Assembly (NCBI GenBank): GCA_951802425.1
Contig: OX637794.1
Span: 5,226,333-5,290,332 of the forward strand
DNA from: Clavaria fumosa
Lineage: Eukaryota; Basidiomycota; Agaricomycetes; Agaricales; Clavariaceae
Reading direction: 5' to 3'
Length of the DNA stretch: 64,000 bases
Below, one piece after another: positions 1 to 64,000 of the stretch. The notes below the pieces were generated by a model. It was given only the letters and a program-made list of their open reading frames with translations. It was not told the origin of the DNA and made no database searches. The translations under genes and the position numbers were made by a program. Numbering within the stretch: the first letter of the stretch is position 1; each line of letters starts with the position of its first letter.

Positions 1-1939
1 TGAGCAACAAGGCCATGAACATCTCTATGCACACCCACATCATCCCACATCCCTTGTTCTCCTGTCCAAAATTCCATTATCTGTATTGTATTTATGCTGG
101 ACTGGAAAATTCTCACCTGGATGTTGCCTGTCATGGTCACCTTCTAACCCATTCCCCTCAATACCATCACCCCTTCGCATATCCACCTGCTTGCTCAGAC
201 AGGATTCTTCTGCATCACTATCAGGGGGAACAGAAGCCTCAACCCTATCATCATTATCCCCATCATAGATGCACCCCGAATCACTGTCTGACTCATCTGA
301 GCCAATGTCTTCACTATGTGCATTTCAAATGTGCATTGATGATGATGATGATGATGATAATGATGATATGAGAACACTCACTCAGTACTGATATGGACAG
401 GCTGGACCTCTCGTTCTTTCCCCTTCTTGAGGGAGAGCCTCTTCACCTCTTTGTCAGATGACAATGATGGCTCTTGTTCAGGTTGCTGGTGATAGTTGAC
501 TAGATGCCTTGATGGCTTCCCTCTCTGGTGCTGTGGGAGAACATATTGAAACCGTAATATTTTCTGGCCCAAAGTCTGTCGGTGATGCAGGAAATCACAG
601 AGCCTTCTGACATCGACATATTGCATTTTTGAAGGCTCGCGAATTTGCATTCCCTCTGGAAGGTATTCATGAGGAATAAACTTGTGTGGAGCATCAGCTA
701 TCAGTTGCCAAGGGACAGCAACCTTCTTGTTTTTTGTTGTATTGCCTACATGTTGGAAGTAACTTGTCAGACTTGGACTATTGAGCAAGACAGACTCACG
801 ATAAGTGATAGTAAAAAATGACCGCAAAATTTCTTTGAGTTGTGCGAGTGGTAGGTTGAGTTCCAAAGGAAGAATGGGCCATCCCTCATGATCTGTTAGC
901 AAATCCCATGGCACACTAATATCTCTTCCTTTCCTTGATAGCATCTCCTCTTCATCAACAAAAGGCTTCCTTTGTAACTCATCTGAAATCCTGTCAGTAC
1001 TTCCCCAACCTTGGCTTCACATCATTTTCTCACCATTCCATGTCTCAGCCAAATATTTATCCCACTCCTCCCACACCTCACAACCAACTTTGTGAAATTG
1101 TACCTTGAACCCACTAGTCACAGGTCCAGGGGTCTGAATCCTGGAGCATGTATACAGAGAATTAATCTGATGGACCAGTGGGCATGCAATTGAGACTCAC
1201 TTTGCCTTCTTTATATTCCCTTTCTCATCTTGCCAGCCAGTCAACATAAATAATTCAACACCCATCTGCTCCTTTGCAAAACGGGCAAACTTCAGGGCCT
1301 CATGCATAAATTTGCGAGAAGCCAATCTCCAAGCAACATTTCAGCCATTCTACTGGTTGAGAAAGGTAAATTAAAATACTCACTCTCTCTGCACAGGAAC
1401 TGGGACAGGCTCCCTATTCCATTTCTCCACCAACCCCATGTATTTCTGATGCTCCTCTTGTGTTAGCTCTTGACAAATCTCAGTCCTAGCACGACGATAT
1501 GAGCTGAGGAACTGGACTGATCCCCTCTCAGCATTTGACAACTCCTGGGCCCTGGCATTGATAATCCCCTTCTTGCACTGCTCCACAACACGCTGGAGGG
1601 TCCACCTCTGTCGTTTGCTGAACTGAAGGCCTTGGTTGCCATCATCTTCTGAACCAGAAGACTCCTCCCCTCCACTGACAGCCCTGCGGTTATTGTGGAG
1701 CCAATTGCGAATTTTCTATGAACAGACAAACATCAAATCAACTCAGGAGACACATAAAATGCATAGGTTACGGTGCTAAGATCCTCTGGGACACATTTGT
1801 TGTCCTGCTCAGCTGAATCCTTGATTTTCGCTTTGATTTGCTTGACAATTTCGAGGCGGTCTTTTGAGTTTGCCTGTCTGTAGGCTACAAGACTTTCTGT
1901 GAGTATTTTGGTATACTCTGGGGTCGTCCACCGTGTCAT
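1..1939 (-). CDS. Arm gene, left copy (unknown transposon-associated protein; C-terminus outside window)
   Basis: This is the mirror copy of the gene at 21301-23408 and keeps the same exon structure; its last exon runs off the left edge. The protein starts MTRWTTPEYTKIL and has an intron after the codons for LST (near 1772). It continues with K-I-R-N-W-L-H-N-N-R-R, a long charged helical region, and the segment starting MLSRKGRDIS at 944. The only coding difference seen is Glu in this copy against Asp in the right copy near the end of the exon at 378-944. An ATC/GAT microsatellite lies in the intron near 340-370. I do not recognise a catalytic domain. Both copies are open, so either could be expressed. 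Confidence 0.6.
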
Positions 1940-2032
1940 TTTCTTTGCTGCCTAACTGATAAAGCAGTGGTGTTGTTGGGAAGCAAGAGGTGGTGTGTCA
2001 CGTGAGAAAATAACTTGGCTCACGTGAGTCAC

Positions 2033-2180
2033 TTGTCACGCGTTGTGACTGTGACTTGCTGAGGCTGTGCCCGGGACCCCGGGTGTGACAGTTACACTGT
2101 GACCGTAACTCTCCATAACAATATGCAAAATGTCCTTTGAATATGTGAGCCTTGTGTATTTTTTTAATGTACGAAATTCC
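2033..2180 (-). repeat. Element-end-like motif with CCCGGG palindrome (copy 1)
   Basis: Read on the minus strand this holds a GGTCACAGTGT-type block, GTCACACCCGGG, a second CCCGGG half and CACAGCC, then GTCACAGTCAC. Related copies occur at 2620-2775 (minus), 21060-21207 (plus, the arm partner), 23885-24010 (plus) and, weakly, 16515-16570 (plus). All strong copies on the left point one way and those on the right the other. It may be a transposon terminus or subterminal region; which side is outer cannot be decided here. Confidence 0.5.
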
Positions 2181-2271
2181 ACAGCAGTCACATCTTACAG
2201 CCAGAGTGATGACGAAGGTTCGGCTAATGGTCTATCTGAAAGAGGACTAGTACGTTTAGTTTAAACTCCTA

Positions 2272-2425
2272 TTGGTTACGTGCTTGCCAGCGCAGTGGCC
2301 TCAGGGCCCTGAGGATTTTTCGTACCGCCGTATCTGGAGCTTCACATCTTGGTTACGTGCTTGCCAGCGCAGCGGCCTCAGGGCCCTGAGGATTTTTCGT
2401 ACCGCCGTATCTGGAGCTTCATGTC
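2272..2425. repeat. Two 77-bp tandem units containing a 14-bp palindrome
   Basis: Units start at 2272 and 2349 and differ at only a few bases. Each contains the perfect palindrome CTCAGGGCCCTGAG and ends in a CTGGAGCTTCA block. Immediately after, the string GTCTCTCGCGTGAACTCCAG occurs twice (about 2422 and 2488). No coding potential is convincing here. Confidence 0.8.
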
Positions 2426-2619
2426 TCTCGCGTGAACTCCAGGTATGTGCTATCCTTGTGATCTTTATTACACTACTGAATACACTATGTCTCTCGCGTG
2501 AACTCCAGTCCTCTCGATCCGAAGCCTTCTCTGCATTATATATATATGATATTGCTTCTGAAGTGAAGCAATGGCACATTTTGATGCAAAATAACATAGC
2601 TTTGCTCATGTGAATTGTG

Positions 2620-2775
2620 TGTTGGGAGATGTGACTGTGACTTGTTGTGGCTATGCCCGGGATTATGGGTGTGACTCACACTGTGACCATAGCTTGGCAT
2701 CAGAATATCCAAATGCTCTTTGAATATGTGTGTTCTGGGTAAGAGGAGAATGTATTGCTATTATTGCAGAAACTA
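2620..2775 (-). repeat. Element-end-like motif (copy 2)
   Basis: On the minus strand this closely parallels 23885-24010 on the plus strand: CATTCTCCTCTT, AGAACACA, TATTCAAAG, GGTCACAGTGTGA, CCCGGGCATAGCC and AGTCACAGTCAC occur in the same order. One CCCGGG half has decayed to a CCATAATCCCGGG form. With the copy at 23885 it forms an outer inverted pair around the island. Confidence 0.5.
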
Positions 2776-3292
2776 GGAAAAGCTGACTAACGTCAGCAGA
2801 ACCTTTGCTTGAATATCTTTGCATAAATTTGTGATACAACTATGGCTCACAATTGTGGTACCAGACAATGTCAGATAGTCATGCTGGTCCACAGGGGTTG
2901 TGAACAACGCTGTATTTTCCAAAAGATTACCCACTCATAAAGTTAGTGTGGCTGTGCTGATGCTGTGATAACAGATGTCACATAGTGTGACTGTCGCATA
3001 CACTTTTGTCGATATCCACCATGTCTGCCCCAATCATCCTTCCTTGTGCTGCTGTCCGTGTGGGTGGAAACACCAGCAACCCCAAATCCTTGGTTGCCTC
3101 GTTTCAAGTCCAGGGTGCCATGTAAGTACTTTTGTTCTTGTCCATTCAATCTCCTCACTGAGTTGTGAAAGGGCCGCAATGACTTTGACAGGCATGGGGT
3201 TTCCCCAAGTACAAGTTCGCTTAGAAAGGGATTCATCAGCTTGTAAAGTGAGTCTCCCCAAACTGCAGGATAGGCATTACTAATGACATTAG

Positions 3293-4772
3293 ATGAGTCA
3301 CCCTGATAAGAAAGGGCGTCATGTGGTCATGGTCCTCCATGTCAATCTGGTTCGACCTTTGAAACCCCAATTAGCACAGTTTTGGGGCAAGACTAAAGGT
3401 ATGTACTTTTGAAAGCTTGCTCCATGTCTGTCTGAGAGGATCTAGGATGGGTACTGTTTCCAAAACTATTTCTCCTTTTTGACCAAGAATCAAGTCTCTG
3501 GAGTCAACAAACATATGAAGCGTTTGTTCAATCTGTCAAGCCTAACTTTCCGGGAGACACATGGCAATATCTTAGGTATGTGGCTTGTTTTGAAAGCTAA
3601 ATTTCAACATTAATGATTGGCAATATCATAAGACCTGAGGAATCCGAAGCTGCATGGGTATCTGGTGGGACAACATCAGGGTAGATCAATAACCTCATGT
3701 AATCAATATATTTGACATATTTTTCTCATTGTAGTGTTGGGAGCACACATATGCTTCTAGGTCCAGTTCAATTGAAAGATATTGAACTTGACCAACTCAA
3801 GGCTGGTCAATGGATAGGGGGAGATATTGTCAACTTTGCACTTCAGTACGTCAACCAATGTTCAATTGTTAACAATGCTCAAGGTGGACAGAGAGACATA
3901 CAAAGCATTGGAAACAGGGGCATCTGGAATATGGCTCGCAAATACATATTTCCTTCCAGTACTGAGGTAATTTCACCCCTTAATGATGTGGGTGAAAGCT
4001 GATCATTTATTAGAAGAAAGGATGGCACCAGAGATATTATCGCATGGCTTCCAGAATCTGCACACAAATGCAGATACTGGATTATTCCTGGGTTCAGTGA
4101 GGAACTGTACGTGGCTGATATCTTGTTGGAATTTATGGGGATGCTATACCTATTACAGGAAGCATTGGTTTACCATAATTGTGGCAAACCCAGGCCATTG
4201 CTTTCTAGTCGATCAGCCAGATGGTAACTGGGGATGGTGAGTGTACCATTTCTTGCAATATTTTTGGTACTAACATCTTTACAGTACCATTGTCATACTT
4301 GACAGCTTTTTTCGTGACAGGGTGCATTCCAAAGACGCAAAGGCAATCCAAGACCTCTTCCGAGAGCTTGGGCATCAACAGGGCCTAAAGTACACCAAGG
4401 ACCCAAAGGTTATCCAACCAAAGGTTTGTGGCAAATTGTGCAAAAAAGGGTGCTTCATATATTTTCATATGTTCTTGCTTAGGTTCCAAAACAGAAAAAC
4501 GGAGATGATTGTGGCATATATGCGATCCATTTTGCAAGGCTGTGGTTGCATGAAGGTGACAGATTAATGGATGTGGTGCTGGTAATTGGATATTTCTTTT
4601 CTTCTTCTAATGTCATTTCAACATCCCTTAGAACCCCTTGATGTCTCAACAAGACATTGAACAAGCATGGAAGTGCTGGAGGATTGGTGGGCTTCGGACA
4701 AGGCTACAAGAAGAGATCCTCACCGTTGCAGAGAAGAGTTGGTTTGAGCATGAAAAACAAAGGATAGTCTGA
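3293..4772 (+). CDS. Ulp1-like (C48) SUMO/ubiquitin-like protease
   Basis: Multi-exon gene. Ulp1 proteases cut SUMO precursors or remove SUMO from conjugates. The C48 triad is visible across exons: His in EELKHWFTIIV, formed by splicing the 4109-4158 region; Asp in CTIVILDSFF after the intron ending at 4287; Cys in KQKNGDDCGIYAIHF near 4490-4530. Upstream is the substrate-side WIGGDIVNFAL segment (about 3808). The last exon ends RIV and TGA at 4770. The 5' end is uncertain: an ATG at 3293 opens MSHPDKKGRHVVMVLHV, while an ATG at 3020 could start an earlier exon. It lies 0.2 kb upstream of the KDZ transposase on the same strand. Ulp1 domains are known companions of some eukaryotic DNA transposons, so I read it as element cargo or part of the transposition machinery. 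Confidence 0.75.
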
Positions 4773-4870
4773 TTGCCATTTACAGGCCTTTCTTCTTGTA
4801 ATTCTACTGCCACTGGAATTTTATTGTATCTTGTATTTGTATTACTCTAACACTTTGCAACATAGAAGTT

Positions 4871-4964
4871 GCATATGTGAGTTTTTCAGTCAGCCCAATC
4901 ACATGACACAACACTTTGCATATGTGAGTTTTTCAGTCAGCCCAATCACATGACACAACACTTT
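4871..4964. repeat. Two 47-bp direct repeats before the KDZ start
   Basis: Units begin with GCATATGTGAGTTTTTCAG at 4871 and 4918 and are essentially identical. They sit between the Ulp1-like stop and the KDZ start, so they are in the presumed KDZ promoter. Confidence 0.85.
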
Positions 4965-4983
4965 GTCCACTGCAACCTCCGCC

Positions 4984-7900
4984 ATGCCAATCACTAAACG
5001 AAAAGAACATGCCCAGGAGGTTGAATTTGTTTCAATTTACAATAAATGACTGCGGAAATCCTTTTTGAAGTCTCGAAATGTCTACAAACAACCTGCTCAA
5101 CCATACAACGTTCTACATAGCAAGCTTTGGTCTGGGACCTGCTCCAATGATTCCCTACTCCCCCAAACACCCCATAGCGAGGCCAAACAGACTCTGCCCT
5201 TTACATTTAATGCAGATGGTGACCCTGAGTGCATACTGGATTCTGATGCCCAAAGGATTTCACATAAGAAAAAGCAAGGAAAGGTGAGGACTCCAAGTTG
5301 TTCTCTGTATGCTGAAGTATCTGAAAATGTACACATTCAGACTCAGAATGAATTCCTTGAGGATTGGCTTCCTTTAAGAACAGCTTACCTGAGGGAAATC
5401 TTGGAATTAGAAGCTCCACCCCCTTCCAAAATTTGTCAGGTCTGCAATCAGAACAACTTCAAGTTTCGATGCCGTGATTGTTTCTATCGGCCTGCAACTT
5501 GCTCCTCATGCTGCGCCAAATCTCACATCAATATCCCATTCCATTCCATTGACGTTTGGAATGGAGTTTGTTTCCTGCCATCTGATCTCCTACATGTTGG
5601 ACTGGCGATTCACTTAGGGCATCAAGGCTCACCGTGTCCAGAATTCAAAGAGGAAGGGTACAGGGAGAAGGATCAATGGGAGCAAGATACCAGAAATGAA
5701 CCTAATTTGGATAGGCCAGGTGCAAGTCTGCTTCTAGTTGTACACTCAAATGGAGTGTGCCGACGGAGCATCTATTACTGCCAATGCTCAAATGCTCCTT
5801 CCCACCATATACAGCTGCTTCAACACCGTCTGTTTCCTGCCAGCTATACGAAACCTCAAACAGTGTTCACATTTGAAGTCCTTGGTCACTTCCATATTGA
5901 GGCTATGGAGTGTAAAACCTCAGCAGGCGCCTTTTACTCCAAACTAAAGAGATTTACCTCTAATGCTTTCCCAGACACTGTACCAGTTAGTATCCTCCTC
6001 TCCTTTTCCCTCCATTTGTATTGACAAGCTGCTGGCATTAGGATCGATACCGTGAACTAATGAGAGTATCTCGTCAATGGCGAGACTTGACAAATAGAAA
6101 ACGATTTGGTTTTGGGCACGACTTGGATAGGAAAACAGGAAATGGGGACCTAGCACTGTTTTGTCCTGCTTGCCCTCAACCTGGCATTAATCTTCCTAAC
6201 AACTGGCAAAGTCAACCAGATCAGTAAGTCTTGTTTTCATTGAATGCATGTGAACCCTGATAAAGAAATGCCAGATGGCTTTTCCGCAGATCCCTGGTTG
6301 TTGATGGAAATTTCTCAGCAGAACACTTGAAAATGCGAAGAGCAGAGAAAGATGTTAGGTTAGCAAATGGAGAGGCATATATTGTAGAGGAGGTGAATTA
6401 TCAACATCACCTCTCTGAGGGCTTAGAGATTCGAGATGTAGGTGTCTAACTTGGACTGGTCACCTGAGATTCACTCCTACAACAGAAATCAAAATGCTCA
6501 AATCACAGGGCTATAAGCCAGTCAAATGCTCACTCAAGTCACCTGGAAGCCACAGGAATAGGGGCATGTGCCTGCTCACGGCATGGGTGTTTCGTGCCAC
6601 ATTCTGTGGTTGATTTCCAGAAGGGCGAGCGGTGAGCTGAAAATGTCTGTATATTTTAATTTGGTTGCAAATACTTGTTGCTTTTTCTTCCAGTCACATC
6701 AACATTGACTATGCAATTTGCCAAGCTATCAAATATAGGACAGAAGGGATGACAGAGACTTTAGTCATCTATGATATCTGTTGTCAGTGGATTCGCAATT
6801 TCGACAAGAGGGTCCAGGGGAGCCAGTATCTGTCTGTGCACCCTTCAACAACAATCATACCTGCAGTGGGTAAATTTCACTTGGGGGCACACATTCGTTC
6901 CTGTTTCCCACTGTTCTCCTTGAACTTTGTTCATGGTGCTGGCCAACAAGATGGAGAGATTTTGGAGACTCTGTGGTCAAACCTGAACAAGGTCTCCAGC
7001 AGCATACGGGCCATGAGCAAGGCACATCGGCACGAAATATTAGACGACTACATGCGAGATTCAAACTGGAAGAAAACAGTGGGTATTGGTGGGTATCAAA
7101 ATTTTCTAAGCGAATTTGGGATAACTGAATATGCAATCTAGTGAAGGCCCTCCTGGCGAAGTACAATGCTGCAACAGAAGGTCTTCGACAAACCAAGATT
7201 GCATTCAATGATTTGAATGAAGGGATTGGATCAGAAGCAAGAGAAGAATGGATGAATTTAGAGCAGATTGCTCTGCAAAATCGAGGGGAAGCCCTCAAAA
7301 TATACGATATACAACTGGAAAAGAGTGAGTTGATATTCCTCACTTCATCACTAGAGACAGAAATCTGAAAATTTCAATATGAAGCACCAACTCTTGCAGA
7401 TATCAGGCTAACTCTCTCAGCTAGGGAAAAAGAAACTGGAGTACCTTCAGGGATTACATCATTCCTGACTCAAGGCATGGATCTGGAACATATTCAGTAA
7501 GTGACATCCAAGATGCTAAGCCTACACACATGCCAATGAGCCTCCAGATGTTCAATTGACCTAACCCGGAAGAGGAGACTCACAGCAGCTCAGAAGCAAA
7601 GCATTATTGATAAACAGAATGCACTTCAATCCAAAATTGAAAATTTCAACCAACGAGTCTATACTGTTCTGGGAGATTTCGAGTGGGATGACCAACACCA
7701 GGAGACCATGCCAGAAGACACTGGACCTAGAGAAGAAACACAGGATGATCCTCAAGATGGTGACGTGGAAGACCTGGACATGGACGAGCAGAATTTCATA
7801 CAGAACAGGCTTTGGATGCCTTCTACGTTTGGCCACGACTTCTGCTTGAAAAATGGGTGGGAAAAATTTGTGGATCAAGAAATACAGCTGCGGGTGGTAC

Positions 7901-8584
7901 AAGCAGAGGAGTCACTTGAAGGGCTCAGACTGGCAATCGGACACAAGTCGTTGCTTTACAAGATACGAATTCGAAAATCCAAAACCCAGGCAAGCAAGAC
8001 CAGGAGCCGCTCAGAACTCCTCCAAGTGAATGACAAGATCAAGGAGTATACTGGGAGGTACAAGTGTGCTAGGTCTGCCTTGATAAGCCTGGGAGCACCT
8101 GCACATGTACTTGAGAAGTTTCAAGTTCTCCAAGACACGGACTTGAAAGTTAACACAGATGTGGCAGAGGAAAACCGGATTGGGCAGCGAAATGATGCAT
8201 TACCCTGGTTCTGGAGGATTGGGACTGGGGGGAATGCCAGGAACCCTTTGATGAATGAAAGTGAGTTCTTCGATATGTTAGCTTCCTCATATGTTTCTAT
8301 GCTGACTGAAATAAGTATTGAGGGTGAACTGGCTGAGAGCAAAGGCTCGATATGACAGGTGGGAAGAAGAGATGTTATTGGTGAGACACGAAATGACATG
8401 GGCATTGGCATGGTATTCACACCAACAAAGGGAATGGGAGAGGAGGAGAGTCTGGGCAGAAACACAGTGCTTGCATGGTCACAGAAGCTATGCTGAGAAG
8501 CAGGCTATGGTATGGAAGTGGATGAAGGAGGCTGCATCTACTGCCTGGGGTGATATTTTGAGTCTACCACAAGTCAAATCTTAG
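4984..8584 (+). CDS. KDZ (Kyakuja-Dileera-Zisupton) family transposase with CxC cysteine cluster
   Basis: Starts MPITKRKEHAQEV. The cysteine cluster (CQVCNQNNFKFRCRDC, then CSSCCAKSH, about 5435-5530) is followed by the WNG and HLGH segments typical of CxC2-type domains. An intron ends at 6039, and the exon DRYRELMRVSRQWRDL follows. The core includes ATGIGACACSRHGCFVPHS (about 6545-6605), FQKGE, then RHINIDYAICQ after the next intron, YDICCQW (first acidic position, about 6771), and HGAGQQDGEILETLW (about 6934-6980), matching the conserved acidic and Glu motifs of KDZ transposases. A helical, charged C-terminal half ends at 8584. An in-frame TGA at 5047-5049 either is a nonsense mutation (CGA to TGA would fit cytosine deamination) or lies in an intron from the GTTGAA at about 5020 to the AAG before 5071. 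It converges on the TET/JBP gene. Confidence 0.85.
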
Positions 8585-8695
8585 CTAGCCACATCAATTG
8601 TGGGGATACAAAGCACTGGAATTTCACCCAGACAGAAGCTCTTTTCCTGGAGTTCAGCAACAGTGATGAAGTGACCAGTTTCTATATAAATGTAC

Positions 8696-9871
8696 CTAGG
8701 TCAACAATTGCATGTACGTATTTTGAGTTGGGTAAGTTGGTCGTGGTATCTGTAGACGGTCATGAACAGAATCTTTCATGAAATGAGCAATGCACAATCG
8801 TTCGCCACCCTCCCAATCCATCACTTCATGCAGAAAAACTTTACCCGCAAATACAAGGACAGTTCCAGGATTGTAGGCAAATTGACCACCAAGTTCCTGG
8901 AGTGTCATGTATGCCTGCTTGTGAGTTCCAGCACTAACCAAAAGATCGTAGTGAGCCAGGCAGCCTCCCTTGTCGCGATGTGCAGGAGTCTTCCTGTTCA
9001 CGATGACTTCCATTGCCGTAAAGATTGAGGGCCAAAGCTGCACATTCTTGTATGTTTTTGCCATTGCCACCCCAGATTGCACTTGGTCAATGGCTGAGCT
9101 CCCAAAGTCATATTGTTCTGGTGCGACCAAGGCCATAATTGAATTGCACAGCTTCTCTGCATGTGCGATTCCTCGAATGAAGGAGGAACCATATGCAGTC
9201 TGCAAGCTGGTCGAAGCATGCAGTTTATCACTGAGCTGTTGACATTGAGACAGTAAAACAAGGTAGTTATGTGACAGCATTACCTGTTGCTGGCCTTGCA
9301 TAAACCAGCCAGGAGAGAAGGACTTGATTCCGGCACCAAAACGACCTCCGCCTTCAGGTTCGACAAATCCCGTAGTACGCCCAGCATTACTTGGCAAGTC
9401 TCTGTCCAGATGCTTGCTAATGTGCTCACACCCTCTGTTGTACTGCTCCTGTAAATTGGTTAGAAAATATGGTTCAAATTTGATTGCCTTATCTCACCAC
9501 TCTAGCACTAGAAAGAATTCCAGGCAGAGCCCACAGCAAGATACGACCGTGCTTATCAATTATTGTGCAGGGTTCCTCTTGAACACCGAGGTCTTGAGGC
9601 TGCTTGAAATACTTGCTGAATTTCACCAAGGCTGCATCGAAATTATTGCTGCGTTTGGCTATGAGATTGATATGTTTCACACTGTCTGCAAACCGATCTA
9701 TGTCCCATTCCGTTTGAACTGAATGGTCAAAGTGTTCAGCTGATTGTTGCAAGTCATTTAAGCTAACGCACTTGGGTTGAAGAGGGCATAGGCCACAGTT
9801 AGAACTACACGTTGTAGTTCTTCTTGAGTCACAGGTTGGTCGTCAGCATTACTCTCGTTGCTGGAATCCAT
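8696..9871 (-). CDS. TET/JBP-family 2-oxoglutarate/Fe(II) dioxygenase (5-methylcytosine oxidase type)
   Basis: Expected reaction: oxidation of 5-methylcytosine (or thymine in JBP) using 2-oxoglutarate and Fe(II). The ATG at 9871 opens MDSSNESNADDQPVTQEEL; introns lie at about 9733-9765 and 9449-9497, with a possible third of 48 nt (VMLSHN region). The catalytic domain shows NRKTPAHRDKGG (HxD iron ligands), YDLLVSAG, GGQFAYNPGTVLVFAGKV, FLHEVMDWEGGER (distal His and the Arg expected to bind 2-oxoglutarate) and LCIAHFMKDSVHDR. All key residues are present and no stop interrupts the frame. The family is known to be expanded in agaricomycetes and linked to KDZ transposons (Iyer and colleagues), and here it lies tail-to-tail with a KDZ gene, 110 bp apart. 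Substrate and activity are inferred. Confidence 0.88.
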
Positions 9872-9899
9872 GGCAACTCTCAATTCCTCAAGTTCGCCC

Positions 9900-10260
9900 C
9901 AAATTTTCAACCTTCCTTCAATTTTAGCTGGCTTAACAGGATTAAAAATTGATGACTTGCCTTGTCTTGAGTGGCTTTTGCATTTTATGAGTTACGTGCT
10001 TGCGTATCGTAGTGCGTAAGAGGCTCCACATGGTGCCTTTCAAAGTAGATGGCCTTGGGTGGGCATTAGACATCAACTCAGCTCAGTTAGACGATACATA
10101 TGCATCACAAGGAGCATAATTGGTCCTCTTGTTTGAGCCAGATAAGTCAGTCTCTTGATGCTTCCTTTTGGCCATTGGATGAGCTGAATTCGCAAATCTA
10201 TGTTAGGGGGTTTGACAGTCAACAAGGTCACATGACTCCTTTTTTTTCTATTCTTCTTTT
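9900..10260. other. Intergenic, upstream of TET/JBP gene
   Basis: No supportable gene. The region is moderately AT-rich and contains a TTACGTGCTTGCG string like the one starting the 77-bp units at 2272. Confidence 0.5.
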
Positions 10261-10410
10261 GAATCAGCATTTATATACTGCAACATTGGCAAAGACAAAG
10301 ACGCGGTTGCACGTATGGTGCATATTTATGAGATAAAGGATGAATTGGGGACAGAGGTATGTGGCATGGGTTTTTAGGTTATATTGCCGTCATTTAGTGT
10401 GGGTCAGGCG
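10261..10410. repeat. 150-bp direct repeat, copy 1
   Basis: Starts GAATCAGCATTTATATACTG and ends GTGGGTCAGGCGG. A second copy at 11160-11309 differs at only a handful of positions. The two bracket the LINE remnant and about 350 bp of AT-rich sequence. Confidence 0.9.
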
Positions 10411-10810
10411 GGTTTGTTGGGTATGATGCAGTATCGAAGAGGTTAAGGCTGGGTAGTTCTAGTGGGATAGGGGGTTTGAGCGGCTCTCCGGTTGAGGTGA
10501 ATACTCCGGAGATTCGTAAGAATTTCGCGATGGCGAGTAGTCCTTTGGTACCGCTGAGCGGGATTGGCGGAGAGTGGTCGCGATGCACTTCCGATAGTAT
10601 GTCTTGGTGTAAGAATTTCGCGATGGCGAGTAGTCCTTTGGTACCGCTGAGCGGGATTGGCGGAGAGTGGTCGCGATGCACTTCCGATAGTATGTGTCGG
10701 TGTTCGTCGTATGCTCGGCAATTATGGAATATATGGTCTATGTATCTCGTCGCTGGAGTTGTTGGGATCGTGTCTCCGCAGAGGCATTCGGGCTCGTGAG
10801 GTATTTTCAT
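10394..10810 (-). pseudogene. 3' remnant of a non-LTR (LINE) reverse transcriptase ORF, with internal duplication
   Basis: The minus frame starts ..PHEPECLCGDTIPTTP and continues with HIFHNCRAYDEHRHILSEV, the C-terminal Cys/His motif common at the end of fungal Tad-like RT/RNase H polyproteins, then GTKGLLAIAKFL and a short tail to the stop at 10394. No RT or RNase H core is present. A 93-bp (31-codon) tandem duplication, units starting 10516 and 10609, repeats DILSEVHRDHSPPIPL and the following residues. Confidence 0.65.
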
Positions 10811-11159
10811 ATATTGTGATGCTCTCTTATGACAGGCACACAGTACAGCATTGATGGCAGAGGATAGTCATTTAGAGAAGTTCAATCAGAGTAGCTGGTA
10901 ACAAGGCAATGTGAGAGCCAGTGTCATCTAGGCCTTTATGTTGGCCCTGATATATGCCTCATTAATTGATGAATGGGCCATTGAGCAATGTATTAGCCAC
11001 AGTTATGTAGGCCTATATGTTCATTACTACAAATTTACAATTCGGCCAACATGCAGTCTTCGCAGGTAATACATTTTTCAGGCTGGGCCTACACATTTGC
11101 CCAATGATGTCTCTTGATCGGCCCTCACGTATGCCTCATTAATTGATGATTGGGCTGTT

Positions 11160-11309
11160 GAATCAGCATTTATATACTGCAACATTGGCAAAGACAAAGA
11201 CACGGTTGTATGTATGGTACGTATTTATGAGATAAAGGATGAATTGGGGACAGAGGTATGTGGCATGGGTTTGTAGGTTATATTGCCATCATTTAGTGTG
11301 GGTCAGGCG
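11160..11309. repeat. 150-bp direct repeat, copy 2
   Basis: Partner of 10261-10410. Just upstream, a shorter motif GCCTCATTAATTGATGA also occurs twice (about 10950 and 11132). Confidence 0.9.
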
Positions 11310-11361
11310 GTTAGGTCAGATATCCATGTTCCTTCATACGTGAAGGAACAGATGCTTTACA

Positions 11362-12939
11362 CTACTGTTGATTTATAATTAGCCAGCGCCCTCCAAAAAT
11401 TTCGCCTCCCAGCCAAACTTTCTCCTCAGGTGCATTGAAGATAAGTTTGTTGGTGCACTGCGGATTTCGACAAGCAAATATTCTCGCCCCAGCATTACCA
11501 GTAGATGAGACCCAGGAGCGGATGCAGCCACAAGCCTTGCACTGCACTGGGAGCTGATTTCCCCAAGGGCGAAGCTCAGGGTGAACCCACATATAACGAG
11601 CACCACGTATTTGTCCCTCTCTTGCCTGGAGATGGACGATGTCGGTGTGGCGACAAATTGCTGATGTCGCAGGTAGGAGCCTCCGGAGACAGTCCTCCAG
11701 AGGGAATCCCTCCACCAGAACTTGCTGGGCATAGCCAACTACAAACCCTGCCGTAAGGCAAGGTTGCAGCTCAGCGGCTGTGAATGTGATGACATCCGAA
11801 ATCAAAAGGCTGGAAATTTTGATTAATTAGCAAATTGAGAGTGCTAGTTATTGTCTTACTGCTTGGTTGCCTCTGCTAGCTCTGAATAACTACGGAAGTT
11901 CTTGACTAATGTTCCACAGGACATCATCCACAATGTGACCTCTGCCCCTTTGAGGAATGTCAAGTGGGCAGGTGGGAGGAGGACGTTGAGAAACTAAGGC
12001 TTCAAATTAGCTGGAGGCAGATGCATTGTAAACAAACTCATGGGTTTGACCTGGGTGCATAACCCAGGTGAAAGAAAGAGGTTGCCAGTGTCATCATGAG
12101 AATGATTCGTAATAAAAATTACGACACGGGGATGTTTATTTCTGTGAAAATGGTTAGTACAATATGATATGAAACAGAAAGCTCATACTGAATCTTATGC
12201 ACCAAGCTCTTCATGTACTCTGCGTGCAAATTGATAAGGATGTCATTGGCAAGATCGAACACAACCTCTTCATACTGCAACGCCTCATCTCCAAGATACG
12301 ACCGCATATAGTCGGCGAGAAGTCTTGCCGGCGTTCCAGCATGATCCATTCCTTTGAGGAGAAAGTGCAAGACAAGTAGTCCCTTGTTGCTGACACGAGA
12401 ATTTGCAGTCATTTGAAAATTGCCTACTACCTTGAGAGGTTGTGCAAACGCTGGTCGCAATCTTGCCGTGTCGGGCTTCCCGTCGATGATGTCAAGGCCC
12501 TTTGTCAAATAGAACCCCTACAATGCAAAGATAAGAGAACGAAACAGAATAAGTAAATCAATGCTCACATAATATGGGCTGAGGGTGGGTCCTTTGAAAG
12601 ACCGAGCATGGCAGGTGAGACACATGAACTTGAGGTGTTCGGTGTCGATCGAAGTCGGGACAGTGAGGCATTTTGTGCATAGCGCCCGAGCACAGTAATC
12701 AAAGACAAAAAGAAAACCACCATTAAGGCACATGTAGCAGAACTGTGGAAAAAGTTTATTGTTTTGTACCAGTGCTCAGAGCAAAGGCGAATACTCACAT
12801 TTTCACCCTCACTAGCAAATTCTGGTCTAACCAGCACTGTAGAAGTAGCTGTCGTTCTTGTGGATACAGCTGACCCTGGGACAATGCGGAGAGCGCGACC
12901 GCCGGTACTTCTCTGTGCTGTTTGTTTGTTTCGAGCCAT
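11362..12939 (-). CDS. H3-tail-mimic protein: histone H3-like N-terminus, PHD-like finger, caspase/CHAT-like segment, zinc ribbon
   Basis: Six exons join in frame to 438 aa: 12939-12799, 12742-12569, 12517-12189, 12141-12051, 11993-11860, 11809-11362. Residues 1-16 are MARNKQTAQRSTGGRA, 12 of 16 identical to the canonical histone H3 N-terminus, but no histone fold follows. Residues 48-93 form a PHD-like Cys finger (CYMCLNGG..CARALCTKCL..CLTCH). Residues 218-236 (PRVVIFITNHSHDDTGNLF) and 264-272 (VTLWMMSCG) look like the strand-His and strand-Cys motifs of a caspase/CHAT fold. Residues 380-408 carry CKACGC..C..C, a zinc ribbon. I think related uncharacterised proteins exist in other agaricomycetes. 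Proposed role: chromatin-targeted protease or decoy; function is inference. The frame is intact and lies beside TET/JBP and JmjC genes. Confidence 0.78.
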
Positions 12940-12980
12940 TGCGAGGGGGATAAGCACTAAGAGAGAGTGAGGGTCATGCA

Positions 12981-12988
12981 TATATAAT
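12981..12988 (-). promoter_or_regulatory. TATA-like box of the H3-tail-mimic gene
   Basis: The minus strand reads ATTATATA about 42-50 nt upstream of the ATG at 12939, within ACATTATATATGCATG. Confidence 0.45.
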
Positions 12989-13559
12989 GTTTTCCAGATC
13001 ACCTTGACTACAACAATACAAGACTACATCTCTTGAATAGGGGAGGTTCAGTCGACAGTGGTACCACACAACGATTAGACAGAGGGGAGAACAAGGTGTG
13101 AAGCAATAAGTTCAGACAAGAAGGAAGTTTCTATAACTACCAGGGTAGGCAAGTACAATGATTGGACAAAGGGGGAACAAGACATGTTCAGACCAGGAAA
13201 GACTACTGTATGTGTAGTTACAAAGGCACAACAAGAATATATCCAAGGCTGGGACAAAGCATCAAGAGAGCGTGATGAGTGTTGAGAAGGGCTCATGCTC
13301 AAACGTTCTCTCGTTTACTTGTGTCTATAATAATTCTCATTCACTTGTTTATAGTTGTCCCTTTGTGTCTACCTGCTCTCCTCTCCTTGTATTTACCTAC
13401 TGGTGCCGTCGTGCCCTCTTGGCATTCGTGCTATGGCCCTGTAGCGGATACTTGCGGAGACAAGACCTTGTGCATGCCTGCCACTGCCATGCTGTCCCGC
13501 CCTGCCCTGCTGCCACTGCTGCTCCCTTTCCCCACCCTGACGCTCTGCTTCTGCCCTGT

Positions 13560-13645
13560 CCCTGCTGCCACCAATGGCCCCAGTCCCCGCCATTGGTCTG
13601 TGACCACTGTTGGGGGCTTGGGCCATTGCTGCCGCATGCTGCAGC
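13560..13645 (-). repeat. Dispersed ~75-bp GC-rich repeat (copy 1 of 3)
   Basis: On the minus strand: GCAGCATGCGGCAG, AATGGCCCAAGCCCCCAACA, GTGGTCA..AGACCAATG, GGGACTGGGGCCATT. Plus-strand copies lie at 15510-15580 and 15765-15845. ORFs here (Ala/Thr/Pro-rich in several frames) are products of the repeat and not supported as genes. Confidence 0.8.
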
Positions 13646-13766
13646 CGCAGCCGCCACCACTGTCATTGCCGCCACATACAAATGGCGTAAACTGATGTAA
13701 AACACTCCCTTCACAGGATGTGTGATGACAGCAGAGGGTGCATGGCTTCGAAGCCACTAGCCCTGC

Positions 13767-13784
13767 TTAGGGTTAGGGTTAGGG
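13767..13784 (+). repeat. Interstitial telomere-like (TTAGGG)3
   Basis: Three perfect TTAGGG units stand in an internal position between GC-rich repeat and AT-rich sequence. Confidence 0.9.
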
Positions 13785-14104
13785 CTGCAAAACTGCATAA
13801 GTTACAGTATGATTTCTTTATATCATCTTCATTTCAAAAAAAGCGTCAAGTACAAATAATTTACAAGTCTAGTGTAAAACGTATCAAAAAGAAAACCATG
13901 TCAGGCATTTACGTCAGAGGATGGGTGGCCAAATCCACCTCTGACTAGCCATTCACATCGCAATATATGCTTCATTGCAAAGAGGGCACTGCAATCTAAG
14001 CAGTGCCCCACTTCGCTGAAGCAAGAGTTCCCCCCAGTCTCGAGTAGATAAAAAAAACGGACTTACTGATTGTTGTCCATAAGAGAGGGAATCTGTAAGA
14101 AACT

Positions 14105-14329
14105 GGGGTGGGAGGACGCTAACCACATGGCGGCTAGCAGTCCATCCCGGAGCCCATACGGCAACCCCAAGGTATGAGTGGGGTGAGAGGACGCTAACCA
14201 CATGGCGGCTAGCAGTCCATCCCGGAGCCCATACGGCAACCCCAAGGTATGAGTGGGGTGAGAGGACGCTAACCACATGGCGGCTAGCAGTCCATCTCGG
14301 AGCCCATACGGCAACCCCAGGGTATGAGC
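14105..14329. repeat. Three 75-bp tandem units
   Basis: Units begin AGGACGCTAACCACATGGCG at 14113, 14188 and 14263 and are almost identical. The minus-strand ORF through them is periodic and I do not call it. Confidence 0.9.
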
Positions 14330-14754
14330 ACAAGCAAGGCAAAATCACTTACAATGATGAGGGGTTGGGGGAGGTCGTCTGCATAATAGACGACACTCAC
14401 ATCCTTGGCCCAATTGGCCACCCCAGGTGGGTATGAATGAGGGTTGGTTGGGGCCGGCTCGCATCTAAGCCGCCACCAAACCAAAAGGCCCATACGGCCA
14501 CCCTCTTCACATAAAATTCTGAAAAACCACATCAACGAGCACCACATCGACCAATAATGAGTCGCATTGGAATACACGCACCTCTGCAGGTGTCGAGCTA
14601 AGAGACACCTGATGACAGACAAGGGCAGCATTCCCTGTGCGGCACTGCAGTTGCCGCACAGAGAATGCTGTCCCTGTCCATCACGAACCATAAAATAGAT
14701 GTCCCAGGCGGCGTGGCAGGAGGCTCGGTGGGCGGGTAGACAGGGGAAACAAGG

Positions 14755-14840
14755 CGGACAAGAGCGACGAGGCGGACGAGAGCGATGAGGCGGACGAGAG
14801 TGACGAGGCGGACGAGAGTGATGAGGCGGACGAGAGTGAG
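14755..14840. repeat. GAGGCGGACGAGAGNGAC minisatellite
   Basis: About five 15-18 bp units, giving a Ser-rich SSASSLSSASSL peptide on the minus strand and an Asp/Glu/Ala peptide on the plus strand. No flanking gene context supports translation. Confidence 0.8.
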
Positions 14841-14989
14841 GTGATGGAGCGGAAGACAAAAGATGGTGCGACCATCTTTTGTTTGTTTGTTTGATATCTA
14901 AGGCGATTCAACATTTGGCTCTGTTTGTTTATATTGATATGTCACATGATCTCAATAAATTACACGATCACGTGTTGCCTTCTCACTGC

Positions 14990-16300
14990 CCTGCTCACTC
15001 CTGCCATGCCTCACCCGCTCGCTCCTCGCTCTGCCGCGTCTGACCCGCTTCTCGACCACCCGCTCTCTGCTCTGCTAATTCCAGTGCACCCAGTGCCCTG
15101 CTTCTGCCGCTTAGTGCACCCTGCACCCTGCCCACACCGCTTAGCACACCCTGCACTCCATCCACAACACCTGGCGCACCCCGCGTTCCATCCACACTGC
15201 CTGGGCCCTGCATATGCCATCTGGTGCACCCTGTACTCTGCCTACACCAACCCCGCCTTACTGCCCACTCCCAACCTCATGTCAGCAATGGTGCGTTGTT
15301 ATCCCATCCCCCTTCTCCCCTTGCTACTCTTTCAGCCTCACGGCAACCACGGCGGCAGCATCAACGACAACGACAACGATGGTTGCATGGCCAGCAACGA
15401 CGGCGGTGATGACAGTAATGGCGGCGGCGGCTGCATGGCCAGTGACGACGACAACGGCGGCAGCAGCAGCGGCCAGCGATGACGACGGCGGCGGTGGCGG
15501 CGGCACAGCAGCATGCGGCAGAAATGGCCCAAGCCCCCAACAGTGGTCATAGACCAATGTCAGGGACTGGGGCCATTGCGGCAGCGGCAGCAGCAGCAAC
15601 AATGATGGCTACGTGGCCAGCGACGACAACGACGACGACAGCAGCGGCCATCAATAGTGACGATCGTGACGGCTGCATGGCCAGCAATGACGACGGTGGC
15701 GGCGGCGCAGCAGCAGCAGCATTGGCACGGCCAGCAAGGACGACGAGGACGGCGGCGGCAGCGGTGGCGCGGCAGCATGCAGTGATAATGGCCCAAGCCC
15801 CCAACAGTGGTCATAGACCAATGGCAGGGACTGGGGCCATTGGGCAAGGAGCGGCTGGGCGGAGAGTGGCAGTAGGAGCAGCAGGGCAGGGAATGGCAGC
15901 AGGGTGTGGAATGTGGAACCGGGGTGGCAGCAGGGCGGGGAATGGGTGGGCGACGAGCAGGTCACAGAATTGGTTGGCGACAAGCAGGTCAGGATGGGAA
16001 GCGGGTCAGGGATCAGGGACGGTAGCAAGGCATGGAGGAACAGAGGTGGCAGCAGGGAGGAGGGAGCAGGGGCAGCAGCACGGCGGTGATGCATGACAGA
16101 TCGAGGGTGGCAGCAGGGCGGGGAGCGCGACCGGGCAGGGAGTGTGGCAGATGAGGAGCATGGCAGGGGACCATGGCGGGGCAGGGAGCAGGCCGTTCCC
16201 TGCCCCATCAGACACATGATGAAGCAGACCAATCAGGGGTGGCGGCAGGGCAGGGAGTGATGAGATGGGGGTGATGTAATGCAACAGGGGATGGCGGTGG
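14990..16300. repeat. GC-rich simple-sequence block (GCC/GGC and GAC triplets; GGGCAGGG runs)
   Basis: It contains decayed CTGC..CACCC repeats (15000-15250), GGCGGC/GACGAC triplets (15345-15760) and GCAGGGCGGGGA repeats (15840-16260). Long ORFs on both strands are low-complexity artefacts. It fills the 3.7 kb between the divergent H3-tail-mimic (-) and JmjC (+) genes. Confidence 0.75.
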
Positions 16301-16648
16301 TCAGGAGGTGGAGGAAGTCTCCAAGGACAGGAAGGTGTCATCCAGCAGGGACGCCTAGTGCTGATATCGCTGAAAATTGTACTACAAATGACATTATTTT
16401 TCTCATGTTACCTTTCCTTTCATTTCGGAGCCTTCTGTGCTCATACACTTCCATGTCATTAGAGGGAGACCACCCGGATTGTGCTACATTCAGATTTCAA
16501 GCAGAAGCACAAGAGCAGAGGCCCGTGACAGTGTAACAGGTGTGACATGTAACAGTGGGGATCCCGGGCACTGCCACCGTCAATTTCATCCTTTTTTAGT
16601 ACTTGAATCCTTGTTACGTACTTGAACTTACTCCCAAACCACACTTCA

Positions 16649-19600
16649 ATGTCTACTTCGATGAACAAATCCTCTTCCTCGACAAGCAAAATGTCGACTT
16701 CAGCATTGCTCACCATCTTCGATCCCCAAACAGTCCGCACGAGTGCTGTTTTCCAAAACTATCCTTGGTTGACCGACATCATCATGAAGCCTGGACTTCT
16801 GGAAAGCAACATTGCTACTTGGCTGGGACAGCACCACAACTTAGGAGAGGAGCAAGTTTCCCTCTGCAAGGTTCAATTCAAACTTATAAACTTAGGATTA
16901 TTTGCTTATCAAAGCTAATCGTCTAGTCGATCGCTCAGTCTTTGGATCGTTTTGGACCTGGAAGCACGGCACTGAAGAAGGAAAGAGCAGTCAACGAATA
17001 CTTCCGGGCATCATACAGTGACTTGGTTAGCAGAGAGAAATGGGAGAAACACGACACATCAGCTCTCATGAGCGCTGCTCATTTCGTTTTTCGTCATGCC
17101 CTTTTGGACCGCTTGGCATTTTCGATTGTTGAGGCTTCTCCATCCCAGCTAACGCCTCGATCTGAATTGCCTAAGATGCCCAAGAAGTTTAGCGATGTGC
17201 GTTAAATTTCTTTCCCTTATTCCAAGTTTCTTATCTTTCATAGTATATTGGTACCATTAAGGATTGGCTCAAGCCCATTGAAAAAGCACAGGGGTCTCAA
17301 AGCTTTCAAGCCATGGATCCATTGACGAATTCTGCGGCGTATTTTGGCACCTCCCTTCCTGCACACCCTTCGCCAAAGCAGGAACAACTGATCAAAGCTG
17401 TAAAGTTCCTTGGTGGGGGCCTGGAACGAATGCGAGACATCCAGGTCAAGTCCGTACTTCTAAACTTTGAGATGATGGCATTTGCCATCACTTGGTTTGG
17501 CTTGGTTTGTGTCCAGCAATTTTTTTGTTGGGAATTATAACTAACAATCTCTCAGAATAATGCCACAGGTTTTGCTGAGTCGACCCAGGACTGGGTCAAT
17601 ATTTTAAATGAGTGAGAGCAACATAGTTTGCCTTATCCAAATTTCCAACTAAGTTTTTTCACACAGACAATTAGAAAGCGAGGGTCTTCCTCTGTCTTCC
17701 AGCCTTGTCTCAAGGCTCACAGATCCACGTCTTGGCCCGATGCTCTTCGAGCATGTGCGCGGACTCTTCCACTACTGCCTCTCTGTCAGTCCCCTTTTTG
17801 CCCTGACAACAAGGGCATTTGACCAGTCGCAACTGCGACAAAGTTTCTTGGTATCGGTGAGTGCCTCATTTTTATGTCAGATTGTGTTTACGAAACAGGC
17901 AATATAGACTGCAATGTACTTGGGTAACGAAAAGCCTGCGTTTTTGGGATTGACGGAGAAAGCACTGTGGAGAGCTCTGATGCAAACAAGCATCACCGGC
18001 GACTCATCAGTGGCCCTGAATGGCTTCCTTACAGAGTTTCAAGACCTTCAGGTGCAGTTCAAGGGGCCAGAAATTCAGATGGATTGGTATTCTCCATCCC
18101 GTATGTTATTTTGATCTTTTCGTCCCTGAATGAAACTGACTGCAAAGAAAGGGCAAGTCCAACGTGTCATCACAGCTCCCGAACCATGTTCCATCGAAGA
18201 AGAAGCAGAGCCCATCATTGCTCCTGAAGCTGGTCCCCCGGAGCATGTCGAAGACATCATTCCTGCTCTGGAAGCAGATCCCCAGGGCGTCACTTCTGCT
18301 CATGAAGCAGGTCTGATTGAGCAAACACCAATTTTCCCCATGCTCGAATACGACCAGCAGGAGCTCTCAGACACTCAAGATGCTGAAGAAGCTGAAGGTG
18401 CATTGGAGAAGCCACTGAAACACGAGGTTCATCGTCCAACGCGAAGGGCAGCAAAGAGACTCCGGCATGAATCAGACCAGGAGAATAAGGATGACGAGTT
18501 GATCCCCGATGAGGAAGCTGTGACGAGGAAAGGGAAAGGAAAGGCGACACAGGATACACATGTGGGCCAAGGCAAGACAAAGCCACCTGGACCCATCCAC
18601 CAGGGTAGAAAGGCTGCCTTGAAGCCAATTCGGAGTATCATTGACCTGACGGTCAAGGTATGACTTATATTGACACCCCAACAAATGCTGATTGAATTGT
18701 TTTATTTAGCACGTAGAGAAAGTGGAGGAGCTCTCCTCTTTACCCCTCCCCAAGGTAAGCAAAATCTCAACTACTGCGTAATATTTTAATTCACACAATG
18801 CAGATGGAGAATCACTCCATCAAAGTCAAAATGTATGATGCAAATCCTGATACCGAGCCAACCGTCTATGAGCATTTCACAACTTCAGATTCAGTATGTT
18901 TAACACTTTTTTTCATGGATATCTCTCAAAATAAAGCAGGCATTCCGCGAGTATCCTGTCCTAACGGACATAATAGAAATGGTCGAAGAGGAATATGTCA
19001 ATCAGGTCCCTAAGCATCGTCTTCCAACTGCCAGGTCGCGAACATTCCATCCAGATGCGTCTGCGATATTCGTCACAACCTGGACTGAGTTCATGAAGAT
19101 GACTAGTCTGGAAATTCAAGAGGTGTTCCGTCGTCGACATATTCTTATTACGAATACGCCAATTTCAACCCTCGACTTTGATGAGGAGGGATTATCGACA
19201 TTGGCTCCTCTACATCAGGAATGTGTGTTCCAAGGTGAGTCTAAAATATTTTTCAAGTTGATTCATCTAAGTCAGCTTCTATAGTTGCAGAGATGCGAAA
19301 GCACTCTGATGCAAATCTGCTCCGCACTGGGACACTCCACGATTTGCTGGAGTCAACACGTGATATTACAAAACGACGGATTTTGAATGGCCTTGACTTC
19401 CCGATGGGAAGCCTCAGCCTCCCTCCACCACCTCGATTCAGGCATGTCCCATTTGTTGCTCTGACACATGACAACTGAAACAATAACTAAATCAGCGCTT
19501 TTGCAACTCATGAGTGGGCACGCCACCAAACCCAAAAGATGGATGGCTTCGCAAACCAACCTGACAAAGACAACCTGATCTGGGGCATTGCAGCCACTGG

Positions 19601-20907
19601 TGGGACCATCAGCATGCCCCATATTGATGATGTTGGCCTTGCAGTTGTTTCGACTGTCATGTCAGGGTCAAAGTGGTGGGTGGTGATGCGCCGCCGTACA
19701 GACGCAGAAGACTACGACTATCGCGGCAATATCTTTTCGACGCATGCCTTCCCCCTCAGTTGGGGTGATTGTAGCACCGGAAAAGAATTTTTATGTGCGG
19801 AGGCTATACACCTGAAGACAGGAGATATTTTGTGAGTTGCAATAATTATCACGTGCAATATTTACTGACAATCCTACAGTTTCATGCGTCCTGGCACACT
19901 CCATTTTGTGCTTGGCCCAGAGCCGACGATTGTTTACGGCCGGCACTTTTATTCCGCATCCACGATAGCTCGCAGCTGTGCTTCAGCCCTGCATACGTTT
20001 GTGCTCAACCCGATAATCACCAATCAAGAGCACCAATCGACGACCACATACTTGTGCAAGATGATGGCGGTCTGGGTTGAGCACTATGTCACGGGGAAAT
20101 CCAAATATGGTAGAATCTCTCCATCATTATGTATGTCATCTGATAATTGTTTTAGCATTTGGTGAGGCACTTGCCCACATCCCCGATGTCACAACAAGAC
20201 ATGGACTCCTCGATATTATCATGGTGGGGAACATGCTTGAATTTGCGATAGCCCTTGGCCTCAAGTCACATGGGAGGAAACCACTGCCTGAAATACTTGA
20301 AGAGCAAAACGTTGCGATGTGGCGATACCGCATCTTCCAGAGCTGGTTCATCGAACGATACATTCTTGAGATTGGTGGTCAAGGGGTGAACCCATCATAT
20401 CTCTTCTACAAATTGCTCATCCAGTTTGGCGCGGCACTTTGTTCTTACATGAAAAGGTGGGAGAAAAAGGCACCACTCACAATCACTGCACAGCAGGTGA
20501 TTGCAGCAGTGCTTGAGCACCTTCGGAAAGACTGGCAAGACCTTCTGGATGCCTTCCAGAAGTTGCTCCATGACGATACCAGTGCTGGTAATTGGTTCTC
20601 CTGGGATGGCCCTGACTTCCACATATTTCCCCGCGACAATACTCAGGTTTGGACGGAGCTGGAAGATTTGCTGGATGATCCAATTTATGAACAGGTCTCT
20701 GAAGAAGAGCAAGAGGACAGTGATGCAGGAGATGACCGTTCTGAGTTGGGGACAATACGTTCTAAGAGGCCCCTCTCCCCACATGATGGTATGTGTTTCA
20801 TTATATACTTTCATCTAGACGCAGCAGATTTTCTAATCAATACAACAGATAATTCAGACATGGAATGGATGGTCCGTGTGAGACAGAGGCGCGGTTTCAA
20901 TGCCTGA
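16649..20907 (+). CDS. Large JmjC-domain protein (putative histone demethylase-like)
   Basis: At least 12 exons; I verified the first joins: 16649-16870, 16939-17196, 17244-17504, 17556-17611, 17667 onward. The N-terminal region (MSTSMNKSSSSTSK..) is helical. A central acidic, Pro/Glu-rich linker (18130-18660) carries basic patches such as RRAAKRLRHE and KGKGKATQ. The JmjC core is at 19539-20060: GGTISMPHIDDVG (HxD iron ligands, His codon at 19620), SKWWVVMRRR, then after an intron FMRPGTLHFVLG (second His at 19902) and YGRHFYS. A long helical C-terminus ends in a Glu/Asp-rich tail at 20907. JmjC enzymes demethylate lysines with Fe(II) and 2-oxoglutarate; the target is unknown. The frame is open throughout. 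It ends 130 bp before the right inverted arm. Confidence 0.8.
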
Positions 20908-21035
20908 CCCTAGCCATTGATTTTGATTAGACATAGAATAGAGCACATGTACTAGGAAGCACTGACTGAGTCATCGGAACCCTTGCTTGATGTATATATG
21001 CATTTACTTTTTTTGAAAGAAACTAACAGTTCGTA

Positions 21036-23239
21036 ATGGCTGTGAGATGTGACTGCTGTGGAATTTCGTACATTAAAAAAATACACAAGGCTCACATACT
21101 CAAAGGACATTTTGCATATTGTTATGGAGAGTTACGGTCACAGTGTAACTGTCACACCCGGGGTCCCGGGCACAGCCTCAGCAAGTCACAGTCACAACGC
21201 GTGACAAGTGACTCACGTGAGCCAAGTTATTTTCTCACGTGACACACCACCTCTTGCTTCCCAACAACACCACTGCTTTATCAGTTAGGCAGCAAAGAAA
21301 ATGACACGGTGGACGACCCCAGAGTATACCAAAATACTCACAGAAAGTCTTGTAGCCTACAGACAGGCAAACTCAAAAGACCGCCTCGAAATTGTCAAGC
21401 AAATCAAAGCGAAAATCAAGGATTCAGCTGAGCAGGACAACAAATGTGTCCCAGAGGATCTTAGCACCGTAACCTATGCATTTTATGTGTCTCCTGAGTT
21501 GATTTGATGTTTGTCTGTTCATAGAAAATTCGCAATTGGCTCCACAATAACCGCAGGGCTGTCAGTGGAGGGGAGGAGTCTTCTGGTTCAGAAGATGATG
21601 GCAACCAAGGCCTTCAGTTCAGCAAACGACAGAGGTGGACCCTCCAGCGTGTTGTGGAGCAGTGCAAGAAGGGGATTATCAATGCCAGGGCCCAGGAGTT
21701 GTCAAATGCTGAGAGGGGATCAGTCCAGTTCCTCAGCTCATATCGTCGTGCTAGGACTGAGATTTGTCAAGAGCTAACACAAGAGGAGCATCAGAAATAC
21801 ATGGGGTTGGTGGAGAAATGGAATAGGGAGCCTGTCCCAGTTCCTGTGCAGAGAGAGTGAGTATTTTAATTTACCTTTCTCAACCAGTAGAATGGCTGAA
21901 ATGTTGCTTGGAGATTGGCTTCTCGCAAATTTATGCATGAGGCCCTGAAGTTTGCCCGTTTTGCAAAGGAGCAGATGGGTGTTGAATTATTTATGTTGAC
22001 TGGCTGGCAAGATGAGAAAGGGAATATAAAGAAGGCAAAGTGAGTCTCAATTGCATGCCCACTGGTCCATCAGATTAATTCTCTGTATACATGCTCCAGG
22101 ATTCAGACCCCTGGACCTGTGACTAGTGGGTTCAAGGTACAATTTCACAAAGTTGGTTGTGAGGTGTGGGAGGAGTGGGATAAATATTTGGCTGAGACAT
22201 GGAATGGTGAGAAAATGATGTGAAGCCAAGGTTGGGGAAGTACTGACAGGATTTCAGATGAGTTACAAAGGAAGCCTTTTGTTGATGAAGAGGAGATGCT
22301 ATCAAGGAAAGGAAGAGATATTAGTGTGCCATGGGATTTGCTAACAGATCATGAGGGATGGCCCATTCTTCCTTTGGAACTCAACCTACCACTCGCACAA
22401 CTCAAAGAAATTTTGCGGTCATTTTTTACTATCACTTATCGTGAGTCTGTCTTGCTCAATAGTCCAAGTCTGACAAGTTACTTCCAACATGTAGGCAATA
22501 CAACAAAAAACAAGAAGGTTGCTGTCCCTTGGCAACTGATAGCTGATGCTCCACACAAGTTTATTCCTCATGAATACCTTCCAGAGGGAATGCAAATTCG
22601 CGAGCCTTCAAAAATGCAATATGTCGATGTCAGAAGGCTCTGTGATTTCCTGCATCACCGACAGACTTTGGGCCAGAAAATATTACGGTTTCAATATGTT
22701 CTCCCACAGCACCAGAGAGGGAAGCCATCAAGGCATCTAGTCAACTATCACCAGCAACCTGAACAAGAGCCATCATTGTCATCTGACAAAGAGGTGAAGA
22801 GGCTCTCCCTCAAGAAGGGGAAAGAACGAGATGTCCAGCCTGTCCATATCAGTACTGAGTGAGTGTTCTCATATCATCATTATCATCATCATCATCATCA
22901 TCAATGCACATTTGAAATGCACATAGTGAAGACATTGGCTCAGATGAGTCAGACAGTGATTCGGGGTGCATCTATGATGGGGATAATGATGATAGGGTTG
23001 AGGCTTCTGTTCCCCCTGATAGTGATGCAGAAGAATCCTGTCTGAGCAAGCAGGTGGATATGCGAAGGGGTGATGGTATTGAGGGGAATGGGTTAGAAGG
23101 TGACCATGACAGGCAACATCCAGGTGAGAATTTTCCAGTCCAGCATAAATACAATACAGATAATGGAATTTTGGACAGGAGAACAAGGGATGTGGGATGA
23201 TGTGGGTGTGCATAGAGATGTTCATGGCCTTGTTGCTCA
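21036..23239. repeat. Right arm of the long inverted repeat
   Basis: Reverse complement of 1-2204; the two inner ends are about 18.8 kb apart. See the left arm for the differences seen. Sequence beyond 23239 has its partner outside the window, so the arm may be longer. Confidence 0.95.
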
Positions 23240-23408
23240 TATGGCAGTTCAGATCCACAAGGAGGCAGGGCCCAGCCTGCCCAAGAGGAAAAGGGTATAC
23301 CATGATGAAGAGGAGGAGGAGAGGTCTAAGCAATATAGGACCAGGGCTAGAGAGAGGGCTTCCATGGATGCCAAGAAGCGGGTACTGCGACCAAGGGTGA
23401 AGCACTGA
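21301..23408 (+). CDS. Arm gene, right copy (unknown transposon-associated protein, ~568 aa)
   Basis: Eight exons join in frame: 21301-21468, 21525-21856, 21914-22039, 22100-22206, 22258-22440, 22495-22858, 22927-23123, 23179-23408. The protein opens MTRWTTPEYTKIL, then KIRNWLHNNRR, a Trp-centred basic stretch that recalls a DNA-binding helix. QRWTLQRVVEQCKKG and a long helical region follow, then GCEVWEEWDKYLAE, VPWDLL..GWPILP and PSKMQYVDVRRLCDFL, an acidic Ser/Asp region, and a basic tail (KKRVLRPRVKH). No catalytic motif is recognised. The gene starts about 100 bp inside the CCCGGG element-end motif, suggesting it belongs to a mobile element of its own. Its counterpart is the left arm gene. 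Confidence 0.65.
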
Positions 23409-24700
23409 AAATCATCCTTGACACTGGTGACAGTCATTTGTAGTGCATATCAATCTGCATGATGTCTCACTAGGTCCTAATAATTCTTTGCAATCTGTCC
23501 TTTTGTGGTGCCTATAGTTTGGCCCTTTCTAAGGAATTTCAGATAATGATCCACTTCCTGAATCAGTCAGCTTTGCATTACATCATTGAAGAACCTGTGC
23601 CTATCAGAAAGCATATTTGAGTCTTGTTATTAGATGCATCATGCTGTTCAGAAGATTCATACCTTTATAAGCAATATCTGATAATAATATCCTCCTTCAT
23701 TATTCCCACTAGATTGTTGAAGGTGGAGTGTGCCCCATTGAACCACATATGTGGGTCCTTTTATAATGGTTTGTCTCTTTATAAGGAATATCAGATTATA
23801 TACTGCTTTGCATCACTTCCTCAATTTAATTCTAGACCACAATGGATCATTTTTATGTACAAAGGCTCATCCTGAACAATTCTAATACATTCTCCTCTTC
23901 TTTAGAACACATATTCAAAGTGGATTTGAATACTCTTATGCAGAGTTGGTCACAGTGTGACTGTCACACCCGGGATTCCGGGCACAGCCACAGAATGATA
24001 TAATCACAAGGTGTGATAACAGACTCACATGCACAACTTCTACATTGCAAGAATATTTGAACAATAACAATACATTCTACATTGCAAGAATATTTGAACA
24101 ATAACAATACATTCTCCTTTAGAACACGTATTCAAAGTGGATTTGAATACTCTTCAGAAAGGATATTAAGGCCCATCCTTTTCCAAAGAATATCCTGACT
24201 CAGTTGACAACCACATTTCACTCTAGTTTATAATGGCTCCATTGCATATTCGATTGGTACATTTGCTTCTACCCTTTGAAGACCTATTGGAAGGCATATT
24301 TGTTTTCATCGCACCCAACTATGTTAAGTTGTCATGGAGGAGTCTCAGATGATAAGGAGTCTCAAATGATGCAGATGACCTTGTAATTTACATATCTATC
24401 AAATAGCACATCTGATCTTTGCTTCCTAATCTTGTGCATATGCTTTATCCCCAGCTTTTTGATCTAATTTGTCATGTAAGTGAGAGAAATGTTTGAATAG
24501 GGTGCTTCAGACCCTCTACACTGGTTCCTAAAATGGGTGTCGGCCAGCCCTTTTGAAAGGGTATCATCATTACCATGGGATCCCTGTATGCCTGGCAGGA
24601 TTTTGGTATATCAAGTTGATCGGCCAAGCCTATAAAGCTATATCTCGGCCGACGATCGGCTGGGCCCATAAAAAGGGCATCAGTCAAAATCGGCTAGGCC
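23409..24700. other. AT-rich intergenic stretch with element-end motif and short duplications
   Basis: No gene supported. It holds the motif at 23885-24010, a 35-bp tandem duplication (ACATTGCAAGAATATTTGAA units near 24041 and 24076), and a direct repeat (AACACATATTCAAAGTGG at about 23906 and AACACGTATTCAAAGTGG at about 24124) bracketing the CCCGGG motif. Confidence 0.6.
23885..24155 (+). repeat. Element-end-like motif (copy 4) bracketed by direct repeats
   Basis: Plus-strand GGTCACAGTGTGACTGTC, then ACACCCGGGATTCCGGGCAC. The direct repeats beginning AGAACAC on either side resemble a solo end or small insertion. Confidence 0.5.
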
Positions 24701-24713
24701 TTTTGGATAGGGG

Positions 24714-25367
24714 GTGGGTGTGCTGAAGGGGGTGACTGCGCCTGATAGCAATTCTGCTATGTCAGGAACTTTGAACTCCACCACATGGGACTGGGCAAAC
24801 CTACCCAAGGAGCCTTTGCCACCTTTTCCCACTGTTGTTGCTGCTGATAAAACTTTACCCAACATGAATTTACACAGAACAGGGTCACAGGAAAATTCTG
24901 CTGCCCCATTGCCCAAACCAGCACCTATCGATATTCGAATTTTGGATCCCGCCCACTTCACCAACCATCTAGTGGGTGAGGATATAATTCTTCATGCTGT
25001 TTATCATTTTTTCCCTGCACCTGAAGACTCGCTCCAAGCTAATGCCGCACTAATCAATTCTGAACCCCCAGAAGCAAGGGCGAACCTACCACCTCAATAC
25101 GCAGACTTTACCAATGTCTTCTCCGAGGAAGAGGCCTGCACCCTTCCACCCCACCGAACTTACAATCATGTGATACAACTCGAACCAGACACCAAAGACC
25201 CTTGGGGTCTGCTGTATAACATGTCTGAGCTGGAATTAAAGGTTTTGCATGACTATATTGACGACATGCTCCAGAAGGGATTTATCCACCCTTCTGAATC
25301 CCCCACAGGAGCCCCTGTTGTAGTTGCAAAAAAGAAGGACAGTTCACTCTGTCTTTGTGTTGACTAA
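24714..25367 (+). pseudogene. Ty3/gypsy Pol fragment (start of reverse transcriptase)
   Basis: The frame contains LPPQYADFTNVFSEEEACTL, LPPHRTYNHVIQLEP, the linker before RT, and SELELKVLHDYIDDMLQKGF plus GAPVVVAKKKDSSL, the first RT motif. It stops right after CLCVD, so the catalytic YxDD region is missing. Clearly a truncated retrotransposon; no matching gag or LTR was found beside it. Confidence 0.8.
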
Positions 25368-26023
25368 TAGCATAGTCCTTGTGCAGATGGAGTATCTGCG
25401 CTTTCTTTCACTGCAGGCTAACCACTCAAGCTAGTCTTATGAAATTTTGTGTGCCTATATCTACCCCTCTAATCCTCAATTTCCATAGTTTACATTTTCC
25501 CAAAACTCATTTCCCAATGCATGCCAAAGCTGCTGACCAACCCAGTCAAAATTCTCCCGCTTATCAAAACCAACCATAGGATTCCAAAACAAATGCAATG
25601 CTATACTGGGCCATCCCATACCTATCATATTCCATCCCTCTCTCCCACCTCCCATCATCCTGCTTGGAGTTGCTTGGATGATGTGAAGAATGTTGAGGAC
25701 AATGAGGATGAAAGCTCAGAGTTCAGGATCAAGGGATGATAATATTCAAATTGCAGAACAGGGAACTACAGGTGGGATCTTATACTGCAAGGACAGGAGT
25801 AGAAGAGTACTCTGAAACATAGTATATATCAAATTTCCAGGAGGGTTTCACCACAAGTGCCTGTGCAATCTTCAAGGAACAAAGGAACCACAACAACAAT
25901 GACTCCCATGGGTCATGGGCATCCACCCATTGGTTACAAGAACAGGGGGATGGTGGGAGAAGGTTCTAGAACAGAGTCTGAGGGAAGTGTGAAGCAGAGT
26001 ATGCAGAGTTATGGCAGAGCAGA

Positions 26024-27334
26024 TCAGAGAAGGTGCAGAGTCCAGAGCCTGGAGTGGAGATAGTGCTTATGTGATTGGATGGGGTCATAACAGTTGCTGA
26101 CATTGCTGGGGTATAGAGTATGTCTCATAATAATAAAATTGTCTTGGTTTCCCCCTTTGGGACCATGATGTACATATCCCCCCTTGCCAGTGGCACAGAA
26201 GGTATGCCAGTAAGCTGTGTGAATGTTCTTGGGAGGGATTTCAGTGAAGTTTACAAACTTCAAACAGTAAGGGGACATGTGCCACAAAGTGCTGGAGTTG
26301 TATATTTTGACATTGCCATAGTCATGTGTCAGGTGAGTGGCAGGCTTTTTGCCTGTCTCAGGCTGACAATCTTCTTCTATGACAGCCAGCCATGCTATCT
26401 TGTCACTGTCATGCTCAGCAGTGGCAGCCTTCTCAGTGTTTCTGCCCTTTTGTTGGGGGTCTTGCCCTTCCTTTCCCTCCCTCTTTTGCCCAACAATCAT
26501 ACTGATAATGTCCTGTCTTCTGCAGATGTAACACTTCCCTTTCAGCCAGTCCTTTTCCTTGGGTCTGGCAGAGTTCATTGTGGTGGTAAGTGCTGCCTCA
26601 CTGCTTTCTTTCTTTTGGGTAGGCCCTTCTCTGAGAGTGCAGCAATCAGCCCCTTGGCTGAGCAGTTCAATGAGCAGGTCAAGGCTGATCTTCAGCAGGG
26701 TGATAATGGTAGTGAAGGCAGGTATTGTGACTCTTCTTATACTCCATTCAGGGACATGCACAGTAATCAGGATGGGTCCAGTGGGCATGAGTTGTCACAA
26801 GACACTGGCCATCACATGGGCATGATTGAGGTCACAGGCTGCAGGTTTTCACCACCATGCAGGGCTTGCTGGAGATGCACACCCCCCTTCCAAGGGACAT
26901 TGGAGAAGATGTGCTAGGCTCTCACACCAGCCAGGATGTTGCATGCCACTGACCCTGAGTACTGGCTTGCAAGCGAGGCACCAAATTGGCAGAGGGACTC
27001 AGAAGCTGGCAGGCAGTCTTGCACTGGGACACTATTTGTGAAGCACAAATTGAGGTAAGCAGTGATACCACAGTTGTGACTCTGCCCAGGACACAGCTAA
27101 GGCGATAGACACTGCATCATTTCCCAATGGCAGAGGTGAGATCACCAATTCCATTGGAGATGCTGGCCCATTGTTCACAGATGCAGGGTCAGCCACATTC
27201 AACCGGCCTGCTGGGGTGCTGGCAGGAGCTGGGACCATGGCCTCAATATGACCAACCATGATGGCAATGAGGGCAGTTGCAACGATTGACTCAGAGTGTG
27301 ACAATGGCATTGAACAAGGGAGTGAAGGGAGCAA
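26024..27334 (-). pseudogene. Degenerate Ty1/copia gag-protease remnant
   Basis: The 26788-26024 frame holds KGKCYICRRQDI (damaged gag zinc knuckle) and YNSSTLWHMSPYCLKFVNFT, which parallels the copia protease motif D-S-G-A-T-x-H-M-S, with the catalytic Asp lost. LYPSNVSNCYD follows. Further gag-like pieces lie up to 27334 in broken frames. RT and integrase are absent. Very few CpG remain. Confidence 0.6.
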
Positions 27335-27650
27335 CTTCCTTTCTAGGCAACCCCAACAACACCATAAAAACCCAACAACAAAATCAAGAATACCCAGTCA
27401 CCTAGTACCATAGTCCTTACAAGAGCCTCTTAACTACCATATCTACATTTCCAAACCACCTACCCATACTAGAGCAGAGCAGAGAACAGCAAAATAAAGC
27501 CAAAAACCAAATGTTAACCAATGCCAGCAGTCACCAGACTGAAGATGCAGGGAGCAGCAGGACTACATGAACACAACCCCCCCATACTGACCACCAGGAC
27601 ACACCCTGCCAGTCAAAAATCATGAATGACAACACCACCCAAGCCAGGGC

Positions 27651-27880
27651 CATTGAAAGGCAGCTTATCCCTCAAAAGAACTGGACTCAATGGTATATTG
27701 AGTAGGTAGTTCTATATAGAGGGATCTGCCCTCTCTGTACAGTTGTGACATCGTATATATAGGTGAGTGGCCCTCCAGGAGCTGCTGATGTAAGCATAGC
27801 CAAGCGGCTATGCTTATTGAACTAAATATGGTATGTAGATTATGTAATAGGAAATATAGAAGGCCTGGGGCCTTACACCC
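27651..27880 (-). mobile_element. Probable LTR (minus orientation)
   Basis: The minus strand starts TGTAAGGCCCCAGGCC at 27880, has a TATA-like CTATATATACG near 27755, a CT/GA-rich transcribed part and an end near TTTTGAGGGATAAGCTGCC with CA at about 27651. It would be the 3' LTR of the minus-strand gypsy element (pol at 30220-32132), or the 5' LTR of the copia remnant. Confidence 0.4.
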
Positions 27881-28488
27881 TCCCCCACTGGAGAGGCCCC
27901 TAACCAGAGATGATGCGCAGGCAGTGCAGGATGACAAGCAGAATTGTAAAATAATATTAAAGGGGTGCATCCCCTTGGGCAGAGTTGTCGCCATGTCACC
28001 AGGCGCAATCCCCTCCTGGGGCCTTTGCCTGGTGCTGACAGGTCCAGCCAAGTGGTCTGCATGACCTGCCCCCAGTTGGACAGTGTGTCACGAGTGGCAC
28101 ACCCTGGTGGGGGGTGTATTGTTAAACCTCCAATAGGCAGCCCTAGGGGGTTTCGGACAGTGGATGTACTTCCACTGTCTTCCAGGGGCATGTTGCCCCT
28201 CCATTTGTCCCCTGTCCTCTCCCCCACCCAGAGGCAGCACAGATGTGCACTGTGCCCTATGCACTCTAGCAGTGCATACATTTGGGGGGTATGGGAGGCT
28301 TCTCCCATTCAGCCAGCACTAGCTGGATGTCATCATCTAAGGGGGCATTCCCCTTTCACATGTACTTGTGTGGGTACATGAGTACAAATTTGTCCCAGAG
28401 CTTCTTCAACAGAGACTCTGGCATCAGCAAATGCCTTGATTGTCTGTGCAACTGTCAGTGTTACTTTTGTGGTCCAGAGTCTGGACCA

Positions 28489-29989
28489 TCACACAGGGAG
28501 GACTCTCCCTTTGATGGCCTGCGCATATGCCCCCTTTGAGACAAAGAGGGCCATGGCCATGGCCAGGAACAGGCACCGCATCCGGGCCTGGGATGGCACA
28601 CATGCCATTATGGTGTGCCAGATGGCCACCTTGCATGCAAAAGACAGGGGTGAGTCCCCATCTTTATCAATGCCAAGGATGGCCACTCTGCCCATCCTTA
28701 TTTCCTCAACATAGCAGTGCAGGTCTGACACTGTGCCTCTGTCACCTTTTGGATTCATAGGGGGAATTTCCCCCTTCTCTCCTACAAAGGAGAGCCACAA
28801 CTCTTGGGGGAGCAACAGCTCCCCGATGTCTATAAACTCCCTCATGGGAGGCACAACTACTCTCATCATTGTCAGCAGCAATGTCTGGTACAATGGATAG
28901 GAGGGTACTCCCTCCTGTGACTTCCGAGGGTCCTGTCCTCAGGGATGGGTTGCCCATCCCTCCACTCTCTTGCAACATCTGCCCTTGCAGATGGCAGGCT
29001 ACCTGGTCTGCTGATTTCTTGACCCTGGCAGGAACTCTCCAGTTCCTCACCAGCCAGTCCTCAACTGGCATGGGTGGCTTAGCCACTGTGGCGTTCTTCT
29101 GGGCCTCCTTGACAGCCCATCGCATCTTCATCATGGCAGTCATATCATAACTGCCGTCAGGCACTCCATGATGCACCTATTGGTTGAGGGCAATCACCTC
29201 CTCAACTGTCTTCAACTTGACAACCCATGCACCAGGTTTCATGGACACCCCAGATGGCCAAGGGTAGCCATGTGGAGCTCTGTCTGGTTGAGGGGCATTA
29301 AAGGGATAACCCCTTGTCAGAGGTGTGAGAACCATCTCTGAGAAAGTTCATTAATGCCTCAGTGAGGCATCAGGATTCTGCTGACTGACACCAGCAGGTG
29401 GAAGAGGGGGATATCCCTCTTCAAAACTCATGGGGATGTCAATGTCCCCTGTAGGCAGTGCTATGTCCGCATACGAGACAGTGGTGCGGGCCCATTTTGG
29501 GTCCCACTCCAAGGGGTCCCTTTCAGGTCCCTTTCCCTTTGCTGTGGTTCTCAGTGTGGCAAGCTCCTCATTGGTGCTTGCCAACTTTTCTGTCAAGGAG
29601 AGAATCTTCTCCTGTGCCCCTCTAAGGTCTTCTTCAACCTTGTCCAAATTATCATAAGCTTTTTCAAGCTTTTGCTGATGACCCACACAAAGGGCACTGC
29701 CCTTCTCATTATCCTTGCACAAGTCTTCCAGCTTGCACTGCATCACCTCAAGCCCCAGCCCAAGTTTGTTCTTAGCACTTTCCTGCACTTCCTTAAGTGT
29801 TTGCTGAAACACTTCATCCAAGTGCAACAGCAACTCGAAGATGTGACAATGGAACCTGATGCACTGAGGGCACCAGGATCTGTGAGTGATCACATGAATC
29901 ATGTGGTCTTGGACCCAGGGGAGGGCCTCCTCCCCTTGTGACAATAATGGCTGGGACAACCCAGCCATTCTGATGATGCTTGTCAGCAA
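28489..29989 (-). pseudogene. Broken retroelement ORFs (gag-like/coiled coil)
   Basis: Frame 29989-29351 has THRSWCPQCIRFHCHIFEL, then a coiled coil (LEKAYDNLDKVEEDLRGAQ). Frames 29176-28742 and 28893-28489 continue with LVRNWRVPARVKKSADQVA and further damaged sequence. Frames shift between pieces and stops are frequent. It lies downstream (minus direction) of the gypsy chromodomain and is probably an extra 3' ORF of that element. Confidence 0.5.
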
Positions 29990-30219
29990 CGAGTTTCCTG
30001 GTGCAAGGCCAGGGACAGTGGCAGCAGGGATAGCATGAGGAGATGGGGTCTCCCCATCAGATCATCCATGGTTATGGTTGATGGAGAAATGAGAAAAAGA
30101 GGGTGGATCCTCTTAAGGTTTCGTACCTGAGCCACCATGTGACTCAACTGTGGCTAATGACCCTGCGGTCTGGCTCAATCTGTTTACTACTCTGCATGGG
30201 TGCTCTGTCTGCACTCTGC

Positions 30220-32132
30220 TCAAGGGTGCCTAGGCAGTGCCCTCCATGATTCCACCCCTTGCAATTCAAGGTAGTGGTCTAGAGCTGCTAGCTCTTTGAC
30301 TCCCATATATGGCTCCCAAGTTGTATCCCCAAGATTCCATTGGACCTCACATTCTAGGTGGCATCCTTCCCACCTATGGCCAATAATGGCATCGACCAGC
30401 CATTCCTCCTTTGGATCCATTTCAAAGTCATAAAAGACTTTCACTTCATGGTGCAGAAACAACATGTTGTTGTTTGGCTCATGTTGCTGTAGCCAGCTGA
30501 CATGGAACATTGGGTGGATTCTCCTTGACTTTAGTGAGTCAGGGAGCTCCAGCTCGTATGTGGATGATTCCGGTCTACATGACCATATTGGGTAAGGCCC
30601 AATAAACTAATTCTCCCTCTCTAAATAGGTGCTCTTCCTGTCTATGCTGATTAGCATAAAACATCTGGTGGATGCAACTTTCTATGATCATGTCATGTGC
30701 CATTGAAAGGTTGAGTGCAGCCTTCTCTGCGAACATCCTTACTCCTCTGGGCTGTGCCCAGAGGTTGTCTGGCAACTCTGCCATCATCTGGGGCATATAC
30801 CCATAGGTTAATTCAAATAGGGTGAACCCCATAGACATGCTTATCAGTGTGTTAATGGCAAACTTGACCATTGGGATTCGCTCTGCCCAATCTGTCTGGT
30901 CTGGCTGGACCACAGATCAGATTGACTGCTCCATCACTCCATCTGTCTGCAGATGGAAAGCTGTGGACATCCACAGCTTAACACTGAGTAATTGGTGAGT
31001 TTCCTGCCAAAAGGCAGATGTGAATCTAGGATCATTGTTGGACACAATCAATCCTGGCAACCCATGTAGTCTCACTATATGTGTTAGAAAGAGCCAGGCT
31101 AGCTCTGCTGCCATTACCTGTACTGCTGCATCTACCATGCATAATATTGGTGTTTTACATGCCAATGCCTTGATCATCTCCATGCATCTATCATGGAGTG
31201 GCCTCCAGTGAAACATTTGCATTTCACTATACAGACTGGCTAATGGGCCAGTATATGCAGACAGATTGGGCAGGAACTGTCCAATGTACTGTACTAACCC
31301 AAGGAACCTCTGTACCTTGTTAACGCTTGTTGGTGTTTTCCATTTTATCCACTGTAATGTGGATTCGCCAGGCATCTATTATGTGCCCTAAGCAATCTAT
31401 GCTCTTTGCATATAACGAGCACTTTTTCTTGCTCAAGAAAAGGCTGGTGCCTTTGAGGGTCTCAAAGACCATCCCTAAGTGATGCTCATGGTCCTCCAAG
31501 GTCTTGGAGAGGGTGAATACATTGTCTAAGTACACATGCACATACTTCCCCAGCTGATGACAAAATATGTGCATCATCAGGCACTGAAAGGTAGCAGGGG
31601 CATTACATTCCCCTATCTGCATCACCTGTGAGAACATGGTGCCCAAGACGGTCACAAATGCCATCTTCCACACCTCCTCAGGCTCTACGCATACTTGTTC
31701 GTTCACATCTGATAGGTCAATCTTTGACCTATATGCGGCTCTAGCCATGTCCTCTCTGATCTGATCTTGATCAGGCAATGGGGTAATATCCTGTACAGTG
31801 TTTGCATTCTGTTTCTGGCAGTCTACAACTGTCTGTAGCAGCAGGTTCCAGCTGCTTTTCAGTATACACAGCATAGGAGCTGCCTGTGATGCTGCTCCTG
31901 CTTCCCACCAACCGTTAGTAATGTAATGGTTCACTTTCTCAAGGAATTGTTCCTTGAATGCCTCAGCACACCAAGGCAAGTAATAGTTATAGACTTTCTT
32001 TTTGTCTATCAAGGGTATATGGTGGTTTACTGCCCAAAATGGAGGCAGTCTGGGGGGGACTCCCCCAAAGAGTTCAGCATACTGGTTAAACCAGTACTCA
32101 TGCCTGCCCTTGAGGTAGGCATCATCTTTCAA
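30220..32132 (-). pseudogene. Ty3/gypsy (chromovirus-type) pol with internal deletion
   Basis: RT frame 32132-31320 includes a KIDLSDVNEQ segment, the NAPATFQCLMMHIF motif and VYLDNVF where YLDD is expected (second Asp lost). Frame 31375-30917 starts with RT thumb (RFLGLVQYIGQFLPNLS) and then jumps from PILCMVDA directly into integrase (LHGLPGLIVSNNDPRFTS), so RNase H and the integrase zinc domain are deleted. Frame 30913-30575 is the integrase C-terminal part. Frame 30510-30220 carries a chromodomain (WLVDAIIGHRW..VQWNLGDTTWEP). The element is inactive. Confidence 0.8.
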
Positions 32133-32650
32133 TTTTACAGAGGCATTAGCCTCTCCCCCTTCCAGGGCTCACCCTTGTCACAGGGGCCCAAGTGTAGTCA
32201 GCTCTTTGGAGCTTCCTTCCTTGGCACACTCTTTCCCAATACATGGAGGCGTAACACTTCTGTTTCCTCACTCGGGTGACATAGCCTGAAGGGTTTTTCC
32301 TTTTCCTTTGCAGATATGGATTGCCCACAACCAGCATAGTCATCTTCCATGACTTCCTAGGCAGTGCAAGCAGGGTGAGCAGGTGAGTGGGGCAATCATG
32401 GTTAGCAGTCAGCAGTGCAAGTGGGATGGGCAGGGTGGATGTCACAAGTGGGTTGAGCAGGGTAGGCAGTGCAAGTGAGGCAAGTGGGGTGGATGATGGA
32501 AGTGGTGAGAGTGACATGGATGGCACAAGCATGATTACTAGTGCAGTACAAGCAAGGTGAACATGATAGACAGGTACTTACATTGAGGGGTAGGATGACT
32601 TGCTGCCTGTGGACAATGGAGGTCTGAGATGAGTGGGGACAAGCAAGCAC

Positions 32651-35038
32651 ATCATCCTTCACCCATATTGTATATTCACATGAATCTGCAACTCATCTTA
32701 AGAAATGGAATTTTGTTTCCACATTTCATCAGTATTTCTTGTCCACGTGGATGACATTGTTATGCCTTCCTGTCTCTACTACCAACTAAGGGCCTTCTTC
32801 TTCCATTCCATCTAGCATCCATTCCAGCCCTCCTCCATCTGAGGTGCTCCCTGTTGTCCCTATAGCACCATCAGATAGTCACCCATGTACCAGCATACCA
32901 TTGCCCTTGTATGATTGTCTGCTCTCCTGTCTCTTCCCCAGTCTCTTCATTCAGCAATTGTGTCTCCCCCATTCTCCCCCATGTGTTGATAGCTGTGGGC
33001 CACACACATGCTTTCAAGCTTTGACACAAACTCAACTCATCACTTAACTGACTTTGTGAGATGGGGCATCCAGGACACCCACTTTGACATTCACATCTAG
33101 TCAACTTTGTGTGTCATTTGGGCATGGCAGTCCTGGACACCCACCTTGAGGCACACATCCAGTCAACTTACTTTGTACATTATGAGAGATGTGGGTGTCC
33201 TGGTCCTCCTGGCATGGCTTACCTGTATCTGTATGATATCCCAGCCTGCATCACATTGGATCTTGGTAGGTATGTAGGACCTAGGTTTGGCATGTTAAGA
33301 GTGAGTAGCACAGGTGGTGTAAGTAGGATGGAGGGTGGACAGTGTGAGTGGAGTGAGTGGGTGGCACAGGCAAGGTGAGTAAAGCAAGTGGCACAAGTGA
33401 GGAGGTGCAAGTGAGGCAAGCCATGTGGTGTAGCACCAATGAGGTGAGTGGGTAGGCAGTGCAAGCAGGGTGGATGGCACAATTGGGGGTGAGCAGCATG
33501 GGTGACACCATTGGGACAAGTTTGGTGGACAGTGCATATTATCAGTCAATGATAAGTTAATATTTCCTTGTATTATTCATGACATGTCTGCTTGAGTAAT
33601 GTATGTGTTTACTGTGCTCATGCTTGTCATACCTGGCACTGCTCATGTTCATCAGTCATTGCTTATGTGTGCCATACAGTGCCTAGGCTATGTCCATGCT
33701 GCTCATAGCAACCCACCTCCAGACCCTGTGCTTTTTTCCCTTCCCCAGGTAGTCCAGCACAATGCAGTTCTGCCTCCACCCCTTCCTTGCCATGTGCTAT
33801 CCACTCTATGCTGCTTGTCTTGTTCTTCTGTCTAGGAGTCTGGTGATTAACATAGACAGAAGAACAAGACAAGCAGCATAGAGTGGATAGCACATGGCAA
33901 GGAAGGGGTGGAGGCAGAACTGCATTGTGCTGGACTACCTGGGGAAGGGAAAAAAGCACAGGGTCTGGAGGTGGGTTGCTATGAGCAGCATGGACATAGC
34001 CTAGGCACTGTATGGCACACATAAGCAATGACTGATGAACATGAGCAGTGCCAGGTATGACAAGCATGAGCACAGTAAACACATACATTACTCAAGCAGA
34101 CATGTCATGAATAATACAAGGAAATATTAACTTATCATTGACTGATAATATGCACTGTCCACCAAACTTGTCCCAATGGTGTCACCCATGCTGCTCACCC
34201 CCAATTGTGCCATCCACCCTGCTTGCACTGCCTACCCACTCACCTCATTGGTGCTACACCACATGGCTTGCCTCACTTGCACCTCCTCACTTGTGCCACT
34301 TGCTTTACTCACCTTGCCTGTGCCACCCACTCACTCCACTCACACTGTCCACCCTCCATCCTACTTACACCACCTGTGCTACTCACTCTTAACATGCCAA
34401 ACCTAGGTCCTACATACCTACCAAGATCCAATGTGATGCAGGCTGGGATATCATACAGATACAGGTAAGCCATGCCAGGAGGACCAGGACACCCACATCT
34501 CTCATAATGTACACAAAGTAAGTTGACTGGATGTGTGCCTCAAGGTGGGTGTCCAGGACTGCCATGCCCAAATGACACACAAAGTTGACTAGATGTGAAT
34601 GTCAAAGTGGGTGTCCTGGATGCCCCATCTCACAAAGTCAGTTAAGTGATGAGTTGAGTTTGTGTCAAAGCTTGAAAGCATGTGTGTGGCCCACAGCTAT
34701 CAACACATGGGGGAGAATGGGGGAGACACAATTGCTGAATGAAGAGACTGGGGAAGAGACAGGAGAGCAGACAATCATACAAGGGCAATGGTATGCTGGT
34801 ACATGGGTGACTATCTGATGGTGCTATAGGGGCAGCAGGGAGCACCTGAGATGGAGGAGGGCTTGAATGGATGCTAGATGGAATGGAAGAAGAAGGCCCT
34901 TAGTTGGTAGTAGAGACAGGAAGGCATAACAATGTCATCCATGTGGACAAGAAATACTCATGAAATGTGGAAACAAAATTCCATTTCTTAAGATGAGTTG
35001 CAGATTCATGTGAATATACAATATGGGTGAAGGATGAT
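32651..35038. repeat. 2.39-kb near-perfect palindrome with 18-nt spacer
   Basis: Left arm 32651-33834 is the reverse complement of right arm 33853-35038; the spacer is 33835-33852. Outer parts carry a 2-bp indel (near 33175/34511) and several substitutions; the inner 650 bp seem identical. Inside are degenerate GTGCAAGTGGGGTGGATGGC-type repeats and a second transcribable-looking stretch, but ORFs occur mirrored on both strands and are not supported as genes. CpG is almost absent. Confidence 0.95.
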
Positions 35039-35080
35039 CAGCAGGGGATGCACATGGGTTGATGATCTGAGGTGTTGTTG

Positions 35081-35661
35081 AAGGGTTTTTTAATGTTTTT
35101 TAATGTTTTTTGGGTTTTTTTAAAAAACATTAAAAAACCCTTCAACAACACCTCCCAAACCTTGCGTATGCACTCTGAAACTATGAAAAACCATTAAAAA
35201 CTATTAAAAAAACCCAAAAAACATTAAAAAACATTAAAAAACCCTTCAACAACACCTCCCAAACCTTGCGTATGCACTCTGAAACTATGAAAAACCATTA
35301 AAAACTATTAAAAAAACCCAAAAAACATTAAAAAACATTAAAAAACCCTTCAACAACACCTCCCAAACCTTGCGTATGCACTCTGAAACTATGAAAAACC
35401 ATTAAAAACTATTAAAAAAACCCAAAAAACATTAAAAAACATTAAAAAACCCTTCAACAACACCTCCCAAACCTTGCGTATGCACTCTGAAACTATGAAA
35501 AACCATTAAAAACTATTAAAAAAACCCAAAAAACATTAAAAAACATTAAAAAACCCTTCAACAACACCTCCCAAACCTTGCGTATGCACTCTGAAACTAT
35601 GAAAAACCATTAAAAACTATTAATGTTTTTTGGGTTTTTTTAATAGTTTTTAATGGTTTTT
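35081..35661. repeat. 104-bp tandem array (about 4.5 units) capped by inverted partial units
   Basis: CCTCCCAAACCTTGCG recurs at 35151, 35255, 35359, 35463 and 35567, exactly 104 bp apart, with no differences noticed. The left cap (35081-35121) and right cap (35623-35661) are reverse complements of unit parts rich in AAAAACATT and CCCAAAAAA. The whole block can fold back on itself. Confidence 0.95.
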
Positions 35662-36355
35662 CTAAGAGGGGAACGAGGACGCGGTTGGGCCATGCGCGTC
35701 CCGCACCGCCACTTCACCGCCACCGCCCCAGCCCTGCACCGCCACCGCTCTCGCCGAGCACCACCCCCGCCGTCAGCCCTGTACCGCCGCTATCCCTCTC
35801 CCCCTTTGGTGAGCACCGCCACCGCTCTTGTCGGTGGACCCCCCACATGCGCCGGGTACCTACATCTCAGGATGCGAAAAGCGACGATGGCGTCAAAGTT
35901 AGGTGATGGTGGGTCAGGTAGTAGCACACGCGCAACGGTAGCGTCGAAGTGCCAGTAGAAGCGATGGCGCGGCCCATGACGGCGGAGGGCGGCCGTCGTA
36001 ACAGCGGCCATGCCGCCAGGGCCGGTTTCGCAGCCCATGGTCACGGCGGTAGCGGTAATAAAAGCGATGATAGCGTCGAGGCGCGATGGCGCAGTTCACG
36101 ATTGTGGGGGGGGGTGGCGGTAGCGAAGGCGATACTACCGTTGGGGCCCGGTCACAAAATTTACCATAGCGGCAGCCCCGCATGTGATGCCAACTCCTGG
36201 ACTAACAACACCGAAAGCGGCGAGAGATCACCATGTACATGCCATGAATACTCCCTACTCTTCATTTGCCATTTAGAGTGGAGCTCGCAGCCATTTGGGA
36301 TTGCGAAACCGACCCCACATCGCCTCACGTGACTTCGCCGTGTCACCAAATTTGC
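35662..36355. other. CpG-rich stretch without a supported gene
   Basis: GC-rich ACCGCCACCGC-type sequence on the plus strand, then GCGGTAGCG triplet-like sequence. Overlapping ORFs on both strands are Pro/Arg/Ala-rich and lack introns or recognisable domains. This marks an abrupt change from the CpG-poor TE zone. Confidence 0.5.
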
Positions 36356-36359
36356 GGTA

Positions 36360-37170
36360 TTTTATTCGAGCACTCCTCGAGTACGAGTGCAAGGCCGTCA
36401 CGTGATTGACATGCGGTACGCTGTATAAAATGTCAAGCCGCGAGATTGGGGCAGCGGTTTCGGCATTAGACAAGACTCGCAGCGGGATAGCGAAACCGAC
36501 CCGTTCGATATCCATATCACGTGATTGACATTTGCGGTATTTCATTCGAGCATTCCTCGAGTACGAGTGCAAGGCCGTCACGTGATTGACATGCGGCAAA
36601 ATGTCAAGCCCCGAGATAGGGACAGTGGTTTCGGAATTAGACAAGACTCGCAGCGGGATAGCGAAACCGACCCGCTCGATATCCATATCACGTGATTGAC
36701 ATTTGCGGTATTTCATTCGAGCATTCCTCGAGTACGAGTGCAAGGCCGTCACGTGATTGACATGCAGTACACTGTAGAAAAGGTCAAGCCCCGAGATTGG
36801 GACAGCAGTTTCGGCATTAGACAAGATTCGCAGCGGGATAGCGAAACCGACTTTAAAGTCGCTTCACATGACTTAAGTATCTTACCTAATTTGGGTCGCT
36901 CGATACTCATATCACGTGATTGATATTTGGGGCATTTGATTCGAGCATTCCTCGAGTACGAGTGCAAGGCCGTCACGTGATTGACATGCGGTACGCTGTA
37001 CAAAATGTCAAGCCCCGAGATAGGGACAGTGGTTTCGGAATTAGACAAGACTCGCAGCGGGATTGCGAAACCGACTCCCACGTCGATTCACGTGACTTAA
37101 GTCCATTACTTAATTCGGGTCGTTCGACTCGAGCGTTCCTCGAGTCCATATACTGATATCACGTGATTCA
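36360..37170. repeat. Four-copy 170-224 bp tandem array rich in CACGTG and CTCGAG
   Basis: The string CCTCGAGTACGAGTGCAAGG begins near 36375, 36555, 36726 and 36950; each is followed by CCGTCACGTGATTGACATG and, further on, GCAGCGGGATAGCGAAACCG. A partial copy starts near 37138. TCACGTGA occurs about ten times. Minus-strand ORFs through it are periodic and rejected. Confidence 0.9.
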
Positions 37171-37521
37171 GTTGTCGCCTGTTCCACAGGGTTTGACGTC
37201 GCGAGGAGGCAGCAAAGGCACATACAGTCGACTTGGGGACTGCAAGCAAAACAGGCATAGCTGACGCAGCACACCATGAGGAGAAGCGGGTGATACCGCG
37301 CTTGTAGAGTAGCCGCGATGAGGGAACCCACGCAGGAGTGATTGCAAACGTGACAGAATCCGGTTCGCACCCTTGCAGCTGCCTTCCTCCAGCTGCGTGT
37401 GGAGGAATTGAGGTGTTGCGAATCGTGACCATCTTGGTCGTTTTCCTCCAGGAACTCGTAGCAGAAAGCCATAACAAATTATACTGGAAAGCGCTGCAAC
37501 TACGCTACCGGGACGTCCGTC

Positions 37522-38966
37522 TCATGCGCCTCCTGCGCCGTGATCACGAAATTGTGTACGATGTGCTTGTGCCAAGTGGCCTTCCCATGCGGTCGCCATC
37601 CTTTCGAACGCATCCTTCGTGGCTGCAAGGGCCTCTTTCATCGCTCGCCTCGCCGCGATGCTTTCCTTCTCCCGTAGTATCATCTCTTCCACGACCTTCA
37701 CCTGCACCTCTTCCTGTGCTTCAAGGTCGTCTTCCACTCGCATGAGCCTGTTGATAGCAGCAGTAGTTCCCTTAATCGCGACGCCTAGGTCGCTTGCGAC
37801 CCCATCCTTGACGTGGGTGTCGTCGTCATCCTCTGCATTGCCGTTGTTGTCGTCGTTCTCGCCTGCGGTGTCGTCGTCGTCGGGCGCAAATCGTGTCCTC
37901 TTACGCAGAAGCGGTTTTATCGCTCTCTGTCCAGAGCCCGATGCATGTGACCCCCTCCCTGAGATCACTACGTATTGTGCACTGTTTGCTGTCGCGCTGC
38001 TTCTCGACGTTGGTCTATCCTGACCCGATCTTGCGACAGCCCTGTATTTCGTCGCACGGGGACCGCTCGACAAGCTGCACGATTGACGGGATGCCTTGCA
38101 TCGATCGCAGGCCCTATTTTCCCGACGCGTGATACATATCTCGTCCTTCGCGGCACATCTAGAACAACTCTGTCATACACACAATATGTCAGCTCCCATT
38201 CACATTAAAAAGTTCTCGGTTGCGCACCTTGAGTCCCGCCACTGGCGACTGCTCATCTTCCGACCCGTTCCTCAACACGGCTGAGCCCCCTTCCCCCGGT
38301 GCCCTTTGGGCAAGCCTCGCGGTTTCTTCTTCCGCTTGCATTTCGCGTAATGCCTCTCCTCTCCTATTTTCTCCCTCCCTCGCCTCTTGAGCCTCCCTAG
38401 TCTCCCGGGCCACCCTTGCCTTTGTCCCCGCCTCCTTAATATCTTTCGCTTTTCTCCTCCTTTCCTTCGCCTCTCTAGCCTCTCTCGCCCTCACCTCTGC
38501 CTCCCTGGCCTCCCTGGTCTCCCTCGCCTTCTTCGCTTTTTCTTCCGCCTCCTGCGCCGCTTTTTCACGTTCCTCTCGTCCCGCTTCCCATGCCGAAGCC
38601 CGTTTCTTCACCTCCTCCATCTTTAGTGACAATTCCTGTATCACCGCTTCCAACTCACCCATAAAGCCGTCCGTGTCGGGCTCGCATCCTACCGATCGCG
38701 CCTGATCGCAGAGGACGTTTGACTTTTCCTGTTAAACTCATGTCTAGTTGTCCAGTCTACGGCGATTGGTTGTCATTTACCATAAGTTCTCTCGTCTTCT
38801 CTAGCCATCGTTTTCCTTCATCCCACATTCCCTGCTTCGTCGCATTGTATGCTGCCTCTTCATCCTGACTGTTTGCGATATCCCCAAAGCGCCTATTCAG
38901 CTCTGCGCCCTCTTCCGGTGCCTCGGAGAGAACATGTCTGAAAGGGTTTACGAGTGGGATTATCAT
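37522..38966 (-). CDS. Family A protein, copy 1: Zn2Cys6 cluster with flanking coiled coil
   Basis: At least three exons. Exon 1 (38966 to about 38772) encodes MIIPLVNPFRHVLSEA to KTRELM. Exon 2 (about 38720-38190) gives CDQARSVGCEPDTD and a long Glu/Arg/Ala coiled coil. Exon 3 (about 38175-37522) begins S-C-S-R-C and completes C-x2-C-x6-C-x8-C-x2-C-x6-C (CSRCAAKDEIC, then CDRCKASRQSC), exactly the Gal4-type zinc cluster spacing. SSGPRATKYRAVA, an acidic DDDD/NDDN stretch and a C-terminal helix follow. Zn2Cys6 proteins usually bind DNA as transcription factors; the cluster here is internal, not N-terminal. The paralogue is at 60463-61793. Confidence 0.7.
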
Positions 38967-39064
38967 GTTTAGGGACGGGCGAGTGTGGATAGCGCGGGCG
39001 GAGGCGGAAGCGGGGATAAGGCGTGCACTGGAAGTTCAACCGGATTACACAATCCAATCCTCTG

Positions 39065-39072
39065 TGACGTCA
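39065..39072. promoter_or_regulatory. CRE-type palindrome TGACGTCA upstream of family A copy 1
   Basis: It lies about 100 bp upstream of the ATG at 38966, inside CTGTGACGTCAGT. The same context is found upstream of family A copy 2 (61867). ATF/CREB-type bZIP proteins bind this sequence. Confidence 0.55.
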
Positions 39073-39377
39073 GTTGCCGGTAACGCCAGTCACGCTGGTG
39101 CCGCCTTCGACGCCTGTGTCCCAAATTTCGCGTTGACGAAGGTGATCTTGTCCTTTGTAGCGAATTACATAGTAACATCCTCACTTGACAAAACATCAAC
39201 ATTTTAATTATGGCCATCGAATGACCCATCCTGGTTTTGTTTGAAAATTGGCAGATCAATCGCGTTCAAATGGTCATCTACAGTAGTCCAATCAGTTGCG
39301 GGTTAGAGCCCACGCGCCCAGTGACAAGCGTCGCTCGCGCTTCCGCACGCCCCACGAGGCGAGGGTAAACCACTTGG

Positions 39378-41167
39378 CTACCCTCGCACACCTGCGCTTG
39401 GGTGAGGTACCCTCGTGCGCTTTTGTACGCTCTTCTCCCACGTCTCCACGAACCTCTGGAGCACCTCATTTAACTCTTCTAATGCTAGAGACCGTTGCCT
39501 CAATGCCTCGAGGCGTCGCTCCTCTGCACGTAAAACTCGCTTCATTGCACGCCATCGTTCCTTCTCCACGGTATACGCGTTTTTTTCCCTCAGCCCTAGC
39601 TCTTGGATAACCGCCGCCCCGGATGCCAGAGCCGCCTCTAGTTCCTTGAATTTGTTGGACTCCATCTCGTCATTGCTGGCATCTTCAGCGTTGTCTGTGT
39701 TATCATCTACGTTATTTTCTTGAGCCTTTGGATGTTGGTCAGAAAAGGATGGTGTTGGCCACGCGCATATCATTCGGGCGTATGGCCTATGAACGAGTGG
39801 GGGGGAGATAACGGGTAACTGAAATTTTTTAAGGTGTCAGTCACGTTGATGTTGCAAATTGACCACATACCCCACTTCCACTGCGGCTACCCGACATATC
39901 CACCGACGGGACGACGTCCCCCGCCATTGGTCGAGCGAGTGGGGGGGAGCTAACGGGCAACTGACATTATTTAAGCTGTCAGTCACGTTGATGTCGCAAA
40001 TAGACCACGTACCCCACTTCCATTGTTACCCCATATATTCACCGACGGGTTAACATTAGCTGCTATTGGTCGGGGGAGTGGGGGGGAATTGACTGGCAAC
40101 TGAAAATTTTCAAGGTGTCAGTCACGTCGATGTTCCAGAGAGACCACGTACCCAAGTTTCGCGGCCACCCCCTATATTCGCCGATGGGCCAACTTCACTT
40201 GTCACCTCGTTCCGACCCACTCGCGTTCCCACTGATGCTACCGGGTGGGTGTATTGCTTGCCAATGAGTGGGTTGGAAGTTGTGGGCACCTGACACGTTT
40301 CAGGATGTTGGAAGTCCAGATGCCAGATACAGACGACGTACACCAGTCCCACGCATACCTGACATATTCGTCGACGGGCCGATACCTTCCTCTCGCGTCG
40401 CCCTTTGTGCGACTTGGCGTCGATGCCCAGTCACTCCCGTGGTTGCTTCGCGTACACCAGTCCCACGCATACCTGACATATTCGTCGACGGGCCGATACC
40501 TTCCTCTCGCGTCGCCCTTTGTGCGACTTGGCGTCGATGCCCAGTCACTCCCATGGTTGCTTCGCGTACACCAGTCCCACGCATACTTGACATATTCGTC
40601 GATGGGCCGATACCTTCCTCTCGCGTCGCCCTTTGTGCGACTTGGCGTCGATGCCCAGTCACTCCCGTTGTTGCTTCACGAGTTCCCCGGCTATTGGACA
40701 CATCCACCGACGCGCTAATCGCTCTTTCCATCTCGTTCCGACTCCCATGTACCGCCACTCGTGATGCTGGGTGTTGAGGCCCCGCCCTCACTCCAGTTGC
40801 CTCATCCTGAGCCTCCGACCGCGCAGCCAAACGCCTTTGGTACCGCCGACTCCATCGCTCAAGTTGGTCCCTCAGCTCGGTCGTCTCTGCGATAAGCCGA
40901 TGTGCATCGGCCGGTGTCTCGTTTGGTAGAATATCCTATGTAAGCCGTGCGTCGATTCAATTTTTTTAAGAAATGTCAACAACAAAAAAGACATACTATG
41001 AGGAATCTAATTTCATCCAACCAATCTTTTGATCGCTTCCAGCCTTCGTGATTCGAGAGTTCGAAGGCCATTGTGTCGTCCTGGTGTCCATGTATTTCAG
41101 TGAGGAAGTCCCGGAGTTTGCGGCCATACACAAGGGAATTTTCAATGAAATCAGGAGGGACATCCAT
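39378..41167 (-). CDS. Family C protein, copy 1: helical protein with 38-residue repeats
   Basis: Exon 1 (41167 to about 41000) encodes MDVPPDFIENSLVYGRKLRD to DWLDEIRF. The next exon begins DILPNETPADAHRLI, continues RDQLERWSRRYQRR, and then three 38-aa repeats (units begin 40337, 40451, 40565 on the plus strand). The last exon (39773-39378) encodes KFKELEAALASG and WRAMKRVLRAEERRLEALRQ, then ALEELNEVLQRFVETWE. Splicing between 40300 and 39773 is not resolved because 39785-40210 consists of three further decayed units of about 145 bp. The paralogue is at 44810-45966 (shared MDxP start, HxDD, SNxE, DWL and the ELNEAL..VEAWE end). No known domain; cellular role unknown. Confidence 0.55.
39785..40210. 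repeat. Three decayed ~145-bp tandem units
   Basis: Each contains GAGTGGGGGGGA, GTCAGTCACGT(T/C)GATGT, GACCAC(A/G)TACCC and a C(A/G)CCGACGGG-type end. They resemble the 114-bp coding units at 40337-40680 and may be older copies of them. Confidence 0.75.
40337..40680. repeat. Three 114-bp (38-codon) units
   Basis: Units begin CGTACACCAGTCCCACGCAT and are nearly identical; the frame is maintained on the minus strand, giving the STNMSGMRGTGVREATTGV peptide repeat of family C copy 1. Confidence 0.9.
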
Positions 41168-41239
41168 AGATAGACCTGGCTTGAGAACGCCGACAACACC
41201 AGTTTCGGAACGACAACATCAGCCAGGGGTTGATAATAT

Positions 41240-41261
41240 GCGAGCACGACTCAGTGCTCGC
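41240..41261. promoter_or_regulatory. Hairpin with GACTCA loop upstream of family C copy 1
   Basis: A perfect 8-bp stem GCGAGCAC / GTGCTCGC with loop GACTCA, 73 bp upstream of the ATG at 41167. It is one of a series of similar hairpins in this window. Confidence 0.6.
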
Positions 41262-41420
41262 GTGATGAGTAACAGCGATGTGGTACATACCAATTGTGAG
41301 GGGGACAACAGTTCACGAGATGTTCGATGGTGGAGGGCGATGTGACAACAAATTGCGAGAGCAACTCAGCCCCCGCAAGTTGTGATTCACCGATGAGAGC
41401 GTCGCGCCAGAAGCAGGGAG

Positions 41421-41444
41421 TGTGGACACAGCTCAGTGCCCACA
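41421..41444. promoter_or_regulatory. Hairpin with AGCTCA loop upstream of family C copy 1
   Basis: Stem TGTGGACAC / GTGCCCACA (one A-C mismatch) with loop AGCTCA, 254 bp upstream of the ATG at 41167. Downstream on the plus strand it is followed by a GGTAACGCAGATAACGC block at about 41534, as in family C copy 2. Confidence 0.6.
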
Positions 41445-42949
41445 GTTCACGCAACGACGACACGATAGGGAGTTGAGTGTGAAAAGAAAAGTTGGGCGAG
41501 CGTGAGAATGGCGGGCACGACGCGATCACGTGTTGGTAACGCAGATAACGCCCACAACCCTGTTAACGCCCGTCAATGTACATTTCTGTGTTTGAAAAAA
41601 TACTCGCTTTATACGGATCGTCTAACCTCACAAGACTTGCCGTTCAAAGGTCCCCCGTCACCGTTTATTTGCATTGTGTGTTATGCCTCAGATATTACGT
41701 GACTCACCAATCACCTGGCCGTCCAAGCGACATACACACGTAAAGGGGAAAGGGGGAGGGCATAGAGACTGTCGTCATATAACACCCGGTTGTATGCAGC
41801 TATGCAGTTATGCCCCGCTGTAGCGCACATCGCCATTACCCGCTATCGTGCACTCCGCTATTACCCGCTATTGTGCACTCCGCTATTACCCACTTATTGT
41901 ATCGTGTATATTCGTATCGCGTCTGATGCTCTCGCGTGCATTGTAATTATGAAAATCCCGTTGCTATCTGTCAATCTGATCTCAATCTGATCGCCGTCTC
42001 CAACGTCGCTATCGCCAATGTCGCTATCGTGAACCGCTGTCGCCAACCCCGCTGACTCTATTGCTAACCCTGCTATTGCCTACTTCAATCTGGTCGCCGT
42101 CGCCAACCTCGTTATCGCCAACCTCGCTGTCGCTGTTGCTAACCCCGCCATTGCCAACTTCTCTATTGCTAACTTCCCCGTCGCTATTGCTAACCTTGAT
42201 GTTGCTAACCTCGCTATCGTCAACTTCGCCATTGCGAACCTCGCCGTCGCTATCGCCAACTTTGATGTTGCCAACTTCGCTGTCGCTATCGCTAACCCCG
42301 ATGTCGCTAACCCGGCTGTTGCCAATTTCGCCGTCGTCGCCATCGCTAAACCTAACCCTGGTCGTCAAGACATGCCGTCCTCGCGTCGCCTTCTGTCATC
42401 GGCTAGTCTTAGTTAGGTAATTCAGGCCAGCGGACGTAGCGATGTGGGTTGATGTGGGGTCACTGGAGAAAATGCCCCATATTCGTTGCGATGGTGGTTA
42501 GCGACAATTTACACGTGACCTTTCACTCACATTACCTAATCTAGGCCATTTGACTCGAGCCTTCCTCGAGTTGATGTAGTCATCACGTGATCTTTCTATG
42601 GCAGTCTAACTCTTACCGCATGAGCCGTTCCCTACTTAGGGGCCCGGTGGAGTGCATGATCATTATTATATACACTGCTAGAAAACTAGGGTATACTTCC
42701 CAAGCGTACGCCGTCCATACGTTTGGTCGCGAAGGCGATGGTATCCGTGTTTGCGACCTTACAAATGATGATATGTTCGATATAATGAGAGCCCATCGGT
42801 AGAAACATAAACACTTTGTATAAGCATCGGATTGAGATTGAGCACTTGACACGCCCGCTGAGTGCTCCTGTCGCTCGGCGGTATGCGAGAGCGTGAGCAT
42901 TGTTGATTTGATGTCACGTGCGCCTCGGTAACGTGCACCAAACCCCATC
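41445..42949. other. Intergenic region with decayed minisatellites upstream of family B copy 1
   Basis: 41810-41910 carries CGCTATTACCCGCTATTGTGCACTC units. 41980-42360 carries TCGCTATCGCTAACCCCG-like units that create repetitive open frames on both strands. 42531-42592 is an ATTACCTAAT / CTCGAG / TCACGTGA block. The 5' region of family B copy 2 (56990-57500) has related CGCTATC/TATTAC sequence. No gene is supported. Confidence 0.6.
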
Positions 42950-44717
42950 ATGCCGACATCAGCGAACTTGAACGAAACCGAGACTGAGCTTCAGCGCAAG
43001 ACGCGACCCTTCGAACAAGCCGAAGCGATCAGTAACGAGGCGAACCTGACATTGATGGAGGCCGCGACGGCTCGCAGAAGTTCGGAGGATTCGGCGCGTG
43101 TTGCGCATGGCAGGCGGTCGGAGGCCAAATCGAAATCGCCAACGCCCGGTCCGTCAAAATCCAGGAGATATGTATCTAGGGGGTCTGATTCTGAGTCAGC
43201 GGACTCCGATCCAGAGCCAGTGAGGAAGAAGGCGCGGAGGAAGGCGCGGGTGGCGAAAGGTTCGAAATCCGGAGACTGGACCAAGGCCGAGTTGCTGAAG
43301 GAGTTCAAAGCGAGTGAACTCATAGCGGACCATCTCCGTGATAGCCTTGAAGTTATGGAACAAGCTTCCGAAAGTTTGCGGGGGACGTATGACACAGAGG
43401 TGGCGAAGGTGGAGAAGGTGACGAAGGAGTTGGGCGAAGCGAAGCGCGAGTTGGGTGAAGCGAAGCGCAAGTTGGATGAAGCGAAGCGCGAGTTGGATGA
43501 AGCGAAGCGCGAGTTGGATGAAGCGAAGCGCGAGTTGGATGAAGCGAAGCGCGAGTTTGGGGAAGTGAAGCGCGAGTTAGACGAAGCGAAGCGCGCGTTG
43601 GGGGAGAAGGACAGGACGGTGGGGAGCCCGCATCTGGTCGCGGATCTGCAGCGCGAACTCGCGACGCTCAAGCAGCAGGTGGTGGAACCCGAACAGAGGA
43701 CAGTGTACGTGGAGCAGTTTGGGGGGGAGGCGGGCTTGGAAAGGAGACTAGAGGATTCAGAGCGCAAGTTGCAGGAGTTTGAAAGCGTCTTCGAAGCATC
43801 GCACCGCAGGATGCAAGGTGACTGCTCTCCCTTTAAATTTCGTCGTTATCTGATATATGTCGTTGCCATGGAAGTGAGGGAGAGAGAGGCACGATCGGAA
43901 TTGGAGACGATGATAGAGGACAGAGATAGTGAGTTCGAGCCTTGTGAGTACGGAGGCCAGGTTAATGTAACACAATTTTTTTTTAGGAGTACAAGTGTTG
44001 TTGGACGAGGCGGGCTTGGAAAGGAGACTAGAGGATTCAGAGCGCAAGTTGCAGGAGTTTGAAAGCGTCTTCGAAGCATCGCACCGCAGGATGCAAGGTG
44101 ACTGCTCTCCCTTTAAATTTCGTCGTTATCTGATATATGTCGTTGCCATGGAAGTGAGGGAGAGAGAGGCACGATCGGAATTGGAGACGATGATAGAGGA
44201 CAGAGATAGTGAGTTCGAGCCTTGTGAGTACGGAGGCCAGGTTAATGTAACACAATTTTTTTTTAGGAGTACAAGTGTTGTTGGACGAGGCGCGAGCTGG
44301 ATTAAAGACAAACCAGGATGCTGTGGAAGCGAGCGCAGCGACGGAACGGGGTAAGTAAATGACGTGTCCGAGAATATATTACTAACTGCGACTTGATTAG
44401 ATCTTCGCGCTACTTTGGATGGCGTGAACGACGCGCTCCACGAGTTGCGTGCACGAGGGCGACGTGGGTTGGAGGTCGTCTTTTTCGCATACGACAACTT
44501 GTTGCGGAAGTTAGATGCCGGAGCTTCAAAGTCGTGGGCGGTCGAATGCGTGTCGAAGGAGCAGAAGCGTTTGCTGGAGGAGCTGCGGGAATATCCCAGA
44601 GTCGACCAGTTCGGGATACTAATGGAGGATCCGGAGGAGGAAGAGAGCAAAGAAGAAGAGGATGCGGAGGACGAAGCAGAGGGGCGGCGGAAGGGAAAAG
44701 AACCTGCCCGCAAGTAG
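42950..44717 (+). CDS. Family B protein, copy 1: long coiled coil, Zn cluster lost
   Basis: Exon 1 starts MPTSANLNETETELQ. It carries SKSPTPGPSKSRR, a Ser/Asp-rich linker, a KKARRKARVAKG basic patch and a nearly perfect heptad coiled coil (KRELDEA repeated about seven times, 43434-43600). Two tandem copies of an exon pair follow (QEFESVFEASHRR, then REREARSELETMIEDRDSEF), and a last exon encodes RGRRGLEVVFFAYDNLLRK, then PRVDQFGILMEDPEE and an acidic/basic tail. The last exon is clearly homologous to that of copy 2 (57595-59691), but the N-terminal Zn2Cys6 cluster of copy 2 is missing here. Intron acceptors suggest an intact frame. Probably a structural or chromatin-associated protein; function unknown. 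Confidence 0.65.
43434..43600 (+). repeat. 21-bp heptad-encoding tandem repeat
   Basis: GAAGCGAAGCGCGAGTTGGAT is repeated, each unit encoding one coiled-coil heptad (E-A-K-R-E-L-D). Confidence 0.85.
43727..44286 (+). repeat. 280-bp tandem duplication of an exon-intron-exon block
   Basis: 43727-44006 is repeated at 44007-44286, starting GAGGCGGGCTTGGAAAGG, and includes two introns. No differences were noticed, so the duplication is very recent. Confidence 0.93.
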
Positions 44718-44809
44718 ACTGTAAAATTTCTCCTTTGTTTCATACCAATATATTTTATTCCATTCTATTGGTGATATTAGTATACAATAAAAGACAACGT
44801 CGGGCAGGT

Positions 44810-45966
44810 TCAGTTTCTCCCCTCCCATGCTTCCACTAACTTTAAGAGCGCCTCGTTCAACTCGCCCAATGCCACAGACCGTCGCTCTATCTCATCGAAC
44901 CGTCGCTGATTCACGAGGAAAAGTCGCTCCATTGCCCGCAGTCGCGCCTTCTCCGCTTTTGCCACATCCTCTTCAGCGAACCAGAGCCTGCGGAGAACCA
45001 CCCCTGCTGACGATAGTGCTCTATTTAGCTCGCCGGAGTCATCGCGGTCGTTGAGGTCCTCGCGGTCGGTTTCCGTTTCGTCGATGACTTCGTTTTTGTC
45101 CGTACCTCCATTACCTCCAGAATCGTTATCGTCACCTTCTGCTCGAAGTCCACGTGTTGGATGCGGTCCACATGTCATCCGGGGGTATGGTGTGCGAACG
45201 AGTGGGCGGGAAGGGTCTGGATGCGGTCCACATGTCATCCGGGGATATGGTGCGCGAACGAGTGGGCGGGAAGGGCCTGGGACCTCGTTCCGGTATCCCG
45301 CCCCAGTTCGCCTTGGCACGTTCGACATGGATGGTCTTAGTCGTGGGTTTCCGTGCGGTCCGTGACCGGGTGAACGGGAGGTACCAGGCATCTGAGATGT
45401 TTCAACCTGTTAGTTTTCTAAATACTGGAAACAGAAACAGGTGACGTACGTGAGATCCGCGACTCCCAGACACCCCCGTAGGCGGGCCAATGACCCCCTC
45501 AGCCTCGCTTCGGCCTTTTCGAACTGCCTCTCCTGCTTCTGTGTGTCGCGACAGAAGCACCGCCCTCGTCGCTTCTTCTTGGGCCCGCAGCTGCGCAGCC
45601 ATATGCTCTCCGTATCGCTCACCCCATCGCCGGAGTTGGTCCCTCACCGTCTTCATCCTGGATATAATTTGTCGTATGTGGGCGAGCCTATCGTCTGACA
45701 CAGAACCCACTCCGGCCATGTCGACCATTTCGTTTCCCTATGCAAGTCATCGATTCAATGTGTCGTAAAAATGGGTCAGCAAAAAATGGGTATACCACGA
45801 TGAACTCAGCGACTCTCAACCAATCTTCGACCCTCCGAGATGTTTCGTTGTTCGATATGTCGTAGGCGATGCAGTCGTCACGGTGCGAACGCATCTCTGA
45901 CAGGATGCCCAATAGTTGTTGACCACGTCGAAGAGCATCTGGGATGTTGTACAGGGGGGTATCCAT
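44810..45966 (-). CDS. Family C protein, copy 2: helical protein with 20-residue repeats
   Basis: Exon 1 (45966 to about 45800) encodes MDTPLYNIPDALRRGQQ to SRRVEDWLRVAEF. The next exon (about 45740-45455) encodes MVDMAGVGSVSDDRLAHI and MKTVRDQLRRWGERYGEHM. The last exon (45391-44810) contains two 60-bp (20-aa) repeats with PYPRMTCGPHP, an acidic linker, then RAMERLFLVNQRRFDEIERR and ALGELNEALLKLVEAWE. Colinear with copy 1 at 39378-41167, but the internal repeat differs in both length and sequence. It ends 93 bp from the convergent end of family B copy 1. No enzyme motif is seen. Confidence 0.6.
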
Positions 45967-46129
45967 TTTCAGAATAGAGCCTGTAAACAATAACGACTCA
46001 GTGTATGTATAGTAGGTGACAATGACGTGATACATACCAAGCGTGAAAGGGACAGTAGCTTGTAATGTTGTCGGCACGAAAAGGCCGGTTGATATCGACC
46101 GATGAGAGCGGCGCGACGATAGCAGAGAA

Positions 46130-46153
46130 TGTGGACACAACTCAGTGTCCACA
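46130..46153. promoter_or_regulatory. Hairpin with AACTCA loop upstream of family C copy 2
   Basis: A perfect 9-bp stem TGTGGACAC / GTGTCCACA with loop AACTCA, 164 bp upstream of the ATG at 45966. A decayed relative (ACGACTCAGTG) lies at about 45990. GGTAACGCAGATAACGC follows at about 46250, as in copy 1. Confidence 0.65.
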
Positions 46154-46742
46154 GCCCATGCAATAACGACGCGGTGTTGGTTGAGTGATCGACGACAAGA
46201 TCGAAAGTATGAGGAGAGATGGTGACGTGGCACAAGATGATCACGTGTTGGTAACGCAGATAACGCCCATAACCCCGTTAACGCTGGGATGGGTCACGTG
46301 GAAATACCTGGGTGTCCGAGTTTTCTTGGTGTCTATTTCGCTATCGGCTTTAGTATGTAGCTGATAGTTGGTGGTGTACTTGAGTGTTAAGGTCGCGGCG
46401 TCATGAGTAAGTGGAATGTGGGGCTGCGCCATTGTTGGCTTGTAGTCGTGAGTACGGTAAGAAAGCGAAAGGAATCGCGAAGGATCTGGGAGATAGCGAA
46501 AGATGTCGGGAGGCGCGTGAGGGGTTCCACGAGTTTTCCAGAGGGTTTCGGGAGCTTTTTAGGAGTTGGTAGGCTTGAATTGGGCTGGAAAAGTGAGTAA
46601 GTCTTGATGTAACCCCGCTTCGGGGACCAAGTAATCTTGATAGTTGATCGGTCTTAGCGAGTTCACAGGACCGGTCACCAACAAATCGATCTTCGGTATT
46701 ACTTACAGGCCCTAACAAGAACAGTGATAGTTCATACAGACT

Positions 46743-48192
46743 CTACGGACAAGTCATCTCAAATTCATCCCAAAGGGATTGATGAGTGAACCAAACGATG
46801 GAGACTCTCTGCCCACCTTCCCAGGCTTCAACTTCGTGGGGGAGTATATGACCTCGTAAGAGTACGATAGTCCCGGGTTCGTAACTTAACCTAAGGTTCA
46901 GCCTAGGTATAGCCAGATGACCTTTCCGAAATTCGCCCAACGTGAGCAACGGGACCCAGGCTCTCACTGGATCGGAGCGGTCGGCATGTAGCGCCGTTTG
47001 GCGGTTCCACATAATGGCTCGCCCCTCCATCAGAGACGGATCGATGGAGTCAATTGCTCTCGCGAATGGGTATTTTCGATGCACTGCTTCCCTTAGCTGG
47101 GCTAACGCCAAATATTGGGTGGGGTCCAGGCGTTCGATGATGCCGTTTATCTGTGACGAAGTCACTGCAAAGGCTTCCTTCAGAGCCATCGCCCGGGAGA
47201 AACGTCGTCCAGTTTTCATCAGATCCGCAGAGGCAACAACAGGCTCACGCTGTGATAATGAAGTAGTAGATTGACAAATACGGAAAGGAGGTTCAGTTCC
47301 ACTTACTGTACGGCCAATGGCGTGCCAACCAGAGACCAGCTTGACGATTCCAGAGTGCTCGTTCACCTTTCGAATATATGTCGTCGGTCGGTCCCGACCG
47401 CATTTGTCTGCACCACCGCCGAAAGTGGGAGGGCATACTCTCGCAAATTCCTCAGTCGCTTGGTAGAGCGTCTCCTGATTGGGGAAAATGAGATGGTGGG
47501 TTGCGTTGTGAACAGTGTATGCGAAATGACTCACTCGTGCTTTAACCCCAAGACCACCTGGCAGATGGAGGAGGACTTCGACGCCATCTGAACTAACAGC
47601 TATCCTGGGATGATTATCCATCCACTCTCGACATGGCTCTGGATGACTGTCGTCTTGCATCGATCGAAAGTAGATGGAGGACAATGGGCTCCTGATTGCG
47701 GAAGAATAACTAAAAGAATCGAATACAGCTGGGCCTATCCTCAGCATCCTGTGTCTTCGGGACACAAAAGGCGATATTTACTCACTGGATTTTTGACGCG
47801 CACGATCAACAAGCTTAAACATAAGACGTCTTATACTTGTCTGCATCTTCCCTTGAATATACGAGGCACTGATATTCTTCTGCGTCAGGGACATTTTCTG
47901 ATGCTCTCGATTGAACAAATGCATACCTGCCACTCGCCGGGGTACGCTTTCTCTCGGGCTCCTTGACAATGTCGTCGTCTTGGTCGGTCAGAAAATCGTC
48001 GAATATGTCCTTATTCCCAAACAACCGAAGGCATTCGTCGTCCCAGTCCCAGTCATCTGACATGGTGCTACGATCCGTAGCATCATCGGTGGCTTCACCA
48101 TCTGGGCCTTCTGTTTTCCTACACAACTTGATTAGATCTATCAGAATTTTAAGAGAAAGTCCTTACAAAATCGTATCTAACAAACCAGACAT
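46743..48192 (-). CDS. Second TET/JBP-like 2-oxoglutarate/Fe(II) dioxygenase
   Basis: Starts MSGLLDTIL at 48192; an intron joins it to KTEGPDGEATDDATD and an Asp-rich stretch. A short exon, KNISASYIQGKMQTSIRRLM, precedes the main frame, which runs 47765-46743 with at least one intron near 47230-47310. Catalytic signatures: MWNRQTALHADRSDPVRAW (HxD), LLTLGEF, LSYEPGTIVLLRGHIL, LPHEVEAWEGGQR (distal His, Arg) and VSIVWFTHQSLWDEF, in the order expected for TET/JBP. It differs strongly from the copy at 8696-9871 and has no KDZ gene next to it. No inactivating change seen. Expected to act on modified cytosine in DNA; this is inference. Confidence 0.82.
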
Positions 48193-48333
48193 ATCGAAGG
48201 TTGGACAAGATGCATTGGCTCCCCCACCGAGATGAGTGTCGACACCTGATGCATTGTCTGTGAACGTGGGGTCAAGACGAATACAAGAATAGAACAATGA
48301 TCATGAGTTTCAGAAATAGAATTGCTGAGTACC

Positions 48334-48356
48334 GGGGGGGGGGGGGGGGGGGGGGG
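48334..48356 (+). repeat. G23 homopolymer
   Basis: Twenty-three consecutive G in the 0.4 kb between the TET/JBP-like start (48192) and the proline-rich gene end (48581). It could form G-quadruplexes; the exact length is error-prone in sequencing. Confidence 0.9.
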
Positions 48357-48580
48357 ACAATCGCTAGCGCGCCGCCATTGACAAGCAACGCCGACCTTCC
48401 AATCGACGTGCTCGTATCAGATCGCAACAGTGTAGGCAACAAGAAATACGTTCGTATTCCGAAGAGGTGTAGTATACAAGGCAGGCAGGCAAATTTCGAA
48501 GACTAACCTCCTCCTCCCGTCCCACTCGATGAGGGGCCGCCTTCTCTGATGCTATGGGAGAGACCACCCCCATGTTTCAA

Positions 48581-50248
48581 CTAGAAATGCAACTGTTGGT
48601 CAATGGATTGTCGAGAAAAAAAAAAAGGAGGCAAGAAAGGATAGAACAAAGAAGGCATTGTGTAGCTACACACCTTTTTCGAAGGTCGCATGACTGGCAT
48701 ATCGTCATTCTCATCCTCGTCTTCGCTCGTATCGACAGGCCGGTGAGACGGCACGGCGACGATTGGGGCTGCCCCTAAGGCAGGGAGACGCTCCGGCGGA
48801 GGCGGTGACATTTTCTGTCCGATGTCCTGTTGGATCGGCTTCTCGTGCAAGTAGAGCCAACGCCCGCGACGTGACACTACATCGCCCTGTTTCCTAGTCG
48901 CAAATGATGCGAAACATTGGATGAGGGGGAAGGGGAAACCAAACACGTCGATGTCGACGACTCCGGCCGGAACCAGAAGAGGATGGTCGAGTGCGATCTG
49001 TATTCTGTTACTGCGGTCGAAATATTGATGCGATCGCACACTACACTCGAACTTGGTCGACCCGACCAAGACATCTTGCCCAGTCGTTGGATGCTTCTCC
49101 ATTACGTACCTTGTCCATCTCTTAGACCCAGGCCAACGCGAAACTGGAGGTGGACAGACCCATGGTACCCTCATCAGATCTACGACCTGAGTATCGTGCG
49201 CAACGAAAGGAAATTGATGACCGCAACCAGCGACGGGGTTTATGGCCATGCTGGAAGAGGCGACAGCATCGGATGAAGGGGTCGGGGGAGGGACGCGGGC
49301 TGAGTCTGTGCTACGACGCCGGGTGGGGCTTGAACCAAAGTGCGGCGCTGGGGCGAGAACTGGGGCAGGGTTCGGATGAGAGGACGGTATTGGGGCAGGG
49401 CCTTGGAGAGAGGGTAGAGGCGTGTGTTCGAGACGGGTGGGGGCAGGATCGCGTGGTGCGACTGGGGCCGTCTTTGGGTGAGAGGGTGGTGGCGCGTGCT
49501 TGGGGCGGACGGGGTTCGGGTGGGATGGTAGCGCATGGGTGGGGGAAGGAGCGGGCGCTTGGCTGGGGGCAGGTCCAGGAGCGGGGAAAAGGGTGGGGCC
49601 AGGAGCGGGGGTGAGGGTACGGGCAGGGCCAGGAGTGGGGGCAGGGGCGGAGTATGGTAATTCGTTGGGGGATGGACGGAGCATAACACTCCCCATATCA
49701 GCCAACAATGGGGATTCGTGGTCGTACATCCAACTCGATGCTGGCAGTTCACGGTCTGCAGAACCGATAGGCCCTTCTTGATCGAGGAAGGGGAGAGAAG
49801 GGACCGGGCGACCATATTGCGAAATCTGTAGAACACCAGATGGCGGTTGGATGGGATGGAGGAAGAAGAGACGACGACCCATGACTCGGTCGTAGTAACG
49901 ATGAATCAGCGTAATCTTGCGACTCTTCCCAACCTTCCGCATGACGTGACGGCCATCGTCGAGAACCTGTTCGATAAAAGTGGCGAGCAGGCCTTGAAAG
50001 CGAGGAGGAACCTGAGGGGGAGGGATCCATTGGACGTGATACGGGTCGACGAGAACGCGAACGGGTAGGCGAAACCGGTATCGATCGACAAGAAGAACGT
50101 CGGGGGTCTCCCCGAGCCCACCAGTCAGCTCAGATTGGGTGGAGACGGAGATAGGAAGTGCAGAAGAAGAAGGGGTTCCGTCTCCAGCAGTCAACTCAGA
50201 CCGCGTAGGACGGAGACTTCGACGAATGAAGGTAGAGCGGGTGGTCAT
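48581..50248 (-). CDS. Proline-rich protein of unknown function
   Basis: From the ATG at 50248 (MTTRSTFIRRSLRP) the frame is open to the stop at 48581, about 555 aa, possibly with a small intron near the 3' end (GTGTGT at about 48676). An N-terminal folded part has VDRYRFRLPVRVLVDPYHVQ and VMRKVGKSRKITLIHRYYDR. The middle 200 residues are Pro/Ala/Ser-rich tandem-like sequence (PAPGPTLFPAPGPAPSQAPA). A second folded part, WPGSKRWTRYVMEKHPTTGQ to IQIALDHPLLVPAGVVDIDV, resembles the first, so the protein may be an internal duplication separated by a Pro-rich linker. GGTAACGC and CACGTG sites lie just upstream. Confidence 0.6.
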   Translation of the reverse strand: MTTRSTFIRRSLRPTRSELTAGDGTPSSSALPISVSTQSELTGGLGETPDVLLVDRYRFRLPVRVLVDPYHVQWIPPPQVPPRFQGLLATFIEQVLDDGRHVMRKVGKSRKITLIHRYYDRVMGRRLFFLHPIQPPSGVLQISQYGRPVPSLPFLDQEGPIGSADRELPASSWMYDHESPLLADMGSVMLRPSPNELPYSAPAPTPGPARTLTPAPGPTLFPAPGPAPSQAPAPSPTHALPSHPNPVRPKHAPPPSHPKTAPVAPRDPAPTRLEHTPLPSLQGPAPIPSSHPNPAPVLAPAPHFGSSPTRRRSTDSARVPPPTPSSDAVASSSMAINPVAGCGHQFPFVAHDTQVVDLMRVPWVCPPPVSRWPGSKRWTRYVMEKHPTTGQDVLVGSTKFECSVRSHQYFDRSNRIQIALDHPLLVPAGVVDIDVFGFPFPLIQCFASFATRKQGDVVSRRGRWLYLHEKPIQQDIGQKMSPPPPERLPALGAAPIVAVPSHRPVDTSEDEDENDDMPVMRPSKKVCSYTMPSLFYPFLPPFFFSRQSIDQQLHF

Positions 50249-50317
50249 GGAGGGATAAGGCAAACATAAACAAGGGAAAAAAAAAAAAGGTTGACGCGAC
50301 CATCTGCCACGTAACCC

Positions 50318-50372
50318 ACGTGATCAGCGTTATCGGCGTTACCAGCGTTACCAGCGTTACCAATTTGCGCAT
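50318..50372. promoter_or_regulatory. CACGTG plus GGTAACGC run upstream of the proline-rich gene
   Basis: ACCCACGTGATCAGCG is followed by GTTATCGGCGTTACCAGC and two more GCGTTACC units (minus strand GGTAACGC x3). The same motif combination precedes family A and C genes. Confidence 0.45.
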
Positions 50373-50685
50373 CCTCTGTTGGCTTTCGCTTCGAATAAAT
50401 CCGCGTCTAGATCTCCCGATTCCCTTCTGTCTTCGAACCCTCGATTACTCCTTTATATTGTCTCTTCACCTGAGTTGGTGAAAGACATTTATAGGATTCT
50501 CATTCTTCTCGTTATCGCCACACCTCGAGATTCGTTATTCGGTCTGCACGCGTCGGCCGTTCCTCTTATACCGTCTTTTTACCTGAGTTGGTAAAAGACT
50601 TATTATCGGGATAAATTCATTGTCTTCGCTGCTCGAGGCTAGTTATTCGGTCTGTACGCGCAAGGTAAAGATACACTGAGGCGTC

Positions 50686-52381
50686 AATGGAAAACACGGA
50701 CAGAGTTGAAAATGAAAGGCATGCCCGAGGTGAGTTCCGTTAAAAGTTAGCGACGTTCGGTTAACAGTAAAAATAGATCGCTACGGGATCGGGTCGATAC
50801 TACGCCACTTTGAACACGACAAAACCCGTCACGTACACTACGTATTTTGCGGCCCCAACGCTCCTCCTCAGGATGTGGGATTTGTCGGAGATGTGTACGA
50901 GTTAACTGCGGTAACAGGAAATTTATTTTACATTCGAACGCAAAACGGATGGACCCTCGTGATACCTGGGGACCATGCCCCCCACCCAACAATAGGGTCT
51001 AAAAGGGTATTCGATATCGTCACACGCACCTGGGTTAACCGCTCCACCATCCGTGTTCGAAAGATGAAATTGGCGCGGAAGCGGGATGCGGACCGAGAAG
51101 ACGCAGGGGTGTCCGGACCTTCTGGTGTGTACATTCTACAATAAACGGCCTATTAAGTGCCTTATAAACAAAAATAATGAAGCCCAGTTGTCTAAACGCC
51201 CTCGGAACAGACCAGAGGGTTCGCCGCTTTCACGGTCTACCAGCCACTCGGATCTGGGAGCGCCAGCCTCGCTCCTCGAGACAGCAATCCCGCGTACGTC
51301 GAACGTTCAACCCACCATCACCCCCTACACCTCGGAGAATGAGTGGTTAGTTCCACTTATCAACGAATGGATGCGCACGCCTCTCTCTCGAATGCCCACT
51401 GCAACACTGGGCATGGAGGTTCTTCAGGAACTCCTCCACATGAAGTTGCCGATCGTTATTCATGAAAAAATGGATGTCGTTGACTACGTTATAAAACCGA
51501 CGCTCCAAACCGTAATCAAAGACCTTGTCAGTCTGGGCGATAGTCAGCTTGTGGATTACGTCGACTACAGGAACTTCGGCAGTTGCAAACCGAGTGTCGC
51601 GGATATTCTCGCCAGTCTCATCGAATCCCCCCATGTGGCCAGATGGGATGCGAACAACGCGAAACGCTGTTTGGGGGCGTTGTCTATACCAGGGTCCAGG
51701 GCCGGTATGTCGAACTGCGCCCTCACCTTGAAGGACGGGATAACGCGAGACGCTGTTGTGGCGATGCAGGGGTCACCAAAGTCCACAAAGTTAAACTGGA
51801 TGTCGACTCTCTCGCCGTTAGGAGCGGTGACACATCCTCACCTGGACTTCCACGGTGCGACACAAGTATTTTTACATATTTCCGGTCAAAAACTGTGGTT
51901 GATGTGGCCGCCGACCCCGCATAACCTAGTCTGGTATTACAATCGACGAGACAGAATGCCGACGACGAATTGGACACTCGACGGGATCCGAGAACTGGAA
52001 AAAATGACCGCCATCTTCGTTTCGGATGAACAAGTCGCTTTCGCATTGCCACCGTACGGGCTCCACGCCGTATTATCCTTCACACCCGCATCACACACCT
52101 GCATTTGTATCTGGTCTTATAGGTCATTCGACGCAACGATGCTAGGTCTTGATCAAGACCTCGAATGGGGATCGAATCCGGAGAAATATGGGTTTTCAGT
52201 ATCAGAAGGGTTGGCACATTTACGCGAAATAGAGCAGGAGACGGTACATTGGGAAAGGCTATTGAGACGATATCCCAGTCACCCACGGTATGAGGAGGTT
52301 GGCAGGAAAATGTCAGAAGTTAAGAAGCGTATAGATGACCTTGTACGTAGACTGAGCAAAAGAGTCCCGCGAGCGGGCTAA
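50686..52381 (+). CDS. JmjC/cupin-type 2-oxoglutarate oxygenase-like protein
   Basis: Exon 1 from ATG 50686 (MENTDRVENERHAR); exon 2 from about 50776 encodes KIDRYGIGSILRHFEHDKTR and a beta-rich segment with GFVGDVYELTAVTGNLFYIR, not assigned to a family. An intron with donor near 51125 and acceptor CAG near 51187 leads to LSKRPRNRPEG. The C-terminal oxygenase-like domain has VTHPHLDFHGATQVFLHISG (HxD), QKLWLMWPPTPHN and ALPPYGLHAVLSFTPASHTC (second His), then ICIWSYRSFD, typical of JmjC-like cupins. A helical tail ends RRLSKRVPRAG. Possible substrate: protein lysine or arginine, unknown. It lies close to the second TET/JBP gene, so the right half has its own DNA-plus-protein demethylase pairing. 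Confidence 0.72.
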
Positions 52382-52649
52382 AGTAGATAATATGGATCAT
52401 TTGACATTTGCATATCAGAACGGTTACTTACTAAGGTCGCGAGAGTATAGTTGAGGTCGTGACTTTGATCAGTTACGGGTCGCGACTTACATGGATAAGG
52501 TAACTATAGACCATTCTAGACGGAGTGTGGTGGGTATTGGATGCATGTACGCCGTTGACCATTGGTTCCACTAAGGTTGCGGTATCGTGAGATGCGTCGC
52601 TCGAATGATTCTGGTGACAATAAAATATATATAGTTGTAAATCATTACA

Positions 52650-54856
52650 CTAGATATCGAAGTAGGATTCGAGCTGTTCTAGAGGTGGCTGGGAGACCAG
52701 GAGAGGGGGTAGGACGTTGTATCCATGAATAATACAATGCATGATTGTTCGTACCAGGCAATTTTCGTACAAGTCGTAATCTGAAGCGGATAATGCCATT
52801 AAGTCGGTATCGAAATTGTGCTGACACGTGAAAAAATTGGAGCCTGGCGGTAGGTCCCACTCCTTGACGAAATCCCGCAGTCGCTTCAGCCATGGTCGGC
52901 GTACACATTGTAGTTCGGACTCCCATGGAGGGCTCTTATATATCAACTTCGAACCCCATGTCCCTCGGAAAAGCTTTGCTCGACGTTCTATCCGTTGTTG
53001 TATCTCGTCCCCAGTCCCCGTAGCCCGCGAATATAACTCGTCTGCAGCCTGGAAACATAGTTGCGTATGTAGGACACTGAGATCCCACAATACAAAATCT
53101 CGGAGAGCTTTTGATTCGAAGTGCTCCGGGCCCAGTGGTGTTCCGTCTCTCAGGTTCGGTCGGAGAGCCAGTTTTTCCGGCTCCGAGACTTCTCCGAGGA
53201 TAGCCGGGCCACCATACTTCCAGAAGAATGCGGGTTCAAAAAGCGGATCGACTGTCGGATTGAATCGACGGCCTTGGACTGGCCACTGAGACTTCCAATA
53301 CGACCCATGGAGAACGTCGCGCCATTGCTGAGTCGACAACGCGCATTGGGAATCATCGAAGATTGTGACGTTTGAGATGCGATGGAACCAAATGGGCATG
53401 ATACATCGCAAGACATACAGCTGGAATTGAAGCTTATGGTGATTTTGAGTCCGGAAGAGATAGGGGGGGGGGCATGTTGATTTCCATACGGGTACTAATC
53501 GAGCAGGCGAGGTTGGGTCGGGATAGTGGGATGGCCACACGATTTGAGCCGGAGCATTCGTCCAATTTCTGATAAATTGACTTTCAGAGAAGGTTGTAGA
53601 AACAATATCCAGCCAGAGATGCGTTAACGGATGCCATGTGGTACTGGGCAAATCCTTCAGTTCCGCGAGGGGTGCTTAATACATCGTTAGCCCGTTGTGA
53701 TATTAGTATAAGAAATACTCACGAAGCCCGAACATCTTCCGGATATCATTCGACCTTTGAATATCCTGCCGTTTAACCTGAAGCGTTTTTTCCCGGGCTT
53801 CATGTTGCCAGCGACGAAATGACTGCCCGAAGCGTGGATGTATGTTGTGTGTATCGAGCCGCGCCCCGCCGAATCCCCGCGCTGTCTTCTCAAAGCAGAG
53901 AGGATCACGAACATGGGGGGGGTAGCAATATAGCTGCCACGTATGGTGGAATCGTTTCGGATTCCCGAACCAGTTGTGCTCTGCCTCTGGGAGGCAGTCT
54001 TCTCGTCGTCGATTGGTCAGCGTTCGATTCCAAGAGATGATATCCACGAGGATCGAGCCCGAGGTAAAAGCGACAGGCCGGGGAGTGATTATGTACGCCG
54101 GTACGCCCATGAGGCGCAGATAGTTGTATTCTGCCGGATTTTTCGCGTACGAGCCTCGCGCAACGTAAGAAGCGGGTCTCAGGGTACGATCGGGATGGAA
54201 ATGGGGCGCCTGTTGTACCCATACAATGAACGCCTGTAATTCGACGACGGATCGTCTCAACGTCGCCAAAACAAGTTCCGCGTCTGCATACGAAGACTCC
54301 CAGCCATCTAGCTTCGCCCAACTATGTCGTGAAGCCACCATGTCCGGATCGGGAACCTGGACATCGCAATACTTCCACCCCGGCGCGTACTCCCCAGGAA
54401 ACGAGCGTAATACCGCAATGTATTTCGGAAGGGTCTGTCGATAATAGGAGATCTCCTTTTCGATGTCCTTCAGTCGGTGTTTCGTAATCCTCCCTTGCGG
54501 AGAGCGGGGGGTTTCCGGCTCGAAGTCACCTGGCGACAATCGGAAATCAAGAACCGTATTTTGGATGTGGTATGACGCGAGCTCTCCGTTCCAGGAAAGC
54601 GGTATCCACGCGAGGTATGGGCTTGTCATATCGAAAGCGAAGGGCAACCTTGACCATTCGTTTGGTCCCCAGGTCCCATCGAAGTAGGGATACTCGGTGG
54701 GTGATGGGGACGGTGGTTGTGGAATCGTATTCGTCTGCGTGTTGATACCCAGGACGACGCGGTGATCGTCCAGGATTGCGTGAACGTGTGAAGACACTGA
54801 ATCGTGACATTAAAATACGGTGACAAACGAAAGAATGGATACCTACACGACGCCAT
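52650..54856 (-). CDS. Unknown three-exon gene (~700 aa)
   Basis: Exons 54856-54847 (M-A-S), 54796-53723 and 53674-52650 join in frame through introns of 50 and 48 nt with GTAGGT..CAG and GTGAGT..AAG borders. The protein is Trp/Tyr/Pro-rich: GTWGPNEWSRLPFAFDMTSP, LKDIEKEISYYRQTL, VELQAFIVWVQQAPHF, SWNRTLTNRRREDCLPEAEH and RRWQHEAREKTLQVKRQDIQ; the last exon has WHPLTHLWLDIVSTTF and WDLSVLHTQLCFQAADELYS. I recall similar uncharacterised proteins in agaricomycete genomes but know no function. Two hairpins of the ACTCA/GCTCA-loop type lie upstream. Confidence 0.7.
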
Positions 54857-54931
54857 GCTCGGAATACGGGGCGACAAGAAGGCAGTAGGCAGTAGGGCGA
54901 CTAAGAAGCGATGCGACTAGAACAGAGAAAA

Positions 54932-54955
54932 TGTGACCACAGCTCAGTGGTCGCA
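54932..54955. promoter_or_regulatory. Hairpin with AGCTCA loop upstream of the 52650-54856 gene
   Basis: Stem TGTGACCAC / GTGGTCGCA (one T-G pair) with loop AGCTCA, 76 bp upstream of the ATG. Against the 46130 copy the stem has changed on both sides in a compensating way. Confidence 0.6.
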
Positions 54956-55050
54956 GACTCTGAGAAAGAAAGACACGCGAGTGTTGAAGTTTGAAGAGGC
55001 GACAGAGAGGTTAGGGCGACCAAGTAGCGAGGCGACCAGATCACAGAAAA

Positions 55051-55074
55051 TGTGACCACAGCTCAGTGATCACA
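55051..55074. promoter_or_regulatory. Second AGCTCA-loop hairpin upstream of the 52650-54856 gene
   Basis: Stem TGTGACCAC / GTGATCACA (one mismatch) with loop AGCTCA. It is part of a roughly 110-bp duplicated block with 54932 (shared CAGAGAAAATGTGACC and CAGACTCTGAGA). Confidence 0.6.
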
Positions 55075-55452
55075 GACTCTGAGACAGACAAGTGAGTTCA
55101 AGAGGTGACAGAGGGGTGAGAGGTCAACGGACTGACAGGGTGGCGACCGCAGGTGAACAGGGTGGAACAGACAGGCCTTGCAAAAATGGATCACATGACG
55201 ATTAGATAAGCTGGTGTCGTAGGAACTCGAGCAATGCTCGAGTAGAATGGGTTAGATTAGGTAATACCATTTGCCTGATTCAGACAGCACAGCACAACAT
55301 TTGCTCAGATGCACCATTTTTGGGTGGAGATTCACAGCCCCTAGCCCGCTCTTCTGTTCTGCGTCATTGCCACGTCGTCCTTGATCAGTGTGCGTGCGCT
55401 GAGTTGCGTACGTGTCCTGTCAATCGACCCGCCATCTCAGTTGTTGTCTGGT

Positions 55453-56786
55453 ATGACCACCTACATTGGCGACGATTCTTGGTCCACGGGTAGAACGGCT
55501 CGGTCATACACACAAGGCCCGAATCCCGAAGCTCGTCAACCCAATTCCTCTTCGGCCCGCCCCCCCACACCCCCTGCTAGTAATCGCCCTTCTTTTGAGG
55601 GGGGAATTCAACAACCTGCTCAACATCGTACTATTGGAGGGGATTCCACCCTCGCGCTTGATTGTTCTCCGTCTCCTATCGCTCGCCATCGTTTATCAAC
55701 TCCGCCCCCGAGCCCCCCGTGCTCTCAGATAGTCGAAGATATTATCAACCAAGTGCGGGATGCTGTTACCCGAGGTATCGAATACGTCACTATTAAACAA
55801 GTCACCACCGAGGTTTATGAGTTGGTGTCTCGGAAATTAACTGAACAGTGGGAGGGAGTACGGTACGTCTGTGTACTCGTTCGTTTTACGCATTCCAGGA
55901 ATTCAACTCCACTACCCGTAGCATGGATCTCCATAACGATGTCCTGTATATCACTTGCACTATCACCCCAGAACATGAAATCATCTCCGAAGTCTTCCAT
56001 CAGCTGATCGACCAACGAACCTTCTCCCCACGCAAAGCGTACCAGGGGATAACGATCATGTCCGGTGGGTCCACCACCGTTCGACTGGTTCAGGGTTCCA
56101 AAGAACCCGACTTTAGTCTCTATGAGGTCGTCGAAGAACAGAGGTCTTCGACACCTACCATCGTTTTTGAGGTTGCAAGGTCGGAAAGCGAGGAGAAGCT
56201 ATCCTTGGACGCCGCTAGGCTTCTCTGCCTGACGAAAGGCAAGGTGAAGCTCGTGGTCGCGGTCAAGATCCACTTGGACCAGGAGAAAGCTATAGAACTC
56301 GTGACGTGGTCCCATTGGGAGATCGTAAGGGCCGAGACAGTCGAGACAGTCGAGCGCGCGCCGCGGTTGAATGATCCAAGGGCAACGGAGTTCCGGGAGG
56401 GCATCCCCGTCAAATACGCCGCATTTTGCAAAGTCGGTAACGATGCTCTCGTCAAATTCACCGCGGCCAATGTTGCTACACATCAGGTCAGTCTCCCAAG
56501 TTTCTATTGCCTCCAATGCTCACTTCTTCACAAGATATATCCTCAACTCTCCGGAGCTCACAGTGAGGAAATACAGATCCTCTACCGACATTTGTACCGG
56601 GATCCCCTACCCGAGGATGAGAACAAAATCGCCTTTATTATTTCCCATCAACTAGTCCGGGATGTCATCAAGAAGGCTAACCTTGGCAACCAGAAGGGCA
56701 AGCGGAAGTACAAGCCTGACAGCGACGACGATGATGCGTATACTCTCCGATTTGTTCAGAAAATGAGTCGGTACCACGAGGATTAG
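55453..56786 (+). CDS. Possible PD-(D/E)XK nuclease-like protein
   Basis: Exon 1 from the ATG at 55453 (MTTYIGDDSWSTG) is Pro/Ser-rich and ends in an amphipathic helix (IVEDIINQVRDAVTRG). An intron of about 41 nt (55858-55898) joins EFNSTTRSMDLH. The core reads GSKEPDFSLYEVVEEQ, then TPTIVFEVARSESEEKL and KVKLVVAVKIHL. The spacing of Asp (EPDF), Glu (FEVA) and the following strand resembles restriction-endonuclease-like folds that are expanded in fungi. A 48-nt in-frame intron at about 56488-56535 is possible. The C-terminus is basic with an acidic DSDDDDAY stretch. Without a structure or profile search the assignment is tentative. Confidence 0.5.
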
Positions 56787-56900
56787 GGGTGTTTTTCTTC
56801 ACGTAGTTGTAACAATCCTTGTGTCTCCCGTTTGTATGTACATTCTTTTTTTTTATTATCCAATACATCTGAAGGGTGGAGATGCGCTGATAGTGGAGAA

Positions 56901-56924
56901 TGTGGACATAACCCAGTGTCAACA
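56901..56924. promoter_or_regulatory. Decayed AACCCA-loop hairpin
   Basis: TGTGGACAT, AACCCA, GTGTCAACA: a relative of the hairpins at 41421, 46130, 54932 and 55051 with several mismatches, between the PD-(D/E)XK-like gene and family B copy 2. Confidence 0.4.
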
Positions 56925-57594
56925 GACCAAGGAACGCCAAGTGTGAAAAAGGCGAGCGTGACCGTCGGCTCCGCATGACCGCTTGTATGCATTGTACATG
57001 TCGCTCTTTCTCGCCATCGGGCATTTCACTATTACGGGCAAAGAGGGATGGGTGATGGAAGACAAGCGAGATACAGGAGAAAGTGACCATCAGCACCGGT
57101 CGAACGGTCAGGTGAGCATCGCTACTACCACCTCGGTGTTACCTGCCGTGTTGCATAACGGTGTCGCCAGCCATTCCGCCTATCGGTATTACAACTCCAT
57201 TGTGCATATCGATATACCGGTTTTGTGCACCCCTAGTGCACGCCATCGTGGTTATCCGGATATCGGTCATGTGCCGGATATCGGTCATGTGCTACGGTAT
57301 TATTACTCGCTATTGCAAATCGGTATCGTCCGCCCATCCTCGCTTTATTCATTGCCGTGGTGATGTCGCTTTCGCTATCAGCCTCGCTCTCGCTTCTCCT
57401 GCTCTCGTTGCCTTCGCCATCCTACGGATATGCTCCCTTCCACTATCTTATGTCATCTTCGCTTTCCGCACCGTCTCGCTATCGTCGCTTTCATCAACGC
57501 AGCGTCCGAGAGTGGAGATCACGTGACGATTAGTCAGCGCGATGTTTGTTGATCAGGCCACAACACCCGATAATTTTCTCCAAGTCCAACCACC

Positions 57595-59691
57595 ATGGTC
57601 TCCGCTTTCATCAGGCAACACGAGCTCGAAGCCGACAACGACGAAACCGAATTCTCGCGTGAAAAGCGCATTTTCGACGAAACGGAACCCGGCATCAACC
57701 TGGGGATCCTGGAAGACGCACTGGCCCGTCAAAAGGCTGAACAGGCGCGATGTGCGCTTCTCCGAGACGAAGTCGCGAAGCGCGAAAAGAAGAAGAGTAA
57801 GGTCGCGGGTTCCAACAAGGCGAGGGACGACGTCGCGGGCCCAAGCAATACGAGGGGCAGGGTCGCGGGTCTCAGCGAACCAGAGGACAACGTCGCGGGC
57901 GAGGCTGACCCGTCGCCCGCGGACTTCCTGAAAGCTTGGAAGAAAATAGGGTCAGCTAAAGAAAACAAGGATTGGAACGGGATGGAGCGGGAGGTGCGTA
58001 GCAAAATTTCTCGTCTCCATTTGTTCTTCTAAACGTTGTATTACAGGATTGCGACAATTGCGTCGCAAAGGGCCGGCAGTGCGAGCGCAGCGCTGCCGGC
58101 AAATGTCGTCAGTGCGCGGAGGACCACGGGAAGTGCTCGTGGGTCAAGGAATATCGACGATGGCGCGTCAAGAATGAATACGGTTGGGACGACGCGAAAA
58201 TCGACGAGGCGCTGAAGCGCGTGGAGGGATCGGAAACGGTTGGGATGGCGACCCCGAAGATTGCAAGTCGAGTGGGGGCAGGGTACGCTACCCTGCCCGT
58301 TCCGGGGACTCCTACTCGGCCGAATCGCATGAAACGAACCAGGGTCCGGTCGCGGTCGCCAACTCCGGGTCCATCAACGTCCAAAAGGCGAGTTGCGAAA
58401 CCGGCATCGTCGAGGGAGTTGGTGGAGGAACAGGAGAAGGTTGCGGGGAGTTTGGTCCCGCGAAGTGACTTGGAGCGGGAACTCGCGACGCTCCGGAAAC
58501 AAGCCTTGGAACCCTCGAGGAAGATAGTGTGGGTGCCAAAGTCGGACAGGGAGGTAGAGTTAGAGGAGGAGTTAGCGTCAGTGAGGCGCGAGTTGGAGGA
58601 GGCGTGGAGAAGCGCGAAGGGTGAATTTCAAAGCTTTTCTACCAATTTGCAGCTTTTACTGAACTCGCGAGTCTGTAGCGAAAGGCAAAGAGGCGGAGGA
58701 GACGCGAAGGGAATCAGCGAAGGTGCCTGCGTCCAAAATTATGGACGCGAAAGTCGCGGAGTTGATGGCACGGGCTGAGGGAGCGGAGAGAGAGTTCGAG
58801 GCTCTCCATAGGGAGTGGGAAGGTAAGTAATTGATTCCTCTTATAACGTCGCGAACTGATTTCCTTGTCATCCAGACCAGGAAGTCAGGTTGAGGGAGAC
58901 ACGCCGCGAGGTGAAGGAGCTGAAGAAGGAGAAGGAGGGTAAGTTTAACTTTCGCGAGTGTGAAATGAGCTAATTTTGCCCATAGAGTGGTTGGCGACGG
59001 CGGGGAAGACTCGCGAAGGATTCGAGGAGGTAAAGGAGGTGATCGTGACGATGAAGAAGGAATGGTCCGGTAAGTGTTTGTTTTCGTTTCGCGACGTTTT
59101 AACTGATCCTCGTGTTTGTCCAGATCAAAAGACCGAACTGGAGGAGGTCCGGCGTAGACTGGAGGAAGCTGAGGAGTCGGAACGAAGTAAGTCTCGTAGT
59201 CGCGAGTAAAAAAGCAAACTAATCCATGTATTATAGATTTGTTCGCGACTATTGTGAAGATGGAAAAGGAGTTGTCGGCGTCGAGGGAGCAGGAGCAAGG
59301 TAAGTAGTCGCGAGTTTCATATTCTTGACGATGAGCTGACGGTTTATTTCTAGAATTGCGTAGTCGATGCACGACGAACATCGGCGAGCTCCGCGAGGCC
59401 CGTTTTCGCGGGCGGCGAGGGCTCGAAACGGTTTTCTTCGCGTATGAGGACCTCTTGCTGAAGTCGCCGCAAGAGCTCCCGTCGTGGGTAGAGAAGTGGG
59501 CGGAGCAGGAGCAGCGTCGCGTGCGGAGGGAGTTGCTAGATCTTCCGAGGGTGGACCAGTGGGGTGTGGAGTTGAAGGGTCCCGAGGGTGGAGAGGAGGA
59601 GAAGGGGGGAGAGGAAGGTAAAGTCGCGAGTGTGGAAGGTGGGGAAGGGGCAGAAGGGTCGCGAAAGGGGAAGCAAAGGGCTCGCGACTAG
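57595..59691 (+). CDS. Family B protein, copy 2: Zn2Cys6 cluster plus coiled coil
   Basis: Exon 1 (57595 to about 57993) encodes MVSAFIRQHELEADNDET, KRIFDETEPGINLG, VAKREKKKSKVAG and Val-Ala-Gly repeats. Exon 2 starts D-C-D-N-C and gives C-x2-C-x6-C-x7-C-x2-C-x6-C (CDNCVAKGRQC, CRQCAEDHGKC), the Gal4-type spacing. WVKEYRRWRVKNEYGWDDA, SRSPTPGPSTSKRR and LERELATLRKQALEP follow. At least five small exons with G|GTAAGT-type donors then encode coiled-coil pieces (58675-59300). The last exon has RGRRGLETVFFAYEDLLLK and PRVDQWGVELKGPEG, homologous to copy 1 at 42950. Probably DNA-binding or chromatin-associated; no experiment implied. Confidence 0.7.
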
Positions 59692-60462
59692 TAGATGGAT
59701 TGTTTCTTGTCGCATTTTTATTGCGTATATATATTGCTGTGAATTCCGAAGTGAGAAAGTGAAGAAACACAGAGGGAGGCGAGGAAAATTATTGGGTTGC
59801 GCGAGTCGCGCGGGTTTATCCGGGTATGCCGCGTGGAAGTCTTCGAGGAGTTCCTTCGATCCGGAAAGTGATTCGATGGGTTCCTAGGTGTCGTTCTCGG
59901 GTCCGTAACCTTCCCAACGTACGAGGTAAAGCACTTTCCTACCCCTCCTTTGAGAATCTAGTTTTTCGGCGACTTCGTAGTGTTGTTCGCCGTCGATCTC
60001 GATAGGGGGCGGGAGAAAAGAGAGAAATCAGTTTGTGACGCGATAAAACAAAACATTTACTTACCTTCCCAGTCACCATACTTTTCCTAAATAGTTATAC
60101 TCTCTGCACGTACGTATAGCGATCCAGACGCATTTGACTTTACAATGGGACTGATAACTAGCCGGGTCTTATCATTATTTGAGATCTGACTGGTCCCAGA
60201 TATATAAAAAATCCATCATCTTCGTTGGTATCCTTATCTGCTACCACAGACATTGCTATCAATCATATTATTACTTCATAACACCCCTGCCTATTTAAAA
60301 ATTCAGACGGGGTACAGTAAAGGACCGTGAGGGAGAGCGGGTGGTGAGCCCGCCCGCAGTTGAAAGTGGAGCCTGTGCCTACGCTGCCTCTGCGGAGAGA
60401 GTGGGTGATGAGACAGGGGATGAGAGGACGGCAGAAAAGTGACTTTACACGAAGTTTTTGCT
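59692..60462. other. Intergenic region between family B copy 2 and family A copy 2
   Basis: I see no supportable gene. AT-rich 60090-60300; no repeat recognised. Confidence 0.5.
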
Positions 60463-61793
60463 TCATTGATGGCCGGAAGTGTGTCGCGTTTCTCGTGCAT
60501 GGTTATCCCATGCATTTGCGATTCTTCGGAATGCCTCGTCTGCCGCAGCGAGGGCGTTTCCCCTTTCCTTCCACGCCTTGATCCTATCCTTTTCCCGACG
60601 CATTACTTCCTCCATCGCTTTCATCCGTTTCTCTTCTTCCGCTTCAACGGCATCTTCCACCTGTTTCATTTTGCGAATCGCCGCCGCGGTTGCACGGATG
60701 GCGACACCCAGGTCGGTCATGTCCCCGTCCTTATCATTGTTGTCGTCGTTGTTGTCGTCGTTGTTGTCCATGCTGTTCTCGTCGTCGTCCTCATCGGGCG
60801 CCAATCTTGATCGCTTTCCGAGAACCGCATTCGTTACTGAGCCCGAAGCATCGTCGTTTCCTGCGTCGTCGTCGTTGGGCGCGAATCTTGATCGCTTTTG
60901 CCGAGAGCCTGACGCACGGTTGGCATATGACAGAATTACCACCTTGTGACCCGATTTCGCGACGGCCCTGTATTTTGTGGCCCGGGGACCACTCGACAGG
61001 TTACAGGACTGTCGATTCGCCTTGCACCGATCGCAGGCGCGGTTGTCTCGACGAGCCACACAGACCTCGTTTCTGGCCGCACATCGGGAACACCTCTGTT
61101 GTACAAAAAAAAAATCAGGTCTTTCGCACCAAGATAACGTCGATGACGCACCTTCACCCGTGCCCCTGGCAACTGTTCATCCTCGGAAGCGTTCCTCACT
61201 TCGGTCGCGCTCCCCCCCTCTGATCTCATTTGTGCAAGCTTTTCCGCCTCCGCTTCATCTTGCATTTCGCGAAGCGCCTCCCTCGCCTCTCTCTCCTTCC
61301 TCACCCTTTCTTCCGCCTCCTTAGCCTTTTCTTCCGCCTCCCTAGCCTCTTTCTCCTTCCTCGCCCTTTCTTCCGCTGCCCGCGCCACTTTTTCACGTTC
61401 CTGACGTTCCTCCCACACCGAAGCCATCTCCCTCACTCTATCCATGCCCGACATTATCCCATCCATCACCACCATCAAATTCGAAGTCACCTTTTCTGTG
61501 TCGGGTTTGCATCCCACCGACTTTGCTGTTTCGCAGACCATGCTCGACTTGCTCTGTTAAACGCATATTTACTGTTTGACTGATAGCGAACTTTTGTCAC
61601 TTACCATGAGTTCTTTCGTTTGTTCCTGCCATTCTTTTCCCTCTCTCCATATCTCGTTTTTCGTCGTTTGGTATGCCGCCTCCTCGTCTTGCCCACTTGC
61701 GATTTCCTGAAACCGCGTTTCGATCCTGACGCCATTTTCCATGGCTGAAAGTAAAAGCAGTTTGAATGGGTTGGGAAAAGCAAGTTCCATCAT
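60463..61793 (-). CDS. Family A protein, copy 2: Zn2Cys6 cluster with coiled coil
   Basis: Exon 1 (61793 to about 61605) encodes MMELAFPNPFKLLLLSAMEN to QEQTKELM. Exon 2 (about 61555-61150) gives CETAKSVGCKPDTEK, then a Glu/Arg/Ala coiled coil. Exon 3 (about 61105-60463) begins RCSRCAARNEVC and completes C-x2-C-x6-C-x8-C-x2-C-x6-C with CDRCKANRQSC. NLSSGPRATKYRAVAKS, two KR(S)RFAP/LAPDEDD acidic repeats and a C-terminal helix follow. Exon order and intron positions match copy 1 (37522-38966), so the pair arose by gene duplication. Predicted nuclear, possibly DNA-binding. The promoter shares CRE and GGTAACGC-type motifs with copy 1. Confidence 0.72.
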
Positions 61794-61866
61794 GAGGAGA
61801 GATGGATGAATGAGGAGAGAAGCCGGGCATGGGAAATTCAACTAGATTATATAATCCCTTCCGCTG

Positions 61867-61929
61867 TGACGTCAGTAACGCTAGTAACGCTAGTAACGCT
61901 GGTAACGCTGGTAACGCTGGTAATGCCAG
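61867..61929. promoter_or_regulatory. CRE palindrome followed by 9-bp AGTAACGCT/GGTAACGCT repeats
   Basis: TGACGTCA at 61867-61874, then three AGTAACGCT, two GGTAACGCT and a decayed GGTAATGCC, 75-135 bp upstream of family A copy 2. Copy 1 has TGACGTCA (39065) and a single GGTAACGCC at the same distance. Confidence 0.55.
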
Positions 61930-62499
61930 CGACTCAACGGCTCAACGACGGTCACCGTGAACGCAGGAAGTACCTCCACAAACTCCTCATTAAACCGCTC
62001 GCAGTGAGAAAGGCGGAGACAGTTGTGATAAACCGCGACTTTGACCGTGACCGCAACCGCGACCAACCGCGAACATGCCATAACTGCGACCATGATCACA
62101 GCCGCGATCATGATCGCAAACCCTCGTATCCGGGCTCTGGAAACGACAATGAGGTACCGAAACTGTAAATGATCCCAATGAACGTGTCGCTCACAACGTC
62201 CACGACACAAGCGGAACTCCCACCGCGCATATCACTGCGATTGACACCAACCCCTAACACCGATACCGACAGCGGCATCGACGCCCACACCCACACCGAC
62301 AACAACCAAAGCACGGGTTACACTTTGAACACGTCACGGACGACACGAGAAAAAGCACAACAACACATCGAGTAAGGGGCACAAGTGAAATTAGATTTGC
62401 GCATTGTAGGTATCTTTCGACCGACCAGGCACCGCTCCCTCTATGTACTCCTTGACATATACGTACAAGCATAGGGCAATGCCCCAAAATAAGTTATTG
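61930..62499. other. Intergenic region with GACCGTGACCGCAACCGCGA-type short repeats
   Basis: 62030-62130 holds CGACC(G/A)TGACCGCAACCGCGAC-like units (an Arg-Asp-His peptide in one frame), then ACCGATACCGACAGCGGC and CCCACACCGACAAC. Low complexity; not supported as a gene. Confidence 0.5.
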
Positions 62500-64000
62500 C
62501 TAGAATTCTAGTTGTTTGTTCTTCCGCATCTCCCAATAGACTAGAATGAGTTCGTGTACATTAACGAGTGCGGCAGGATTTTGCGTTCTGCTTGAGAGGT
62601 ACCTCGCAATGTCATCCGTGCCTCTGCTGTGTTCTGGAATCTCTAGCTGATCAAATACGGCGCGTTGAATCGATGGAGTTGTGCATATCAGGTACGCCAG
62701 GGGTTTCAGCCAGTCCCCAAATTCACAGTCGTTTGGGTCTGGCATTTTCCCAGCAACCGGTTTGGGGTGGTCGAATGGGTGACTTTGGGGAACTAGGCAA
62801 ATGAAACACAGTTGATTCCCTGGGAACCTGAGTAGTTTACGGAACGCCTGGTACTGCTCGTGTAGGGGTTGAAAGCGGGGACAGCGGAAAGGGGTATTGT
62901 GGCTGCTTGGGTCGCTTACACCGTGGAACCAGCACGAAGCGCAGAGTCTGCCGTGGGTTTGAAGGAGTTGAGATAGAAGATCCAATTTCGTTTGTTTGTT
63001 TCCGAACTCGTATCGGATTGTTTCAGAGACGGTGTTGTTAGTAGGGTGGTCTGGCCATGTGGAAGTTTCAATCAGCTTAGAAACCTGAACAGTCGGATGA
63101 GTGACTTACTGTCTCTGGGGTTATGACGTGTAGCAAGAGTGGGTCGTGGGTGGGTATGTGGGACGTGAGGGAGTGTGAGATGGCGGGCGGTACGCAAGGG
63201 TGGATGGGGTGGCGTCATAGCGGGGCGAGGCGGGATTGTGGGTGGGCGACGACGATGTTGCGGCTCCTCGTTGTCCCTTTCGATCCCCCGTTCGATGTCC
63301 CGCTCCTCATGGGGAAGTGATGGACGTCGTGATGAACGGTCCTCTGTCGGTGAAACAGGGGCTCGCAATGCACGTGTGTGTGTTGGTGTTACGAGGGGGG
63401 ACGTCGACGGTGGGGTTAGCACGACCGGCAGGGAAGTTTCGGTGAGAGGTGTCGTCGGCGGTTGCGGTTGACGTAGTCGCGGCCGACGTACCATCGGTTC
63501 ATCCTGGCATTTTAGAAATCAGTTGGGCGGTTGTTCTCGTAATATTGAATGAACTTACCGCAACATTGATACAAGAATCGCATAGTTGTCCCATCGGTAT
63601 TGCGGTGCAGCTGTAAGCCTGTCCGTCGGAGTGGCGACCGATTTCCGTGCGTCGGCATTGACCTCTTTCTATGAGGTAACGACGCATGGCCCCACGGCCT
63701 TTATGGTCCGTTTGTGTGACATCGTCGTCATCTCCCGAGGGGATTTCTGAGTATAAGAGGAGAGCCTTCGCCGGCTCTCCATCGCGTCCCGCCCTTCCTG
63801 TCATTTGATCGTATTCCAGTAACCCGTATGGCGCCTCGATGTTGAGGATGAACCGAACATGTTGGTAGTCGATACCCTCTCCAAACGCAGATGTTGCAAT
63901 CAGCCACTGATGTTTTCCCTGACGCCAATCCCCTGACACGATCGGTTTCTCGTCCGCGTCCATTGGTCCGATGTACATGGGATAGCCAGTGTGTTGCACC
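62500..64000 (-). CDS. RecQ-like helicase, C-terminal part (telomere-linked-helicase type; N-terminus outside window)
   Basis: The window enters inside helicase domain 2: WLIATSAFGEGIDYQHVRFI, then YDQMTGRAGRDGEPAKALL (motif VI). C-terminal to it is CxxC-type CDSCINVA, spliced to DEPMVRRPRLRQ and a Pro/Thr/Arg-rich linker. After an intron ending near 63050 comes HPTNNTVSETIRYEF, a Cys/His segment LCASCWFHGVSD..C, then LCFICLVPQSHPFDH and NDCEFGDWL; the gene ends KNKQLEF at 62500. This long Cys-rich C-terminus follows the RecQ-like helicases that are numerous in basidiomycetes and often lie near telomeres (TLH genes). Walker A and motif II lie beyond 64000. Confidence 0.75.

Follow-up and report, generated by a model that had tools for sequence, protein, structure and literature searches.

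A predicted protein with a histone H3-like start and a putative H3-reader-type finger, carried by a TET/JBP-bearing KDZ transposon of Clavaria fumosa

The transposon and its H3-like gene

The stretch analysed here, called the window and taken at its full length throughout, comprises 64,000 nt of the Clavaria fumosa genome (GCA_951802425.1, OX637794.1, positions 5,226,333 to 5,290,332 of the forward strand). On its minus strand, from an ATG at 12939 to position 11362, lies a gene whose product begins with MARNKQTAQRSTGGRALRIVPG, resembling the tail of histone H3 (the H3-mimic gene). This gene belongs to a KDZ transposon: it is cargo of a 26,229-bp (26.2-kb) element, C1:5224838-5251066, in which Pfam identifies a KDZ transposase domain with a CxC cluster. 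The initial annotation of the gene had missed this setting, beside a TET/JBP gene. The features of the element are listed below in window coordinates.

1..2203, no strand: inner portion of the left terminal inverted repeat, whose outer end lies at C1:5224838, 1495 bases before the window
3751..4581, plus: exons resembling an Ulp1/C48 cysteine protease (Peptidase_C48 E=3.5e-12 with hand-joined exons; HW, LDSF and Q-x5-C motifs)
5050..6024, plus: CxC2 cysteine cluster of the KDZ transposase (PF18803, E=2e-27)
6641..7141, plus: KDZ transposase core (PF18758, E=1e-30)
8696..9493, minus: TET/JBP dioxygenase, open frame of 265 aa (PF12851, E=1.8e-18)
11362..11809, minus: H3-mimic gene, exon 6; remainder of the core and a Cys-rich, zinc-ribbon-like end
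11860..11993, minus: exon 5; conserved Cys motif WMMSCG
12042..12141, minus: exon 4; conserved His motif TNHSHDDTG, donor AT in the window copy
12189..12517, minus: exon 3; without known domain, the fold predicted for 12191-12517 from the single sequence being of low confidence and almost entirely helical
12569..12742, minus: exon 2; PHD/ADD-like zinc finger, in the window copy with Phe in place of one Cys
12799..12939, minus: exon 1; H3-like tail MARNKQTAQRSTGGRALR and variable linker
19491..20165, plus: JmjC-like exons (HID...H) in hand-joined frames (JmjC_2 E=0.0048, JmjC E=0.011, both under the cut-off)
21037..24734, no strand: right terminal inverted repeat, 3698 bases; the element ends ...GGGGGTG, followed by ACTGCGC

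The two terminal arms, of 3698 bases each, are 100% complementary. The element begins with CACCCCC and ends with GGGGGTG (CA..TG), and the 7-bp target duplication ACTGCGC is found on both sides. Its Tet_JBP domain scores 66.8 bits, above the Pfam cut-off of 34.9, and the genome as a whole contains 77 TET/JBP matches. Compared with proteins of the KDM7/KDM2A type, the JmjC-like exons reached E values of 0.3-0.8 only. Exon 1 has 23 matches in the 48.8-Mb genome, and several of the 20 copies taken with their flanks align with the window at 98-99%, the alignments covering all or the greater part of 10 kb.

Iyer 2014 reportedly described TET/JBP-bearing KDZ transposons of mushrooms. According to Kojima 2025 (PMC12730594), the TET-bearing Kyakuja elements of Laccaria have 7-bp duplications and CA..TG ends, two families are without terminal inverted repeats, and the function of the Kyakuja TET/JBP genes is described as lacking experimental validation. 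The Clavaria element shares with them a KDZ transposase combined with TET/JBP, 7-bp target duplications and CA..TG ends, whereas its 3.7-kb perfect inverted repeats set it apart from the Laccaria elements. Judged by its domains, duplication and ends, it is a Kyakuja-type variant, and we keep to this label because of the perfect inverted ends. The main text of PMC12730594 does not use the words caspase, PHD or zinc finger, and its four occurrences of "histone" concern other matters.

Several minor features accompany the element. An open frame of 212 aa lies inside both inverted ends (378-1016, minus; 22224-22862, plus) and is hence carried twice; its GTF2I-like match (E=0.0025) is under the cut-off. 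A short TTAGGG-type run at about 13767-13784 lies inside the element, a long way from the end of the contig, and the insertion site of the element resembles, by eye, a retrotransposon reading frame (24711-25367, plus). A second, distant TET/JBP match (46746-47162, minus, E=1.5e-12) has counterparts close to the ends of C4 and C11, and these perhaps represent a subtelomeric element family. The same terminal sequence is also found paired 8.8-10.4 kb apart (C10:64666-73486, C5:397880-407355, C4:4314730-4324374, C1:3227889-3237919 and C10:1906547-1916975); these pairs can be read as related elements of smaller size or as its non-autonomous derivatives.

Comparison across copies gives the H3-mimic gene six exons encoding 441 aa, arranged as an H3-like tail, a variable linker, an eight-Cys finger, a middle segment, a core bearing TNHSHDDTG and WMMSCG, and a Cys-rich end for which the best Pfam match, Zn_ribbon_IS1595 at E=0.1, is under the cut-off. 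An earlier model of the spliced protein had 438 aa; its H3-like start and later finger stand, and its length is corrected by the intron 4 donor, which is GT in 13 of 16 comparable copies and lies three codons downstream of the boundary required by that model (the boundary we infer to have been used). In the window copy and two others the donor site reads AT. The MAR codons are the predicted translation start: among the families defined below, B and D have an in-frame stop upstream of the start codon with no intervening Met, and in family A the sole upstream in-frame ATG before a stop sits within a TATATATG stretch. When the 438-aa model was searched against a protein database, 7994 candidates were scored and 0 reached E<=0.001, a result that concerns that collection and not other species at large.

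The copy in the window is probably a decayed member of its family, because it has lost a probable zinc-binding Cys (FVFDYC, where 12 of 13 gapless copies have FVCDYC) and its intron 4 donor has changed to AT. Five of the 13 gapless copies are open with canonical splice sites, and eight, the window's included, are damaged by a stop, a lost start or a changed splice site. When the window copy was compared with 19 others over aligned blocks of at least 1000 bases, transitions per site were 15 times as frequent in CpG context as at other C/G (1295/10410 vs 482/57955), an excess that suggests the footprint expected of methylated CpG. In the host genome, two loci match C5-methyltransferases and one matches SRA.

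H3-like starts across the genome

The H3-like start had been called too close to the H3 tail for chance, and a genome-wide scan agrees: the pattern MAR.[KR]Q[TS] occurs at 47 starts in the 48.8-Mb genome and at 0 in a reversed control, and MAR.[KR]QTA at 24 places and 0, respectively. Sorted by their letters, 45 of these starts form six families (A, the window's own, with 18; B, 5; C, 1; D, 3; E, 15; F, 3). The other two are canonical-like H3, namely the canonical gene at C3:2275108, read as MARTKQTARKSTGG|KAPRKQL, and C8:1131616, judged by its pattern. Family C is a degenerate fragment, family F is known from its pattern, and family E consists of 13 starts that are alike and two with Arg at position 4; together with the three of family F, these bring the starts in which Arg replaces Lys4 to 5/45. 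With six families bearing an H3-like start, mimicry of the H3 tail is borne out more strongly than a single locus could show.

The random expectation for the surroundings of these starts was taken from 20,000 positions spread over eight contigs. Of the 45 non-canonical starts, 42 have a match to a query of finger plus exon 3 no more than 1 kb away (random positions, 0.6%), and 33 lie within 20 kb of a TET/JBP match (random positions, 6%), the remaining 12 being farther away. The three starts without a nearby finger match are those of family D, in one copy of which the finger was read directly. As to whether homologues lack the tail, the six families keep their H3-like start, and in a single related family, of which one copy was read, the tail is missing and the protein starts MASRSQKRRLPTKEEL.

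The tails were read in five families: MARNKQTAQRSTGGRALR in A, MARTKQTPKKSTGGRALR in B, MARSKQTAKRSTGGQAVR in C, MARTKQTAKTSTGSPSVR in D and MARTKQSAKRSSGAPAMR in E. Common to all are Ala1, Arg2, Lys4, Gln5, Ser10, Gly12 and Arg17 (H3 numbering), and the Lys9 position is not kept (R, K, R, T, R). Met-Ala starts lose their Met, exposing Ala1 as in H3. Any two tails are identical at 11-14 of 18 residues, and each pair has 10-13 shared non-Met codons, 5-11 of them spelled differently; between A and B, the linker shows hardly any conservation. The same residues in differing codons, next to an unlike linker, point to selection on the tail, and its conservation across families is strongly supported by these comparisons. 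In a two-family profile of the whole protein the first 20-40 positions match histone H3 (E=0.019 and weaker). A Pfam search with the family's 441-aa spliced product, admitting matches as weak as E=10, found no histone domain, in keeping with the initial claim that the protein has no histone fold.

The tail could instead be a functionless leftover of a captured H3 exon, kept by chance, and such a capture is conceivable in so far as exon 1 of the host H3 gene encodes about the first 12-13 mature residues. Against this, families that are otherwise widely divergent retain these residues in different codons, and the likeness to H3 passes the H3 exon boundary, reaching Arg17. The sequences disfavour a simple capture of an exon of the host's H3 gene, and we regard a chance leftover as highly improbable.

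The finger and the C-terminal core

A profile built from the fingers of families A, B, C and D (that of family E, though read, was left out) gave 40 matches among PDB sequences at E<=0.1. By name, 39 of these are chromatin proteins known for PHD/ADD fingers, most of which are known as readers of H3 unmodified at Lys4; the remaining match is an anti-sigma factor. The best matches were CHD4 (E=2.3e-9), PHF21A (8.1e-6) and AIRE (2.4e-5), followed by SP140, CHD5, PHF12, TRIM66 and TRIM24. KDM5A is also among them, and its PHD1 is described as a reader of H3 unmodified at Lys4. In the two-family whole-protein profile the finger matches the ADD domain of ATRX (E=6.3e-5).

The likeness to H3K4me0-type PHD/ADD fingers such as those of CHD4, PHF21A, AIRE and ATRX extends to a GG-L--CD-C core, the Cys spacing and the sequence match. 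Unlike C4HC3 PHD fingers, the finger of families A and B has eight Cys, with Cys where C4HC3 has His; in family A this is the fifth ligand position, a position also occupied by Cys in ADD domains. In family D one Cys pair is CxC where other families have CxxC. The PHD-like finger that had been proposed is therefore supported by the four-family profile, although the best Pfam PHD score, 19.3 bits, is below the 24-bit cut-off. We consider the finger a probable relative of PHD/ADD fingers of the H3K4me0-reader type, and the protein would then probably hold both an H3-like tail and a putative H3 reader.

For the C-terminal core a caspase/CHAT-type His/Cys dyad had been suggested. Both motifs, NHSHDDTG and WMMSCG, are present in the window gene, and the alignment shows them kept in families A, B and D in spite of the distance of D. 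Their order, His then Cys, resembles by eye that of clan CD peptidases. Such a protease might clip H3-like tails, its own tail being a pseudosubstrate or a self-cleaved pro-segment. Comparisons with known peptidases speak against this: with a shallow three-family query, hhalign gave no significant match to CHAT alignments (107 sequences; 102 sequences) or to a metacaspase alignment (31 sequences). In the metacaspase alignment the Cys of WMMSCG fell on that of DSCHSG by chance (E=0.34), which was counted as no evidence. Pfam found no C14/CHAT peptidase match in the 441-aa protein. Folds predicted for single exons had mean pLDDT values of 34 (exon 6) and 51 (exon 3), and the exon 3 fold, of low confidence, was mainly helices rather than the expected strands, leaving this check uninformative for a caspase/CHAT fold. 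A caspase/CHAT-like core is therefore possible in view of the conserved motifs, with profile, Pfam and fold giving it no support, and we think it improbable that the protein is a tail-clipping protease. The initial annotation was right about the start, the finger and both motifs; its H3 mimicry and finger hold, its protein length is corrected, and its caspase/CHAT assignment is a possibility.

Possible roles of the tail and known parallels

The arrangement bears on the question of how transposons with TET/JBP locate copies of themselves that have been silenced and open them again. A protein that mimics the H3 tail, has an H3-reader-type finger as well and is encoded next to TET/JBP would connect the DNA side directly with the histone side, in a way open to experiment. 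Since Ala1, Arg2 and mostly Lys4 are kept, Lys9 is not, and a reader-type finger is present, recognition of the H3K4me0 type is indicated, whether by the protein's own finger, a partner or host readers. Because the gene adjoins TET/JBP, its simplest purpose would be to aid the element against silencing, and the combination of H3-like start, reader-type finger and neighbouring TET-type enzyme suggests a tool for escaping chromatin silencing. The imitator of the H3 end would here be a transposon, and not a virus, a bacterium or a host.

The reading we prefer, with confidence a little short of even, is that this transposon cargo gene produces an accessory protein that faces chromatin, acts against silencing and uses its tail to compete with genuine H3. 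In favour of it we count the transposon setting, the recurrence of the start close to finger and TET/JBP matches, the tail residues kept in differing codons, the kinship of the finger with PHD/ADD fingers and, as signs of silencing pressure, the CpG excess and the host's C5-methyltransferase and SRA matches. Once the initiator Met is removed, a free Ala1 end would imitate H3 residues 1-17. This tail could dock into an H3K4me0-type finger, most probably within the same protein or within a tail-less relative, and keep the reader closed until unmodified H3 tails of silenced, CpG-methylated chromatin compete it off. The freed protein might then hold or help the element's TET/JBP enzyme at the element's own silenced copies. 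Both the docking in cis and the help to TET/JBP are suggested by adjacency. Our confidence in an accessory is lowered because Arg4 replaces Lys4, the central residue there, in the 5/45 starts noted above; also against it are the tail-less family, the 12/45 starts far from TET/JBP, the CxC of the D finger, the Pfam PHD score below cut-off and the 8/13 damaged copies. More speculative is a wider proposal, which we hold as a minority view: in a lineage of DNA transposons, a soluble H3 tail may have arisen and been retained together with a reader for it in one protein. Such a switch would recognise itself, sense unmodified H3 where chromatin is silenced and form, with the TET/JBP, JmjC-like and Ulp1 enzymes of the transposon, a multi-part anti-silencing kit.

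Alternatively, the tail could act in trans as a decoy: host readers of the PHD type through which silencing is guided (SRA/UHRF1-like, CHD4-like, demethylase complexes) would bind it and be drawn away from chromatin, as UHRF1 is by mouse DPPA3. Readers of the H3K4me0 type contact Ala1, Arg2 and Lys4, all present in the read tails, and the host has the SRA and C5-methyltransferase matches described above; the varying Lys9 position makes decoying of HP1-type proteins less likely. Besides DPPA3, PAF15 is a cellular protein with an H3-like motif, which is likewise of the Arg2 type and imitates a few residues. According to PMC11187062, the VRT motif of DPPA3 binds the UHRF1 PHD finger (that of human DPPA3 only weakly), a precedent showing that H3-like motifs can act on the methylation machinery. 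The tail resembles DPPA3 in having an Arg2-type motif; in DPPA3 this motif takes part in the control of DNA methylation by binding a PHD finger that reads H3 (PMC11187062). In contrast to the few residues of DPPA3 and PAF15, it is an N-terminal ARTKQT-like tail extending to Arg17, is encoded on a transposon and shares its protein with a reader-type finger. For a pure decoy that finger would be superfluous, and we rate this role as less likely than not and behind the accessory that we prefer.

A transposon-encoded parallel is VANC of the Arabidopsis VANDAL transposons, which PMC10398659 and PMC5735166 describe as a sequence-specific anti-silencing factor; transposons can thus encode such factors. 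Like VANC, which counters silencing, the H3-mimic is transposon-encoded and putatively has the same effect; VANC differs in being described as sequence-specific, and the openings of both abstracts make no mention of histone imitation. Among the matches listed in a literature search there was no report of a transposon H3-tail mimic.

A further observation concerns the tail-less relative. One copy (L057, C1:3256790-3257040) and its family members have a CYMCLNG finger, and the copy lies 6.4 kb from a tailed gene of family E. Judged by position, the same neighbourhood recurs elsewhere in the genome, and the tail-less relative and the tailed E gene are possibly a two-subunit pair.
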